This document shows, piece by piece, positions 1-60,188 of a stretch of 60,188 nucleotides of DNA. The DNA is from Sphingorhabdus sp. EL138 (lineage in GTDB: Bacteria > Pseudomonadota > Alphaproteobacteria > Sphingomonadales > Sphingomonadaceae). The DNA lies in assembly GCF_945882965.1 (NCBI RefSeq), contig NZ_CAMCWY010000017.1, positions 1-60,188 on the forward strand, read 5' to 3'. How positions within the stretch are numbered: position 1 is the first letter of the stretch; every line of letters begins with the position of its first letter. The notes beneath the pieces were generated by a model, which worked only from the letters and a program-made list of their open reading frames with translations, searched no databases and had not been told where the DNA came from. A program made the translations under genes and the position numbers.

Positions 1-46
1 GCTCATAACCTGAAGGTCGTAGGTTCAAATCCTACTCCCGCAACCA
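1..46 (+). tRNA. tRNA-fMet (CAU), 3' part only
   Basis: The window opens inside a tRNA. The anticodon loop with CAT is at the very start, then comes the variable loop, a T-arm with GGTTCAAATCC, and the acceptor strand ending CTCCCGCAACCA with an encoded CCA. The AACCTGAAGGTCGTAGG sequence after the anticodon and the CCCGCAA acceptor strand match bacterial initiator tRNAs rather than elongator tRNA-Met or tRNA-Ile2. The 5' half lies outside the window, so the C1-A72 mismatch typical of initiators cannot be checked. Confidence 0.9.
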
Positions 47-86
47 ACAATTTTTCTTACTAAGCGCAGCGAATTAGAAAAATGTT

Positions 87-107
87 GCCCCGGACCCGAT
101 CCGGGGC
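87..107. repeat. GC-rich palindrome (8-bp stem, 5-nt loop)
   Basis: GCCCCGGA and TCCGGGGC form a perfect inverted repeat around CCCGA. Palindromes of this type are dispersed intergenic repeats in many sphingomonad and other alphaproteobacterial genomes (general knowledge). No second copy was noticed in this window. Confidence 0.5.
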
Positions 108-138
108 CCACGCAGTCCAAATAAAAAGCTATAATTCA

Positions 139-161
139 GGTCCCCTCGCGGGGCCTTTTTT
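139..161 (+). terminator. Rho-independent terminator after tRNA-fMet
   Basis: A short CCCC/GGGG stem around TCGC is followed immediately by six T residues. It lies about 95 bases after the tRNA and is oriented to end that transcript. Confidence 0.65.
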
Positions 162-452
162 GTTGCCTGGTGTGGGCCTTGGATTTTAACCCCGTTCAGC
201 CGGAGCCGCGAAGCGGCGGAAACCATGGCGAAGCCACGAAGTCCTACTTTCATAGTTATCCGAAAAGACCTGCATTTTCTCGAACAAAGTTATGTTTTCG
301 AAACGGCGATTCTCGGCACGAAGCCTCGTGCTTTCAAATCCGCCGATTTTATGTCTTATTCCAGTGATGCGGGGGCTGTGTTGAATGGCAAGAATTGGGT
401 GGAATGCGGACTGTCCGTTTTTTCAGACGGAAGTCGGCAACAAGTCGTTCGT
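162..452. other. Intergenic stretch without a recognisable gene
   Basis: Only short reading frames of up to 82 codons cross this region, and none resembles a known protein or has a convincing ribosome site. Two small palindromes are visible: CACGAAGCCTCGTG near 317, and CCGT/ACGG around an A/T-rich loop near 416-432. The second lies just downstream of the minus-strand VOC gene and could be a weak terminator for it. Confidence 0.4.
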
Positions 453-947
453 TCAGCTTCTGACTTGAGATAGGGCGACTCGGTTCCCTTCGCTGTCTTC
501 AAATTCGGCAACAAAACCGGCTTCACCGATATCCTTCTTTTCATAGAGGATTTTTGAGCCGCGCTGCTTCGCGTTTCGCAGAACCACATCGATGTCAGGA
601 ACGTCGAAGTAGATAATTGCGCCGTCTTTCGATGGTTTGTAGGCATCCCCCTTCGCAAGGGCACCGCTAGCACCTGCTGCACCGTCGGCACGCGGGAAAA
701 ATGCCATATCGTAGCCGTCAACTTCTTGCCGCGTAAGTAGGTAGCCAAAGACGCCCTCATAAAAATCTTTAGCCCGGCTCATGTCGTTTACTGGTATTTC
801 GAAATGAAAGACGGGATTGCCCATGGCACGTGCTTCCTGTTTGTTTTGACTCATATTCTGATTTTCGCTCTTAGCGTTGCAAGCGGCCATCATCAACGCA
901 ACAGCGACGATGACGACAAATCTCCAAAGACGTGCAGTCGATCCCAT
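453..947 (-). CDS. VOC (glyoxalase/bleomycin-resistance fold) protein, probable lipoprotein
   Basis: Residues about 45-164 form one vicinal-oxygen-chelate module: it opens with FHFEIPVNDMSRAKDFYEG and closes with FEDSEGNRVALSQ. The family includes metal-dependent lyases, dioxygenases and drug-binding proteins, so the substrate cannot be assigned. With the start at 947 the protein opens MGSTARLWRF, has a hydrophobic stretch and then LMMAAC, which fits a lipoprotein signal with a possible lipobox. That would place it on the periplasmic side of a membrane, which is unusual for this fold. Other starts exist: 1025 adds 26 residues of unlikely sequence, while 857 or 824 would give a plain cytoplasmic VOC protein. 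None has a strong ribosome site. It is divergent from the MFS gene. Fold confident; export and start uncertain. Confidence 0.75.
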   Translation of the reverse strand: MGSTARLWRFVVIVAVALMMAACNAKSENQNMSQNKQEARAMGNPVFHFEIPVNDMSRAKDFYEGVFGYLLTRQEVDGYDMAFFPRADGAAGASGALAKGDAYKPSKDGAIIYFDVPDIDVVLRNAKQRGSKILYEKKDIGEAGFVAEFEDSEGNRVALSQVRS

Positions 948-1161
948 AATCCGCGTATAGATCATCTCATCGAGTGACTCAACGTCCCGAAAAGTTGTCG
1001 TGCGTAGAATGGCAGCGTATTCCATTGATCGCGCCCCACGCTATCCCGTCGGCACGAGCATTAGTTTGAAACTTACTCTTTCGCGCAGCCGCCGCTTTGA
1101 GTAGCCGGAGGCTGCGCAGTGTTAGCTTGCGCCATAGCTCCGACTGAACGATACATAACTT

Positions 1162-2481
1162 ATGCCACGGACTGACCCTTTCCATCTGATTCTGGCTAAC
1201 AATCTGCTGCAGAATATCATCAATTTCACGGTCTGGTTCTCGGTGACTTTCTGGGCTTTTCTGGAAACGCGATCGGTTTTCGTTACAGGGATGGTTGGCG
1301 GCATCTATCTATTTTTGACCGCTACGTTCGCGATCTGGTTTGGCAGCTTGGTGGATCATCACCGTAAGAAGCGGACCATGCTGGCTTCTAGTGCGGGGTC
1401 CTTCCTGCTCTATGCGCTGGCGTTTGCAGCCTATTCACTAACACCGAATAAGGAATTAGTACTGATTGATGGTTTAAGCTTTTGGGGTTTTATCCTTCTT
1501 GTGATGCTAGCCGTGATCTGCGGTAACATCCGTATGATAGCGTTGCCGACGCTGGTAACAGTGCTGATCGACGAAGACAGGCGTGACAAAGCTAGTGGGT
1601 TGGTTGGCATGGTAAACGGGATGGGGTTCCTGCTAACCTCAGGCATCAGCGGCTTTCTCGTCGCATGGGACGGAATTCGCGGCACGCTGGTGCTGGCGAT
1701 CATTTTCACCGCACTTACTTTCCTCCATCTCTTCACAGTGCACATTGATGAGCCGGAGCCGTCCTCATCCGTGCCGGGCGAGCTCAAGGAGGTTGATCTC
1801 AAGGGAACCGTACGTGTAATCAAAGCAGTGCCTGGACTGGTTGCGCTGATCCTGTTCTCGACTTTTAACAATCTTCTCGGCGGCGTGTTTATGGCGTTGA
1901 TGGACGCCTATGGTCTGTCACTCATGGAAGTGCAGGAATGGGGCCTCCTCTGGGCATTCGCCTCCAGTGCTTTCATCGTCAGCGGGCTGGTGATCGCAAA
2001 GATCGGTTTAGGTAAAAACCCGTTACGCACGCTGCTGCTGGCAAACCTGATCACTTGGGCCGTAGCGTCTATATTCACGATCCAGTCGTCGATTTTGCTT
2101 CTCGTTGCGGGCAGCGTGATTTGGATGTTCTTTGGCCCATATGCCGAAGCAGCCGAACAAACGACGCTTCAAAAGGTGGTGCCTTACGACCGGCAGGGAC
2201 GGGTATTTGGTTTCGCGCAATCAGTTGAACAGTCTGCTGCACCTTTGACCGCATTTCTGATCGGCCCCCTCACGCAGTTTCTGGCGATCCCGTTTATGAC
2301 GAATGGGGCTGGCGCCGAAGCGATTGGCCATTGGTTCGGCACCGGCCCTGATCGGGGCATGGCTTTGGTTTTCACAGCAACCGGCATGCTCGGCGTCATG
2401 CTGACGCTGCTCGCGCTGGGTTCGCGATCATATCGCCAGCTTTCAGGCGCATATGCAGGCGTAGAGATTAAGTCCACCTAA
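1162..2481 (+). CDS. MFS transporter
   Basis: A 439-residue inner-membrane permease with about 12 hydrophobic segments. The loop after the second helix reads GSLVDHHRKKRTM, a good match to the major-facilitator motif A (GxLaDrxGrk). Length and topology are normal for drug or metabolite exporters, but nothing identifies the substrate. It stands alone on the plus strand and is followed by a decayed gene. The third helix pair and the C-terminal half (VTATGMLGVMLTLLALG) are intact, so the gene looks functional. Confidence 0.85.
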   Translation: MPRTDPFHLILANNLLQNIINFTVWFSVTFWAFLETRSVFVTGMVGGIYLFLTATFAIWFGSLVDHHRKKRTMLASSAGSFLLYALAFAAYSLTPNKELVLIDGLSFWGFILLVMLAVICGNIRMIALPTLVTVLIDEDRRDKASGLVGMVNGMGFLLTSGISGFLVAWDGIRGTLVLAIIFTALTFLHLFTVHIDEPEPSSSVPGELKEVDLKGTVRVIKAVPGLVALILFSTFNNLLGGVFMALMDAYGLSLMEVQEWGLLWAFASSAFIVSGLVIAKIGLGKNPLRTLLLANLITWAVASIFTIQSSILLLVAGSVIWMFFGPYAEAAEQTTLQKVVPYDRQGRVFGFAQSVEQSAAPLTAFLIGPLTQFLAIPFMTNGAGAEAIGHWFGTGPDRGMALVFTATGMLGVMLTLLALGSRSYRQLSGAYAGVEIKST

Positions 2482-2656
2482 TAAAGACGCAGTGGCGATC
2501 CCCAAAGAATAGGCACCGGCCGGTGGTCGGCCAAAGCTGAATGTAGTCCTGTTTCAGCTTGGTGGATCCAGCTGGGGAACGGCGGCTTATGGGTCGTGTC
2601 CGGTCAGTCCGCTTCGGCTAACAATTGTCTGAAAGGCGATGCTCGATGCAGCGTAA

Positions 2657-2866
2657 AACCGTTATCAAGGCATCGGCCTGTTCCGACGGCTGTTCAACCT
2701 GGTTGAAGCGCGCGCTCGTGCCACGCCCGAACCGCGGCTTTGGGTGCATGCCAACTTGTTGGCGCAATCTGCCTTTGCCGCTGTTGGCTTTTCCATTACG
2801 GAACATCCGGTCGTGCCGATTGGCGATGAGGATTTTAAACCGGCTTATATGGGAAAGCCGCTATAA
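2657..2866 (+). pseudogene. GNAT acetyltransferase, C-terminal remnant
   Basis: In the frame that starts just after a TAA at 2654, about 69 codons read through to a TAA at 2864. They include GIGLFRRLFNLVEARARATP, LWVHANLLAQSAFAAVGF and IGDEDFKPAYMGKPL. The run of a glycine-rich turn plus helix, then a strand and helix with AFAAVGF, then a C-terminal PxAYMxKPL, is typical of the last third of small GNAT-fold N-acetyltransferases. The upstream part of the domain is not present in any frame and there is no start codon, so this is a 5'-truncated relic. Family assignment is by recognition only. Confidence 0.6.
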
Positions 2867-2918
2867 GCTGCGCCGCCCTACCCCTACCACCACCATCTCC
2901 TTCAAAGCACAGCATTTC

Positions 2919-2947
2919 TTGACAAAGCGCCACATTTGCCCGCATGT
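2919..2947 (+). promoter_or_regulatory. Candidate sigma-70 type promoter for yjgN homologue
   Basis: A consensus -35 hexamer TTGACA lies at 2919-2924. The best -10 candidates, around GCATGT or ATGTCT at 17 to 19 bases spacing, are weak. It is about 30 bases upstream of the start at 2979. Confidence 0.35.
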
Positions 2948-2978
2948 CTAGCGCATCGAATACGGGGGTCGCATATCC

Positions 2979-4067
2979 ATGAACGACGAGCCATTACAAC
3001 CGCATAGCGCCTTTCGTTTCCACGGAAGCTGGCAAGAATTTGCGCGCATTGCCTTTCCCAATTTGTTGCTGACCATTGTCACGCTTGGCATTTACCGTTT
3101 TTGGGCGACGACGCGTGAGCGGGAATATTTGTGGGGCAAGACCGAATTCATTGACGAACGTCTGGAGTGGACGGGTCGCGGGATTGAGCTTTTTGTTGGA
3201 TTTGTCTTCGCGTTTTTGCTCATCGGCTTGCCGTTCATTGTCATTCAGTTGGTGTCACAGGGCCTGATTTTTCAGGGCGCGCCAGTGTTGGCTGGCCTGT
3301 TGACGTTCGCGATGTTTCTGTCTTTATTCTACCTCACGGGCGTCGCTTATTTCCGCGCCCTGCGCTACCGCCTGAGCCGCACATATTGGCGCGGTATTCG
3401 TGGCGGCAGCGATGACCCCGGTTTCCAATATGGGCTAGCCTATATGTGGAAAACCGTCCTTGGCTGGTTGCCAATATTCTTGATGGTGCCATGGGCGATG
3501 ATATCCTTGTGGAATGACCGGTGGAACGCCATGAGCTTTGGCCCGCACCGTTTCAACGCAAATGCGGAGTGGACGCCGCTGATGAAGCGGTATTTATTAT
3601 TCTATCTCGTGCCGTTTGTCATTTTGATCGGGGGCGCGATTCTAGGGTTTAGCATGGCGGCATCGGGCGACATGGCCGACGTTTTGGGCGGTACGGGCAT
3701 GGCGATTGGCGCTATCGTCGCCATTGTTGCGCTGCTGTCGGGTTACCTCATCATCCCGCTCGTCGCGTTGATATTCTATAGCAAATATTTCCGCTTGGCG
3801 GTTGGTGGCTTGCGGTTGCACACGCTGGAATTCGAATTTCGCGCGCGCGCTGTGGACTGGGTGCTGTTCTTCTTGGCCAACATGGTCATCATCATCTGCA
3901 CCTTGGGCATCGGCTATATCTTCATGCCTTATCGCAACTGGAAATTCTTGTTCGACCATATGGAAGCCTATGGCGAGATCAATGTTAACGAGCTGACCCA
4001 GTCCGAAACGGTCGTGACAAAACATGGCGAAGGCTTGCTTGATGCCTTTGATGTGGGGGCAATCTAA
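2979..4067 (+). CDS. YjgN/DUF898 family membrane protein
   Basis: A 362-residue polytopic inner-membrane protein. The start FRFHGSWQEFARIAFPNLLL followed by TLGIYRFWATTREREYLW is diagnostic of the DUF898 (YjgN) family, and a second repeat of the same theme ends in LGIGYIFMPYRNWKF near residue 305. The biochemical role of the family is not established. The stop is three bases before the M48 peptidase start, so the two are probably cotranscribed and may act together at the membrane, a pairing common in proteobacteria. No internal disruptions are seen. Confidence 0.88.
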   Translation: MNDEPLQPHSAFRFHGSWQEFARIAFPNLLLTIVTLGIYRFWATTREREYLWGKTEFIDERLEWTGRGIELFVGFVFAFLLIGLPFIVIQLVSQGLIFQGAPVLAGLLTFAMFLSLFYLTGVAYFRALRYRLSRTYWRGIRGGSDDPGFQYGLAYMWKTVLGWLPIFLMVPWAMISLWNDRWNAMSFGPHRFNANAEWTPLMKRYLLFYLVPFVILIGGAILGFSMAASGDMADVLGGTGMAIGAIVAIVALLSGYLIIPLVALIFYSKYFRLAVGGLRLHTLEFEFRARAVDWVLFFLANMVIIICTLGIGYIFMPYRNWKFLFDHMEAYGEINVNELTQSETVVTKHGEGLLDAFDVGAI

Positions 4068-4070
4068 ACG

Positions 4071-5159
4071 ATGTCCGCTTTCTTCGACGCTGTGCATTAT
4101 GACGGCCAAAGCGCCGTTAAGCGCACGGTGGAGGTGCAGGTCATTGGTCAGCAATTTTATTTGTTGGAGACTGAACGGCGCAGTGGCCCTTTTGCCTTTG
4201 CCGACGTCGCATATGTGACAAAGCAGGGTGAGGCCGATGTCTATGGCCTTGATGGTCGCGATGGCTGGCGGCTGACGCTGTCGGGGCCAGTGCCGTCGGA
4301 ACTGACCGCTTTGCTGCCTGCGCCGCGTAAATATGGCGGATGGGTGGACCGGCTTGGGCTGGGCAAGGCCGCAATTGCCTTCACCTTGACCAGCGCAGCG
4401 GCGATTGCGGTTGTGTTGTTCAGCCCCCAATGGCTGGCGCCGTTGATCCCCGATAGTGTGGACGACAGGCTGGGTGACGCATTGGTTGGGGATTTTGGTG
4501 GGCGCTTTTGCCATATGCCAGCGGGGGACGCGGCGTTGAACAAGCTGGTGGCATCGCTTGACGATGCACCGCAAGATTTGCGGGTGGAGGTGGCCAATAT
4601 CGACATGCTGAACGCGGTGGCCTTGCCCGGCGGCAATGTCATATTGTTCGATGGTCTGTTGAAACAAGCGCGCACGCCCGATGAAGTTGCAGGCGTCTTG
4701 GCCCATGAAATCGGCCATGTGCGGCAAAAACATGTGATGCAGGCGCTGCTGCGGCAAATGGGCCTTGCGGTAGTGCTGGGCGGTGTGGATGATAATAGCG
4801 GCGCTGTGGTCAACAATATTCTCGCGATGAGCTATAGCCGCAATGCCGAGGCGGAGGCCGATGCACATTCCATGAAGGTGATGGGCAACGCCAATATCTC
4901 GCCTGTGGGCACGGCGTCCTTCTTTGACCGTCTGTCCCGGTTAGACGGCAGCGCAGGGACGTTGAAAGACAATGCGGGAATTACGGGCTATCTCTCCAGC
5001 CACCCGCTTTCCGTGGCGCGCAAAGACGCGTTTGAAAAAAGCATCGTCAAAGGCAAAAACTACAAGCCAGCGCTGACGCCAGCGGAGTGGACCGAGCTGA
5101 AAACCATGTGCACGCAAGACCGAAAGGTAAAATCGGGCTTGGGCTTTGATTTTAATTAG
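4071..5159 (+). CDS. M48 family zinc metallopeptidase
   Basis: 362 residues. An N-terminal beta-rich domain (about 1-90) is followed by one membrane segment (about 99-121) and an M48 peptidase domain. The zinc site HEIGH is at residues 212-216, inside VAGVLAHEIGHVRQKHVMQA. The downstream SRNAEAEADAHSM supplies the third zinc ligand (Glu). One helix plus a large soluble domain suggests a membrane-anchored protease facing the periplasm, similar to HtpX/BepA relatives in outer-membrane quality control, but the substrate is unknown. It follows the yjgN homologue by three bases. Confidence 0.88.
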   Translation: MSAFFDAVHYDGQSAVKRTVEVQVIGQQFYLLETERRSGPFAFADVAYVTKQGEADVYGLDGRDGWRLTLSGPVPSELTALLPAPRKYGGWVDRLGLGKAAIAFTLTSAAAIAVVLFSPQWLAPLIPDSVDDRLGDALVGDFGGRFCHMPAGDAALNKLVASLDDAPQDLRVEVANIDMLNAVALPGGNVILFDGLLKQARTPDEVAGVLAHEIGHVRQKHVMQALLRQMGLAVVLGGVDDNSGAVVNNILAMSYSRNAEAEADAHSMKVMGNANISPVGTASFFDRLSRLDGSAGTLKDNAGITGYLSSHPLSVARKDAFEKSIVKGKNYKPALTPAEWTELKTMCTQDRKVKSGLGFDFN

Positions 5160-5217
5160 CGATCACGTTACACCAAGGGCAATTGCCCACCGCCGCATTC
5201 GATAAGGAAATCCCGAC

Positions 5218-5415
5218 ATGTTCAACCGCCTGTTTGTCGATCATCCCAAAAGCGTCGATGAAAATTAAGGTGAACATTTCCGCGTCGCAAGCCGCTTTGG
5301 CTTTACGATGATTTGGGGCGGGATGAAGACGCTGGTGCATGCGGTTATCCCCGGCCTATGCATCACATCGGGCAGCGATACGGTGAAGCGGTTGAACCAT
5401 ATCATGGTCGCGCCG
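5218..5415 (+). pseudogene. DUF6356 family protein, interrupted by an in-frame stop
   Basis: ATG at 5218 opens MFNRLFVDHPKSVDEN, then TAA at 5266-5268, then GEHFRVASRFGFTMIWGGMK and TLVHAVIPGLCITSGSDTVK in the same frame. Small sphingomonad proteins of this family, about 75-80 residues long, read SVGETYGEHF at this point, so the TAA replaces a tyrosine codon (one base change). The family's own stop codon is also missing: the frame runs on into the downstream alpha/beta hydrolase. The family has no known function; one hydrophobic helix suggests a membrane protein. This may be a real nonsense mutation or a sequencing error at one base. Confidence 0.65.
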
Positions 5416-6210
5416 CCTAAAGGGGCAGGATGTGACGCAAATGATGACCGTCGACTGGGTGATCTGACGCTGCCTGAACACCCCGCTCAGTTTGTCACGC
5501 GCGCCGATGGCGTTCGCTTGGCCTATCGGCATTTGCCGGGGTGTGGGCCGACTTTGGTTTTCTTGCCCGGTTATAAATCCGATATGCAAGGCGGCAAGGC
5601 GCAGGCACTGGCGGCATGGGCGGCGGACAAAGGCGTGGCTTTGCTGCGTTTGGATTATTCCGGCTGCGGTGAGAGCGCGGGCGTATTTGAGGATGGCACG
5701 CTTGATATCTGGCGCGATGATGTTCTGGCGGTGCTGGCCGAGGCGAACATTGGGCCTATTATCTTGATTGGTTCGTCGATGGGCGGGTGGCTCATGCTGT
5801 TGGTGGCCGAGGCGCTGGGCGATCAAGTCACCGCGATGGTCGGCATTGCTGCGGCCCCCGATTTTACCGATTGGGATTTTGACGACGCTGATCGCGCGAC
5901 CATCGCCGCCACCGGGCGCATCGAACGCCCCAGCGATTATGGCTATGACCCGGTGGTGATCACGAAGGGTTTTTGGCAATCGGGGCAAAGCAACCTGCTG
6001 CTAAACGGCGCGGTCGGCATTGATTGCCCCGTGCGGTTGATCCACGGGCAATGCGACCCCGATGTGCCGTGGGAGACGTCTGTTAAGCTCGCGCGCGCGC
6101 TTCGTTCATCCGATGTGCAGACGATGTTGTTAAAGGATGGCGATCACCGGCTTTCACGGGATCAGGATATTGCTGTGCTGATCGATGTTGTCACAAAGCT
6201 GGCCTGCTGA
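5308..6210 (+). CDS. Alpha/beta hydrolase, N-terminus merged with DUF6356 remnant
   Basis: The hydrolase fold starts near position 5470 (LTLPEHPAQFVTRADG). It has the oxyanion segment LVFLPGYKSDMQGGKA, a nucleophile elbow GSSMGGW, an acid after IHGQCDPDVPWE and a catalytic His in KDGDHRLS. Such enzymes act on carboxyl esters, peptides or haloacids; the substrate is unknown. The only in-frame ATG codons (5308, 5323, 5404) lie inside the DUF6356 remnant. The protein as now encoded would therefore carry 35 to 60 extra residues, or start at a non-ATG codon. The best local ribosome-like site, GGGGCGGG, precedes 5323. The TPR gene follows after 17 bases. The hydrolase call is firm; the start is not. 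Confidence 0.8.
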   Translation: MIWGGMKTLVHAVIPGLCITSGSDTVKRLNHIMVAPPKGAGCDANDDRRLGDLTLPEHPAQFVTRADGVRLAYRHLPGCGPTLVFLPGYKSDMQGGKAQALAAWAADKGVALLRLDYSGCGESAGVFEDGTLDIWRDDVLAVLAEANIGPIILIGSSMGGWLMLLVAEALGDQVTAMVGIAAAPDFTDWDFDDADRATIAATGRIERPSDYGYDPVVITKGFWQSGQSNLLLNGAVGIDCPVRLIHGQCDPDVPWETSVKLARALRSSDVQTMLLKDGDHRLSRDQDIAVLIDVVTKLAC

Positions 6211-6227
6211 ACTGTTCCGGAGCGTCC

Positions 6228-7013
6228 ATGCTGCATTTCCTTCCATTCCTACTGCAACTGTCCGCGCCTGCCGCTGCGCAACCGCTCCCGACATTGGACG
6301 AGGTGCGGTTCACCGAATGCCTGACGCTTGCCGGCAAAGACCCCGCTTCGGCGATATCCAGCGCCAGCCTATGGGCGCAACAAAATGGCGGTTATCTTGC
6401 GCGCGCCTGCCATGGCTTTGCGCTGGCGACCGATTTCAAATTTGACTTGGCATTGCCGATGCTGACTGAGGCAGCGACATTGGCCGAGGCAAAAGGCGAC
6501 CCCCGCGCCGCGCGGTTTTGGGCACAAGCGGGTAATGCGGCCATCGCGGCGGGGCAGGCCGAGGTCGCTATCGACGCGCTCGGCAAAGCGCTGGCGTCTA
6601 AAACCCTTGATAACAACGCGCGCGCCGATAGCGAAGTTGACCGCGCGCGGGCATTTGTGGCCTTGGGCAAAAGCGCCGATGGTGAGGCCGCCTTGGCAAC
6701 CGCGCGGCAGTTGGCACCCGAAAATGGCGCGGCATGGTTGCTGTCGGCAACCCTGGCCCGGCGATTGAACAAATTGCCCGATGCGCTGGCCTTCATTCAA
6801 ACCTCGGCTGCGTTGCTGCCCAGCGATCCGGCAGTGGCGTTGGAGGCGGGCAATATCGCCATCGCCGCAGGGGACGACAACACTGCGCGCGCGCAATGGG
6901 AACAGGTCATCAGAATCGCACCCAATAGTCGGCAAGCCGTGACTGCAACGGCACAGCTTGCGGCTTTAGCGGCGGCGACACCTGCACCCAAGGATGAGGC
7001 GCAATCCAGATAA
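6228..7013 (+). CDS. Exported tetratricopeptide repeat protein
   Basis: 261 residues. The N-terminus MLHFLPFLLQLSAPAAAQP fits a signal peptide cleaved after AAAQ. The rest is helical with degenerate TPR units, for example RFWAQAGNAAIAAGQAEVAI, AWLLSATLARRLNKLPDALA and AVALEAGNIAIAAGDDNTAR. TPR proteins are scaffolds, so a specific function cannot be given. A ribosome site CCGGAG lies eight bases before ATG. It sits between the hydrolase and the glyoxalase genes. It could be confused with CpoB of the Tol system, but lacks the N-terminal coiled coil. Confidence 0.8.
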   Translation: MLHFLPFLLQLSAPAAAQPLPTLDEVRFTECLTLAGKDPASAISSASLWAQQNGGYLARACHGFALATDFKFDLALPMLTEAATLAEAKGDPRAARFWAQAGNAAIAAGQAEVAIDALGKALASKTLDNNARADSEVDRARAFVALGKSADGEAALATARQLAPENGAAWLLSATLARRLNKLPDALAFIQTSAALLPSDPAVALEAGNIAIAAGDDNTARAQWEQVIRIAPNSRQAVTATAQLAALAAATPAPKDEAQSR

Positions 7014-7097
7014 GTGCGCGCCGCCCTCGCGTGCGTGGACAGCGGCCAAGGTTAATGGCATTGACGGAAACAACGCGCTTTTGTGAATGGAATGAAA

Positions 7098-7538
7098 ATG
7101 CCGACAACCTATCTGCACAGCATGATCCGGGTCACTGACCCCGACGCGACGGTGGCTTTTTTCAAGCTGATCGGGCTGGAGGAAGTACGCCGCTTTGACA
7201 GTGACGCAGGCCGCTTCACACTTATCTTTTTGGCGGCACCGGGGCAGGCAGGCCTTGCCGAGGTGGAGTTGACGCACAACTGGCCGCCGGCGGATGGCAG
7301 CACGCCGGAGGCGTATTACGGCGGACGCAATTTTGGCCATCTGGCCTATCGCGTAGACGACATTTACGCGACCTGTCAGCGGCTGATGGATGCAGGGGTG
7401 ACGATCAACCGCCCGCCGCGCGACGGGCATATGGCCTTTGTACGGACCCCTGACGGCATTTCTATTGAGCTGCTGCAAGACGGTAATCTTGCCCCTGCGG
7501 AACCATGGGCGAGTATGCCTAATATAGGGGCGTGGTGA
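7098..7538 (+). CDS. gloA: Glyoxalase I-like lactoylglutathione lyase
   Basis: A single-module VOC protein of about 146 residues. The four metal ligands of GloA can be placed: His in YLHSMIRV, Glu in AEVELTHN, His in NFGHLAYRV and Glu in ISIELLQD. The enzyme isomerises the methylglyoxal-glutathione hemithioacetal to S-lactoylglutathione. The next gene, gloB, overlaps its end and would hydrolyse that product, which strongly supports the assignment. In-frame starts are GTG 7083, ATG 7092 and ATG 7098; the last is best spaced from GGAATG. Compared with Escherichia coli GloA, it has a longer loop around WPPADGSTPEAYYGG. Confidence 0.88.
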   Translation: MPTTYLHSMIRVTDPDATVAFFKLIGLEEVRRFDSDAGRFTLIFLAAPGQAGLAEVELTHNWPPADGSTPEAYYGGRNFGHLAYRVDDIYATCQRLMDAGVTINRPPRDGHMAFVRTPDGISIELLQDGNLAPAEPWASMPNIGAW

Positions 7539-8263
7539 ATATGCTTGAGATCGTGCGGATCCCTGTGCTGTCGGACAATTATGTCTGGCTGGTGCATGCG
7601 GCGCAAAGCGGGGAGACTCTCGTGGTCGATCCGGCGGTAGCAGCGCCTGTCTTGGCGGCGGCCGAGGCGCGTGGGTGGACGATCACGCAGATATGGAACA
7701 CCCATTGGCATCCCGACCATGTCGGCGGCAATGCCGAGATTAAGGCCGCGACGGGATGCGTCATCACGGGGCCGGCGGGCGAAGCCGAGCGGATACCGAC
7801 GCTGGATAGGCATGTGCGCGGCGGGGATGTCGTGCAGTTAGGCGACCTGCGCGCGACCGTGATCGATGTGCCCGCCCATACCGCTGGACATATCGCTTAT
7901 CATTTCGCCACCGAGCACGCCGCCTTTGTTGGCGACACCCTGTTCGCGATGGGATGTGGCCGATTGTTCGAAGGCACCGCAGCGCAAATGTATGATAATA
8001 TGCGCAAGTTGGAGACTTTGGGCGACGATACCGCGATTTATTGCGCGCATGAATATACGCTCAGTAACGCCCGCTTTGCGGTGACGGTCGAGCCGGACAA
8101 TGCCGAGCTTGCCGTGCGGTTGGCCGATGTCATTGCCTTGCGCGAACGGGGTGAGGCGACGGTGCCAACGACGATTGCGCTGGAACGTGCAACCAACCCG
8201 TTCATGCGCGCCGCGTCGGTTGAGGAGCTCGCCACACGCCGCGCCGCCAAGGACGCGGCCTAA
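7532..8263 (+). CDS. gloB: Hydroxyacylglutathione hydrolase (glyoxalase II)
   Basis: A 243-residue metallo-beta-lactamase fold enzyme. The binuclear metal motif is THWHPDHVGG, with further ligands in PAHTAGHIAYH, FVGDTLFAMGCGRLFEGT and YCAHEYTLSN. This pattern, including GCGRLFEGT and the C-terminal substrate-binding helix region, is specific to glyoxalase II. It hydrolyses S-lactoylglutathione to D-lactate and glutathione. The first ATG may be a GTG at 7532 overlapping the end of gloA, or ATG 7541 (MLEIVRIPVL). Together with gloA it forms a complete methylglyoxal detoxification pair in two overlapping genes. The stop is four bases from the convergent dnaE2 stop. Confidence 0.93.
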   Translation: MVNMLEIVRIPVLSDNYVWLVHAAQSGETLVVDPAVAAPVLAAAEARGWTITQIWNTHWHPDHVGGNAEIKAATGCVITGPAGEAERIPTLDRHVRGGDVVQLGDLRATVIDVPAHTAGHIAYHFATEHAAFVGDTLFAMGCGRLFEGTAAQMYDNMRKLETLGDDTAIYCAHEYTLSNARFAVTVEPDNAELAVRLADVIALRERGEATVPTTIALERATNPFMRAASVEELATRRAAKDAA

Positions 8264-8267
8264 GGTT

Positions 8268-11200
8268 TCAATGAAAATCACGTGACTTGGGCAAAAGGCG
8301 GACGTCACGCGGATGGCCGTGGCGCGGGTAAATGGGCTGAGCAAATTCGTCTGACCGGCTGAGCGGCACATTGGCATCATGGTCATGCGACAGACGCTCA
8401 AGCTCATACGATCGGTCGGTTATCGTCGTCGCCATGAGGTGCACCACGCCTTCTTTGCTGCGCTGCACCTCGCCTTCAATCACCATCAACCGTGACGCCA
8501 TGACGGCGCGGCGCTGCCGTTCTAACAGGCGCGACCATAATAATGCATTGGTGACGCCGGTTTCATCCTCAATCGTGATGAAAATGGCATTGCCCTTCCC
8601 CGGCCTTTGCCGCGTCAGGACAACACCGGCGGTTTTAACGCGCGTGCCATGCTTTGCCGCATCGGTCTGCGCGCAGGTCAATATGCCCTCGGCAGCAAAC
8701 AGGTCGCGTAAGAACGCCATCGGGTGCCCCTTTAACGACATCCGCGTCATGTGATAATCGGCGGCGACATGTTCGCTGGCGGGCATGATGGGCAAGGCGA
8801 TTTCCGGCTCCTGCGCCAATTCCCGCGCATCTGCCGCTGCAAACAAGGGCAGTTCATCCGATGGTGTCCGCCGCGCCTCCCATCCAGCCTCACGCCGGTC
8901 AAGGCCAAGCGAGCGCAAGGCATCGGCATCCGCCAGCAAGTGCAAAGTACGCGGTGGTAACTTTGCCTTGCGTGCCAGCGCCTCCAACGAAGCAAAGGGC
9001 CGCGCGGCTTCAATGGCCAAGGCCCAATCTTGCTGAAATCCAACAATTTGCCGCAAACCAAGCCGCAAGGCACCTGCCTCAATAATATTATCCCAATTGC
9101 TGAAATTAACATCAATGGCGCGGACATCGACCTTGTGCCGCCGCGCATCCTGCACAAGCTGTGCTGGCGCGTAAAAACCCATTGGCTGCGAATTGAGCAA
9201 GGCGGCGGTAAAAATCGCGGGATGATGGCATTTCAACCAAGACGAGACATAGACCAGATGGGCGAAAGCCTGCGCATGGCTTTCGGGAAAGCCATAGCTG
9301 CCAAAGCCCTCAATCTGCTTGTAACAACGTTCGGCAAAATCCTGCTGATAGCCGCGCTGCACCATACCATTGATCATCTTGTCCTTATATTCGGGCATAG
9401 TGCCTGAATTGCGGAAGGTTGCCATCGCACGGCGTAAGCCATTGGCCTCGTCGGGTGTAAATGCGGCGGCGACCATCGCTAGCTTCATCGCCTGTTCCTG
9501 AAACAACGGGACGCCACATGTGCGGTACAAGATATCGTGCAGTTCATTGGGGTCATGCGGCGGTGCGGGGGAGGGATATTCGACCTTCTCCTCCTTATTA
9601 CGTCGGCGCAGATAGGGGTGGACCATGTCGCCTTCAATCGGGCCGGGGCGCACAATAGCGATCTGGATGACAAGGTCGTAAAACGTCTTGGGCTTAAGGC
9701 GCGGTAGCATGTTGATCTGCGCGCGGCTTTCGACCTGAAAGGTACCGATGCTGTCGCCCTTTTGCAGCATCGCGTAAACCGCTGGATCTTCGGTCGGAAC
9801 ACTGTCCAAGCTATAATCTCCGCCGCCTGTCTGCCGCAGCATTTCGAAGCTTTTGCGGATGCAGGTCAGCATACCCAATGCCAATATATCGACCTTCAAC
9901 AGGTTCAGCGCGTCGATATCGTCCTTGTCCCATTCAATGAAGGTCCGGTCCGCCATTGCGCCATTGTGGATCGGCACGGTTTCATCAAGCCGGTTTTCGG
10001 TGAGAACATAGCCACCGACATGTTGCGACAAATGGCGTGGAAAATCGAGCAACTGGCCGACAAAGGCATGCAGCCTGGCGATGTGCGGGTTGTCTGGATC
10101 AAACCCCGCCTCAATCAACCGCGCCTCGGGCAAGTCCCTGCCAAAGCTGCCCCAGACGGTACCCGCCAGACGCGCTGTGACATCTTCGGTTAGGCCAATA
10201 GCTTTGCCGACCTCGCGCACGGTGCTGCGCGGGCGATAATGGATGACCGTTGCGGCAATGCCTGCGCGGTGTCGCTTAAACCGGCGATAGACATATTGCA
10301 TCACCTCTTCGCGCCGTTCATGTTCGAAATCGACGTCGATATCGGGTGGCTCATCGCGCTCTTCGGATAGAAAGCGCGAGAACAATAAATTATTGGCCAC
10401 AGGGTCAACCGATGTGATGCCCAATAAGTAGCAAATCACCGAATTGGCGGCGGAGCCACGGCCCTGACATAAGATCGGCGGGTCTTGCGAACGGGCGAAC
10501 TGAACAATGTCATGCACCGTCAGGAAATAGCAGGCATAATTTTTCTGGCGCACCAAAGTGAATTCTTCGTCCAGCGCGCGGACCCATTTGGGGGGAAGGC
10601 CATCGGGGTGCCGCCGTTCGGCTTCGCTGCGCACAAGATGTTCAAGCCAGTCCTGCGGCGCCCACCCGCTGGGTACCGGCTCATTGGGATATTCATATTT
10701 CAACTGGCTCAGGTCAAATGCAATCTGGTTCAGGAAGTGCGCCGTCTCGGCAATCGCCTCCGGCGCGCGCGCAAATAGCCGCGTCATTTCGGCGGGTGAT
10801 TTGAGATAGCGTTCGGCATTGGCCTCCAGCCGCGTTCCAGCCTGATCCACCGACACGCCCAAGCGGATCGCGGTCAGGACATCATGCAGTGGCCGCGCCG
10901 TTATATCGGCATAGAGCGCATCATTGACCGCAAGGATAGGCACGTCGCATTGCTTGGCGCGCGCGCGCTGTTCCTCAAGCCTGCGCATGTCCTTGCCTCG
11001 GCCATGCATCATTATGCCAAGCCAGACCCTGTCCGGCGCAAGCTTTTTCAGCCGGAGCATTACCTCGTCCAAATCGGCGGGCGTGGTTTCAACCAACCGC
11101 AATTTCTCGCCGCTATCGGCATGGCTATATTCGACGGGCTTTTTATGCGGGTTGGTCTCTTCTGCGGTCGACTGCGGCAATATGATCAGGAGCAAATCCT

Positions 11201-11585
11201 CCAGATATCCGGCCAGATCATCGAAGCGCAATATGCACCCACCCTTGTTGGACCGCATATTCCCGACCGTCAGCAACCGCGTCAGCCGTCCCCATCCCTT
11301 GCGGTTTTTAGGATAGGCGACAATATCCGGCGTACCATCGGCAAAGACCAAGCGGCTACCCGTAACCAGCCGAAAGGCAGGGGGAAGCGCATTTTCGGCC
11401 TTGGCTTTTTTGACCGCTACCCAAGCACGCACCACGCCGGCAACGCTGTTCCGGTCGGCAATGCCAATGGCGCTCAGGCCAAGCGCGGCGGCCTGAAGTA
11501 CCATGTCCGCTGGATGCGATGCCCCGCGTAAGAAAGAGTAGTTGGTCGCCGCAACCAGCTCCGCATAAGCAAGGATATACGTCAC
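8268..11585 (-). CDS. dnaE2: Error-prone DNA polymerase DnaE2
   Basis: 1105 residues, a C-family polymerase of the DnaE2 (ImuC) group. The PHP domain is at the N-terminus (FLRGASHPADMVLQAAALGL), and the polymerase core holds PDIDVDFEHERREEV with catalytic aspartates. The OB-fold near the C-terminus (GVVLTRQRPGKGNAIFITIE) is present. DnaE2 carries out translesion synthesis after DNA damage, recruited to the clamp by ImuB. It lacks the extended C-terminus of the replicative DnaE1. ATG overlaps the imuB stop by four bases, so it is the last gene of the imuA-imuB-dnaE2 operon and should be induced with it through the LexA box at 13800. Confidence 0.96.
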   Translation of the reverse strand: MTYILAYAELVAATNYSFLRGASHPADMVLQAAALGLSAIGIADRNSVAGVVRAWVAVKKAKAENALPPAFRLVTGSRLVFADGTPDIVAYPKNRKGWGRLTRLLTVGNMRSNKGGCILRFDDLAGYLEDLLLIILPQSTAEETNPHKKPVEYSHADSGEKLRLVETTPADLDEVMLRLKKLAPDRVWLGIMMHGRGKDMRRLEEQRARAKQCDVPILAVNDALYADITARPLHDVLTAIRLGVSVDQAGTRLEANAERYLKSPAEMTRLFARAPEAIAETAHFLNQIAFDLSQLKYEYPNEPVPSGWAPQDWLEHLVRSEAERRHPDGLPPKWVRALDEEFTLVRQKNYACYFLTVHDIVQFARSQDPPILCQGRGSAANSVICYLLGITSVDPVANNLLFSRFLSEERDEPPDIDVDFEHERREEVMQYVYRRFKRHRAGIAATVIHYRPRSTVREVGKAIGLTEDVTARLAGTVWGSFGRDLPEARLIEAGFDPDNPHIARLHAFVGQLLDFPRHLSQHVGGYVLTENRLDETVPIHNGAMADRTFIEWDKDDIDALNLLKVDILALGMLTCIRKSFEMLRQTGGGDYSLDSVPTEDPAVYAMLQKGDSIGTFQVESRAQINMLPRLKPKTFYDLVIQIAIVRPGPIEGDMVHPYLRRRNKEEKVEYPSPAPPHDPNELHDILYRTCGVPLFQEQAMKLAMVAAAFTPDEANGLRRAMATFRNSGTMPEYKDKMINGMVQRGYQQDFAERCYKQIEGFGSYGFPESHAQAFAHLVYVSSWLKCHHPAIFTAALLNSQPMGFYAPAQLVQDARRHKVDVRAIDVNFSNWDNIIEAGALRLGLRQIVGFQQDWALAIEAARPFASLEALARKAKLPPRTLHLLADADALRSLGLDRREAGWEARRTPSDELPLFAAADARELAQEPEIALPIMPASEHVAADYHMTRMSLKGHPMAFLRDLFAAEGILTCAQTDAAKHGTRVKTAGVVLTRQRPGKGNAIFITIEDETGVTNALLWSRLLERQRRAVMASRLMVIEGEVQRSKEGVVHLMATTITDRSYELERLSHDHDANVPLSRSDEFAQPIYPRHGHPRDVRLLPKSRDFH

Positions 11586-13117
11586 GCGAACAACCCATGC
11601 AGATACCAGATCGGCGCATCGGTTTCGGAATATAGGCCATGGCGGAATAGCCAGAAGCGCCGCCCCTCGCTGTCCTCCACGCGATAATAATCGCGCGTTG
11701 GCCCGCCTTTGCTTTGTTCATGCCCCGCCTTGCGCCGCCACCATTCGGCGGCAATGCGTTCGGGGCCTTCATAAGCGACAATATGATGCAGGCTTTTGCG
11801 CCAGCGGAACTGGCGCGGCGGGCCATCGGGGATAGAGGCTAGCGCCTCCACACGCTGCGGTGTTTCAAACAGGCGGAAGGGCCGCATGGGCGGTTCCGCT
11901 TCGGCGGGCTTTGGCCAATCCTTTTGTGGCTGGCCGGATTGCGCGGCGCATTCAACCACGGCGCGTTCGGGAATGTGGCTGTTGCGTTCTTCAAAATAGC
12001 GCACGCGGTCGCGGCCCAGCCTTACGCTCAACCGGTCAATCAACGCCTCGGTTTGGGCGGACCTGTCGACTTTCGTGTCCAGCCCCGCCTGTGATGGCAG
12101 TAAAATATCCGCAGTTGGCACCGTCAATTGAATGAGGTCATAGCCAAACCCGGGGTCAAGTGGGTCGGACAGGGCGTCAATGCGTTCGCGGATCAACCGC
12201 ATCAACAAGGCGGAATCCCGCGTCGGCGCGCCTGTGTCGACGGCCAGTCGGGCGATATGGCCATCGCTTCGAAACAGGCTGACTTCAAAGCGGCGGCCAC
12301 CTTGGCTGCGGTCATTCAGTTGCGCGGCGGCTTTGCCCGTCAGCGTTGCGATGGTATCGAGGACGTCATGGGTGCGCGATATGGGTTCAGCGAAGTTTTG
12401 CGTGACGCTGACGACGGGCACATGACGGCGCGGCGTAATGCATGCGTCCTCCTCCTCCAATAGCCGCGCCAGTTTGACGACAGTCGCCTTGCCAAAGCGT
12501 GCGGCAAAAGCTTTGCGTGGACGGCAGGCAAGGTCCTGCAATGTTTTTAGGCCAGCGCGGCGCAATGCCTGATGTACCTTGTCTCCGGCGTCCAATGCCT
12601 CGACGGGCAAGGCGTGTATGGCCTGTTTGGCATAACGCGCCTTGGCCCGCGCGCTGTCGGGTGTGGCGCCCAAGGCTATCTGTCCCGTGAGGCCATGGCG
12701 ACGCAACCGTTGCTTCAAATCCTTGGCCAGCCGGACTTCGTGACCGTCGAAGGGATATGTGCATCCGGTGATATCAATCAACAGCCCTTGCGGCGGGTCA
12801 ATCATGCAGGCTGGGCTATAACGCTCGCACCCATCCGCTAGCCAGCCCAGCAAATCGAGGTCCGCCGCTGGATCATGATCAAATACCGCCAGTTCAGGCA
12901 CGCGGGCACGCGCATCGGCCAGTGCGATACCTCCGCTTAAACCAAGCGCAAGCGCCGCCGAATCACATGCCGCCAGCCGCATGGCGCCGCGCTGCTTTTC
13001 GACCATCGCGAAAGGTGTATCAGGCGCGGAACCTTTGCTGCGGATCAGCCTCTGTGTCGGTAACAGGGGCAGAAAGACCGCCAGATAGCGGCGTGTCAAA
13101 AAAGCTTCGTGTTGCAT
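11582..13117 (-). CDS. imuB: ImuB, catalytically inactive Y-family polymerase adaptor
   Basis: 511 residues with a Y-family polymerase layout: palm/fingers at the N-terminus (RRYLAVFLPLLPTQRLIR) and an HhH thumb region (ALRRAGLKTLQDLACRPRKA). The N-terminal strand lacks the DxD-type acidic residues of active Pol IV/V, which is a hallmark of ImuB. A probable beta-clamp binding segment, MRPFRLFETPQ, lies near residue 400. In the mycobacterial and Caulobacter systems ImuB bridges the clamp, ImuA and DnaE2. The start overlaps imuA by 98 bases in another frame, and the stop overlaps the dnaE2 start by four bases. Translational coupling along the operon is likely. Confidence 0.92.
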   Translation of the reverse strand: MQHEAFLTRRYLAVFLPLLPTQRLIRSKGSAPDTPFAMVEKQRGAMRLAACDSAALALGLSGGIALADARARVPELAVFDHDPAADLDLLGWLADGCERYSPACMIDPPQGLLIDITGCTYPFDGHEVRLAKDLKQRLRRHGLTGQIALGATPDSARAKARYAKQAIHALPVEALDAGDKVHQALRRAGLKTLQDLACRPRKAFAARFGKATVVKLARLLEEEDACITPRRHVPVVSVTQNFAEPISRTHDVLDTIATLTGKAAAQLNDRSQGGRRFEVSLFRSDGHIARLAVDTGAPTRDSALLMRLIRERIDALSDPLDPGFGYDLIQLTVPTADILLPSQAGLDTKVDRSAQTEALIDRLSVRLGRDRVRYFEERNSHIPERAVVECAAQSGQPQKDWPKPAEAEPPMRPFRLFETPQRVEALASIPDGPPRQFRWRKSLHHIVAYEGPERIAAEWWRRKAGHEQSKGGPTRDYYRVEDSEGRRFWLFRHGLYSETDAPIWYLHGLFA

Positions 13118-13805
13118 GATCCCAGGTCACTCGTGCCGCAAAAGATGCTGTGCCACCGCGATGGCGCAGAAGGTTGATGTCAAAGGTTGGAAGGCCAGGC
13201 GCATTGCCCAGTAACGGTACCGACGGTGCAGAACATATCCGCCAGCGCGTGCTGGCCGCACTTGGCATTGGCACAGCATCGCCGCGTACCAGCAAGGCCA
13301 ATACCCCGCTTTCCGCCGCCGCCAGCGCCAGACGCCGTGTCGATGTAAGATCAACCAAGCGGGCATTGCCATGTGTTTCGAGAATGACGGCGTTCGCCGC
13401 CTTTGACCGGATGGCATCGGCCGCAGCGCGCAGGGCATCGCGCAAATCCGCAGTCTGGACCAGAAATATCCGTGCAGGATTGCCGCCCATCGCCGACAAC
13501 CCCAACGGATATAGCCGCCCGGACGTCTGGCGTTCTTTATCGCCTGTTACCCAAAATATGCCCGCATCGCTTTCGGGCAATCGCCATGCCAGCAACAACG
13601 CAAAGGCCGCTGCGGCATGTGAATCTGCCTTAGCTCCGCCAAAAAATTCATGCAGCCCAGCCTGCGTTATTCCACCGCGCAAGTGTTCGTCGACCTCAGC
13701 CGCGCCGATGGGCAATAAGGGTTGCGACGCGTTCGGCTGATATTGCCTCCATGCATTGGGCACAGAAGAAAAAGTCGCTTTTGGTAGAATCGCCTTTATG
13801 TTCAT
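13020..13805 (-). CDS. imuA: ImuA, SOS mutagenesis accessory protein
   Basis: 261 residues, RecA/SulA-like fold. Recognisable features are LPIGAAEVDEHLRGGITQAG LHEFFG near residues 30-55 (the ImuA signature), a core FWVTGDKERQ and LLRHRGGTASFAARVTW at the C-terminal side. ImuA works with ImuB and DnaE2 in damage-induced mutagenesis. The ATG at 13805 lies inside a LexA box, and a TATAGA element immediately upstream suggests a leaderless or nearly leaderless mRNA. The 3' end overlaps imuB by 98 bases. An internal start slightly downstream would escape the operator overlap but would lose part of the conserved N-terminus. Confidence 0.9.
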   Translation of the reverse strand: MNIKAILPKATFSSVPNAWRQYQPNASQPLLPIGAAEVDEHLRGGITQAGLHEFFGGAKADSHAAAAFALLLAWRLPESDAGIFWVTGDKERQTSGRLYPLGLSAMGGNPARIFLVQTADLRDALRAAADAIRSKAANAVILETHGNARLVDLTSTRRLALAAAESGVLALLVRGDAVPMPSAASTRWRICSAPSVPLLGNAPGLPTFDINLLRHRGGTASFAARVTWDHATRSFFDTPLSGGLSAPVTDTEADPQQRFRA

Positions 13806-13814
13806 GTTTTGTTC
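13800..13814 (-). promoter_or_regulatory. LexA (SOS) box of the imuA-imuB-dnaE2 operon
   Basis: The plus strand reads GTTC-N7-GTTC exactly, the alphaproteobacterial LexA operator. It covers the imuA start codon (13803-13805). On the minus strand TATAGA at 13818-13813 could be the -10 element, placing LexA directly over the -10, transcription start and start codon. Confidence 0.85.
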
Positions 13815-14116
13815 TATACTGCATTTTGCAGCAATGTGGAGTCAGCTTTTTTCTCCTGAAATGATTTGGCATGTCGTTACATAGTAACCGGGATGCGCCG
13901 CCCCGATGTTTGCACCATTTTCCAACCCGGAATTATTTGCCCGGGCCAGAAAATTGCGGTCATTGGGATGGCCTTATTCCTAATTATAAGGCATGCGATT
14001 GCGCGCCTAAGGGCCAAACATGCCCTCGTGCGCACTTTCTCAAATCAAATACTACGTCCCAAGCCAGTGTCTCATCCGGATGGACCGGAGCAAGGCAACT
14101 GGCCTGAAGCCGACGT
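13815..14116. other. Intergenic stretch between imuA and pal
   Basis: About 300 bases between the divergent-ended imuA start and the pal stop. It holds the imuA promoter region, including a CTGCA/TGCAG palindrome at about 13819-13831. Short reading frames here have no recognisable product. No pal terminator hairpin was found. Confidence 0.4.
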
Positions 14117-14647
14117 TTATCGAACGGTTACCGTCACCGCACGGCGGTTCTGGGCCCAGGACTGTTCGTCCGAACCCAATGCCGATGGCCGTTCCTTGCC
14201 ATAGCTAACGGTCTGGATACGGCTCGCGTCGACACCAATGGAGGTCAGATAGTTTTTGGCGGAGTTGGCGCGGCGCTCACCAAGCGCGAGGTTGTAGTCG
14301 CGCGTACCGCGTTCGTCCGCATGACCTTCGACAATGGCGCGTGTGCCAGGATATTGGGCCAACCATTGCGCCTGACGCTGCAACACGGCCTGGTCTTCTG
14401 CATCAACGTTGAAACGGTCGGTTTCAAATAGGATGCGGTCGCCGAACTGGCCAACCTGTTGCAGGAAATCTTCTTGGCTGCCCGGAACAATCTGGCTGGT
14501 TGGGGCAATCGGGGCAGTCGGCGTCTGGCCATAGTCAGTGCCTTCTGCAGCGGGCGGCAGAACTTCGACCGTTTTCTTTCCGCAGCCTGCGACAAGCGCG
14601 GTCGATACCAGCAATATGGCGGCCATTTTGATCGTATTTGTCTTCAT
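14117..14647 (-). CDS. pal: Peptidoglycan-associated lipoprotein Pal
   Basis: 176 residues. The lipoprotein signal MKTNTIKMAAILLVSTALVA ends in the lipobox VAGC. After a short linker, an OmpA-like peptidoglycan-binding domain follows, with GHADERGTRDYNLALGERRA and a C-terminal NRRAVTVTVR. Pal anchors the outer membrane to peptidoglycan and is gathered at the division site by TolB and TolQRA. The start is fixed by AAGGAGAA seven bases before ATG 14647; an upstream ATG at 14686 would destroy the signal peptide. It is the last gene of the tol-pal run. The cpoB gene that often follows pal is not here. Confidence 0.95.
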   Translation of the reverse strand: MKTNTIKMAAILLVSTALVAGCGKKTVEVLPPAAEGTDYGQTPTAPIAPTSQIVPGSQEDFLQQVGQFGDRILFETDRFNVDAEDQAVLQRQAQWLAQYPGTRAIVEGHADERGTRDYNLALGERRANSAKNYLTSIGVDASRIQTVSYGKERPSALGSDEQSWAQNRRAVTVTVR

Positions 14648-14701
14648 GATATTCTCCTTCGCTCGAAAGCATTTCGGTATAAACATAACAGTGAAACGTC
14701 C

Positions 14702-16066
14702 TTAAGGCAATACAGGTCCCCATGCTGGGTCTGAACCATCGATTGGCGTGGGCAATTGTCGTTCGTTGGAACCAGTAAGGTCCACTTGCCAGATGCTTGT
14801 TTTACCACTTCCCTTTGCCGTGCGGAAGAACTGAATGACGCGGCCATTTGGCGCCCATGTCGGTGCTTCGTCCTGCCAGCTATCGGTGAGCAAGCGTTCG
14901 CCTGAGCCATCTGGACGCATCGTGCCAACGCGAAAGTCGCCAGCGATGCGGGTAAAGGCAATCAAGTCAGCGCGCGGGCTCCATTCCGGCGTCGCATAGC
15001 GGCCGGAACCAAAGCTGATGCGGCGTTGATTGCTGCCGTCGGCGTTCATCACATAGACTTGCTGGCTGCCCGAACGGTCGCTTTCAAACACGATCTGGCG
15101 GCCATCGGGGGAAAAGCTGCCGCCGACATCAATGCCGGGCGAGCTGGTCAGCTTTACAGGCGTGCCATTGCCGCTGGCTGCAATTTTATAGACGTCGGTA
15201 TTTCCCGACACGGCCATCGAATATAATATTGTCTGGCCATCGGGCGACCAACGCGGCGCGAAAGTCGGGCTTGTGGACTGGGTAATCAGGCGCTGACGTC
15301 CGGCATCAATGTCATAGACGTAAATACGCGGACTTCCGTCGACATAGGACAGATACAGGATCGATTTGTAATTGGGCGAGAAGCGCGGTGTAAGCGCTGT
15401 CGACTGGCCATTGGTGATGAAGCGGTGGTTTGCGCCATCCGAATCCATGATCGCAAGCCGCTTTATTCGTTTATTCTTTGGCCCACTCTCGGCGATATAG
15501 GCGATACGGCTATCGAAAAAGGGAAGCTCACCCGTCAGCCGCGAATAGATCGCATCGGCGCATTTATGCGCGGCCCTGCGCCATTCGCGCGGCGGCACGT
15601 TAAAGCCAAGACGGGTGGTTTCATTGCCAAAGCCGACATCATATAAATAACAGCCAACGGTCAGGTTGCCATCGCCACCAACACGGACAAAGCCTTGTAC
15701 CAATTGTTCAACGGGGCGCGATTTCCAATAGTCAAATTGAGGTGTTGCGACCTCAGGCAAGGTGATGGCCCGCAATCCGTTTGGCCCCTGCGTTTCAAAG
15801 ACGCCCGATGCGCGCAAGTCTGACGAGATTACCTCAGCGATCTGGCGGCCAAGCGCCAAGCTGTTGCCCGCTGCCGTGTCGGTAGGCGCGGGCGCGACCA
15901 AAGCGGGCACGGCGATGGAACGGGTTTTCGAGGTGTCGAATTCGACCAATTCGGGCTCATCCAATGCAGGCGCAGCAGCCGGCGGCGTTTGCGCGATGGC
16001 GGCTTGTGTGCCCAAGATGAAAAGCACGAAAGACGCCAGTTTCCGGTTGCGTGCGAAGAGTGACAT
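14702..16066 (-). CDS. tolB: Tol-Pal system beta-propeller protein TolB
   Basis: 454 residues. The signal peptide MSLFARNRKLASFVLFILGT ends in AIAQ. An N-terminal alpha/beta domain and a six-bladed propeller follow, with repeated SPDGRQIVFESDRSGSQQVY-type WD-like units: FSPNYKSILYLSYVDGSPRI, WSPDGQTILYSM and WSPRADLIAFTRIAGDF. TolB is periplasmic and links TolA to Pal. ATG 16066 has AAAGGA at good spacing; ATG 16075 is too close to it. It lies 13 bases after tolA and 54 bases before pal. Confidence 0.95.
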   Translation of the reverse strand: MSLFARNRKLASFVLFILGTQAAIAQTPPAAAPALDEPELVEFDTSKTRSIAVPALVAPAPTDTAAGNSLALGRQIAEVISSDLRASGVFETQGPNGLRAITLPEVATPQFDYWKSRPVEQLVQGFVRVGGDGNLTVGCYLYDVGFGNETTRLGFNVPPREWRRAAHKCADAIYSRLTGELPFFDSRIAYIAESGPKNKRIKRLAIMDSDGANHRFITNGQSTALTPRFSPNYKSILYLSYVDGSPRIYVYDIDAGRQRLITQSTSPTFAPRWSPDGQTILYSMAVSGNTDVYKIAASGNGTPVKLTSSPGIDVGGSFSPDGRQIVFESDRSGSQQVYVMNADGSNQRRISFGSGRYATPEWSPRADLIAFTRIAGDFRVGTMRPDGSGERLLTDSWQDEAPTWAPNGRVIQFFRTAKGSGKTSIWQVDLTGSNERQLPTPIDGSDPAWGPVLP

Positions 16067-16079
16067 ATATCTCATTCCT

Positions 16080-16913
16080 TTATCCCGTAGCGCGCAAACG
16101 CAGCGCGTGGGTTTTCCAAACGTCATAATATTCTGGGTCAAGCCCACTATAAGGCGACGCTGCACGCACCGCCTGCAAGATGCAATCTTTCAAAGGTCCT
16201 GCTTGCGGCTGGTTGCTGCCGTTGAGGCCCATATGCTTGTCAAAGCGGACCGAGGTCAGTTTGCCTGTCGGTTCGAGGTTCAATGTCACAAAGGTTTCGA
16301 TCTTGTTGATGTCGATACCCGATGGCGCACAAGCGCGCACGCGGCTGCGGATTTGACCAGCGATGCTGATACTGACCGATCGGCGCACTTCGGCCGCGGT
16401 TTTGGCTGCAGGGGTTCCAACGGCCTTGCCCGCGCCGGGGGCCTTGCCAATATTGTCGATGCTGTCGAGAAAGCTTCGGCTTAGCCCGCTGGGCTTGGCT
16501 GGCGTTGTGCCCTTGCCACTGACTGCTGCTGCCTTGGCAGGGGGCTGCTTCACAGGCTCTTTCTTTACCGCGACCTTGGCAACAGGCGGCGCAGCTGCCG
16601 GCTTCACAGGCTTTGAAACAGGCTTGGCCTGCGGCTTCTCCACCGGCTTTGCGATTTGCATTATGGGTGTTGGGGCAGGTGGGGACTCTGCCGGCGCAGT
16701 GTCACCTGGGGCAGGTGGCGCAGAATCCTCTTGGATTGCATCGGGCGCAGTGGAGACATCGGCAATTTCGCCCACCAACGATACGGAAATAGACTCTTGC
16801 TTAGGCGCAGTCTTTGCAGATGCCAGCAGGCCAAGCGCAAATGCGCCAAGCAAGAGGGCATGGCCGCCAACCGCCACGCCAAGTCCCAGTTTCTCCGCCC
16901 GATCCATTGCCAT
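16080..16913 (-). CDS. tolA: Tol system energy-transducing protein TolA
   Basis: 277 residues with a short cytoplasmic N-terminus, one membrane helix (LGVAVGGHALLLGAFALGLL), a long Pro/Ala/Lys-rich periplasm-spanning arm (about 60-175), and a C-terminal domain of TolA/TonB type carrying FVTLNLEPTGKLTSVRFDKH. TolA couples the proton motive force harvested by TolQR to TolB-Pal. The arm is low complexity (repeats of KPVSKPVKP), so sequence conservation is confined to the two ends. Identification rests on these ends and on its position between tolR and tolB. Confidence 0.92.
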   Translation of the reverse strand: MAMDRAEKLGLGVAVGGHALLLGAFALGLLASAKTAPKQESISVSLVGEIADVSTAPDAIQEDSAPPAPGDTAPAESPPAPTPIMQIAKPVEKPQAKPVSKPVKPAAAPPVAKVAVKKEPVKQPPAKAAAVSGKGTTPAKPSGLSRSFLDSIDNIGKAPGAGKAVGTPAAKTAAEVRRSVSISIAGQIRSRVRACAPSGIDINKIETFVTLNLEPTGKLTSVRFDKHMGLNGSNQPQAGPLKDCILQAVRAASPYSGLDPEYYDVWKTHALRLRATG

Positions 16914-16917
16914 CTTG

Positions 16918-17379
16918 TTAGCTGTCGTTTGCTGAACCGGTGGTGACTAGGCTCACGCTGTTCAATCCAGCGCGGTTCAATTCGCCCATGACGCGCATCA
17001 TCTGACCATAGCTGATCGCCGTATCGCCGCGCAGCATGATCTGGCGCGGGGCTTCAGGTGTCTGCGCAGCGGCGATTTCTTCCAACCGTACCGCAAGCTC
17101 TGCGGGCGTAACTTCTGTGCCGTCGATGAAGGTCACGCCATCGCGGTCGATTGCAATTTCAATGGGTTCATCCTTTTGATCCAGCGCGTTGGCGCGGCTT
17201 TCTGGAAGCTCGACAGGCACGCCTGTCACCAGCAAGGGTGCGGTGACCATGAAGATGATGAGCAAGACCAGCATGACGTCGACAAAGGGCGTGACGTTGA
17301 TGTCCGCCATCGGCGCGCGCCTGCTCCCCCGCCTGCGCCTGCGTCCGCCACCACCGTTTGATGATGTGTTCATCGCCAT
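16918..17379 (-). CDS. tolR: Tol system proton channel subunit TolR (ExbD family)
   Basis: 153 residues. A basic N-terminus rich in Gly/Arg leads into ADINVTPFVDVMLVLLIIFM, whose membrane aspartate is the proton-carrying residue in ExbD/TolR. The periplasmic domain ends with LRGDTAISYGQMMRVMGELN. It forms the inner-membrane motor with TolQ. Gaps are two bases to tolQ and four to tolA. Confidence 0.94.
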   Translation of the reverse strand: MAMNTSSNGGGGRRRRRGSRRAPMADINVTPFVDVMLVLLIIFMVTAPLLVTGVPVELPESRANALDQKDEPIEIAIDRDGVTFIDGTEVTPAELAVRLEEIAAAQTPEAPRQIMLRGDTAISYGQMMRVMGELNRAGLNSVSLVTTGSANDS

Positions 17380-17381
17380 CT

Positions 17382-18074
17382 TTAACCCTCAAGCTCCAAT
17401 TCACGGCTCAACGTGCCGTGAAAGCCATCGGCAAAGCGCCCCATGCGTGCCTCATATTGGTTCAGCCGGTGTGAGAAGCGGTTATAAGCGATGACCGCAG
17501 GGATTGCGGCGAACAGGCCGATTGCGGTAGCAAACAACGCCTCGGCAATGCCCGGTGCCACAACCGCAAGGCTGGAATTCTGTTCCGCCGCAATCGCCGC
17601 AAAGCTGCGCATGATGCCCCAAACGGTTCCAAACAGGCCAACAAATGGCGCAACCGATCCCGTGGTCGCAAGGAAGTTCAAACGATTGGCAAGACGGTCG
17701 GTTTCTGCGGCAATGGTCGCATCCATTGCGGTGGCAAGCCGCTCGCGCGTTCCGGAACGGTCAATGCTCTTGCCATTGGTCGATAGCCGCCATTCGGCCA
17801 TACCTGCGGCAAACACCTTGGCCACGGGCAATTCATTCTGGCTATGTGTTTTGGCGAACGCCGCGATGTCGGAACTGCCCCAAAATTCGCGCTCAAATGT
17901 GTCGCTCTTCTTGTTAATACCGGACATTTTTACGGTGAAGCTGAGGATGATTGTCCATCCCCAGACGCTGGCCAGCGCGAGGCCAATGATGACCGACTTG
18001 ACCACCAAATCGGCATCCAGAAACAGTTTGATTGGTGAAAAACCCACATTTTGGGTCGCGATGAGCAGGTCCAT
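17382..18074 (-). CDS. tolQ: Tol system inner-membrane channel subunit TolQ
   Basis: 230 residues of the MotA/TolQ/ExbB family, with three membrane segments: one near residues 20-45 and two in the C-terminal half (LNFLATTGSVAPFVGLFGTV, GIAEALFATAIGLFAAIPAV). It forms the proton-driven motor with TolR and TolA. ATG 18074 (MDLLIATQNVGFSP) has AGGAT nearby; upstream codons up to 18167 overlap ybgC and do not resemble the family. It follows ybgC by seven bases. Confidence 0.94.
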   Translation of the reverse strand: MDLLIATQNVGFSPIKLFLDADLVVKSVIIGLALASVWGWTIILSFTVKMSGINKKSDTFEREFWGSSDIAAFAKTHSQNELPVAKVFAAGMAEWRLSTNGKSIDRSGTRERLATAMDATIAAETDRLANRLNFLATTGSVAPFVGLFGTVWGIMRSFAAIAAEQNSSLAVVAPGIAEALFATAIGLFAAIPAVIAYNRFSHRLNQYEARMGRFADGFHGTLSRELELEG

Positions 18075-18081
18075 GAATATC

Positions 18082-18537
18082 CTATTCTGCGTGTCTGTTG
18101 ATAATAGGCTGGAACGCCGCAACCCATTGCGCAGGTTGCCGGCGCGGTTTGCCGTCTGGTGAAACAAAGGCCGCAGTTACCTGGGCCTCGGTTAGTATGT
18201 CGTCGCCGCGCATGACGGTTTGATGAATGTCGCAACTGGCCGCGCGCACCGCTTCGACCGTGCTGATGACCACCAGGGCATCGTCAAAATGCGCAGGGCG
18301 GCGATATTTGATATGCATTTCGGTAACCGCATAGGCGCCTTGGTCCGCCGCATGCACCGTGCGCTGGTCAATGCCAACGCAAGCGAGCATGTCCGAACGC
18401 GCGCGCTCCATGAAGTGCAGATAGCGCGCATGGTAGACGACGCCCGAAAAGTCGGTGTCCTCAAAATAAACCCGCACGGCAAACATGTGCCGCGCGCCGT
18501 CAAAATGGCCATGATAGGGAGTAGGGACGGTCATCAA
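18082..18537 (-). CDS. ybgC: Tol-Pal-associated acyl-CoA thioesterase YbgC
   Basis: 151 residues, hot-dog fold 4-hydroxybenzoyl-CoA thioesterase family. The signature VRVYFEDTDFSGVVYHARYL contains the catalytic Asp, and RARSDMLACVG follows. YbgC hydrolyses acyl-CoA or acyl-ACP in the cytoplasm and is usually the first gene of tol-pal operons, as here. Its exact substrate varies between species. The nearest upstream gene is ruvB, 87 bases away on the same strand. Confidence 0.93.
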   Translation of the reverse strand: MMTVPTPYHGHFDGARHMFAVRVYFEDTDFSGVVYHARYLHFMERARSDMLACVGIDQRTVHAADQGAYAVTEMHIKYRRPAHFDDALVVISTVEAVRAASCDIHQTVMRGDDILTEAQVTAAFVSPDGKPRRQPAQWVAAFQPIINRHAE

Positions 18538-18624
18538 TGAAATGCTTAACCGTTGTGGAGTCCGGCGGGAAGAGTTTTTAGTTTGCGTGAGCTCAATTGG
18601 TCGCCTGAAGGACTCCGCACAACG

Positions 18625-19647
18625 TTACACGTCAAATAATCCGTCTTGTGATCCGGCTGGCGGATTTAGGCCAAGATGCTTCCAGCCCGGCGCATTGAGG
18701 CAACGGCCCCGCGCCGTGCGCGCGATCAGGCCCAATTGCAGCAGATAAGGCTCAACCACATCCTCGATTGTGTCGCGCGGTTCCGATAGGCCAGCGGCAA
18801 GCGCCTCAACGCCAACAGGGCCACCGCGATAGATATCCGCGATCATGTGCAAATAGCGCCGGTCCATCGCATCAAGGCCAAGCGCGTCCACTTCAAGCCG
18901 GTTGAGCGCGCCATCCGCAATTTTGGCGGTGACGACGGGCTCGCCTGCCACATTGGCAAAGTCGCGCACGCGGCGGAGCAAGCGTCCGGCAATACGCGGG
19001 GTGCCGCGCGCTCGCTTGGCAATCTCGTTCGCGCCATCGGGGGCAATGCCCAGATCCAGCAACCGCGCCGCGCGGGTGACAACCAGTTCAAGCTCTGCAT
19101 GCGTGTAAAAATTGAGCCGAACCGGAATGCCGAAGCGGTCGCGCAATGGCGTGGTCAGCAACCCTTGCCGCGTGGTTGCGCCAACAAGGGTGAACGCCGG
19201 CAAATCGATGCGCACAGACCGCGCCGACGGGCCTTCGCCGATCATGATATCCAGCGCACGGTCCTCCATTGCGGGATACAGAATTTCCTCGACCACGGGG
19301 CTTAAGCGGTGGATCTCGTCAATGAACAGGACGTCGCCATCTTCCAAATTGGTCAACAACGCCGCCAAGTCACCCGATTTGGCGATGACGGGGCCGGACG
19401 TCGCGCGGAAACCCACGCCCATTTCCTTTGCGACAATCTGCGCCAATGTTGTCTTGCCAAGCCCTGGGGGTCCAAAGAACAGCACATGGTCCAATGGCTG
19501 CCCACGACCCTTTGCCGCCTCAATAAACACCCGCAAATTGTCCCGCGCCGCAGCCTGACCGATGAACTCGGCAAGCGTTTTGGGCCGCAAGGCGGCGTCG
19601 ATATCTTCTGGCCGCTTGTCCGGCGTGGTGAGGCGGTCGTCGCTCAC
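18625..19647 (-). CDS. ruvB: Holliday junction branch-migration ATPase RuvB
   Basis: 340 residues, AAA+ ATPase with Walker [13 protein letters not shown], Walker [13 protein letters not shown], a sensor region [19 protein letters not shown] and the C-terminal winged helix ending in [14 protein letters not shown]. RuvB drives branch migration of Holliday junctions on RuvA. ATG overlaps the ruvA stop by four bases, giving translational coupling. It is controlled together with ruvA through the LexA box at 20296. Confidence 0.97.
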
Positions 19648-20252
19648 CGCGACGCCCTCTTCAACGCCAGTCGGACCAATGCATCAAGCGTGGCATCGGG
19701 GCCCAATTCTTCGACAGCCAGCGCCACGGCGCCCCCCGCCTCGCCGGGCTTGAAGCCCAGATTGCCGAGCGCCGACATTGCGTCTTGTGCGTGGTTGCCA
19801 GCCGCGGCACCTGTTGCCATCAGCTTCGCGCCGCCGCCGATGCCCGCGAGTGCGCCGACCTTATCCTTCAATTCATTGACGATGCGGCTGGCAAGTTTCG
19901 GGCCAACACCATTGGCGCGCGAGACCATCGCCGCGTCACCGCTGCCGATGGCGAGGGCCAAGTCCTGAGGTTCAATCGCGGACAATATCGCCAGCCCGAC
20001 CTTGCCGCCTACACCCTGCACGCCCGTCAGCAAGCGGAACCAGTCGCGTTCTTCGCGCGTGGCAAAGCCGATGAGGCGCATGTCGTTTTCCGACACCTGC
20101 ATTTCGGTAAAGACGGTGGCAAAATCATCCGTCTTGCCCAATGCCGATAATGTCCGCGCGCTGGCCTGCACCAGATAGCCAACGCCATTGACGTCGATTA
20201 CCAGATGGTCAACGCCCGTTTCGTCAATGCGGCCATATAGCTTTGCAATCAT
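19644..20252 (-). CDS. ruvA: Holliday junction recognition protein RuvA
   Basis: 202 residues. An N-terminal OB-fold ([13 protein letters not shown]) is followed by tandem HhH motifs ([40 protein letters not shown]) and a C-terminal RuvB-binding helical domain. It binds four-way junctions and loads RuvB. An 84-base gap with a LexA box separates it from ruvC, so ruvAB has its own damage-inducible promoter region although ruvC lies upstream on the same strand. Confidence 0.96.
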
Positions 20253-20295
20253 TCTCGCGGGTTAGCTGTTCGTTACCAAATCGGCAAGCAAAAGA

Positions 20296-20310
20296 GAACA
20301 TCGTGGGAAC
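20296..20310 (-). promoter_or_regulatory. LexA (SOS) box upstream of ruvAB
   Basis: The plus strand reads GAAC-N7-GAAC, the exact reverse complement of the alphaproteobacterial LexA site GTTC-N7-GTTC. It lies 44 bases upstream of the ruvA start in the only sizeable gap of the ruvCAB cluster. The position is right for repression of ruvAB. Confidence 0.82.
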
Positions 20311-20336
20311 AGGGGCAGCAAATCTGCGTGAACCCA

Positions 20337-20807
20337 TTAACCCCTGATATGATGCGCATGGGTGATGGCCACCGCCAACGCGTCCGCCGCATCCTGCCCC
20401 GCAAGTTTTAACCCCGGGAGCAGTATGCGGAGCATCGCCTGCACCTGCTCCTTTTCCGCCTTGCCCGTGCCAACAACGGATTTCTTCACCAACCGCGCGG
20501 CATATTCGGTTACGGGCGTGTGGTTGCGCGCTGCACCCAAAAGCACCACGCCACGCGCTTGCCCAAGCTTCAGCGTCGATTGCGGGTTTTTGTTGACGAA
20601 CACTTCTTCGACCGCGGCATAATCGGGACGAAAATGGTCAAGTACGGCCCGCAGTTTCTCGTCGAGCATCACCAGCCGGCTCGCCAATGGCATTTTGGCG
20701 TCGGTTTCAATTTCACCATTGTCGATATGCGACAGGCGGTTGCCTTCCTTACGGATGACACCCCAGCCAGTGGTCCCAAGGCCGGGGTCGAGACCCAAAA
20801 TAATCAT
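20337..20807 (-). CDS. ruvC: Holliday junction resolvase RuvC
   Basis: 156 residues. It has the first catalytic acid in [17 protein letters not shown], the second in [20 protein letters not shown], and the C-terminal pair in [16 protein letters not shown]. It is an RNase H-fold nuclease that cuts Holliday junctions. It follows yebC by 10 bases; the LexA box lies downstream of it, so ruvC may not be SOS-controlled by that site. Confidence 0.96.
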
Positions 20808-20817
20808 GACGACATCA

Positions 20818-21561
20818 TCATCCCAGCTTCGCCATCACCTCGTCGGACACATCGAAATTACCCCAGACGGTCTGAACATCGTCGTCGTCTTCCAAAGCGT
20901 CGATCATTTTTAGCAGGGTAGCGGCATTGGCTTCGTCCACCTCGACCAGAACTTGCGGTTTCCACGCAAGCTTCGCGCTTTCGGCCTCGCCAAGCGTCGC
21001 CTCGAGCGCCTTGGCGACTTCATGCAGGCTATCCATCGCGGTCCAGATGCTGTGTTCGTCTTCGCTTGATTCCACATCTTCCGCGCCGGCTTCCAACGCG
21101 GCTTCAAACACGCTGTCGGCGTCGCCTGCATTGATCGAATAGGTGATTAGGCCCATCCGGTCGAACCCATGGCTCACCGCGCCCGATGCGCCAAGATTGC
21201 CGCCATTTTTGCTAAATGCCGTGCGCACATTGGTCGCGGTGCGGTTACGGTTGTCGGTCAATGCCTCAACGATGATCGCAACGCCGCCGGGGCCATAGCC
21301 TTCATAGCGCATTTCATCGTAGCTTTCCGCGTCGCCGCCTGCTGCCTTGTCGATCGCACGCTGGATATTATCCTTGGGCATAGATTGCGCCTTGGCTGCG
21401 TTGACGGCAAGGCGCAGACGCGGGTTCATGTCGGGATCGGGCATGCCCATTTTCGCCGCAACGGTTATTTCGCGCGAAAGTTTGGAAAACTGCGCCGAAC
21501 GTTTCTTGTCCTGCGCACCTTTACGATGCTGGATATTCTTGAATTTGCTATGGCCTGCCAT
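20818..21561 (-). CDS. YebC/PmpR family protein
   Basis: 247 residues. The start [20 protein letters not shown], then the [20 protein letters not shown] region and a C-terminal [20 protein letters not shown] are characteristic of the YebC/TACO1 family. Members have been described as transcriptional regulators and, more recently, as factors helping ribosomes through difficult proline-rich stretches. Genes next to ruvCAB, as here, are usually the YebC type. The protein is cytoplasmic. The cell role in this organism is not visible from sequence. Confidence 0.94.
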
Positions 21562-21735
21562 GGCTCTGCTCTTCTCTGGCTAAAGGATAGGATACCGCGC
21601 CCTTACATCAGGCGCACGCCATTGGGCAAGCCATGTGCTTTAACGCAACTCCACCGAAGTCGCTGACGACGTTGCCATCGTCATTTATCCGTCGTCAGGT
21701 CCTGATCAAGACGGCGACGGGGTACTGCTGCGGCG

Positions 21736-21978
21736 TTACGCGAGGCCAAGAGCCGATTTATAGGTGTCGAGGATTGCTTCCATTTCCTGACGATCGTCTT
21801 GGGTCATTTTGCGTAAACGCACGATCTGGCGCATGATTTTCGCATCATAGCCTTGGCTCTTGGCTTCGGAATACACATCGCGGATGTCGTCGGCGATGCC
21901 CTTTTTCTCTTCTTCCAGACGCTCGATGCGCTCAATGAAAAGACGCAGTTGATCGGCTGCGATATTGCCTTCGGCCAT
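21736..21978 (-). CDS. GapR-like nucleoid-associated protein (DUF2312)
   Basis: 80 residues: a long coiled-coil segment ([40 protein letters not shown]) followed by [20 protein letters not shown]. This is the full DUF2312 family, whose Caulobacter member GapR binds AT-rich and overtwisted DNA ahead of replication forks. Length and motif order match the family. It is a single-gene unit on the minus strand. Confidence 0.92.
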
Positions 21979-22036
21979 TATATTCTCCCTGTGGTGTTGG
22001 TTGGGGGCAGAGGCCCCGAATCAAGATGACAGCGCC

Positions 22037-22339
22037 TTAATGCGAAGGGGCGTTTTTCGCCACGCTTTCCTGCATGCGTTGCAATTGCGCGGGCGTTGCT
22101 TCGCTTTGATATTTTGCTTTCCATTCCGACGCTGGCATGCCGTGGATCAGCGTGCGCGCTTCATCCTTGGTTAGCTGTCCGTCGGCTTCCATCACCCAGT
22201 CGGCCAGGCAATTGCGGCAAAATCCGGCTAGGCCCATCAAATCGATGTTCTGCGCATCATGCCGGTGTTGCAGATGTGCGACGAGGCGGCGAAATGCCGC
22301 GGCGGCGGCGGCGTCTGAAATGTGCGTGTCCTGTTGCAT
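22037..22339 (-). CDS. DUF1244 family protein
   Basis: 100 residues. The core HRHDAQNIDLMGLAGFCRNC LADW followed by EARTLIHGMPASEWKAKYQ is the DUF1244 signature, with a CxxC-like FCRNC. The family is small, cytoplasmic and widespread in alphaproteobacteria; its function is unknown. It is divergent from pyk with about 80 bases between starts. Confidence 0.88.
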   Translation of the reverse strand: MQQDTHISDAAAAAAFRRLVAHLQHRHDAQNIDLMGLAGFCRNCLADWVMEADGQLTKDEARTLIHGMPASEWKAKYQSEATPAQLQRMQESVAKNAPSH

Positions 22340-22419
22340 AGCTATGCGCCCTTTCCGTTGTTGATGTGCCGCGTTATGGGGAAGGTGAACGTCAAAATCC
22401 AGATCGCGGAGCCAATTTC

Positions 22420-23868
22420 ATGCAATATCATAAGCCACGCATGCGCAAGGTCCGCATATTGGCGACATTGGGCCCAGCGAGTGACACGCCAGAAATGATC
22501 GAAAAGCTTTTCCGTGCAGGCGCAGATGCTTTCCGCGTCAATATGAGCCATGGCGAGCAAGCCGATAAAGCGCAGCTGATTGCCAATATCCGCGCGCTGG
22601 AAAAGGCGTATAACCGGCCGACAACCATATTGGTTGATCTACAAGGCCCCAAATTGCGCGTGGGAAGCTTTGCCGAGGGCAAGGTTGAACTGCACACGGG
22701 CGACAGCTTCCGATTGGATACGGACCCGACGCTGGGGGATGCGCACCGCGTACATCTGCCGCACCCCGAAATTTTCGCAGCGTTGGAAGTGCATGCACGG
22801 CTGTTGCTTGACGATGGCAAGCTTGTGTTGCGGGTGACCGAGATTGGCCCCGACCATATTGTAACGAAGGTCGAGGTTGGCGGGACGTTGTCGAACCGCA
22901 AGGGCCTTAATGTTCCGGACGTTGTGATCCCGATTGCCGCGTTGACCGAAAAGGATCGCTCGGACCTCGCTTTTGCCTTGGAGCAGGGGGTGGACTGGGT
23001 CGCCATGTCCTTTGTCCAACGGCCAGAAGATGTCGCCGAAGGCAAGAAGCTGATTGGCAATAAGGCGGCTTTGCTGGCCAAGATCGAGAAGCCTGCCGCC
23101 ATCGGGCGGTTGGAAGAAATCATTGAATTGGCCGACGGCGTGATGGTCGCGCGCGGCGACCTTGGTGTGGAAATGCGCCCTGAACAAGTGCCGCCCTTGC
23201 AGAAGAAGATTGTGTCGACCGCGCGGCGCATGGGTAAGCCGGTGGTCGTGGCAACGCAAATGCTGGAATCGATGATCGTCTCGCCATCCCCCACCCGCGC
23301 CGAGGTTTCGGACGTTGCCACGGCAATTTACGACGGCGCAGATGCCGTGATGCTGTCTGCGGAAACTGCGGCCGGGGCGTGGCCGATTGAGGCGGTGTCG
23401 ATCATGGACCGAATCGCGCAAGAGGTTGAAGGCGACCCTGATTTCTTCAAGCGCATCCATTTTACCGAAACACCAGCAGATGGCACCACCGCCGATGCCT
23501 TGGCCGAGGCCAGCGGGCGGATTGTCGACATGGTTGAAACCAGCGCGATCGTCTGCTTCACCTCATCGGGCTCCACTGCGCGCCGGATATCGCGCGAACG
23601 TCCTTCTGTGCCGCTTCTTGTATTGACGGCAAGTCAGTCGACCGCGCGCCGTCTTGGCTTATTGTGGGGTGCCTTTGCCGTGCGGACCAAGGACATTGGG
23701 TCGTTTGAGGAAATGGTCGCCAAGGGTAAGCGCATGGCGCTGCGCTATCATTTGGGTGTTGCAGGTGGCCGCATCATTATTATGGCAGGCGTGCCTTTCG
23801 GGACGCCGGGATCAACCAATATGCTGCATATCGTGCGCCTGACAGGTGACGAATTGAAGAACCATTAA
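22420..23868 (+). CDS. pyk: Pyruvate kinase
   Basis: About 482 residues. The N-terminal strand VRILATLGPASDTPEMIEKL, the active-site segment RVNMSHGEQADKA, the family signature IEKPAAIGRLEEIIELADGV MVARGDLG and the loop KPVVVATQMLESMI are all present. It converts phosphoenolpyruvate and ADP to pyruvate and ATP in the last step of glycolysis. The C-terminal allosteric domain is complete. ATG 22420 has GGAG about 10 bases upstream; the reading frame also opens earlier at 22366, and MRKVRIL at 22441 is another possible start. Confidence 0.96.
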   Translation: MQYHKPRMRKVRILATLGPASDTPEMIEKLFRAGADAFRVNMSHGEQADKAQLIANIRALEKAYNRPTTILVDLQGPKLRVGSFAEGKVELHTGDSFRLDTDPTLGDAHRVHLPHPEIFAALEVHARLLLDDGKLVLRVTEIGPDHIVTKVEVGGTLSNRKGLNVPDVVIPIAALTEKDRSDLAFALEQGVDWVAMSFVQRPEDVAEGKKLIGNKAALLAKIEKPAAIGRLEEIIELADGVMVARGDLGVEMRPEQVPPLQKKIVSTARRMGKPVVVATQMLESMIVSPSPTRAEVSDVATAIYDGADAVMLSAETAAGAWPIEAVSIMDRIAQEVEGDPDFFKRIHFTETPADGTTADALAEASGRIVDMVETSAIVCFTSSGSTARRISRERPSVPLLVLTASQSTARRLGLLWGAFAVRTKDIGSFEEMVAKGKRMALRYHLGVAGGRIIIMAGVPFGTPGSTNMLHIVRLTGDELKNH

Positions 23869-23883
23869 GACTGTGCGACTTGG

Positions 23884-24912
23884 CTAAGGCAACAAAAGGC
23901 TGCTGTCGCCATAGCTATAGAACCGATATTCGTTGGCGATCGCATGCGCATAAGCCGCTTGCATCGTCTCGCGGCCCATCAACGCGCTGACCAGCATGAA
24001 CAGCGTTGATTTCGGCAGATGGAAATTGGTCATCAGGCCGCCAATCGTCTTGAATCGGTAACCCGGTGTGATGAAAATGTCGGTGTCGCCTTCAAAGGGG
24101 TGCACGACGCCCTGTGCATCCGCTGCGCTCTCAACCAGACGGAGCGACGTTGTGCCAACCGCGATCAAGCGCCCGCCAGTTGCGCGTAAATTGTTCAACC
24201 GATTGGCCGTTTCGGCGTCAATGCTGCCCCATTCGCTATGCATCCGATGTGCGTCAGTGTCGTCGGCCTTAACGGGCAGGAATGTGCCCGCACCCACATG
24301 CAGCGTTAGCGTCGCCGTTTCGATACCTGCCGCTTGGACCGCGTGCATCAATGCCGGCGTGAAGTGCAAAGAGGCCGTGGGCGCGGCAACGGCGCCATCC
24401 TTTTGCGCGAACATCGTCTGATAATCTTGCGCATCGCGTGCGTCGGTCGGGCGCTTGCCCGCAATATAGGGCGGTAAAGGCATAGTCCCTGCACGTTGGA
24501 GCAAGATTTCGACAGGTTCATCGCCTTCGAAATACAGCGTGAAGCTGCCGTCGTCATGGCGTTCTTCGGCCGTCGCGCTAACGCCATGACCAAACTCAAC
24601 GCTGTCACCGGGGTGCAAGCGTTTGGCGTTGCGGATAAAGGCTTGCCAGCGGCGCAAGTCGATCCTTTTGTGCAGCGTTGCACCGATGGTCGCATCCCCG
24701 CGCCGTCCCTGAAGCTGCGCCGGAATAACCCGCGTATCGTTGAAGATGAGGCAATCGCCCTTGCGCAACATTGCCGGCAGGTCACGTACGGTCTGGTCGT
24801 TTAGGTCGCCCCCAGCGCCAACGCGCAGCATTCGCGCCGAATCCCGGGGCGCAACAGGGCGCAGGGCAATCCGCTCGGGCGGAAGCTCGAAATCAAATAA
24901 ATCAACACGCAT
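23884..24912 (-). CDS. queA: S-adenosylmethionine:tRNA ribosyltransferase-isomerase
   Basis: 342 residues. It opens [19 protein letters not shown] and contains [44 protein letters not shown] and the C-terminal [20 protein letters not shown]. These are the conserved blocks of QueA, which transfers the ribosyl part of SAM to preQ1-tRNA in queuosine synthesis. The length is normal. A secreted cyclophilin lies 16 bases upstream on the same strand; the convergent neighbour is pyk. Confidence 0.96.
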
Positions 24913-24928
24913 GGAACGCAGGGTCCGA

Positions 24929-25588
24929 TTAATTGCCGCCCAGCTGGTCTAAGGTAATCGCCGCCTCAGGCACCACGGCAGCGACCGGCGCAGCAAAGGC
25001 CGGCGCCGCGACATTATCAGACGCTATTGATGCTTGAATGACTGTGCTTGGGTTCACTGGCGGCTCACCGCGCTCAATCGCGTCCACAAACTGCATGCCC
25101 GAGGTTACACGGCCAAAGGCGGTGTATTTTTTATCAAGGCTGAAGCGGGGTTGGAAGCAAATGAAGAACTGGCTGTTGGCTGTGTCGGGTTCATTCGTGC
25201 GCGCCATCGAGACGGTGCCGCGCAAATGCGGGGTGTCGTTAAATTCTGCCTTAAGGTCGGGAAGCTCGGATCCACCCTGGCCAGTACCCTTGGGATCACC
25301 CGTTTGCGCCATGAAGCCATCGATCACCCGGTGAAAAATAACGCCGTTATAAAAGCCTAGCCGTGTCAATGTCTTGATGCGCTCGACATGCGCCGGGGCG
25401 ACAGCGGGAAACATTTGAATGGTCACCCGGCCGCCGGTGGACAAATCTAGCACCAGCATGTTTTCTAGATCCGGCGCAGTTGGCGCTGATACGGGCGCGG
25501 TAGTTTGCGCCATGGCCGGAGACAGCGCCGCAGCAACGATGCCGAGCAAGAGAATAGTCAGCTTTGAAAATACCGAACGAAGGGACAT
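24929..25588 (-). CDS. Periplasmic cyclophilin-type peptidyl-prolyl isomerase
   Basis: 219 residues with the signal peptide [20 protein letters not shown] followed by ALSPAMAQ, then a cyclophilin domain. Catalytic and binding residues are visible in [40 protein letters not shown] and [12 protein letters not shown]. It catalyses proline isomerisation in exported proteins. An Ala/Pro/Val-rich C-terminal tail after the domain is unusual but not informative. It probably shares a transcript with queA. Confidence 0.92.
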
Positions 25589-25819
25589 GAATTGCGTGCC
25601 TCAGAGAACTGGATGACTATCCTTTAACCAACGACGCTGTCGCTGTCATGAACCATTTTCAGTGGCGTGCGAGTGCTACGGCAAACGGCATCGAATACGC
25701 ACCAAATCCACTGTAGTATAAAGGCAACATTCGTTAAATAAATTTCTAATATCGCTTCAGATTGTTGCGCAAGCTAGGAACATTTGATCCACCAAAGGCA
25801 CCCACCAAATAAAAGCTTA

Positions 25820-25838
25820 AAGTTCAAACCTTGAACTT
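25820..25838 (-). terminator. Possible clpB terminator hairpin overlapping the stop codon
   Basis: A perfect 8-bp inverted repeat, AAGTTCAA/TTGAACTT with a 3-nt loop, includes the last clpB codons and stop. On the minus strand a T-rich stretch (CTTTTATTT) follows. The stem is AT-rich, so strength is doubtful. Confidence 0.4.
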
Positions 25839-28400
25839 CAAAGCCCCGTCACCCTCGTCAACCGCAACCGTGCTACCATCCGGAATTTCACCGCGTAACA
25901 GCATGTCGGCCAGAGGGTCCTGAACATAGCGCTGAATAGCGCGCTTAAGCGGGCGTGCGCCGTAGACCGGATCATATCCCACACGGCCAAGCCACGTTTT
26001 GGCCTCTTCCGTCAGCGACAGCGTAATCTTTCGATCCTTCAACAGATTTTGGACGCGCTGGACCTGAATTTCGACAATCGGGGCCATGTGATCTGCGCCG
26101 AGTCGGTGGAACAATATGACCTCGTCTAACCGGTTCAGGAATTCCGGCCGGAAATGTCCGCGCACGATGTCCATCACCTGCGGCTCGACCTCTTTTACAT
26201 CCTGCCCGTCTTCCAACGCAGCGAGATGCTGGCTGCCTAAGTTAGAAGTCAAAATGATAAGCGTATTTGAGAAGTCCACCGTGCGGCCTTGGCCATCGGT
26301 CAGGCGGCCATCGTCCAACACCTGAAGCAGGATGTTGAACACGTCGGAATGCGCTTTTTCGACCTCGTCAAATAGGACGACTTGATAGGGCCGACGACGC
26401 ACGGCTTCAGTAAGCACGCCGCCCTCTTCATATCCGACATAGCCCGGAGGCGCGCCGACGAGCCGCGCGACGCTATGCTTTTCCATAAATTCGGACATAT
26501 CGATGCGGACCATCGCATTGTCATCGTCGAACAGGAACGAAGCGAGCGCCTTCGTTAATTCAGTCTTGCCGACGCCCGTTGGCCCAAGGAACAGGAATGA
26601 ACCAAGTGGGCGGTTCGGGTCCTGAAGCCCAGCGCGGGAACGACGGACGGCCTTTGACACCGCCGCGATCGCGTCCTTCTGGCCAATCACGCGCGCGCCG
26701 ATGAGTTGTTCCATGTTGAGCAGCTTGTCGCGCTCGCCCTCAAGCATTTTGTCGACCGGAATACCTGTCCAGCGGCTCACCACGCCTGCGATATCCTGTG
26801 CGGTCACTTCCTCGCGCAGCATCGCGTTGCCTGCTGAGGCCTCGGCCGTCTCCAGTTGCTTTTCCAAGCCGGGTATCGTGCCATATTGCAGCTCACCTGC
26901 CTTGGCGAGGTCGCCAGACCGCTGCGCTTGTTCCAACTCGATGCGCGCGCCATCCAGACGTTCTTTGATCTTCGCTTCAGCGGAAATCTTGTCTTTCTCC
27001 GCCTGCCAACGCTGCGTGAGTTCAAGCGACTGCTGCTCCAAATTGGCCAGCTCACCCTCCAGATTCGCCAGACGGTCCTTTGACGCCGCATCGCTTTCCT
27101 TGCCCAGCGCTTCACGTTCAATTTTTAACTGGATGATCCGGCGGTCGAGCGTTTCAATCTCTTCGGGCTTGGATTCCACCTCCATCCGCAGGCGCGACGC
27201 CGCCTCGTCCATCAGGTCGATGGCTTTGTCAGGCAGGAAACGGTCGGAAATATAACGGTGTGACAAGGTGGCGGCGCTCACCAGCGCGCTGTCGGTAATA
27301 CGCACGCCATGGTGCAGCTCGTATTTTTCCTTCAACCCGCGCAGGATGGAAATCGTGTCCTCGACTGTCGGTTCACCGACAAAAATCGGTTGGAAGCGGC
27401 GTTGCAGCGCCGGGTCTTTTTCGACATGTTTTTGATATTCATCCAGCGTAGTTGCGCCAATGCAATGCAGTTCGCCACGCGACAAAGCTGGCTTGATGAG
27501 GTTGGCGGCATCCATCGCGCCTTCGCCTTTGCCTGCGCCGACAAGCGTATGCATTTCGTCGATGAACAGGATGATGTCGCCCTCTGCCTGCTTGACCTCA
27601 TCAAGCACGCCCTTCAACCGTTCTTCAAACTCGCCACGATATTTTGCCCCTGCAATCAGCGCGCCCATATCGAGCGACAGCAATTTGCGGTGCTTCAAGC
27701 TGTCAGGCACGTCACCATTGGCGATGCGCAAGGCTAGCCCCTCGGCAATTGCGGTCTTGCCAACGCCGGGCTCGCCGATCAGCACGGGGTTATTCTTAGT
27801 ACGGCGGGCAAGGATTTGGATCGTACGGCGGATTTCTTCGTCGCGGCCAATGACGGGGTCAAGCTTACCCGCGCGCGCGACTTCGGTCAGGTCGCGTGCA
27901 AATTTCTTGAGCGCGTCGTAACGGTCTTCGGCGCCAGCGGTATCGGCTGAGCGGCCACCACGCAGGGCATTGATAGCAGCGTTTAGCCCTTCGGCTGTGA
28001 CCGCTGCGGCCGCCAGCGCCTTGCCCGCTGTGCTGGTTTTCGCCAGCGCCAGCGCGAGCAGCAGGCGTTCAACAGTGACATAGCTATCGCCCGCCTTTTG
28101 CGCGACCTGTTCGGCAGCATCAAGCACGCGCACGGCGTCATTGTCGAGGCCTGGGGTCTGCTGCGCGCCGCCGCCGGACACTGCAGGCACCTTGGCCAGC
28201 GCCACATCGGTTTCGCGCAGTGCCGTAGCCGCGTCGCCGCCTGCGGCCTTGATCAGGCCAGACGCCATGCCCTGCTCATCCTCCAGCAAAGCTTTTAGGA
28301 GATGTTCAGGGCCGATCCGCTGATGACCCATGCGAATGGCCACAGTCTGTGAGCTTTGCAGAAAACCCTTGGCGCGGTCCGTGAATTTTTCGAGGTTCAT
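25824..28400 (-). CDS. clpB: ATP-dependent disaggregase ClpB
   Basis: 858 residues. A ClpN domain ([15 protein letters not shown]) is followed by a first AAA+ module with Walker [14 protein letters not shown], a coiled-coil M domain (about 410-520, rich in Glu/Lys/Gln) and a second AAA+ module with [15 protein letters not shown] and [20 protein letters not shown]. The M domain distinguishes ClpB from ClpA/ClpC. It resolves aggregated proteins with DnaK in the cytoplasm. A heat-shock promoter would be expected upstream, but no convincing RpoH site was found. Confidence 0.96.
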
Positions 28401-28735
28401 GCGCTATTTCCTAAAATGCCGATGGGGCCCTTGCCCACAAATGCTCCACGTCCACACAGAATGTAGTGCGGCATTTTCGCAACACAAGTATACAGAATGG
28501 AGTTGTCTGGACTTGCAATGGGTTCAAGGGGCGACCACTGGCTAAAAACGGACCAAAGCATGCTGGAATCCGACCGGGTAAACCTTTTTTGGACCAAGCG
28601 TATTGGATTGATGAACTGAAAATCTAATGTAGTCGTTGACACAATAGCGGCATGTTCAGGTGTACAAACCACGCTGCGATAGCGATACCCAACGCCAGAG
28701 AAATAGACGAATGCTGCGCGATAAGGGACGGACGA
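28401..28735. other. Intergenic stretch upstream of clpB
   Basis: 335 bases. Reading frames here (one of 91 codons) have no recognisable product. It should contain the clpB promoter on the minus strand and the 3' end of the sulfotransferase transcript. Apparent AT content rises here, marking the edge of the lower-GC receptor/sulfotransferase block. Confidence 0.4.
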
Positions 28736-30337
28736 TTAAATGATAAATCCATCTAATGTTTTCCGCAGCGGTTCGAGCCACTCGCGGTAAGGCACCCAAA
28801 TATCCATACCGTCACGGTTCAGCGGTCGGCGCACCTGTTCGCTGCTGGGTGTGCGTACAACCCTCCCCAGCTTGTGAAAATCAAGCATTGAGGGGTCCCA
28901 GCCAAGTTCGAGATACTCTAGAACAGCTTTTAACTCATTTTCTGCATTTTCGATCAAACGCTCATATTCAACATGATGCACCATACCCGGGACGTTTAAA
29001 GAGATGTGCTGCATAAAGCGCACATAGTCGACATAACATCTCGCCACGTCCTCTAGAACGAAAGACGAGGCGTGCGCTGAAGAAAATGATTGAGTGAAGT
29101 TTGAAAAGCAGCAATCCATTGCAGCGCGGCGGATGTCGATGAACCGTGCTTGTGGAAGTATGCGCCGAATGAAGAGCACGTTGCTCCAGTTATGCGGTAA
29201 CTTATCTATGAAATACGGTCGATCGGTCTTGCGGTGTAGCCTAGCGCGACGCAGATACTCATCGCCCAAGGCACTGGCTTGCCGATCGTTCATATTTTTA
29301 ATGAGTTGGGGCACGGTTACTTTGCCATGCTTCGTCGCATTCTCCATGGCAGATCGCAATATGGCTGGAATATAAGGAAGTTCTCCAGCCGGTTCGATAT
29401 GAGCGTGACTTCCCAGCATCTGCTCCAATAGCGTTGAGCCTGAACGTGGCAGGCTGACAATAAAAATTGCAATATCATTCTGTGGCGATGCCATTGGAAT
29501 TTTGTTGATAGAAGCCGCATTTAGTGTTCGTTCTACCTCAGCCACCTCAGCCGTCAGCTCATCTGGGTCATAGCCAATGCTATCCGCCCGCTGCTGATTA
29601 CCGATCGCATAATGTTCGAATGCTTCAGCAAAACGGCCGCGATCATGCAAGGCACGGCCCAATGCAAAATGTGCAGGCGCACTGTTTCGAACATCTACTG
29701 CCACTGCAATCGCTTGGCGCATTTGTGCAACATCATCATCGGTAAAGACAGGAGCTTTAATGCTGGCCAGACCCCACCACGCCTCGCCGCATTCAAAGTC
29801 CGCCTTTATTGCGGTGCGATACGCATTGATTGCATCTTCGACCTGGCCCGCGGCCCGCAAACTATGACCCAAAGCTATCCAGTAGAAAGGATTTTCAGGG
29901 GATTGTTCGACTAGGGCTTGGCGCAATATCATTGCTTCCTCGGTCCGACCCAGCTTATCGAGAATTACTGCTACAATCACCCGCAGAGCCGGATCATCCT
30001 CCTCCTTAAGCAACGTTTCAAACAGCAGCAGCGCTTCGTCTAATCGCTCCTGTTGGTTTAAGATCGAACCCAAATTACGCTTCATCTCGGGGGATGTTGC
30101 GCCATGTTTCAAGGAAAGTCGAAAAAAGTGCTCTGCCTGGCCCAGCGCGCCAAGTTGCATGGCAATAGTGCCTAATTGGGCTAGGCCTCGGGGTTCATTT
30201 GGACATCGACGCAAATGATCCATTGTAAGGCGCGCGGCTTCGTCGAGCTTTTTATCGACCATCAGCTTGCTCGCCTCGGACAAAAGTGGAAATCCGGCTA
30301 CTCCATTCTGGTCTACACCGTTTGTCATCTCTTGCAT
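28736..30337 (-). CDS. TPR-sulfotransferase fusion protein
   Basis: 533 residues in two parts. Residues about 15-280 are helical tetratricopeptide units (for example PFYWIALGHSLRAAGQVEDA INAYRTAI and HFALGRALHDRGRFAEAFEH). Residues about 290-530 are a sulfotransferase domain with the PAPS 5'-phosphosulfate loop VSLPRSGSTLLEQMLGSHA at 294-312. Such enzymes move sulfate from PAPS to hydroxyl groups; TPR types are often thought to act on proteins or peptides because the repeats can hold a partner, but this is inference. The stop of the upstream sulfotransferase gene is three bases from its ATG. Base composition is lower in GC than its neighbours. Confidence 0.88.
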   Translation of the reverse strand: MQEMTNGVDQNGVAGFPLLSEASKLMVDKKLDEAARLTMDHLRRCPNEPRGLAQLGTIAMQLGALGQAEHFFRLSLKHGATSPEMKRNLGSILNQQERLDEALLLFETLLKEEDDPALRVIVAVILDKLGRTEEAMILRQALVEQSPENPFYWIALGHSLRAAGQVEDAINAYRTAIKADFECGEAWWGLASIKAPVFTDDDVAQMRQAIAVAVDVRNSAPAHFALGRALHDRGRFAEAFEHYAIGNQQRADSIGYDPDELTAEVAEVERTLNAASINKIPMASPQNDIAIFIVSLPRSGSTLLEQMLGSHAHIEPAGELPYIPAILRSAMENATKHGKVTVPQLIKNMNDRQASALGDEYLRRARLHRKTDRPYFIDKLPHNWSNVLFIRRILPQARFIDIRRAAMDCCFSNFTQSFSSAHASSFVLEDVARCYVDYVRFMQHISLNVPGMVHHVEYERLIENAENELKAVLEYLELGWDPSMLDFHKLGRVVRTPSSEQVRRPLNRDGMDIWVPYREWLEPLRKTLDGFII

Positions 30338-30340
30338 GTC

Positions 30341-31126
30341 CTATGGGTAGCCAAGGAGCATGCGCAGGCCCGGCGCATGATAGTCCACTAATGCGCGGTG
30401 GCGTAGGCTCAATGATTCGGGCAAATCATGGGATACTCCAGTTAAATTCTCTCGCGCCGTTCCGCTCTGTTGCCTATCGGAGCCGATTTTAACTCTTGCT
30501 TGCCAGTCGGATGGCTTCTCGATTTCGCACGCTGACAACAGTTGCGCAAAAAATTGTTCTGCCTCTTTGCTTGTGATATTTTCAAGATGGCGAACAATAT
30601 CCTCATACCTGACGGGATAGGCCCGAGTGCCCAGCCATGCCGCTGCAGTTAGCTCGTAACTATCTTTAAGCGACGGCGCTTTGCCGGGCAGCCCAAATAT
30701 CATCATAGTCAACAGGTCGTTTACTTCCAGTTCGCCTGACTTGAGGTGATCGACATTGCCAGAAAATTGCTCGGAAATAAAGAAGCGCGCCCGTGCAATC
30801 ACCCAGTCATATGGATCTCTATATAGAATAATGCGCCTGCAAGGCGCCGTTTCGATAATGGAGGCGTCAGTCATAAATAGATGACCCCAGCTCAACATTG
30901 GCCGCGATGGATCAAACGCGATCCGGTGCTGCTGTAAAGTTGGCCACTGAATGAAATCGGCTTTATATTGTTGTTCTACAGGAACAAACATACGCATTAT
31001 GTTACGTAGCAGGTGACTTCCACTTTTGGGCACGCTGTTCAAGAACACAGGCTTTGTCAGAGGAATCTGAACGAAGGTGCGATTTTTATCGTCGAGGGAG
31101 TCTGGACTTATTCTGATTTCCGCCAT
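30341..31126 (-). CDS. Sulfotransferase domain protein
   Basis: 261 residues. The PAPS-binding loop VPKSGSHLLRNIMRMF is at residues 32-47 and the 3'-phosphate motif YRDPYDWVIARARFF at about 102-116, giving a complete small sulfotransferase domain without repeats. RYEDI in YPVRYEDIVRHLENI is another conserved block. The acceptor is unknown. It lies between the TonB-dependent receptor (84 bases upstream) and the TPR-sulfotransferase (three bases downstream), so all three are probably one transcript. Confidence 0.85.
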   Translation of the reverse strand: MAEIRISPDSLDDKNRTFVQIPLTKPVFLNSVPKSGSHLLRNIMRMFVPVEQQYKADFIQWPTLQQHRIAFDPSRPMLSWGHLFMTDASIIETAPCRRIILYRDPYDWVIARARFFISEQFSGNVDHLKSGELEVNDLLTMMIFGLPGKAPSLKDSYELTAAAWLGTRAYPVRYEDIVRHLENITSKEAEQFFAQLLSACEIEKPSDWQARVKIGSDRQQSGTARENLTGVSHDLPESLSLRHRALVDYHAPGLRMLLGYP

Positions 31127-31210
31127 TTAGATGGATCCGCCGTTTGCGTTGGGTAAACACAAAACGGGCAGCATGTTCCCACACCGCCCGCTTGCTTTTA
31201 TATGCGCCAA

Positions 31211-34200
31211 TTAGAATTTGGCAGAGACGTTCACAAATAGACGGCGTCCAACAAATGGATACTGAGACGCAGCCACAACTGGGCCTAACGTGCTGATCTG
31301 CCCACCATTCAAAATCGATACGCGAGGCGGCCGCGTGTCGAAGATGTTGCTCATACCGACTGTGAGATCAAATCTTTCACCGATTTCCTGTGTCAGAGAC
31401 ATATTATGGTAGAATGTCATCGGCGTGGTGAGCTTCGGGCAATATGCCCCATAGACTGCTGAGTTGATGCAGGGATTGCCTCCGTTGCTATCAAGGAAAT
31501 CTGTATTGTTGGATGTCCCACCAATGACATTTATTCCGTAAAAGATCGAAGTCTCGCTACTTGGCGATCGCCAGTTCAAACGGAAGTCCCCAACCCATTT
31601 CGGAGAACCAGCCTCGCCATTTGTTGACGTACCGGGTGATCCGGGAAGGAGTATAAGATCATCCTTCAACTGCCACGTCATGTCTGCCGTGAGCGATACG
31701 CTGCCCAAGTTTCCAAGATCCTGACGGATATTTGCGGCAACATCGATCCCGCTGTTACGCTGACTGGCGATATTGACGAATTTATCTTGGATGTTGGCAA
31801 CATTAAACGGTGCGGCTGTTTGCCCGCGGGTAAACAAATTACAAAGTGGCTCATTTGCAAAGTCTAACGAGCCATAACATCCCCGCAAGATGTTGCCGGC
31901 ACCAAGCTGTGTAATTTCATCGCTCACCCTAATATCAAAATAATCGACCGATAAGTTGATCCGGGTGTCAGGCAAGAAACTAAGTTTGGGTGTGAGTACC
32001 GACCCTACTACAAGAGCTTTTGATGTTTCCGACCTGAGGATTCCCACACCCCCGGATGCCGTAATGTTAGCGCTCACTCCCGCCCCCGAATGGGTCGCGG
32101 GAATACCATCGGCGGCACAGTTATCTGCGGTCCTTTGGGTAATTATGCCGAGATCCAGATTGGCCGCCCAGCGAATGCAAGGGTCGATACGGCCTTGCGC
32201 CACAGAACTGGTTTCGTCGGTCAAAAATTGTTCGAACAACGCCGGCGCGCGGAATGACGTACCGTAGCTACCTCGGAACCGCACCCAATCATTCACCGCC
32301 CAGTTGGCACCAAATTTATACGTGAAGTTTCCATTGTCGCTGGCGGACAAACCGTCGAGTGCACGCGTTGCAGTCACGTTTGTGAAACGCCCGGCGGCGG
32401 ACACGGTTAACTCTTTAATCAGGGTCGTATCGGATAGGATGGGTGCGCGTATTTCAGCAAAGGCTTCTTTTGTCTCGCTCTTACCTGCCGTAATGCCTGA
32501 AGTAGATGCACCCCAAGCGTTTCCTGCACGCGTAATTTCGCCTGGAGTATCGTTAATTCTGTCACGACGCGCAGTAACCCCTGCAGCAACTGATAAAGGT
32601 CCGGCTGGTAACTCAAGCAACTTACCACTGACAGAAGCTTCGCCTGTTAGCTGTGTGTAAACAGTTTTACCCTCTTCCCATTCGAAAAGAAAATCGATTT
32701 GCGGCTGAGTGATTTTACCGAACAGAAAGTCTGGATCATTCCAAGGTATATCGATGCAGTTTTTGCCGGAGATAGGCGTCACCGTTCCTACGCATGAAGC
32801 GCTTTGGAAATATCCCGTGTCATAAACGTCCTGCAAAATTTGTTGGGTACGGTAGCGGCCGATGCTCCTGCTGTATTGTCCGTAAATCTCCCATTTCCAG
32901 TCACCTGCACTACCAACGTTACCGCGGAAGCCCCCTACACCGCGGTAATAGTCGACCTTTTGACTGCTGTCGCTTTGATTGGTGATTGCCGTAGGGCTTA
33001 GCAAATTGACACCAGTCCAACCATTTGCCCACAATGTGGCGGGCGCACCAGTGCCATATAGGTCGCCCGTGTACCCGAAGTTCCAGAATTGACGCCAACC
33101 GTTTTGGTAGGTCTCACGACGGTTAAACAGGAATTCGCCAAATGCCTCGATTGAGTCGGTCAACTCATACGATGCATCTGCGTACAATGTGTATAAATCG
33201 GTCTTTGGTATGATCGTCTGTTCTTCAACATAGGGATGATAGTTATTCCGAATGGCCGTCGACGCGGTATCATATCCGGTCGGGAACCATCCAGCAGGTG
33301 CACCGAAGTCACCTTCGAACCCTGGTGATCCGTAAGCAGGAACGCCGAGCCTCTCGCCAGGGTATTGATACTGCATTAAAATGACCGCGCCAGTTGGCGA
33401 AGTGTTGATACCAGTATTCGGACCATCCGGGCCATCAAGCACAAGATTATCGATTAAGTTATAAGTCCACACATGCCCGACCGGCAAATCTTCACATTTT
33501 GGTTTTCCGGTGCGTGAGTCGATAAGATCTGCGCGTGAACCATCGGGGCGGAATATATATGCTTCGGGACAGGCGAGATAGTCTCGGTCACCGCGCTTCA
33601 GTTCGTTGGTGTGGCTGTAGTCACCGGCGATCATGATATGGCCACGGTCAAATTTTTTGCCATATATCGCGTTAATGCGATACTCCTCGCCGCCATTGCC
33701 CAACGGCACTGAATTGTTAGCGTTCAAATACAGGCCATCTAGGGTTGTCTTGGTCATTATATTCACTACGCCGGCCACGGCGTCAGAACCATAAATCGAA
33801 GATGCACCCGTTTTTACGATGTCGATTGATTTCGCGATCGATTGTGGCAGCACGTTGAGATCAAATGACGATACGGAGCCACGGGTTCCAGCGGGGCCAG
33901 CGCGGCGTCCGTTGAGCAATACAAGCGTACGATTAGGGCCGAGTCCACGAAGGTCGACCGTCTGCGCGCCCGGTCCACCAGCGGTAACAAAGTTGGACGA
34001 GATAGCCGAGGTGATTTGCGTTGAACCTGCTGCAACTGGCGAGCTTTGCAGTGTCGAGGCTATATCAAACCGGCCTTCTTTGGCTGAAATTTCGGGGTCG
34101 ATCACGGTAACTGGATCGGGGCTGTTAAATGCATCCGTGCCTTGTATGCGGGAGCCTGTAACAACAATGGCTTCTTCATCTGCTACGTCTTCATTCAACT

Positions 34201-34315
34201 GTGACGCGACGTTATCCTGGGCGACTGCCGGATTTGTAACTATCATCGCCAATGCAGATGCACCAATAAGTCCACGTCGATTCCGGCGTGAAACGCCGCT
34301 ATTAGTTTTTTTCAT
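31211..34315 (-). CDS. TonB-dependent outer-membrane receptor
   Basis: 1034 residues from ATG 34315, which has GGGGAG upstream. A signal peptide ends in NPAVAQ. A TonB-box-like EEAIVVTGSRI follows, then a plug domain (VDLRGLGPNRTLVLLNGRRA and SIYGSDAVAGVVNIMTK) and a large beta barrel ending with an aromatic residue (FVGRRLFVNVSAKF). It imports an unknown large ligand across the outer membrane using TonB energy. The long extracellular loops are rich in Tyr, Gly and Asp with scattered Cys. Downstream genes encode two sulfotransferases instead of a ligand-processing enzyme set. There is no adjacent anti-sigma or sigma factor. Confidence 0.92.
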   Translation of the reverse strand: MKKTNSGVSRRNRRGLIGASALAMIVTNPAVAQDNVASQLNEDVADEEAIVVTGSRIQGTDAFNSPDPVTVIDPEISAKEGRFDIASTLQSSPVAAGSTQITSAISSNFVTAGGPGAQTVDLRGLGPNRTLVLLNGRRAGPAGTRGSVSSFDLNVLPQSIAKSIDIVKTGASSIYGSDAVAGVVNIMTKTTLDGLYLNANNSVPLGNGGEEYRINAIYGKKFDRGHIMIAGDYSHTNELKRGDRDYLACPEAYIFRPDGSRADLIDSRTGKPKCEDLPVGHVWTYNLIDNLVLDGPDGPNTGINTSPTGAVILMQYQYPGERLGVPAYGSPGFEGDFGAPAGWFPTGYDTASTAIRNNYHPYVEEQTIIPKTDLYTLYADASYELTDSIEAFGEFLFNRRETYQNGWRQFWNFGYTGDLYGTGAPATLWANGWTGVNLLSPTAITNQSDSSQKVDYYRGVGGFRGNVGSAGDWKWEIYGQYSRSIGRYRTQQILQDVYDTGYFQSASCVGTVTPISGKNCIDIPWNDPDFLFGKITQPQIDFLFEWEEGKTVYTQLTGEASVSGKLLELPAGPLSVAAGVTARRDRINDTPGEITRAGNAWGASTSGITAGKSETKEAFAEIRAPILSDTTLIKELTVSAAGRFTNVTATRALDGLSASDNGNFTYKFGANWAVNDWVRFRGSYGTSFRAPALFEQFLTDETSSVAQGRIDPCIRWAANLDLGIITQRTADNCAADGIPATHSGAGVSANITASGGVGILRSETSKALVVGSVLTPKLSFLPDTRINLSVDYFDIRVSDEITQLGAGNILRGCYGSLDFANEPLCNLFTRGQTAAPFNVANIQDKFVNIASQRNSGIDVAANIRQDLGNLGSVSLTADMTWQLKDDLILLPGSPGTSTNGEAGSPKWVGDFRLNWRSPSSETSIFYGINVIGGTSNNTDFLDSNGGNPCINSAVYGAYCPKLTTPMTFYHNMSLTQEIGERFDLTVGMSNIFDTRPPRVSILNGGQISTLGPVVAASQYPFVGRRLFVNVSAKF

Positions 34316-34679
34316 GAGAAGCTCCCCGTATATTTCACCTTTATTACTTATCATAGCGAATTACGATTTGAAAGGGAAGTTAGTAAGCCACATAAATCGG
34401 GCGATCTTACGCTACTGACCATGGTTCAGACATTTTTGACAACACGTCATGTAAAACATGCTTGGTCAAGCTGAGGTCAGCACCAATCGCTTCAGCGCCC
34501 GGAGTTCGCCAACGACATAGCCGCCTTACAGCTTCTAATAGTTGCAGGAATACTCCAGCCCCCCAACAGGAGGCGGGGGGCGGGGGCGATTATCGGTGTT
34601 AAGCTCCCATGACCGGACTGGGGCGTAACAAAAGGATGGCTAACAACGGTTTTTGGCCGGAAATGCGCCGCCGCCGATA
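34316..34679. other. Intergenic stretch upstream of the TonB receptor
   Basis: 364 bases. A C6/G6-rich imperfect hairpin lies near 34560-34583 (CCCCCC then GGGGGG) without a T tract. The receptor promoter must lie here on the minus strand, but no good -35/-10 pair was found. No protein-like frames. Confidence 0.4.
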
Positions 34680-36242
34680 TTATCTCCAGTTTCGGGCAAG
34701 CGCATCCAACAATTGCACGCCCCAGCCCGATGCCCCCTTTGGCGTCACTGGTCCGGACTTGTCCGCCCAGTTGACGCCCGCAATATCAAGATGCGCCCAA
34801 GGAACATTTTTGTCGACGAAGAAGCCAATAAAGGTAGCGCCAAGACCTGCACCGGGGCCGCCGCCCTCAACGACGTTTTTGATGTCCGCAATGTCGGATT
34901 TCATATCATCGAGATAGTTTTTGTGGAGCGGCATACGCCAAACTTCTTCACCCGTTGCTGTACCCGCGGCGGTAACCGCTGCTGCCAACCCGTCGTCACG
35001 GCTGAACAGTCCGGCATATTCGTCGTTCAGTGCGCCAACGATGGAGCCTGTCAGCGTCGCCATGTTGACCAAAGCGCCGGGTTTTTTGTTGGCGACGATA
35101 TATTCATTGGCGTCGGCCAACACCAAACGGCCTTCGGCGTCAGTGTTCAGTATCTCAATGGTCTTGCCACTCATCGTGCGCACGACGTCGCCGGGACGCT
35201 GCGCATTGCCGCCAGGCATATTTTCGGACAGCGCAGCAACGCCGATCACATTCACCTGCGCCTTTGATTTTGCGAGCGATAGTACAGCGCCCATGATGTT
35301 GGCCGCACCGGACATGTCTGCCTTCATCTCCCACATGCCAGCGCCGGGTTTCAGCGACATGCCGCCGGAGTCAAAAGTAATGCCTTTTCCGACCATCGCC
35401 AATGGAAGGTCATCGCCAGCGCCGCGATATTCGACGATCATCAAGCGTGATGGGCGGCGCGAACCCTGTCCGACGCCGACAATCGATCCCATGCCCAATT
35501 TGCGCATCATGGGTTCGTCCAGCACTTCAATCTTGACGTTTGCGGTGTTGCCGAAAGCCGCGCGGACGCGCTCAACAAAGGTTTCGGGATAGATGACATT
35601 GGCTGGTTCAGCCGCCAGATCACGGGACAAGGAAACACCCTCTGCTAGGGCCGCATGGCGCGATTTCCACAAAGCTTCCGCGCTGGCCGCATCGCTGCTG
35701 ATGATGGTCACTGGGTTTGTGGGCGGCGCTTTACGGTCCACGGTTTTATAGCGGTCGAACCGATATTGGCCCATGGCATAGCCCAAAGCGGCTGCGGCGG
35801 CTTCGTCTTGGTTCAGGCCGCCCGTAATCGTGACCGGCTGGGGTTCATCGCGCAAATCCTGAGCCGCTTTGCCCGATGCGTTGCGGATATGGGTGATGCG
35901 GTCGCCCTCTTCGCCAACCCCGCTTAGGACGATGCGCGCATAACCGCCAATGCCGCGTAGCGACACGGAACTGCCCTCTTTGCCTTCAAACTTTGCCGAA
36001 GCGATGGCCGCGTTCAAGGCTTGCGCCGTTGCTGCATCAACCACATTGGCGGGCAGCGTCGCATTGCGCATCAGCAGGACCAAAGCGCCGGACGTTGGCG
36101 CGGTCGTTGTGAAATTGATTGGCCGTGTTTGCGAATGCGCCGCCGCCGATGGCGATATGCCCGACCCAATGACGTCGGCTTGCGCATATACGGGAGTGAT
36201 TCCGGCGCTTGCCAGTGCAAGAGCAAAGAAGCTGCGATGCAT
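34680..36242 (-). CDS. Exported M17 leucyl aminopeptidase family protein
   Basis: 520 residues from ATG 36242, fixed by AAAGGAAA upstream. A signal peptide, MHRSFFALALASAGITPVYA, precedes the usual two-domain M17 protein. The catalytic domain keeps the metal and active-site residues: VGKGITFDSGGMSLKP, MKADMSGAANI and NTDAEGRLVLADA. M17 enzymes remove N-terminal amino acids, normally in the cytoplasm; a cleavable signal makes this a periplasmic form. It is divergent from an exported acylase, with 92 bases between starts. Confidence 0.92.
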   Translation of the reverse strand: MHRSFFALALASAGITPVYAQADVIGSGISPSAAAHSQTRPINFTTTAPTSGALVLLMRNATLPANVVDAATAQALNAAIASAKFEGKEGSSVSLRGIGGYARIVLSGVGEEGDRITHIRNASGKAAQDLRDEPQPVTITGGLNQDEAAAAALGYAMGQYRFDRYKTVDRKAPPTNPVTIISSDAASAEALWKSRHAALAEGVSLSRDLAAEPANVIYPETFVERVRAAFGNTANVKIEVLDEPMMRKLGMGSIVGVGQGSRRPSRLMIVEYRGAGDDLPLAMVGKGITFDSGGMSLKPGAGMWEMKADMSGAANIMGAVLSLAKSKAQVNVIGVAALSENMPGGNAQRPGDVVRTMSGKTIEILNTDAEGRLVLADANEYIVANKKPGALVNMATLTGSIVGALNDEYAGLFSRDDGLAAAVTAAGTATGEEVWRMPLHKNYLDDMKSDIADIKNVVEGGGPGAGLGATFIGFFVDKNVPWAHLDIAGVNWADKSGPVTPKGASGWGVQLLDALARNWR

Positions 36243-36334
36243 ACAGGGACTTTCCTTTCCGTAAATCTTGGTTATGCCGGATATGTAAGCAAATGGACCG
36301 ATGTCACAAGGTCTCATTGCAGGGGGAGAGTATC

Positions 36335-38443
36335 ATGCGGAAATTTTTGTGGGCGTCATTGGCGCTTGTGGGTGTCGTTGCGGGTGCAGGCGCGCTGTGG
36401 GAGCCGTTGGCGGCCACCGGATATGACATGCCAACCCGCACTTACGATGTGGAGATTGTCCGCGATAGCTATGGCGTGCCGCACATCAATGGTAAGACTG
36501 ATGCCGACACCGCTTATGGCCTCGCCTTTGCTCATGCTGAAGATGATTTTTCGACGATACAGGATGTCGTTGCCATGACGCGTGGGCGCTATGGCGCGCT
36601 TGCAGGCTCCGATGGGGCCAAGGTCGATTATGTGCTGCATCTGTTGGGCGCGCGGGAGACGGCTGTGTCGCGCTATATGGAATTGTCGCCGCAGGTCCGC
36701 GCGGTGGCAGAGGCATATGCCGCTGGTTTGAACCATTATGTGTCAAAACATCCGGACGAAGTCCGGCTATCGAAACTGTTTCCCGTTACCGGACAGGACA
36801 TTGTCACAGGCTTCGTCCTGCGCGCGCCGTTCTTTTATGGTCTGGATAGTGCAATCGCGGCATTGAGCGAAGGCAAGCCCCAGCCAAAGGAAAGTGCGCC
36901 ACCGATGACGCCCATCGGGCGCGATCCGGAAATGAACGGTTCCAACGCCTTTGCGATTGCGCCCAAGCGTATGGCCGATGGCAAAACATGGCTGATTTCC
37001 AATTCGCACCAGCCTTATGAAGGTCAGGTTGCGTGGTACGAAGCCGTCACCCATTCGGGTCAGGGGCTGGATATGGCTGGCGCCTTGTTCCCCGGTTCGC
37101 CCTTTGTCCTGCTTGGCCACAACCGTCATTTGGGTTGGACCAATACCGTCAACCGTCCCGACCTGATCGATGTCTATAAACTGGTGATGAACAAGGCTGG
37201 CGACCAATATCGTTATGACGGCAAATGGATGCCGCTGGCGTCGAAGCGGGTTTGGTTGCCGGTGAAAATAGGTCCGTTCAATCTGCCAGTACCGCAGACG
37301 GTCTATCGCTCCATCCACGGACCCGTCATCAAAAATGACAAGGGCTATTTCGCGATCCGCTACGCAGGCATCGACAATGTCAAAGTCGTTGAGCAATATT
37401 ATCGCAACACCAAAGCGACAAATTGGGACGAATGGGCTCAATCCATGGCGATTGGCGGCATTCCCGCCACCAATTTCATTTATGCCGACAAGACCGGCCG
37501 CGTTGCCTATATTTACAATGCCCTCTTCCCCGACCGTAAGCCGGGATATGATTATACCAAGCTGCTTCCGGGCGACACATCAGCGGCAATGTGGGATGGG
37601 CCAGTTGGCTTTGACCGCTATCCCAAGATTGTGAATCCTGCATCTGGCTTTGTCCAGAACGCAAACAACACACCTTTTCTGGCGGCTGGGCCGGGCTCGG
37701 AAATGGACCCGTCGGCATATTCGCCGTATCTTGGCATTGAACTTGGCATGACCAACCGGGGCTTGCGCGCAACCGAGTTGCTGGCCGCCGATACGTCGAT
37801 CACGCCACAAGAGCTGCTGGCGATCAAGATGGACATGATTTACAGCAAAAAAAGCTGGGTCGGGGCGTGGATGGCATCCTTTGCCGCGTTGGACCTAAAA
37901 GACGCGCCCGAGCTTGCCGAAGCGCAAAAGCTGCTCGCGCGCTGGGATTGGTCAAGCGATGGCAAGGGCAGTGCTGACGCCTTGGCCGAACGCATCATCC
38001 GCTTTGGCGCCCGGCCAAACTGGCGCGGTGACACGATGCCCGATGCCCGCAGTACGCTTCAGGAAGCTGTCACAGAGTTCAAAAAACGCTTTGGCCGGAT
38101 TGACCCGCCGCTTGCCGATATTCAGCGCTTACGGCGCGGCGACGTCGATTTGCCGATGCTTGGCGGCAGTGATGCCCTGCGCGCGACCACGATATGGGAT
38201 GCAGAGCAAGCCGATGGCAAAGCGCGCGTCCGACATGGCGATAGTTACATCATGCTGATGCGATGGGACAAGGATGGCAAGGTGCAATCGGAATCGATCC
38301 AGCCTTATGGTTCGGCGACCACCCGCCCTGCATCGCCGCATTATACCGACCAGATGAAATTGTTCGTTGCAGGCGGGTATAAGCCGGTACATTTCGAATG
38401 GGCCGACGCCGTCAAGAATTCAGAACGCCGTTATCGGCCCTGA
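36335..38443 (+). CDS. Penicillin acylase family N-terminal-nucleophile hydrolase
   Basis: 702 residues from ATG 36335, preceded by GGGGGAGAG. After a signal/anchor segment (FLWASLALVGVVAGAGALW) comes the alpha subunit (VEIVRDSYGVPHINGKT, GLAFAHAEDDF). The autocatalytic beta-subunit start is NGSNAFAIAP with Ser at about residue 203. The enzyme class cleaves amide bonds of penicillins, acyl-homoserine lactones or other acyl amides in the periplasm; the sequence does not fix which. The HNRHLGWTNTVNRPDLIDVY block is typical of AHL/aculeacin acylase relatives. Confidence 0.9.
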   Translation: MRKFLWASLALVGVVAGAGALWEPLAATGYDMPTRTYDVEIVRDSYGVPHINGKTDADTAYGLAFAHAEDDFSTIQDVVAMTRGRYGALAGSDGAKVDYVLHLLGARETAVSRYMELSPQVRAVAEAYAAGLNHYVSKHPDEVRLSKLFPVTGQDIVTGFVLRAPFFYGLDSAIAALSEGKPQPKESAPPMTPIGRDPEMNGSNAFAIAPKRMADGKTWLISNSHQPYEGQVAWYEAVTHSGQGLDMAGALFPGSPFVLLGHNRHLGWTNTVNRPDLIDVYKLVMNKAGDQYRYDGKWMPLASKRVWLPVKIGPFNLPVPQTVYRSIHGPVIKNDKGYFAIRYAGIDNVKVVEQYYRNTKATNWDEWAQSMAIGGIPATNFIYADKTGRVAYIYNALFPDRKPGYDYTKLLPGDTSAAMWDGPVGFDRYPKIVNPASGFVQNANNTPFLAAGPGSEMDPSAYSPYLGIELGMTNRGLRATELLAADTSITPQELLAIKMDMIYSKKSWVGAWMASFAALDLKDAPELAEAQKLLARWDWSSDGKGSADALAERIIRFGARPNWRGDTMPDARSTLQEAVTEFKKRFGRIDPPLADIQRLRRGDVDLPMLGGSDALRATTIWDAEQADGKARVRHGDSYIMLMRWDKDGKVQSESIQPYGSATTRPASPHYTDQMKLFVAGGYKPVHFEWADAVKNSERRYRP

Positions 38444-38492
38444 ACGCCGTTTGTCGAAAACTCTTCGGCATTACATTGTGTTTGCCTGCCTC

Positions 38493-38510
38493 GCCGCTAT
38501 CGTGAGCGGC
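38493..38510 (+). terminator. Hairpin between the acylase and M16 genes
   Basis: GCCGCT and AGCGGC form a perfect 6-bp stem around ATCGTG. Only a weak T-rich run (ATTGATTCTT) follows, so it may attenuate rather than terminate. Confidence 0.35.
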
Positions 38511-38537
38511 ATTGATTCTTAGCTTTAGGAGCAGAAC

Positions 38538-41417
38538 ATGAACCGTAAATTAACTCTCGCCCTTATGATGTCGGGCTCAGTGATCGCGGCGCAGGCACCC
38601 GCCTTCGCGCAGTCAGCGGCGCCCGTTTCAAAATTGGTGGAGGCGGTAAATATTCCGCACGCAAAATTCACACTGGACAACGGCCTAACCGTTTTGGTGC
38701 ATGAAGACCGCAAGGCTCCCATTGTTGCTGTGTCCATCTGGTATGGCGTTGGGTCCAAGAACGAGCCAAAGGGCAAAACGGGCTATGCCCATTTGTTCGA
38801 ACATATCATGTTCAACGGCAGCGAAAATGCGCCGGGCGATTATTTTGAATATACTAAGAAAATCGGCGCGACCGACTTGAACGGGACCACATGGTTGGAC
38901 CGCACCAATTATTTTCAGACCGTGCCAACCACGGCGCTGGAGTCCACATTGTTCCTCGAAAGCGACCGTATGGGCTTTTTGCTCAATGCCGTGACGAAGA
39001 AAAAGCTTGATAACCAGATCGGCGTTGTGTCGAATGAAAAGCGGCAAGGCGATAACCAGCCTTATGGTCTTGTGGACTATGAGCGGTCGGCAAACCTGTT
39101 CCCCGAAGGCCATCCGTATCATCATGATACCATCGGCAGCCTTGAAGACCTGTCGGCGGCCTCGCTGGATGATATGAAGACATGGTTTACCGACCATTAT
39201 GGCCCAAACAACGCCATTCTGGTTCTGGCAGGTGATATCAACGCAGCGCAGGCAAAGCCGTTGGTGGAAAAATGGTTCGGCAGTATCAAGCGCGGCAAGG
39301 CAGTTGCGCCCGTGAATGCGCCAGTGCCAACGCTCGACAAAGATATCAAAATCGTCATGAAGGATAAGGTGCCGACCACGCGTATTTATCGCAATTGGGT
39401 GGTGCCGGGCATTGCCGACCCCGATACAAATGCGTTGTTCATCGCGATGAGCGCGCTTGGCGGCCTGTCGAGCTCACGTCTGGATAATATTTTGGTGCGT
39501 CAGGAACAGAGCGCGGTGGGCGTTTCTGCTTATCTCATACCGTTCATGCATGGCAGCTTGGTCAACATTCAAGCTGACGTAAAGCCCGGCGGTGATGCGG
39601 ATGCGGTTGCGAAGCGTTTGGATGAAATCTTGGCCGATTATATCAAAACCGGGCCAACCGCTGAAGAAGTTCAGCGCGTTGCCGCAAGCAACATTGCCCA
39701 GCAAATCGACGGCCTTGAACAAGTTGGTGGCTTTGGCGGCAAGGCGGTCGCGTTGGCCGAAGGCGCGCTTTATGTGGGGGATTCGTCCTTCTATAAAAAG
39801 GAACTGGAACGGCTTGCATCGGCAAAACAAGACACGGTGAGGGCCGCGATGCAGAAATGGCTGACGCGCCCGGTGCTTGAAATTCGCGTCGAACCGGGTG
39901 AGCGCGAAGCTTATAAAGAAGTCGCCGCAGGATCAGGCAGCCGCACGGGCACGCTGACCGCGCCTGCATTTTATGCGCCGCCATCGGCCGATGATGTCTC
40001 TGTATCTGCGCCTGTTGCTTTTCAGGATCGCAGCAAATTCCCTGAACCGACAGGCACGCCTGCGCTCGATTTCCCGACCGTGGAAGAAACAACATTAAGC
40101 AATGGCATTAACATATTCTTTGCGCGCCGCGCCGCGGTACCAACTGTCCGTGTCGCGGTCAGCTTCAATGCTGGCTATGCGGCGGACCCCGCCGACAAGC
40201 GCGGCATAGCGTCGATGATGTCGACGATGTTGCTGGAAGGCACAACGTCGCTGACCTCGACACAAATTGCCGAGACCGAAGAGAAATTGGGCGCTGACGT
40301 CAATGTTGGCTCTTCACTCGACCGGACGGTCGCCAGCCTGCGGGCGGTAAAGCCAAATCTTGGCCTTTCGCTCGATCTGCTTGCGGATGTTATCAAAAAT
40401 CCGGCCTTTGCGAACAATGAACTGGAGCGCGTCCGCGTTCAGCAACTCACCCGGATCAAGTCGGAAGATAACCAGCCACAGGGCATCGCCGTGCGCCGCC
40501 TTCCGCCATTATTATACGGTCCGGCGCACCCTTATGGTGGACCACAGACCGGCAGCGGATATGCAGAGACCGTGGCGACAATCAGCCGGGCTGATGTCTC
40601 CAATTTCCATCAGTCATGGATGCATCCATCAAAGGCAGAAATCTTTGTCGTGGGGGACACCAGCCTGAAAGAAATCAAGCCAATGCTTGAGCAGCGTTTT
40701 GGGAAGTGGAAGCCCGCCGCTGCGCCTGCGCCAGCGAAGAATTTCGCTGTGCCAGTGCCAGCGGCTCAATCAAAAATTCTGCTGATTGATCGTCCCAATT
40801 CACCGCAATCCCTGGTGCTCGCTGGCCTTGTTCTGGATGCAAAGGGATCGGACGATCTGCTGACCCTGCGCGCCGCGAATGAGATTTTCGGCGGTGATTT
40901 CCTGTCGCGTATCAACATGGACCTGCGTGAAACCAAGGGTTGGTCTTATGGCGTGCGCAGCCAAGTCAGTAGTGCTGAAGACCGCGTGCCATTTTACATG
41001 TTCGCGCCAGTGCAGACCAACCAGACCGGACCATCGGTCAAAGTGTTGATCGACCAGTTGCAAGACTTTAACGGTGCGAAGCCGGTTACGCCGGACGAAC
41101 TTGAAAAAACGATCAAGGGCAATGTCCTTGAACTGCCCGGCAGCTATGAACAATCGTCTGCGGTATTGGGCCAGATGCAGGCGGATCGCCTGAACAAACG
41201 GCCGTTCACTTATGCCGAAACACTGGCGGATAAATATAACGCGCTGACCGCAAAGGCATTGAATGACGAGATGCGAGTTAAGGTTGATCCATCCAAGGTC
41301 ACTTGGCTGATTGTGGGCGACGCCGCGAAGGTGAAACCGCAGTTGGAAGCACTTGGATTGCCAGTTGAAATGGTGAACGAAGCTGCTAACACCAATGCAA
41401 GCAACAATGCTAAATAA
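38538..41417 (+). CDS. Exported M16 family (pitrilysin-type) zinc peptidase
   Basis: 959 residues. A signal peptide ends at APAFAQ. Two M16 repeats follow. The first carries the inverted zinc motif HxxEH at residues 85-89 (AHLFEHIMFNGSENAPGDYF); the second (from about 510) is the inactive clamshell half with LSNGINIFFARRAAVPTVRV. Full two-repeat periplasmic M16 peptidases degrade unfolded or short peptides in a closed chamber. A ribosome site TAGGAGCAG precedes ATG. The next small gene starts 11 bases after the stop. Confidence 0.93.
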   Translation: MNRKLTLALMMSGSVIAAQAPAFAQSAAPVSKLVEAVNIPHAKFTLDNGLTVLVHEDRKAPIVAVSIWYGVGSKNEPKGKTGYAHLFEHIMFNGSENAPGDYFEYTKKIGATDLNGTTWLDRTNYFQTVPTTALESTLFLESDRMGFLLNAVTKKKLDNQIGVVSNEKRQGDNQPYGLVDYERSANLFPEGHPYHHDTIGSLEDLSAASLDDMKTWFTDHYGPNNAILVLAGDINAAQAKPLVEKWFGSIKRGKAVAPVNAPVPTLDKDIKIVMKDKVPTTRIYRNWVVPGIADPDTNALFIAMSALGGLSSSRLDNILVRQEQSAVGVSAYLIPFMHGSLVNIQADVKPGGDADAVAKRLDEILADYIKTGPTAEEVQRVAASNIAQQIDGLEQVGGFGGKAVALAEGALYVGDSSFYKKELERLASAKQDTVRAAMQKWLTRPVLEIRVEPGEREAYKEVAAGSGSRTGTLTAPAFYAPPSADDVSVSAPVAFQDRSKFPEPTGTPALDFPTVEETTLSNGINIFFARRAAVPTVRVAVSFNAGYAADPADKRGIASMMSTMLLEGTTSLTSTQIAETEEKLGADVNVGSSLDRTVASLRAVKPNLGLSLDLLADVIKNPAFANNELERVRVQQLTRIKSEDNQPQGIAVRRLPPLLYGPAHPYGGPQTGSGYAETVATISRADVSNFHQSWMHPSKAEIFVVGDTSLKEIKPMLEQRFGKWKPAAAPAPAKNFAVPVPAAQSKILLIDRPNSPQSLVLAGLVLDAKGSDDLLTLRAANEIFGGDFLSRINMDLRETKGWSYGVRSQVSSAEDRVPFYMFAPVQTNQTGPSVKVLIDQLQDFNGAKPVTPDELEKTIKGNVLELPGSYEQSSAVLGQMQADRLNKRPFTYAETLADKYNALTAKALNDEMRVKVDPSKVTWLIVGDAAKVKPQLEALGLPVEMVNEAANTNASNNAK

Positions 41418-41428
41418 GGAACGAGGAT

Positions 41429-41731
41429 ATGGCAGCAGTTGATGGTGATTGGGACGTAATAATCAAAAGCCCAATGGGTGACCAAAAAGCAGTGTTGACC
41501 GTCAACAGCGACGGCGGCAGCTTTTCAGGCAAGATGTCCGGTGGCCTTGGTGCCATGGACATCGCCAGTGGCAGTGTTGATGGTGATACGTTGAGCTGGG
41601 GCATGGACATCACTGTGCCTATGCCGATGCATTTGGACGCCACAGCAACCGTGTCGGGCGATGCCATGACCGGCGAAGTGAAGGCTGGTGCCTTTGGTTC
41701 GATGGGCTTGACCGGCACACGCAAGGTATAA
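41429..41731 (+). CDS. Small conserved-type protein of unknown function
   Basis: 100 residues: MAAVDGDWDVIIKSPMGDQK, then alternating short strands rich in Gly, Ser, Asp and Thr, with MDITVPMPMHLDATATVSGD and a closing GTRKV. The pattern suggests a small antiparallel beta barrel of lipocalin or calycin-like type without a signal peptide. I do not recognise a named family. It has AACGAGGA ahead of ATG and lies 11 bases after the M16 peptidase, so it is probably cotranscribed. A terminator follows. Confidence 0.7.
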   Translation: MAAVDGDWDVIIKSPMGDQKAVLTVNSDGGSFSGKMSGGLGAMDIASGSVDGDTLSWGMDITVPMPMHLDATATVSGDAMTGEVKAGAFGSMGLTGTRKV

Positions 41732-41764
41732 CCGTAGTGCGCTTTGTGCGCTGACGCACGATGC

Positions 41765-41796
41765 AAGGCCGTCTATCCAACTGGGTAGGCGGCCTT
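41765..41796 (+). terminator. Terminator-like hairpin after the 100-residue gene
   Basis: An 11-bp stem (AAGGCCGTCTA / TAGGCGGCCTT, one G-U pair) with a 10-nt loop lies 34 bases after the stop. A short T-rich run follows (GTTCT). It is also fairly symmetrical. Confidence 0.6.
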
Positions 41797-41876
41797 GTTC
41801 TATGTGGCGTCAATGCTTATGTCTTGGTTGACCGCAGTTCTAACCGACTCGCGATCATCCTGTCCGGAGTCTTAAG

Positions 41877-42428
41877 ATGAACCAGCTTGCACCTCCGTCG
41901 CAGTCGCTTATGTCCTTGGTGCGTTTGGCATTGTTTGTGATCCCGACGATCATGTTTCTCGGTTTTCTCTCAGGCACACTTTCGGGATCGACGGCTGATA
42001 ATGCATGGTATCAAACATTGCTTAAGCCCGATATTCAACCGCCGGGTTGGGTATTCGGCGTTGTTTGGCCCACTTTATATCTCATGCTTGGCCTGGCATT
42101 TGCGATGGTGTTGAACGGGCGCGGCGCGCGGGATCGGAATGTGGCAATCATCCTCTTTTTGTCCCAATTTGTGATCAACCTCACTTGGTCGCCGATATTT
42201 TTTGGTGCGCATCAGGTGACAGCCGCATTTTTCATCATCCTCGTCATGCTTGGCGTTGCGATCGCCACTACCTTTGCATTTGCGCGGGTTCGCAAAGCTG
42301 CGGCGTGGCTGATGGTGCCATATTTGGTGTGGATCAGCTTCGCTGCCATTCTGAATTTTCAGATCGATCAGCTTAATCCCGACGCAGAAAGCGTTTACGT
42401 TCCGGCTGCAACTTCCCAGATAGGGTGA
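41877..42428 (+). CDS. tspO: TspO/MBR family membrane protein
   Basis: 183 residues with five membrane segments. Conserved blocks are WYQTLLKPDIQPPGWVFGVVWPTLY, NLTWSPIFFGAHQ and PYLVWISFAAILNFQI. TspO proteins bind porphyrins and steroids, and in alphaproteobacteria modulate tetrapyrrole-linked regulation and stress. It is first in a plus-strand run with ubiK and ybjN. Confidence 0.93.
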   Translation: MNQLAPPSQSLMSLVRLALFVIPTIMFLGFLSGTLSGSTADNAWYQTLLKPDIQPPGWVFGVVWPTLYLMLGLAFAMVLNGRGARDRNVAIILFLSQFVINLTWSPIFFGAHQVTAAFFIILVMLGVAIATTFAFARVRKAAAWLMVPYLVWISFAAILNFQIDQLNPDAESVYVPAATSQIG

Positions 42429-42465
42429 TATCGGTCGAACCCCAGACCGCAATGGAGTGAATGAC

Positions 42466-42774
42466 ATGCAAAGCGAGAAGCGCATTTTTGACGATTTGGC
42501 CAAGGTTTTGAACGGCGTTGCCGGCACCGTGGCAGGCATGGGGCGTGAGGCCGAGGCAAGTGTGCGCGAACGCGCGCGCGAATGGGCTGGCGGCCTTGAC
42601 CTTGTGTCACGCGAAGAATTTGATGCGGTCAAAGCCCTTGCGGCCAATGCCCGCGCCGAAGCCGATGCACTTGCTAAGCGCGTTGCTGCCTTGGAAGCGG
42701 CGTTGCAGACAAAAGATGGCGCAGCCGCCGCCAAGAAAAAGCAGAAGACCAAGCCGACAAAAGGTCCATATTGA
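42466..42774 (+). CDS. ubiK: UbiK-type accessory factor (membrane fusogenic coiled-coil protein)
   Basis: 102 residues: RIFDDLAKVLNGVAGTVAGM amphipathic N-terminal helix, then a predicted coiled coil (REEFDAVKALAANARAEADA, LAKRVAALEAAL) and a Lys-rich tail. This matches the BMFP/UbiK family needed for ubiquinone synthesis under oxygen in Escherichia coli. GGAG is eight bases from ATG 42466; a GTG at 42457 is also in frame. It lies 37 bases after tspO. Confidence 0.85.
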   Translation: MQSEKRIFDDLAKVLNGVAGTVAGMGREAEASVRERAREWAGGLDLVSREEFDAVKALAANARAEADALAKRVAALEAALQTKDGAAAAKKKQKTKPTKGPY

Positions 42775-42881
42775 ACTTGTCCACAGTTGGCCCACAGCCT
42801 TGTGTTGCGCGGTAACGTTAGCCCCTTGCGTGCGAGTCCGTCACGGGGCAAACCCAAACCAACACCACAGGCGCCATCATC

Positions 42882-43394
42882 ATGCACGACGCAGACGAAC
42901 AATATGAGCAATTCGAGCGCGATGAATCCGCGCCTGTAGACATGCTCGCGGCTTTGTTCGAGGCGCGCGGCTGGTCATTTGAGATGGATGGTGAAGACGA
43001 AATCACCGCCGAATATAAGGGCAGTTGGGCCAGCTATCAGCTACGCGCGATCTGGCGTGAGGAAGATAATGCGCTTCAACTGATCATATTGCCCGATATC
43101 ACTGTGCCCACGGATAAGCGGGCGAGTGTCTACACCGCGCTTGGCCTTATCAATGAACAATTATGGCTTGGCCATTTCGACATGTGGTCGGCCAATGGCA
43201 TACTGTTGTTCCGCCATGGCAGCCTGATGGCATCAAACGGCTTGTTGGGTGTTGATCAGGCGCAAACCATCATTGACGTCGCGATTGACGAATGTGAGCG
43301 TTTCTATCCGGTGTTTCAGTTCATCATCTGGGGCGACAAAACGCCTGAAGAGGCCATCGCCAGCGCCCTGATCGAAACGCATGGTGAGGCTTGA
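42882..43394 (+). CDS. YbjN domain protein
   Basis: 170 residues. It matches the YbjN family (WASYQLRAIWREEDNALQLI, YTALGLINEQLWLGHFDMWS, CERFYPVFQFIIWGDKTPEE), often proposed as a bacterial sensory transduction regulator, but without a demonstrated mechanism. It is cytoplasmic. It ends next to a short repeat-like motif at 43402 and faces a minus-strand gene. Confidence 0.88.
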   Translation: MHDADEQYEQFERDESAPVDMLAALFEARGWSFEMDGEDEITAEYKGSWASYQLRAIWREEDNALQLIILPDITVPTDKRASVYTALGLINEQLWLGHFDMWSANGILLFRHGSLMASNGLLGVDQAQTIIDVAIDECERFYPVFQFIIWGDKTPEEAIASALIETHGEA

Positions 43395-43401
43395 ACGCAC
43401 C

Positions 43402-43417
43402 TAGGTCCTGACCCTAA
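43402..43417 (-). repeat. Copy of the TAGGGTCAGGACC motif
   Basis: On the minus strand this reads TTAGGGTCAGGACCTAG, squeezed between the convergent stops of ybjN (43394) and a PaaI gene (43414). The same 13-mer core forms the outer ends of the MITE at 56574-56782, and a 15-mer version (TAGGGTCAGGACCTA) recurs at 53088. It probably reflects an excised or decayed copy of the same element. Confidence 0.55.
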
Positions 43418-43824
43418 CCCGCGCGCTTTGCCTTAATCAGATAATGCATATAGCCCATGGCGATGGGATTATCCCGGTCTTCCTGCCATGCCCGCGCCTC
43501 AACATTGGCCATCGTCCGGCCAAGGCGCGTCACTTCGCCAACGGCATAGGTCATTTGGTTTAGGCCGCCGCGCATGAAATCGACGGTGACATTGACCTGT
43601 TTGATATTGGAATCGCTGCCTTTGGCCCTAAGCGCCTGATGAATGGCGGCGATAGCTGCAATCTCGAGCAGGCCCGAAATCGCCCCGCCATGCAGGAAGC
43701 CCGGCCGGCCCTGAACGCGGTCGGCAAAGGGCATACCGATGACGGGCACGCCATCGATTTCGTCAACGAACGTCATATCCAGCGCCCGTGCATATGGGGG
43801 CAGCGCGGTATACAATGCGGTCAT
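43414..43824 (-). CDS. PaaI family hot-dog thioesterase (second of a pair)
   Basis: 136 residues. Hot-dog fold with the active-site helix GRPGFLHGGAISGLLEIAAI, the family's HGG motif, and VTVDFMRGGLNQMTYAVGEV. Such enzymes hydrolyse acyl-CoA thioesters; the substrate is not known. ATG overlaps the stop of the related upstream gene by four bases. The two proteins are distant paralogues and may form a heteromer or act on different chain lengths (inference). Confidence 0.85.
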   Translation of the reverse strand: MTALYTALPPYARALDMTFVDEIDGVPVIGMPFADRVQGRPGFLHGGAISGLLEIAAIAAIHQALRAKGSDSNIKQVNVTVDFMRGGLNQMTYAVGEVTRLGRTMANVEARAWQEDRDNPIAMGYMHYLIKAKRAG

Positions 43825-44294
43825 GCAGTTTGCCCGCCGGTCCTGATGAACGTGCCGCTGGCATGGGCCAATGGCTGGTCAGGGTTGCCATTATGGGCAT
43901 ATCCGCGCACAAAGCCGATGCTGTTGGTCAAATGATAGCAAATTCCACGGCCATAAACGCGCTGCCCCGACGGTGACGGGCGAAGGTAATCGATGCGCAG
44001 GTCCATTGTGGCTTGCGGCCGGAATTCATTTAGCTTTGTCCAGATCGACATGCTGGTCGCATTATCCATCAAGCTGATGATCACGGCAGAAGCCAGTATG
44101 CCGGTGTCGGGATCCGCAACAAGGTCCTCGCGCCAATCAATCGCAAGTTCAACCCAATCATCTCCATGGCCAACATATTCCATGTTGAGAAATCCGCCGT
44201 GGCCGAACTTACCCATCAACTTGTTCACCAATGCGGGGTCAAAGCCGCCGCCTTTCGGGGCTAGGGTTTCAATGTTGGTTGCGCCGGTCGTCAT
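43821..44294 (-). CDS. PaaI family hot-dog thioesterase (first of a pair)
   Basis: 157 residues. The hot-dog core is present, with ILASAVIISLMDNATSMSIW, MDLRIDYLRPSPSGQRVYGR and an extended N-terminus. The HGG motif of its neighbour is replaced by ILASAVI here, so the oxyanion arrangement differs. It directly follows the amidase stop with no gap. It overlaps the next PaaI gene by four bases, so coupling is likely. Confidence 0.82.
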   Translation of the reverse strand: MTTGATNIETLAPKGGGFDPALVNKLMGKFGHGGFLNMEYVGHGDDWVELAIDWREDLVADPDTGILASAVIISLMDNATSMSIWTKLNEFRPQATMDLRIDYLRPSPSGQRVYGRGICYHLTNSIGFVRGYAHNGNPDQPLAHASGTFIRTGGQTA

Positions 44295-45899
44295 TTAATT
44301 GCTCTCTAAATGTATTCGAAATTCGGGTGCCACGCGCGCCTTTGAAAGCTGCTCATACGCAAAGCCTGCCTTAAGAACCGCATGGTCATGCCATTTTGGG
44401 CCAATGAAGCTGAGGCCAATTGGTAGCCCGTCAGACAGTCCCATGGGCACAGTCAAATGCGGGAAGCCAGCAACGGCGGGCAACTGGCTGGCGCTTGGCC
44501 CGGAAAAGGCATCGCCCTTACCCAATGTTGACACCCATGCAGCGCCGTTGGTTTGCGCGATGATGACATCGACCTTATTGCTGGCAAACATCTGGTTCAG
44601 CGCGTTGGTCGCCAGCCCGCGTGACGTGGCCAAGGCCTCCAGATAAGCGGGGTCATATAACCCCTTTTCCTTATCCGCCGTATCAAAGGTGTCCTGGCCG
44701 AAATATTGCAATTCCGTGTTTGCGTTCGCCTTATTGAACGCGATGATGTCAGCCAGCGTTTTGTGCGGGACTAGACCGTCGGGCAAGCCCTGCAAATAAG
44801 ATGCGAGGTCTGCCTTAAGCTCTGCGAGCAATACCTTATATTCGCCCTCTCCGATTTTTTGCCGGTTAATCTTGCTGGCGTCGAGAAGAATGACTTCCGC
44901 GCCGCCATCCTTCAACGTGGCAATGGCAGCGTCGAATAAGGCTGCATCGGCATCGGGTGCGCGGATGACGCCAATGCGCATAGCTTTTAAGCTGCCCACC
45001 GATAGGCCGGCAGCATAATTGCCCCGCCAGCGGTCGGCGTCTGCTGTCGCTGTGTCTTGTGGGTCGCTACCGGCGATGGCGGTCAGCATGATGGCGGCAT
45101 CACGCACCGAACGCGTCATTGGCCCTGCTGTATCCTGACTGTGGCTGATCGGGACGACAAAACGGCGCGAGACCAAGCCGACGGTCGGTTTGAACCCTAC
45201 CACGCCATTGACGCCTGCCGGGCAAGTGATCGAGCCGTCGGTTTCCGTGCCAATCGTGCCGGCCGCCAAAGCTGCTGCTGCCGCCGCACCACTTCCGCTG
45301 GAGGAGCCGCACGTGTTGCGGTCCAGTGCATGCGGGTTCTTGGTCAGACCGCCCACCGCGCTCCAGCCGCTGGTGGAATTGTCAGACCGGATATTGGCCC
45401 ATTCGCTTAAGTTTGTTTTGCCCAAAATCACGGCACCTGCCGCGCGCAAGCGCGCAATCAGCGGCGCATCTCGATTGGTGACATTGCCCGCAAGCGCCAG
45501 TGATCCGGCAGTCGTCGGAAGCGGACCTGCAACCTCGACATTGTCCTTCACCAAAATGGGGATGCCATGCATTGGCCCACGATATATGCCAGCGCGCAAT
45601 TCTGCGTCCATCGCGCGGGCTTGATCGATCGCGTCGGGGAATGTGGCAAGGACCGCGTTCAGCATTGGTCCGCTGTCATCAATGGCAGCAATACGCGCGA
45701 GGTAAGCGGCGGTTATCGCTTCGCTGTTGAACGCGCCATCATCAATGCCATCCGCCAGTTGCGACAGGTCCAGATTTTCAATTGACCCTGCTTTGGCAAG
45801 ATTAACCTTCGCTTGCACGGTCGATGGCGGCATTGCGACCGATGCAACGGCTGGTTGCGCAAAGGCGCAAGATAGGGCCAATATGAATTTCAATTTCAT
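44295..45899 (-). CDS. Exported amidase-signature family hydrolase
   Basis: 534 residues. A signal peptide, MKLKFILALSCAFAQPAVAS, precedes the amidase-signature domain. The Ser-Ser-Lys triad is visible: GIPILVKDNVEVAGPLPTTA (Lys), NTCGSSSGSGAAAAAALAAG (Ser-rich loop) and GTETDGSITCPAGVNGVVGF (nucleophile Ser). These enzymes cleave carboxamides; the natural substrate is unknown. The start overlaps the proC stop by four bases. Confidence 0.9.
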   Translation of the reverse strand: MKLKFILALSCAFAQPAVASVAMPPSTVQAKVNLAKAGSIENLDLSQLADGIDDGAFNSEAITAAYLARIAAIDDSGPMLNAVLATFPDAIDQARAMDAELRAGIYRGPMHGIPILVKDNVEVAGPLPTTAGSLALAGNVTNRDAPLIARLRAAGAVILGKTNLSEWANIRSDNSTSGWSAVGGLTKNPHALDRNTCGSSSGSGAAAAAALAAGTIGTETDGSITCPAGVNGVVGFKPTVGLVSRRFVVPISHSQDTAGPMTRSVRDAAIMLTAIAGSDPQDTATADADRWRGNYAAGLSVGSLKAMRIGVIRAPDADAALFDAAIATLKDGGAEVILLDASKINRQKIGEGEYKVLLAELKADLASYLQGLPDGLVPHKTLADIIAFNKANANTELQYFGQDTFDTADKEKGLYDPAYLEALATSRGLATNALNQMFASNKVDVIIAQTNGAAWVSTLGKGDAFSGPSASQLPAVAGFPHLTVPMGLSDGLPIGLSFIGPKWHDHAVLKAGFAYEQLSKARVAPEFRIHLESN

Positions 45900-46705
45900 T
45901 TGGTGTCTCCCTTTGCCAGTTCCGTTCCCCGATCACGCGCCGCGCGCAGAGTCTGGGTCATCAATCTGTCCAAAGCCTTATCGGCGTCCAGCACAGCAAG
46001 ACCAGCGGCCGTTGTGCCGCCCGGGCTGGTGACGCGCGCGGCGAGTGCGTCGGGCGTTTCGGTCGATGTCGCTGCCAAAATCGCCGCCCCTTCGGTCATC
46101 TTTATGGCCAACTGCGCAGCGACAGCCTGCGGCAGTCCTGCGGCTTCCCCGCCATTGGTCAGTGCATCAATGACGCGGTAAATAAAGGCCGGGCCTGACC
46201 CCGCCAGCGCCGTTACCGCATCCATATGGGCTTCGTCATCGATCCAGATGACTGCCCCCAAAGGTGACAGCCAAGCTGCGATGTCCGTCTTGACCAATTC
46301 CGTTGCATCTGGCGCAAACACGCCAAGGGGCGATTTGCCGATAGCGGCCGCCAAATTGGGCATCAGCCGCACGATCCGCGCAGAAGGAAAGGCCTCCGAC
46401 AGGGTGTGCGTTGTGGTGCCAGCGAGTATCGAAATCACCAAGGCACCCGGCGCAAGCAATAACGCAATGTCGGGTGCGAGCGAACCCAAAAGCTGCGGTT
46501 TGATGCCCAATACGAGCACATCATATGGCCGCGTGGCCTCTTGCGACGCGCGCGATACCGCAACGCCCGCAGGCAGGTTTACAGCGACAGGGTCAACAAT
46601 ATGGAACGTGTCCGGTGACACGCCTGCGGCCAACCATCCGCGCAGCATTGCGCTGCCCATATTGCCGCAGCCGTAGAAACAGATTTTCGATGGAAAAGCG
46701 GACAT
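45896..46705 (-). CDS. proC: Pyrroline-5-carboxylate reductase
   Basis: 269 residues from ATG 46705 (AAGGTC upstream). The N-terminal NADPH fold reads ICFYGCGNMGSAMLRGWLA, and the C-terminal dimer domain contains AVTALAGSGPAFIYRVIDAL and SPGGTTAAGLAVLDADKA, the P5CR signature. It catalyses the last step of proline synthesis. An alternative start at 46732 would add nine residues lacking family similarity. It precedes the amidase with a four-base overlap. Confidence 0.94.
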   Translation of the reverse strand: MSAFPSKICFYGCGNMGSAMLRGWLAAGVSPDTFHIVDPVAVNLPAGVAVSRASQEATRPYDVLVLGIKPQLLGSLAPDIALLLAPGALVISILAGTTTHTLSEAFPSARIVRLMPNLAAAIGKSPLGVFAPDATELVKTDIAAWLSPLGAVIWIDDEAHMDAVTALAGSGPAFIYRVIDALTNGGEAAGLPQAVAAQLAIKMTEGAAILAATSTETPDALAARVTSPGGTTAAGLAVLDADKALDRLMTQTLRAARDRGTELAKGDTK

Positions 46706-46740
46706 GGCGACCTTGATATTGTTCAAACCCACCTCATGCC

Positions 46741-47520
46741 CTATCCATGCGTGGACGGCAACCGTAGGAACAGGGACAAGCCCTCTGGCGCGGGCACGGG
46801 CGGCGCGCCTGTATGGCGAACCGCATCGGCGCGCGCACGGTTTAGGATAGCCGCTGGCACATCGGCGTCATGAAAAACATAGTCCGCCTCACCCAATAAC
46901 CGCGCGGTCAGCAAGGTCAGGTCATCGGGACTGTCCGACAGCAACGCGATTTCAATCAAACGGTCGCCCTTTGGTTCTTCGGCGACTTTCAACCAAAGTT
47001 GGACGGTGTCGGGCGCGTGATGTCCAAACGGGTCCAGCAGGCCAGCTGCGGCAAAGCCCTGATCGAGCGCGCGTCGGCGCTCTGGTCCCTCTGGCCAGCG
47101 TTCGCGGATGGCAACGCGTGCACCCGCAATCGCGTCAGCAAGCGGACCCAAGGTTTCGGGTAGCAAGTTTTCAATCCGCTGGCGAATGGCCTTTGCCATG
47201 CCCGCCGACGCCCCGGCCGTGCCCACCGCCACCAAAACGGGGGTGCGGTCCACAATCGCTGGCGTGGTAAAATCGCACATTTCAGGCCTGTCCACGACAT
47301 TGACGAGCAAACCGCGCGCTTTCAAATCATCGGCGGCGGCGCGTGCCTCGTCTTCGTCCGCGATTGCGACAAAAGCGATTCGGGCGTCCTTATGACTGGC
47401 ATCCACACAACTACCGCCAGCGCGTTCTATCAGGCGTCTTTTGGCATCCGCCATTTCGCCTTCACCCAATAATATGACATTTCTGCCCTTCAGGTTCACA
47501 AATATCGGCAGCTGATCCAA
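46741..47520 (-). CDS. Siroheme synthase N-terminal (precorrin-2 dehydrogenase-like) protein with truncated methyltransferase tail
   Basis: 259 residues. Residues 1-150 match the NAD-dependent precorrin-2 dehydrogenase/sirohydrochlorin ferrochelatase part of CysG: VNLKGRNVILLGEGEMADAK, TPAIVDRTPVLVAVGTAGAS and AIRQRIENLLPETLGPLAD. After about 200 the sequence IEIALLSDSPDDLTLLTARL LGEADYVFHDADVPAAILNR resembles the first 40 residues of a uroporphyrinogen-III methyltransferase. It then stops, with only about 30 further residues. The methyltransferase domain is therefore missing. Glycine-rich GAGPG is replaced by SDSPDD. It follows lysA by nine bases. Confidence 0.8.
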   Translation of the reverse strand: MDQLPIFVNLKGRNVILLGEGEMADAKRRLIERAGGSCVDASHKDARIAFVAIADEDEARAAADDLKARGLLVNVVDRPEMCDFTTPAIVDRTPVLVAVGTAGASAGMAKAIRQRIENLLPETLGPLADAIAGARVAIRERWPEGPERRRALDQGFAAAGLLDPFGHHAPDTVQLWLKVAEEPKGDRLIEIALLSDSPDDLTLLTARLLGEADYVFHDADVPAAILNRARADAVRHTGAPPVPAPEGLSLFLRLPSTHG

Positions 47521-47529
47521 CGCGATTTC

Positions 47530-48792
47530 CTATTTCAGCCAGTCGGGCACATGTTCTGCCGCCAATATCGTCTCAGGCGAAATCCGTTCCGCCACGATCG
47601 CAAACTTGTCGCCGTCGACGAGCACTTCGGGCACCAGTCCACGGCTGTTATATGTGCTCGCCATCGTCGCTCCATAAGCGCCAGCGGTGCGGAAAATGGC
47701 AAGGTCATTGGCTATAACAGGGTCAATCTCGCGGCCCATGGCAAAGGTGTCGCCGGTTTCGCATATCGGGCCGACGATATTGGCCAGCATCCTTTGCCCA
47801 TTGGGGACAACCGCTTCAAAATCATGCCATGCATCATACAGCGCGGGGCGCGCCAGATCATTCATTGCGGCATCGACGATAACGAACGGCGCATTGCCCG
47901 CACCGGGCTTCACGCGGATGACACGAGTCAGCAAGACGCCCGCATTGCCAGCGATCACGCGGCCGGGTTCGAACATCAACCGCACGCCCCAATCCTTGGT
48001 CACGCGCGCGACCATCGCGCCATATTCGGCGGGCTCGGGCGGATTGTCGCCGTCACGGTAGCGCACACCAAGGCCGCCGCCCAAGTCCACATGGCTGACC
48101 TCATGGCCGGCCGCACGCAATTCCAGCAGCAATAGGCCAACCTTTTGAAAGGCTGTTTCAAGCGGCTCGAGGCTTGTTAACTGACTGCCAATGTGCAGCG
48201 CGACACCGCGCATGTGTAGGTTCGGCAGGGTGCTTAGCCGTGCGTAAATGCCCGGCGCGCGGTGGATGCCGACGCCAAATTTATTGTCCGCCTTGCCCGT
48301 TGAAATTTTACCATGGGTGCCCGCGTCCACATCGGGATTGATACGCAAAACGGCCTGCGCGGTCAGGCCAAGCGCAGCGGCCAGCGCCGCCAGCTCCTGA
48401 CCTTCTTCTTCCGATTCAATGTTGAACTGGCCAATGCCGATCTTCAATGCGCGGGTCATTTCTTCGGCGGTTTTACCAACCCCGGAAAACACAATATCTT
48501 CGGCTGCCATGCCAGCGGCCAGCGCGCGGTCCATTTCTCCGCCCGAGACGACATCGGCACCATAGCCCTGACGCGCCAGAATTTTCAACACGGCAAGATT
48601 TGGGTTCGATTTTACCGCAAAGGCAAGATGTGGGTTATCAAGCCCTGCCAAAGCCGCACGAAACACCACTGCATGCCGTTCTAATGTTGCCCGTGAATAG
48701 ACATAAACGGGCGTGCCGACCGCATCTGCAATATCGGACAGCGACACGTTTTCGGCGTGCAAGACGCCATCGATATGATCAAAATGGTTCAT
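47530..48792 (-). CDS. lysA: Diaminopimelate decarboxylase
   Basis: 420 residues, fold-III PLP enzyme. The PLP lysine is in LAFAVKSNPNLAVLKIL, the phosphate loop in VDLGGGLGVRY, and the second active-site block in GPICETGDTFAMGREI. It decarboxylates meso-diaminopimelate to L-lysine. It lies nine bases downstream of an LptM-like lipoprotein gene, an arrangement (argH-lptM-lysA) widely conserved in proteobacteria. Confidence 0.95.
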   Translation of the reverse strand: MNHFDHIDGVLHAENVSLSDIADAVGTPVYVYSRATLERHAVVFRAALAGLDNPHLAFAVKSNPNLAVLKILARQGYGADVVSGGEMDRALAAGMAAEDIVFSGVGKTAEEMTRALKIGIGQFNIESEEEGQELAALAAALGLTAQAVLRINPDVDAGTHGKISTGKADNKFGVGIHRAPGIYARLSTLPNLHMRGVALHIGSQLTSLEPLETAFQKVGLLLLELRAAGHEVSHVDLGGGLGVRYRDGDNPPEPAEYGAMVARVTKDWGVRLMFEPGRVIAGNAGVLLTRVIRVKPGAGNAPFVIVDAAMNDLARPALYDAWHDFEAVVPNGQRMLANIVGPICETGDTFAMGREIDPVIANDLAIFRTAGAYGATMASTYNSRGLVPEVLVDGDKFAIVAERISPETILAAEHVPDWLK

Positions 48793-48801
48793 AATAAGCG
48801 C

Positions 48802-49107
48802 TTATTCGGGATCGGTTTTGGCGGCTGGCGTCCGGTCTTTGGGGTTTAAGGGCGCGGGCGCCTCCCCCGGTGCGACATCAAATGGGTCGTCCGCACGCCT
48901 TTCCGAACGTTTCAGCAATTCATCGGCACGCCCCGGCCGCGCCTGCGCCGATGGTGTCGTTAACACGCGTGCCGCATCGTCAGTCGTCTGGCCATAGGCT
49001 TTTGGCGGAAGGGCATTGCCCGAACGCGGTTCAAGGTCGCCGACCTTACCACATGCGGTCGCGGTCAATGCGACGCCGATCACCAACAGGACGCGTTGCA
49101 ACTTCAT
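48802..49107 (-). CDS. LptM/YifL-like small lipoprotein
   Basis: 101 residues. Signal peptide [20 protein letters not shown] with lipobox TAC, followed by [10 protein letters not shown] and a Pro/Arg/Asp-rich disordered tail. LptM/YifL are small lipoproteins encoded between argH and lysA; in Escherichia coli LptM helps the LptDE translocon mature. The signature GxxGDLEPP-like start fits, but the longer tail is not typical. The start overlaps the argH stop by four bases. Confidence 0.78.
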
Positions 49108-50492
49108 GCCTCAAGTTCCTTTTTTGCCGCTGCGATTGCTTCTAGTACACGCACGGGCGCGGTCCCGCCAGCGCTGGTACGACTGGCGACGGAGCCATCA
49201 ATCGACAGGTCAGGCAGTGTGCAGCCTGCGAGCATGGGGTTGATCGCGGCTAAGTCCTCTGCTTTAATATCCGAAAGGCCAATGCCGCGCGCCTCACACG
49301 CCTTGACTATGCTGCCTGTAACATGGTGCGCCTCACGGAAGGGCATCGCAAATGCACGCACCAGCCAGTCGGCCAAATCGGTTGCGGTGGAAAATCCGGT
49401 GTCGGCGACTTGCCGCATGCGCGCTGTGTTGAACGTCACATTGGCAACCATGCCGGTCATCGCGGCAATCGACAAAGCGAGCAGGTCATACGCCTCAAAC
49501 ACCGGGGGTTTGTCGTCCTGCATATCCTTGGAATAGGCCAAGGGCAGGCCCTTCATGGTGATCATCAGGCTGTTCATGCATCCGATGATCCGCCCGGAAT
49601 GGCCACGCACCAGCTCAGCAGCGTCGGGGTTGCGCTTTTGCGGCATGATCGAGCTGCCTGTTGACCACGCATCGGGCAACGTGATGAAGCCAAAGGGTTG
49701 CGATGCCCATAAAATCATTTCTTCGGCCAGACGCGACAGATGCAAGGCGGTTTGCGCCGCCGCCGTTAGAAACTCCAACGCAAAATCACGGTCGGATACG
49801 GCGTCCAGACTGTTGCCCATTGGACCATCAAAGCCAAGCGCAGCGGCGGTGGCGGCGCGATCAATCGGGAAGGAGGTGCCTGCCAATGCGGCGGCGCCCA
49901 AAGGCGAGAGGTTCAGGCGGCTGCGGCAATCGGTAAAGCGGCTGCGGTCGCGCTTCGCCATTTCATAATAGGCCATCAAATGATGCCCAAGCGTCACCGG
50001 CTGCGCCACTTGCAAATGAGTGAATCCGGGCATGATGCTGCCTACATGTTCGTCGGCGCGGGCGACCAGCGCCAATTGGAACGCGCGCAGGCCAGCCTCG
50101 ATTTCCTGTGTGGCGTTGCGGACCCACAAGCGGAAATCGGTCGCGACCTGATCATTGCGTGACCGAGCGGTGTGCAGGCGCGCGGCGGGTTCGCCGATAA
50201 GTTCCCGCAGGCGTGTTTCAGTGACCATGTGTATATCTTCAAGCGTCAGATCAACGGGCACGCCATTGGCTTGATATTCGGCATGAACCGCGTCGAGCCC
50301 CTTTTGGATCGCAGCATTATCCGCCTCCGAAATGATGCCGTTTGCGGCCAGCATATCGGCATGCGCTTTGCTGCCCGCGATATCCTCTTGCCAAAGACGC
50401 TTGTCGAATGGGATGGAGGCATTTATCTCGCGCATGATTGCGCCGGGGCCTTCGCCAAACCGGCCGCCCCACATGCTATTGGAATCCGACAT
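49104..50492 (-). CDS. argH: Argininosuccinate lyase
   Basis: 462 residues from ATG 50492 ([20 protein letters not shown]), a normal length. The fumarase-superfamily signature [12 protein letters not shown] is present, as are [15 protein letters not shown] and [15 protein letters not shown]. It cleaves argininosuccinate to arginine and fumarate. The reading frame extends upstream to 50909 but that part does not match the family. The start codon overlaps that of the divergent TlpA-like gene. Confidence 0.95.
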
Positions 50493-51084
50493 GCGCTTTT
50501 TAATTGCCTTAATCCTTCTGGTGTTAACCGGGTGCGATAAAGAAACCCCAGCCAAGGGGCAAGCGCAACCCGCATTACCCGCAAACTCTGGTGCCACGGG
50601 CAAGGCCGATATGATATTGGAAAGCGCAAATGGCGCGCGCGCGACGCTCAGCTTCGCATTTGCGGGCCAAAAGGCACCAACCGCGCCCTTTGCCGACGCC
50701 GACGGACAGGAAGTGACCTTAGCATATTTTGAAGGCAAGCCATTGTTGCTGAACATTTGGGCGACCTGGTGTGCACCCTGTAAGGCCGAAATGCCGACCT
50801 TGGACGCGCTGGCAAAGCTAGAAAAGGACCGGATGGCGGTCATTGCGGTATCCCAAGACCTTGAAGGCCGCGTGCCCGTCTTGGCCTTTTTCAAAGAGAC
50901 AAAGGTCAAGAATCTGGAGCCCTATACCGACGCCGATAACGCAATATTGGCCGCATTCAACAACGCCATCGCCCTGCCCACGACCATATTATATGACAGC
51001 GCAGGCAAAGAGGTTTGGCGGATTGCGGGCGGCGTCGAATGGGATGACACCGAAATGGCAAAGCTGCTGCGCGCCGCAGAGTGA
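50491..51084 (+). CDS. TlpA-like thioredoxin-fold lipoprotein
   Basis: 197 residues from ATG 50491. Signal [18 protein letters not shown] ends in lipobox LTGC. A thioredoxin fold follows with active-site CxxC in [20 protein letters not shown] and the cis-Pro in [16 protein letters not shown]. It is membrane-tethered and periplasmic; TlpA/ResA-type proteins reduce disulfides, often for cytochrome c maturation. No such genes are nearby. The upstream frame to 50332 is a shadow of argH. Confidence 0.9.
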
Positions 51085-51168
51085 TTCGATCTAGATTACG
51101 CCAACCGGCAAATTTGGCGATCAACGCCTTGCAGCACTGGCTTTGCGCAACATCAATTGACTAAAAAA

Positions 51169-51255
51169 TGGTGCGGCCAAGAAGACTCGAACTTCCACGG
51201 GCTTTCGCCCACAACGACCTCAACGTTGCGCGTCTACCAATTCCGCCATGGCCGC
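51169..51255 (-). tRNA. tRNA-Leu (GAG)
   Basis: An 87-nt minus-strand tRNA. The acceptor GCGGCCA pairs with TGGCCGC before ACCA; the D-arm is TGGCGGAATTGGTAGACGCG; the anticodon stem CAACG/CGTTG encloses TTGAGGT with anticodon GAG. A long variable arm, GGGCGAAAGCCC, and a T-arm with GTTCGAGTC follow. The large variable arm confirms a class II leucine tRNA. Confidence 0.95.
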
Positions 51256-51318
51256 ACGCGCCTAGACAGGTAGGAGGCGGCCACTAGCAAAGCGTGTAGG
51301 CAGGCGCAACAGGCATTA

Positions 51319-51912
51319 TCAATCGCGCCGCAGCAGGAACACCGCATGTTCCGCCAACAGATTAGCAAATCGTTCATTGCGCGGTTTATCGCCCGACAAA
51401 AACCATTGGCCTTCTATCAGGATATTCCGTTCGTTGAGGAAACTGCGAAAGTCGTCAATGGTCACATGGTGGATGTTGGGCGTGTCATACCAGCTATGGG
51501 GCAGCTGCTCCGTCACGGGCATGCGTCCGCCAAACATATGGGCCAAACGCATGCGCCATTGCGCAAAATTGGGGAAGGAGACAAAGGCCTGCCGTCCGAT
51601 CCGCACAAGATGGTCCAACACCAGATCAGGCCGTTTGGTGGTCTGCAACGTCTGGCTTAAAATCGCATAGTCAAAGCTGCCGTCGGGATAATCTGCCAAG
51701 TCGGTATCTGCGTCGCCCTGAACCACCGATAGCCCGCGCGCGACCGCCGTGGCAACGTCGCGGGCATCAAGCTCCATCCCGCGTGCGTCGGCATCTTTGG
51801 TATCGCGCAATGCCGCCATCAACAGGCCATCGCCGCAGCCAACATCCAATATACGCGCATGGGGGCGCACTTCGCGGGCGATAATCGCAAGGTCGGAGCG
51901 CAGCGCTGTCAC
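51319..51912 (-). CDS. metW: Methionine biosynthesis protein MetW
   Basis: 197 residues, class I SAM-methyltransferase fold with [20 protein letters not shown] at motif I and [17 protein letters not shown] at motif II. MetW works with MetX in homoserine acetylation in proteobacteria. ATG overlaps the metX stop by four bases, the usual metX-metW arrangement. Confidence 0.93.
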
Positions 51913-53042
51913 TGGCTTTCGCCTGCGCGCAAAAAGCCATCGACGATGCGGTTCATTTCGGGTGCCTCCAACAAGAAAGCGTCGTGGCCAAAGGGACTTG
52001 ATAGTTCAACAAAACTCGCCGCCGCGCCCGCGGCGTTCAAGGCATGGACAATGCGCCGCGATTCCGCCGTTGGATATAACCAGTCGCTGTCAAAACTGAT
52101 CAGGCAGAAACGCGTTTTGGTGCCGGCAAAGGCCTTGGCAAGTGCGCCGTCATGCGGCTCGGCCAAGTCGAAATAATCCATCGCGCGGGTGATGTAGAGA
52201 TAGCTGTTGGCATCAAACCGGTCGACAAAGCTAAGGCCCTGATGGCGCAAATAGCTTTCCACTTGAAAATCGGCGTCAAAGCCAAAGCTTTTGGCATCGC
52301 GATTTTGTAAACGGCGACCAAATTTTTCGGTAAGGCCTGCTTCGGACAAATAGGTGATGTGCGCCGCCATGCGGGCGACGGCAAGGCCAGCCGATGGCGC
52401 CTCATGTCCATAATATGCGCCATTGTTCCAGCGCGGGTCAGCCATAATCGCCTGACGCCCGACCTCGTGAAAGGCGATGTTTTGCGCCGAATGCCGCGCG
52501 GTCGATGCAATGATAACCGCAGAGCGCACACGTTCGGGGTATAAGGCGGCCCAGCTTAAAGCCAGCATCCCGCCCATGGACCCGCCAACGACGGCCTCCA
52601 AAATGTCTATGCCAAGATGGTTCAGCAAAAGCGCTTGCGCCCGGACCATGTCCGCGATGGTGATGACCGGAAAAGCCATGGCATAAGGCGCACCGGTCGT
52701 GGGATCAATGCTGGCGGGGCCAGATGATCCCATGCAGCTGCCCATGACGTTTATGCTGATGATGCAATGGCGCGCGGGGTCTATTGGCTTGCCGGGGCCA
52801 ACCATCCGCGCCCACCAGCCTGCCTTGCCCGTAACGGGGTGGGTCGACGCCACATATTGGTCGCCAGTTAGCGCGTGGCAAATCAGGATGGCGTTGGATT
52901 TGTCGGCATTCAATGCACCATAAGTTTCATAGGCAAATTCAACAGGTGCAAATTGTGCGCCGCTGTCGAGCAGCACTGGCCCAAGCAACTGTGTTTTCTT
53001 ATCCAGACCGAAACGCGTATCTTCATGCATATCGACCGCCAT
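51909..53042 (-). CDS. metX: Homoserine O-acetyltransferase
   Basis: 377 residues, alpha/beta hydrolase fold. The nucleophile elbow is [20 protein letters not shown], with [20 protein letters not shown] at the N-terminal core and [14 protein letters not shown] and [11 protein letters not shown] carrying the Asp and His. It activates homoserine in methionine synthesis; discrimination between acetyl and succinyl donors is not secure by eye, but gene context (metW) favours acetyl. ATG could also be 53030. A GTTTCG/CGAAAC palindrome lies just upstream. Confidence 0.93.
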
Positions 53043-53049
53043 ATCAGCG

Positions 53050-53063
53050 GTTTCGTGCGAAAC
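53050..53063. promoter_or_regulatory. Small palindrome upstream of metX
   Basis: GTTTCG-TG-CGAAAC is a perfect 6-bp inverted repeat eight bases upstream of the metX start. It could be an operator or mRNA hairpin. No SAM riboswitch is visible in this short leader. Confidence 0.3.
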
Positions 53064-53087
53064 AACCCAAACTCGTAAAAGAAGTGC

Positions 53088-53103
53088 TAGGGTCAGGACC
53101 TAT
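53088..53103 (+). repeat. Copy of the TAGGGTCAGGACC motif
   Basis: Reads CTAGGGTCAGGACCTAT in the intergenic gap between divergent metX and hisC. It shares the 15-mer TAGGGTCAGGACCTA with the minus-strand copy at 43402, and its 13-base core with the ends of the 56574-56782 MITE. Confidence 0.55.
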
Positions 53104-53154
53104 TGCGCTGGCGACACGTTGCGCTTCGCCGCCGCCGCCGCTATGGCCGCGAGC

Positions 53155-54252
53155 ATGAACACACCCATAGCCAAACCATGGATTGAAGCCATCAGCGCTT
53201 ATACACCCGGCAAAGCAAAGTCGGATGATGGCCGCGTGCTGATTAAACTATCGGCGAACGAAAATCCTTTGGGGTGCAGTCCGGACGCTGCGGCGGCGCT
53301 GGTGGACAAAGGCGCGTCTTTGGCCCGCTATCCTGACCCGGCCTGTACCGCTTTGCGCGCAGCATTGGGCGCGGCATATGAGATTGATAGCGACCAGATA
53401 GTCTGCGGCACGGGTTCGGACGAACTGCTGAACCTCATTGCCATGGGCTATGCTGGCGCAGGCGATGACATCATTTACGTGCGTTATGGTTTTTCGGTCT
53501 ATGATATTGCGGCGCGCAAAGCGGCGGCCAATGTGATTGTCGCGCCGGACAAGGATTATGGCACCGATGTCGATGCCCTGCTGGCGCTGGTGACCGATAA
53601 GACGCGCGTGGTTTTTGTGGCGAACCCGAACAACCCGACCGGCACATATTGCGACGACGGGGAAATTGCGCGGCTACATGCGGGCTTGCGCGGTAATTGT
53701 GTGCTTGTGCTGGACCAAGCCTATGGCGAATATCTGGATGATGACGGTCCCGCCGCATTGGATCTGGCGCGCCGCCATGACAATGTCCTGATCACACGGA
53801 CTTTCTCTAAAATATATGGTCTGGCGGCAGAACGCATTGGCTGGTGCTATGGCCATGCTGGCCTTATCGCGACACTCAACCGGGTGCGCGCGCCGTTCAA
53901 TGTGACGACCGCCGGACAGGCGGCAGCTATCGCTGCGCTTGCGGACGTAGATTTTGTGACGCGTAGCCGTCAGCATAATGCCGAATGGCGCGACTGGATG
54001 GCGGCGGAGTTTGCGGCATTGTCCAATCATGGATTGAAGGTTATTCCATCCTGGGCCAACTTCCTGATGGTCTTGTTTCAAGGCACATGCAGCGCAGAGA
54101 CCGCGTTTAACGCGCTCATGGCCGAAGGCTATATCGTCCGCTGGTTGCCGGGGCAGGGGCTTGGCAATGGCCTGCGGATTACCATTGGTACAAGCGACGA
54201 AAATCGTGGCGTTATGTCGGCCTTGCGTAAGATTTTGGACGCGAACGCTTAA
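53155..54252 (+). CDS. hisC: Histidinol-phosphate aminotransferase
   Basis: 365 residues from ATG 53155. PLP-dependent fold-I enzyme. Blocks: KLSANENPLGCSPDAAAAL, VFVANPNNPTGTYCDDGE, the PLP lysine in TRTFSKIYGLAAERIGW and a C-terminal RITIGTSDENRGVMSALRK. It transaminates imidazole-acetol phosphate in histidine synthesis; homologues next to tyrA, as here, also act on aromatic or arogenate precursors. Its stop TAA overlaps the tyrA ATG by one base. Confidence 0.93.
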   Translation: MNTPIAKPWIEAISAYTPGKAKSDDGRVLIKLSANENPLGCSPDAAAALVDKGASLARYPDPACTALRAALGAAYEIDSDQIVCGTGSDELLNLIAMGYAGAGDDIIYVRYGFSVYDIAARKAAANVIVAPDKDYGTDVDALLALVTDKTRVVFVANPNNPTGTYCDDGEIARLHAGLRGNCVLVLDQAYGEYLDDDGPAALDLARRHDNVLITRTFSKIYGLAAERIGWCYGHAGLIATLNRVRAPFNVTTAGQAAAIAALADVDFVTRSRQHNAEWRDWMAAEFAALSNHGLKVIPSWANFLMVLFQGTCSAETAFNALMAEGYIVRWLPGQGLGNGLRITIGTSDENRGVMSALRKILDANA

Positions 54253-55157
54253 TGTTGCCCTTCGCCCGCCTGACGATCATTGGCCTTGGCCTCATCGGCT
54301 CATCGGTTGTGCGCGCGGTGCGGGCACAGATGCCTTGCGTGCGCATAACCGGGTATGACGCTGACCCGATGGTGCGTACACGCACCGTCGCGCTGGGTAT
54401 CTGCGATGATGTGACCGACACGGTTGGCGCAGCGGTGATGGACGCCGACCTTGTCATCTTATGCGTGCCCGTTGGCGCGATGGGCGCGGTGGCGGCGGAA
54501 TTTGCGGCCGATCTGCCTGCCGATGCGATTGTCAGCGACGTGGGTTCATGCAAGCAAAGCGTCGCAGAGGCGCTTTCTGCCGTGCTGCCTGACGCGATCA
54601 TTATTCCTGCCCATCCGGTCGCGGGCACCGAAAAAAGCGGACCAGACGCTGGGTTTGCGACCTTGTTCAAGGGCCGCTGGTGCATATTAACGCCGCCTGA
54701 AAATGCACCTGAGGCAGCGGTTGAGCGCCTGCGCATTTTTTGGCAGCGGCTTGGCGCGGATGTCGAGATTATGGATGCGCGCCATCATGACATGGTCCTT
54801 GCCGTCACCAGCCATTTGCCGCACTTGATTGCCTATACCATCGTTGGCACGGCTGATGATTTGGAAGGCGTGACGCAAAGCGAGGTTATCAAATATTCGG
54901 CTGGCGGTTTCCGTGACTTCACCCGTATCGCCGCATCCGACCCCGTCATGTGGCGCGATGTGTTTTTGTCCAACAAGGACGCTGTGCTTGAAATGCTGCA
55001 GCGTTTTTCCGAAGACTTAAGCGTGCTGCAACGCGCGATCCGCTACGATAAAGGCGACGAGTTGGAGGCATTATTTGCCCGCACCCGCAATATCCGGCGG
55101 TCAATTGTTGAACAGGGCCAGGACGATGACGCCCCCGATTTTGGGCGCAAGCATTAA
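54252..55157 (+). CDS. tyrA: Prephenate/arogenate dehydrogenase
   Basis: 301 residues. N-terminal NAD(P)-binding motif LTIIGLGLIGSSVVRAVRA, the family's DVGSCKQSVAEALSAVLP, PAHPVAGTEKSGPDAGFATL and active-site MVLAVTSHLPHLIAYTIVG. It makes tyrosine precursors from prephenate or arogenate; the cofactor and substrate form are not resolved by sequence inspection. It is translationally coupled to hisC. Confidence 0.92.
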   Translation: MLPFARLTIIGLGLIGSSVVRAVRAQMPCVRITGYDADPMVRTRTVALGICDDVTDTVGAAVMDADLVILCVPVGAMGAVAAEFAADLPADAIVSDVGSCKQSVAEALSAVLPDAIIIPAHPVAGTEKSGPDAGFATLFKGRWCILTPPENAPEAAVERLRIFWQRLGADVEIMDARHHDMVLAVTSHLPHLIAYTIVGTADDLEGVTQSEVIKYSAGGFRDFTRIAASDPVMWRDVFLSNKDAVLEMLQRFSEDLSVLQRAIRYDKGDELEALFARTRNIRRSIVEQGQDDDAPDFGRKH

Positions 55158-55168
55158 GGGGTGAGACC

Positions 55169-55858
55169 CTAAACGTTCAGCGCATTAATGGCGGCGTGGA
55201 CCCGCGCCTCAATCTCCGCGCGTGGCAGGCCAGTGGGAAGCTCTTCCCCCACCCTGTAGGTAATCGTCCCTGATTTCCAGATGCCGGCTTTGCGCGGACT
55301 TAACGTGCCGCTGTCCACCGCAATCGGAACGACGGGGAGGTTGATGAGCTTATACAGGCCCGCAAAGCCCGACTGCAATGGCGGCTGACTGCCGGGTGCA
55401 ACGCGGGTACCTTCGGGGAAGATCACGATTGGCCGTCCGTCGGCGATCATCTTTTTGGCCAAAACCAGCATGGCCCGAAGCGCCGCCGCGCCGCCATCAC
55501 GGTCAACAGGGATCATGCCATAGGCCCGCGCGGCTGGTCCCCATAAGGGAATATCGAACAGCTCTTTTTTCGTTACCACCGCAGGCTTGCGAAACATGCG
55601 GGGCATGTCGATGGTTTCAAACATGCTTTCATGTTTGACGGCGTACAGCACCGGTTTTTCCGGCAATTCGCCCTCAATCTTGATGTTGATGCCCAATATC
55701 CGGCGGTAGCAGGCATATTGCCAGCGCGACCAGCCGCGCACGGCCCATTGCATCAGCGGAATGGAGACCCATTGCGCCAGAAATGCGGTTACGACGAAAA
55801 ACACGGAACCTGTGTAAAATATCAAGATATATGCCGCAGACCGGATGACTGCGATCAC
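55169..55858 (-). CDS. plsC: 1-acyl-glycerol-3-phosphate acyltransferase (PlsC family)
   Basis: 229 residues. An N-terminal membrane helix (SAAYILIFYTGSVFFVVTAF) is followed by the acyltransferase motifs: KHESMFETIDM (the HX4D block, with Glu in the acid position), GMIPVDRDGGAAALRAML, VIFPEGTRVAPG and VPIAVDSGTL. It acylates lysophosphatidate at the inner membrane. It follows ydcF by three bases. Confidence 0.88.
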   Translation of the reverse strand: MIAVIRSAAYILIFYTGSVFFVVTAFLAQWVSIPLMQWAVRGWSRWQYACYRRILGINIKIEGELPEKPVLYAVKHESMFETIDMPRMFRKPAVVTKKELFDIPLWGPAARAYGMIPVDRDGGAAALRAMLVLAKKMIADGRPIVIFPEGTRVAPGSQPPLQSGFAGLYKLINLPVVPIAVDSGTLSPRKAGIWKSGTITYRVGEELPTGLPRAEIEARVHAAINALNV

Positions 55859-55861
55859 GGC

Positions 55862-56392
55862 TTAAAACCCAAGAAGCGACGCGACTGCGCGCAACCAATA
55901 TTTGTTATATTCCCTGAACAAGCCGCCAAGCGACGGTTGGGTCGACACCGCGTCATTGGTGACGGTGATTCCGCTGGGCAAGGCCCGGTCAAGTTCAAAG
56001 CGCGCGCGCCGCATGTGCCAATCATGCGTAACAAGTCGAATAGTGCGCATATTGTTCCGCTTTGCCCATGCTGCCGTTTCCAATGCATTGGATCGCGTAT
56101 CTACCGATTGGAAACCCAGCGCGATGCAGCATTGGAAATATTGCGCAGATTTTGGATATTCCGCCTGAAGGTCGGGCGGCTTCACATCGCGGTCCACACC
56201 GGAAATCAGCAATTTTTTGGATTTGCCCGATGCTAATATTTCGAGCCCGCGATCAATTCTGTTTGCTCCACCGGTTAGCACGACAACGCCATCGGTTGGC
56301 GAAATGGGCGCTGGCTGCGGCAAAAGCAACGCAAACCAGGCAAAGCCCAGCATCCAAATCAACAATATAAAAGCGATAGAGCGACTGATCAT
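55862..56392 (-). CDS. YdcF/SanA-like DUF218 family protein
   Basis: 176 residues from ATG 56392. A single N-terminal membrane helix (SIAFILLIWMLGFAWFALLL) precedes a DUF218 domain with DGVVVLTGGANRIDRGLEIL, LLISGVDRDVKPPDL, DTRSNALETAAWAKRNNMRT and VTHDWHMRRARFELDRAL. The family is linked to envelope integrity and vancomycin sensitivity (SanA), but the reaction is unsettled. Its ATG overlaps a TGA belonging to the ftsX remnant, so it was once coupled to ftsX. Confidence 0.85.
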   Translation of the reverse strand: MISRSIAFILLIWMLGFAWFALLLPQPAPISPTDGVVVLTGGANRIDRGLEILASGKSKKLLISGVDRDVKPPDLQAEYPKSAQYFQCCIALGFQSVDTRSNALETAAWAKRNNMRTIRLVTHDWHMRRARFELDRALPSGITVTNDAVSTQPSLGGLFREYNKYWLRAVASLLGF

Positions 56393-56573
56393 AACATCTT
56401 CTTTAACGCAAAAATCACGATGAAGCGCGTCATAAGCATAGCAAGCGTCGTCACGGCAAGCGGAATGCGCGCGCAGATGACCCCGCCCGAAACGGATAAG
56501 GCATCGCGCGAGAGCAAAGCGGGCACAGCGGCGGCACATCCGTTATCGCACGTAACGCTTATTATGGCGATTC
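56389..56573 (-). pseudogene. ftsX: ftsX remnant (C-terminal end only)
   Basis: In one minus-strand frame the last 60 codons before a TGA at 56389 include PALLSRDALSVSGGVICARI, PLAVTTLAMLMTRFIVIFAL and KKML. This fits the last transmembrane helix and basic tail of FtsX (typical LAALTARLTVLRALRRML). The TGA overlaps the ydcF start as ATGA. The rest of ftsX and the ftsE ATPase gene expected upstream are absent; coding similarity ends exactly where the MITE begins at 56574. Confidence 0.65.
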
Positions 56574-56782
56574 CTAGGGTCAGGACCACTTAAAGCCACC
56601 TTCGCGGTTTGATGCCATACTGTTCAGTGCAAGGCGGTAAGCGCAGGGCTTAGTGGTTCTAAGTCCAAGCTTGCCAACGCGGCAATGGACAAAATGGGTC
56701 AAATCCAAAGGACGTCAAAATGGCTTCGATATCTTTGCCATTTTGACGCCGCGAAGGTGGATTTAAGTGGTCCTGACCCTAG
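56574..56782. mobile_element. 209-bp MITE with 34-bp inverted ends and CTAG flanks
   Basis: The two ends, 56574-56607 and 56749-56782, are inverted repeats of 34 bases with one mismatch, starting CTAGGGTCAGGACCACTTAA. CTAG at both outer ends would fit a 4-bp target duplication like the YTAR targets of IS5-group elements (inference). No transposase is encoded. Inside, 56713-56724 and 56737-56748 form a perfect 12-bp hairpin (CGTCAAAATGGC), and TTGCC/GGCAA forms another near 56671. It lies between the ftsX remnant and a zinc-ribbon gene. Confidence 0.75.
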
Positions 56783-56859
56783 ACCTGAAAAGGCGTCGTC
56801 CACAGCATTTTATAACGTTAGGGTTGCAAGTCCCCAGATGCTGCTGTTTAGGATTTTCC

Positions 56860-57717
56860 ATGCTGCTTGTATGTCCCTCCTGCCGCACCCGCTATGCTGT
56901 TCCTGACAATGCCGTTGGTGTTGATGGCCGCCAAGTGCGTTGCGCCAATTGCAAGCATGGATGGTTTCAAGAGGGGGCGGCTCCCCAGACAGCGCCAACC
57001 CCTTCAATACTAGCGCCCGCCAAACAGAGCGACCCTGCGCCCGTTATAGCTCCGCCAGAGGTCGCCCCGCCAACGCCTGTGGCCATCCCCTCGGTTTCCC
57101 CTGACCCCGTTCCGCGAATCATGGGCGCAGAAACGGATGCGGATGACGCGCAGCCGCCCTTCCCACGATTCGCCCCTGAGCACGCCGCTGCGCCTGACCC
57201 GGCTCCGGTCTATGACGATCCGTCGTTAAGCGCTGGCTTAAGGGCGGACAAAGAACCAACGCAAAGCCGCTTTGCGCATGAGCCACCGTTCAACCAACGC
57301 CGCAGTCCGGCGAAAATCTGGACTTTGGTTGCCATCATCTTTGCACTGACGGTTACCGTCATCGGCACGGCTATCTCTTATTTCGGTATGCCAAATATTG
57401 GCCTTTCCAGCGCGGCGGAAGAACCCGATCTGACAATCGTGCTCAACGAAAATCTGGAACTGAACGAACGCGAAGACGGCACGCCCTATTTTATCGCCAG
57501 CGGCAGCATTGTGAACCCGACCGGCGTGAAACAAAATGTCCCCGACATGCTGGTAACGCTCAAGGACGCGAGCGGCAGACCAGTTTACAGTTGGAAAATG
57601 AAAGCAAAGGCAAGAACGCTTGCACCCGGCGCAAAGGTCGATTTTAGCGAGGCACGGCTTGACGTTCCATTGGCGGCCAAGCAGATCAGCGTCGGCTGGG
57701 TGCTTTCGGGCGACTAG
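56860..57717 (+). CDS. Zinc-ribbon (MJ0042-type) membrane protein, DUF3426-like
   Basis: 285 residues from ATG 56860, with TTTAGGA upstream. It begins MLLVCPSCRTRYAVPDNAVG and has a second CxxC in VRCANCKHGWFQEG: the MJ0042 zinc finger. A Pro-rich linker (about 45-170) and one membrane helix (IWTLVAIIFALTVTVIGTAI) follow, then a periplasmic DUF3426-like domain. In related genomes this gene is typically divergent from ftsE (general recollection), so its position supports the loss of ftsE. Function unknown. Confidence 0.85.
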   Translation: MLLVCPSCRTRYAVPDNAVGVDGRQVRCANCKHGWFQEGAAPQTAPTPSILAPAKQSDPAPVIAPPEVAPPTPVAIPSVSPDPVPRIMGAETDADDAQPPFPRFAPEHAAAPDPAPVYDDPSLSAGLRADKEPTQSRFAHEPPFNQRRSPAKIWTLVAIIFALTVTVIGTAISYFGMPNIGLSSAAEEPDLTIVLNENLELNEREDGTPYFIASGSIVNPTGVKQNVPDMLVTLKDASGRPVYSWKMKAKARTLAPGAKVDFSEARLDVPLAAKQISVGWVLSGD

Positions 57718-57829
57718 TCTCCGCTTCATTGGTAGGCGCAGGCCACGCACGCCGGGCTATTCTATCATAAAGGCCACTTGAACTCACCAGCACTCTTGGC
57801 TATGCGAAGGCATGGCCCAAGCACCAGTT

Positions 57830-57869
57830 GCCGCCTTAGCTCAGTTGGTAGAGCATCGCATTCGTAATG
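57830..57869 (+). pseudogene. 5' half of tRNA-Thr (CGT), probable attachment-site remnant
   Basis: Reads GCCGCCTTAGCTCAGTTGGT, then AGAGCATCGCATTCGTAATG: acceptor 5' strand, D-arm, anticodon stem and CGT anticodon, then stops being tRNA-like after TAATG. The 3' half is absent. It differs from the intact copy at 59299 in the acceptor (GCCGCCT versus GCCGCTT) and anticodon stem (TCGCA versus CTTCA), so it is a different allele, not a simple duplicate. Confidence 0.85.
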
Positions 57870-57962
57870 TGTTGGCGAACACCTGATTTTTCTAGAGAAT
57901 GCAATACTTACAGTGACTTAAGCACGCTTGCTGTTGTATAGTTTTTTCTATACAACAATTTC

Positions 57963-59234
57963 ATGAGCAAAGGCGTTGTAAAAAATAGTCAAAGTCGTGC
58001 TGACCCGACAGTGCGTGACCGCACACAGCCAATCCCAAGTTCGCTACAGAAGGTGACGGGTTTTGGAACGCTCACAATTTACAAAATGGCAGCGTCTCCA
58101 TTCTGGTATGCGCGGTATTATGAGGACGGAAAAATCGTTCGTCGTAGTTTGAAGGTTGCTGACAAAAAGGAAGCAATCAAAGCTGCCAAGAAGGTCTTTG
58201 TTGATCTCAAGCATCGCAAGATGAACAATCTGCCGTTCACAAAAACGAGTGGCTTTGAAGTTTGCGCTCGCGGTCTTGCCAAAGAGAATGATGCACGGTT
58301 CAAGCGTGGTGAATTATCAAAGCAGAAAGTCAATTATGACGCAGGGCGTCTCGAAGCTGACTTGCTACCGCACTTCGGAAAGTATGAGATTGCGGACATA
58401 GATTACAGCGTCATCAGCGATTACATCAACAAGCTCAGTACGCCAGATCGTCCGCTGACGATCAACACGCTGAAGATACATCTCTCCCACATAAAGACGA
58501 TATTAAAGTACGCTCAGCGAGTTGGCGTGATTACGGGGCTTCCAGCGTTCCCGCGTCTCAAAACGACTGACACAGCCCGTCCTTGGTTTAATAGCGCCGA
58601 ATACGGTGCGCTGCATTCCGTCTGTCGTTCACGCATTGGCACAAAAATACGGGTGAATACAAAGGCTGGAAAGTTCCTTCGCAATGTCGAGATTACGCAA
58701 GATGTGTATGATCTCATCATCTTCATGACGAACTCGTTCATTCGTCCAACTGACATCAAAGTGCTTCAGCACAAGCATGTTGCGATTATTCGCGGCAAGG
58801 ACACTTATCTGCGGCTGACGCATCCACCGACAAAAGGTCATGGAAGCCCAGTCGTGACGCTCAAACGAGCGGTTGAGGTATATGATAAATTATTGGAGCG
58901 TCAAAAGGCTGAAGGGTTTGGGAAGCCAGATGACTATCTGTTTTGTCCACAGCAGTTGAACCGTGATTATGCATTGCGGGATATCACACGGCAATTTGAT
59001 CAAGTGCTGAAGGTTGCTGGGTTGAAAACTGGCTCAAATGGCGATGCGAGGACGCTCTACAGCTTAAGGCACACATGTATCATGTTCCGTATGATCAATG
59101 GCGAAGGCATCGATCTGCTTACTATCGCCCGCAGCGCACGAACATCTGTCGAGATGATTGATCGGTTCTACGCAAAGCATCTCACTGCCGAGATGAATAT
59201 TGCCCAACTACAGAGCGGCACCATCAACGATTGA
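57963..59234 (+). CDS. Tyrosine recombinase/integrase
   Basis: 423 residues. An N-terminal arm-binding region (TLTIYKMAASPFWYARYYED), a SAM-like core-binding domain (about 110-200), then the catalytic domain with Arg in SFIRPTDIKVLQHKHV, Lys in THPPTKGHGSP, the HxxR-type block in YSLRHTCIMFRM, and Tyr in IDRFYAKHLT. It would integrate or excise the element at the tRNA-Thr site. Base composition is visibly lower in GC than the backbone. It is the only recognisable mobile-element gene in the window and lies between the half tRNA and the intact tRNA. Confidence 0.9.
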   Translation: MSKGVVKNSQSRADPTVRDRTQPIPSSLQKVTGFGTLTIYKMAASPFWYARYYEDGKIVRRSLKVADKKEAIKAAKKVFVDLKHRKMNNLPFTKTSGFEVCARGLAKENDARFKRGELSKQKVNYDAGRLEADLLPHFGKYEIADIDYSVISDYINKLSTPDRPLTINTLKIHLSHIKTILKYAQRVGVITGLPAFPRLKTTDTARPWFNSAEYGALHSVCRSRIGTKIRVNTKAGKFLRNVEITQDVYDLIIFMTNSFIRPTDIKVLQHKHVAIIRGKDTYLRLTHPPTKGHGSPVVTLKRAVEVYDKLLERQKAEGFGKPDDYLFCPQQLNRDYALRDITRQFDQVLKVAGLKTGSNGDARTLYSLRHTCIMFRMINGEGIDLLTIARSARTSVEMIDRFYAKHLTAEMNIAQLQSGTIND

Positions 59235-59298
59235 AGATGAAAGCGGGTCAAAAAAAGGCTGGGAAATTGTACGTATTCCCGCTAATAGACACGCCATT

Positions 59299-59374
59299 GC
59301 CGCTTTAGCTCAGTTGGTAGAGCACTTCATTCGTAATGAAGGGGTCGTAGGTTCGAATCCTATAAGCGGCACCA
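59299..59374 (+). tRNA. tRNA-Thr (CGT)
   Basis: A complete 76-nt tRNA. Acceptor GCCGCTT pairs with AAGCGGC, followed by ACCA; the D-arm is TTAGCTCAGTTGGTAGAGCA; the anticodon stem CTTCA/TGAAG encloses TTCGTAA (CGT); and the T-arm has GGTTCGAATCC. All stems pair. It lies 64 bases after the integrase stop and 1.47 kb from the half copy with the same anticodon. Confidence 0.96.
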
Positions 59375-59512
59375 TTATTTCTCTTAATTTCAATATATTA
59401 ACCAAACAGAGAAAATCTGATCGGCGGCGCTCGTGTTGTATAGCTGCGCCGCTTTCAATCGCGAACCATGCTTTGTCATAGTGATAAATACACTTATCAA
59501 GGAGTGTAACGC

Positions 59513-59938
59513 ATGGACGCACGAGAACAGATTAAGAGAGCAATCTTGCTACTGCCGAAACTGGCAGCTGAGAGTGAGAGCAAAGAGATCAAGGCTGACA
59601 TTGATCTAATGATGGGTGTGGCATCGCAGTTGGTGACAGTTCTGGTGAGCAGAAACGATGCACTTGCTAAACAGTGCAGTTCACGAAAGTCTAAACCACC
59701 TAAGCCAGCCCCGCAGAAGCAGCCTCAGCAGCAAAAGCCTAAACCAAGCAATACTGACACTCAAAATAGTAAGAATGACTCTAAGGACCGTTCTAAGGCG
59801 CTTTCTTCAATTCAGCAGGGAATTCGTCAAGCTGAGCCATCGCATACTGATCAGCAAAGAGCGTTACGCGGATATGTCTATGGGGCTCAGAACGACGAGG
59901 TTGCATTTCGTAAAGCTGCGCAGGCAATTGCACGATGA
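59513..59938 (+). CDS. Unrecognised element protein
   Basis: 141 residues. The N-terminal half (residues 1-50) is helical: MDAREQIKRAILLLPKLAAE, then DLMMGVASQLVTVLVSRNDA. Residues about 57-95 are low complexity, rich in Lys, Pro, Gln, Ser and Asn. The C-terminus QQRALRGYVYGAQNDEVAFR is compact again. I do not recognise a family. GGAGTG precedes ATG. The stop overlaps the next gene's ATG by four bases, so the two form a unit. Codon and base use are AT-richer than the backbone. Confidence 0.6.
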   Translation: MDAREQIKRAILLLPKLAAESESKEIKADIDLMMGVASQLVTVLVSRNDALAKQCSSRKSKPPKPAPQKQPQQQKPKPSNTDTQNSKNDSKDRSKALSSIQQGIRQAEPSHTDQQRALRGYVYGAQNDEVAFRKAAQAIAR

Positions 59939-60188
59939 ACGACAAGCTAATCCAAAGCCAGAAGCGGCTGCACGACAGTCTGTTTGAACTGTATGTGCAA
60001 GGTGGTCTGGAACTGTATCTCGCTGGCACTCGTGGCTTAAAGCGTGAGCTTATCATTCAGCTTGAGACAAGCGCACTCACTCCAGAGAAGGGTGAGATAA
60101 TTCACTACTATGCAGTCAATCGTTGGGATGACGAGGATGAGTTTGATGAGTGGGCGAAACCCTCTCGTCCGTTGTCAGCAGAAGCTGA
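59935..60188 (+). CDS. Unrecognised element protein, cut by window end
   Basis: 84 codons are visible before the window ends, without a stop. It begins MNDKLIQSQKRLHDSLFELY and continues through LAGTRGLKRELIIQLETSAL to an acidic segment rich in Asp/Glu (WDDEDEFDEW). It overlaps the upstream gene as ATGA. No family recognised; the coupling suggests the two products work together. Confidence 0.55.
   Translation, partial: MNDKLIQSQKRLHDSLFELYVQGGLELYLAGTRGLKRELIIQLETSALTPEKGEIIHYYAVNRWDDEDEFDEWAKPSRPLSAEA

Follow-up and report, generated by a model that had tools for sequence, protein, structure and literature searches.

FtsEX is held to switch division signals from the cytoplasm into cutting of the septal wall, EnvC being its periplasmic adaptor and the Amidase_3 enzymes being counted among the main cutters. 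What, then, has become of this pathway in a strain that retains only the end of ftsX, and how do its daughter cells part? We addressed the question in a window of 60,188 nucleotides, meaning the whole stretch of DNA analysed, from a Sphingorhabdus assembly of 2.36 Mb (38 contigs, 99.85% complete; G000). The initial annotation had read a short minus-strand frame beside a MITE as the C-terminus of FtsX, had placed the deletion of the rest at or by this mobile element and had concluded that cell separation would have to be rewired, possibly with the help of the intact Tol-Pal system. Hereafter, G labels designate genomes and L labels loci; L094 belongs to G027 (Sphingorhabdus sp. WA123a), L091 to G020 (S. 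wooponensis) and L155 to G004, and most of the named relatives are MAGs.

The ftsX relic and its surroundings

Residues 8-66 of the minus-strand frame 56589-56389 align without any gap to residues 240-298 of the intact FtsX of L094 (43/59 identical, 73%; pairwise E 9e-22), and 34/59 residues are identical to the FtsX of L099 (pairwise E 3e-16). The genus FtsX profile, A1, matches the relic at E 1.8e-9; Pfam and NCBIfam scans of the stub gave no match. Profile A1 was built from 21 FtsX proteins of the genus and its neighbours, the one of L106 having an internal deletion; profile A2 includes the product of the L108 ftsE, which is broken and in part out of frame. Any protein used to build A1, A2 or A3 matches its own profile by construction. 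The frame is, as annotated, homologous to the C-terminus of FtsX, and it sits at the native locus of the gene, where, as in a coupled pair, its stop codon (TGA, 56391-56389) overlaps with the start codon of ydcF (ATG, 56392-56390), an overlap also present in L094. The rest of the two genes is gone here, ftsE entirely and ftsX up to about codon 239, again in line with the first reading. A functional FtsX is a four-helix permease with a periplasmic domain; residues 240-298 alone are left in the window genome.

A search of the whole window assembly with the FtsX and FtsE profiles (FtsE threshold 1e-70) found no further copy of either gene. With TIGR02673, 34 ABC ATPase pieces were retrieved, all below the FtsE cut-off of 264.85; the best of them (208.3 bits) scores highest as MacB and was ruled out as FtsE. 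The FtsE of L094 reaches 274 bits with this model, above the cut-off. As for the FtsX of the relatives, the genus profile matches solved FtsX at E 2e-10, and TIGR00439 gives 48 bits, under its cut-off of 255; PF18075 (FtsX_ECD) had no match in the window genome, and the intact FtsX of L094 likewise had none at 0.01.

Extending the FtsX profile search to 45 genomes of the genus, we found a full-length protein in 31, a broken one in G015, a C-terminal relic in 10 and no match in three (G004, G018, and G068); the G004 locus (L155) holds, by eye, a shorter relic that the profile leaves unmatched. FtsE was matched at E 1e-70 or better in 32 of the 45, the 13 unmatched genomes being the same ones that are without full FtsX, and both proteins are intact in 30. 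Two sister MAGs carry independent lesions: a 201-bp deletion between 8-bp GAAACGAT repeats in the ftsX of G015 (L106), and, in the ftsE of G024 (L108), which is matched from residue 40 only, a frameshifting deletion of ~70 bp through the ATP-binding loop. The missing ftsEX of G018, which is also without ydcF, and of G068 (63% complete) may be assembly gaps.

Table 1. Features of the window discussed in the text, with the basis of each assignment.
Feature	Position	Strand	Basis
Tol-Pal operon, with genes that we take to be ybgC, tolQ, tolR, tolA, tolB, and pal	14117..18537	-	Open frames; complete gene order
plsC-type acyltransferase	55169..55858	-	PF01553, 1.2e-18
ydcF (DUF218), downstream partner of ftsX	55862..56392	-	PF02698, 3.8e-14 (scanned within the longer frame 55862-56539); position conserved in relatives
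ftsX relic	56389..56568	-	FtsX residues 240-298 and stop; homology to L094 and to the genus profile
GAAT (ATTC at 56570-56573), 4 bp that probably remain from the region upstream of ftsE; they separate the relic from the MITE and mark where the missing ftsE/ftsX segment would have been	56570..56573	-	Comparison with L094 (CTAG followed by GAATAGCC...)
MITE of 209 bp with inverted repeats of 34 bp at its ends; TA target duplication probable	56574..56782		Arms, genome family, and copy ends
MJ0042-type zinc-ribbon/DUF3426-like gene, opposite ftsE in relatives	56860..57717	+	TIGR02098, 9.9e-14 on frame 56767-57717; synteny; start by eye

Further along the window lie, in a row, what resembles by eye the 5' half of a tRNA-Thr(CGT) (57830-57869), a phage-integrase-like gene (57963-59234; PF13102 slightly above its cut-off) and a complete tRNA-Thr(CGT) (59299-59374). 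The stretch 57830-59374 is thus arranged as a small element integrated at a tRNA gene would be.

The MITE and the origin of the deletion

The element is real: short, devoid of a transposase of its own (its coding content being judged from the list of open reading frames), bordered by long terminal inverted repeats and multi-copy, with 55 matching pieces in the window genome, itself included. Most copies end in TA or near it, which suggests a TA target duplication. The similarity to FtsX, which had been described as stopping exactly at the element, ends ~4 bp before it. The same MITE stands at the same CTAG site in L094, ahead of an intact ftsEX; there, another, partial end (TTCCTGACCCTAG) comes after it. 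From its base composition the window should contain ~228 CTAG sites, but it has 38; the shared position would stem either from common ancestry or an exchange, or from two separate insertions into a single rare site.

The zinc-ribbon gene facing ftsE-ftsX-ydcF-plsC is the usual order in Sphingobium and in most of the Sphingorhabdus loci compared, as the initial annotation had it; S. rigui and S. contaminans are among the species with ftsEX. In seven loci (L091, L092, L095, L096, L097, L098, and L155), only a few hundred bases separate the zinc-ribbon gene from ydcF, with neither ftsEX nor the element; L093 holds a relic of the same kind, its locus ending at a contig edge, and L101 and L102, also without ftsEX and MITE, have a different junction that retains ~24 FtsE codons. 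The junction is most legible in L095 and L098, where the first ~13-17 codons of ftsE are fused in frame to the last ~60 codons of ftsX. By eye, the odd junction bases (CTTCGGCCAAGTCGCGG or near it) recur in L091, L093, L095, L096, L097, and L098, a recurrence that speaks for a single deletion allele. The window relic has lost the junction; it has derived bases in common with the relics of L092 and L095 (PALLS, where L094 reads PGLLS), and its deletion is therefore probably the common older one, to which a second loss of ~100 bases beside the MITE would have been added.

That the MITE itself deleted ftsE and most of ftsX is thus very improbable. The idea draws on an element with many copies in the genome that lies 4 bp from the end of the relic. 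However, ftsEX is absent without any element from the seven relatives just listed, all of clade A, and from the two others, and L094 has the element beside an intact ftsEX; because of these loci, the MITE is, on this comparison, neither necessary nor sufficient for the deletion and is not its cause; relatives of this kind are what the initial annotation itself had named as able to refute its proposal. The descent of the window relic from the older allele points the same way, as does the loss of envC and amiC (see below), at whose two junctions in the window genome no copy of the element is visible. The later erosion of ~100 bp beside the element may still be MITE-linked. One could also imagine that the relic is kept for a purpose, as a leader or small membrane peptide coupling translation to ydcF; indeed, the ATGA overlap is retained in the clade A relics, and the last 26 codons are stop-free in 9/9 of them. 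We consider this improbable, as over these 26 codons the differences among the nine relics fall evenly on the three codon positions (144/154/148; pN/pS 1.13), against 55/52/244 and 0.19 in eight intact genes (over 34 codons, pN/pS is 0.88 in the relics versus 0.25), as the parts of the clade A relics upstream contain stops or further deletions in several species, and as the bases conserved towards the end may belong to the ribosome site of ydcF. The relic drifts neutrally and behaves as a pseudogene; no selection is detectable.

Loss of EnvC and AmiC in the same genomes

Beyond what the initial annotation had noticed, the loss includes envC and amiC. FtsEX-positive relatives encode, between rlmH and ctpA, a protein of ~390-400 aa with a LytM domain and, by eye, an apparent signal peptide and coiled coil. 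Residues 155-385 of the G027 protein match the solved EnvC structures 6tpi and 8hd0, the latter of which also contains FtsX, and the similarity extends outside LytM; the best NCBIfam score is to the LytM part of DipM, the EnvC model staying below its cut-off. The LytM part of the G027 protein, the only one tested, is without the HxxxD and HxH motifs. In the window genome, envC is deleted: the profile finds no match, no degenerate LytM protein lies between rlmH and ctpA, and rlmH is directly followed by ctpA, as in G020, G004, G010, G034, and G003 (six junctions read in total). Another M23 protein of ~400 aa was rejected as EnvC, its window-genome copy having intact catalytic motifs, and has no bearing on EnvC. 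Across the genus, EnvC is unmatched by profile in 9/45 genomes, namely the six just named (G000 included) and G007, G021, and G065, for which the absence is that of a profile match. In addition, the envC of G017 keeps its start and its LytM part, has lost residues ~28-258 and is frameshifted, and that of G024, the genome with the broken ftsE, has a nonsense codon.

PF01520 (Amidase_3) is absent from 11/45 genomes: the nine EnvC-unmatched ones, G017, and G062, the last of which is 78% complete and has an intact FtsEX and only a fragment of EnvC. The amiC gene, usually the sole Amidase_3 gene of a genome, lies in G027 and G006 between genes that we take to be rne and mrcA. The gap between these two genes measures 1568 bp in G027 and 1807 bp in G006 versus ~490-640 bp in G000, G003, G004, G007, G010, G020, G021, and G034, and a weak relic of the AmiC C-terminus can be recognized in five of these eight sites. 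In the window genome, which has no PF01520 match above cut-off, the relic of 37 residues (73% identical) is all that is left of AmiC. To put these absences into perspective, Amidase_3 was found in 294/297 genomes of the order with a completeness of at least 95%, the three exceptions being the window genome, S. wooponensis (G020), and G259; outside the genus, it is missing in only 1/289 (G259, from another genus of the family, 3.2 Mb in 2 contigs). As a side observation, the AmiC of G027 (L270:6459-7394) has no AMIN domain match and that of G006 has one (two proteins scanned), and Amidase_3 frames are only 322-351 aa long in 16 of the 34 genomes that have them; the decay may also pass through a stage in which the domain for septal targeting disappears.

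We then tallied the three components over 42 of the 45 genomes, leaving out G018, G068, and G062. EnvC is lost or broken in 11/13 genomes with impaired FtsEX and in 0/29 with intact FtsEX (Fisher p 2e-8), and Amidase_3 is missing in 10/13 versus 0/29 (Fisher p 2e-7), both p values being uncorrected for shared descent. The losses are nested, FtsEX going before EnvC and EnvC before AmiC: none of the 42 genomes is without AmiC but with EnvC, and none has an impaired EnvC beside an intact FtsEX. On the locus tree, which covers 33 of the 45 genomes, impaired FtsEX occupies four places, namely clade A, the G017/G067 pair, and the sister genomes G015 and G024 with their two different lesions; EnvC is impaired in three of them (clade A, G017, and G024), and AmiC is lost in clade A and perhaps in G017. 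Exceptions to full co-loss are G067 (580 contigs, 7% contamination), which has an FtsEX relic together with EnvC and AmiC, G015, where FtsX alone is broken, and G024, where AmiC is present.

Two trees place G027 beside G021 (support 99 and 100) and within the depleted clade, and nevertheless it has all four genes at their native sites. At ydcF it groups with G021, at mrcA with both G021 and the window genome, and at the envC flanks, a set without G021, with the window genome. With dN/dS values against L099 of 0.06 for FtsE and 0.11 for FtsX, its ftsE and ftsX are under strong selection. Such a position requires one of the following: regain or allele exchange at three loci, spread of the deletion alleles by recombination, repeated loss, or a chimeric MAG. 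The FtsX of G027 shares the motif DALSVSG with the clade A relics, and its synonymous distances to L099 are 1.1 (ftsE), 1.6 (ftsX), and 1.1 (ydcF); these observations disfavour a distant donor, and the donor of ftsEX, if any, was therefore probably a close relative. Regain or exchange with a close relative, or spread of the deletion alleles, would in either case strengthen the link between the genes.

Cell separation without the pathway

Taken as a whole, these observations are best explained if the window holds one of three sites of a dismantled FtsEX-EnvC(LdpF)-AmiC septal amidase pathway, with separation now achieved by other means, a reading that we hold with considerable confidence. The deletion allele of the clade joins the start of ftsE to the end of ftsX, and in the window copy the ftsE part is gone too and a MITE is present; FtsEX-driven activation being no longer needed, the adaptor EnvC and then the amidase AmiC would have decayed. 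The window strain and its closest relatives must separate their daughter cells in some other way, and the rewiring predicted by the initial annotation is borne out, ftsEX being gone with no second copy. The most likely agents of separation would be the four LytM endopeptidases that are left with their catalytic motifs intact, together with lytic transglycosylases, under the control of the divisome and Tol-Pal. These four are the proteins of the window genome that pass the M23 cut-off, and each has its HxxxD and HxH motifs (a weak fifth match lies within an apparent RNA polymerase subunit); searches with the M23 and EnvC profiles and with PF01520 found no degenerate LytM protein and no AmiC. 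The Tol-Pal genes announced at 14-18 kb are indeed readable in complete order, under names that are presumably the right ones (Table 1).

An artefact of assembly or binning, in which the genes exist but are missing from the MAGs, deserves consideration for so many MAGs. G018 and G068 are without ftsEX yet have EnvC and AmiC, a gap-like pattern in G018 especially, which also misses ydcF; likewise, G017 and G065 are without both amiC and its neighbour mrcA (unmatched at E 1e-100), so that their AmiC loss may be an assembly gap, in which case full three-gene loss is proven for one lineage only. In S. wooponensis (G020; 100% complete in 8 contigs) and in the window genome, however, each of the three junctions is closed inside a contig, and two of the sites still hold relics; for these genomes we give the artefact next to no weight. 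A replacement of the module by a non-homologous amidase or another regulator is a more serious matter, as the loss of a whole separation pathway suggests compensation, and as, in Caulobacter, depleting AmiC has a strong synthetic effect when FtsE or LdpF is also missing (PMC5607218). Compared in number and frame length with the M23 proteins of the FtsEX-positive relatives, those of the window genome nonetheless appear to form a subset, and we regard such a replacement as rather unlikely. We thus retain dismantling of the pathway, with separation by the remaining hydrolases, as the working explanation.

Judged on the relatives that keep them (FtsE, FtsX, EnvC, and AmiC), the lost genes look orthologous to the FtsEX-EnvC-AmiA/B system of E. 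coli and to the FtsEX-LdpF-AmiC system of Caulobacter crescentus; each set is present in those species, whereas the whole set is absent here. In Caulobacter, LdpF co-precipitates with AmiC and FtsEX and AmiC is called essential (PMC10336132), LdpF binds FtsX through its coiled coil in a two-hybrid assay, loss of FtsE leads to chains, and depletion of AmiC without FtsE or LdpF leads to much stronger chaining (PMC5607218). For E. coli, weak chaining is described when EnvC alone is lost (PMC12505981), and Tol-Pal acts in the NlpD-AmiC branch and probably affects other separation factors too (PMC5533458). The Tol-Pal genes are shared with our strain; the NlpD-AmiC branch, however, cannot work here in its known form because neither a degenerate LytM protein nor AmiC was found.

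Absence of ftsE and ftsX has been described for the obligate intracellular Rickettsia, Wolbachia, and Buchnera (PMC10591338). These are host-bound, whereas here at least one species (S. wooponensis) is in culture and the relics are still readable, which is why the order of loss is visible. The depleted genomes measure 1.9-2.4 Mb (3.4 Mb for G067), and from the culture and the record descriptions (lake, pond, and bloom), we infer that the lineage is free-living. Our literature search, whose coverage left out most subscription journals, found no report of FtsEX loss in Sphingomonadales. It would appear that a known pathway has been lost as a unit in seemingly free-living cells, recently enough that one can still read the relics and follow the order in which the parts decayed. 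Division independent of the amidase in a free-living Gram-negative bacterium, with endopeptidases and transglycosylases alone opening the septal wall, and with a clade that keeps the order of dismantling (regulator, adaptor, enzyme) of a seemingly indispensable pathway and even a possible wholesale regain in one species, is a conceivable outcome that we place a little short of probable; “amidase-free” means here free of Amidase_3, the Amidase_2, CHAP, NlpC/P60, FtsN/SPOR, and transglycosylase families being outside the search. That a relative of Caulobacter does without FtsEX, LdpF, and AmiC is unexpected, and since S. wooponensis, which is in culture, has neither FtsEX nor Amidase_3 and close relatives have both, two questions come within direct reach of experiment: what else can split a septum, and which proteins depend on FtsEX.
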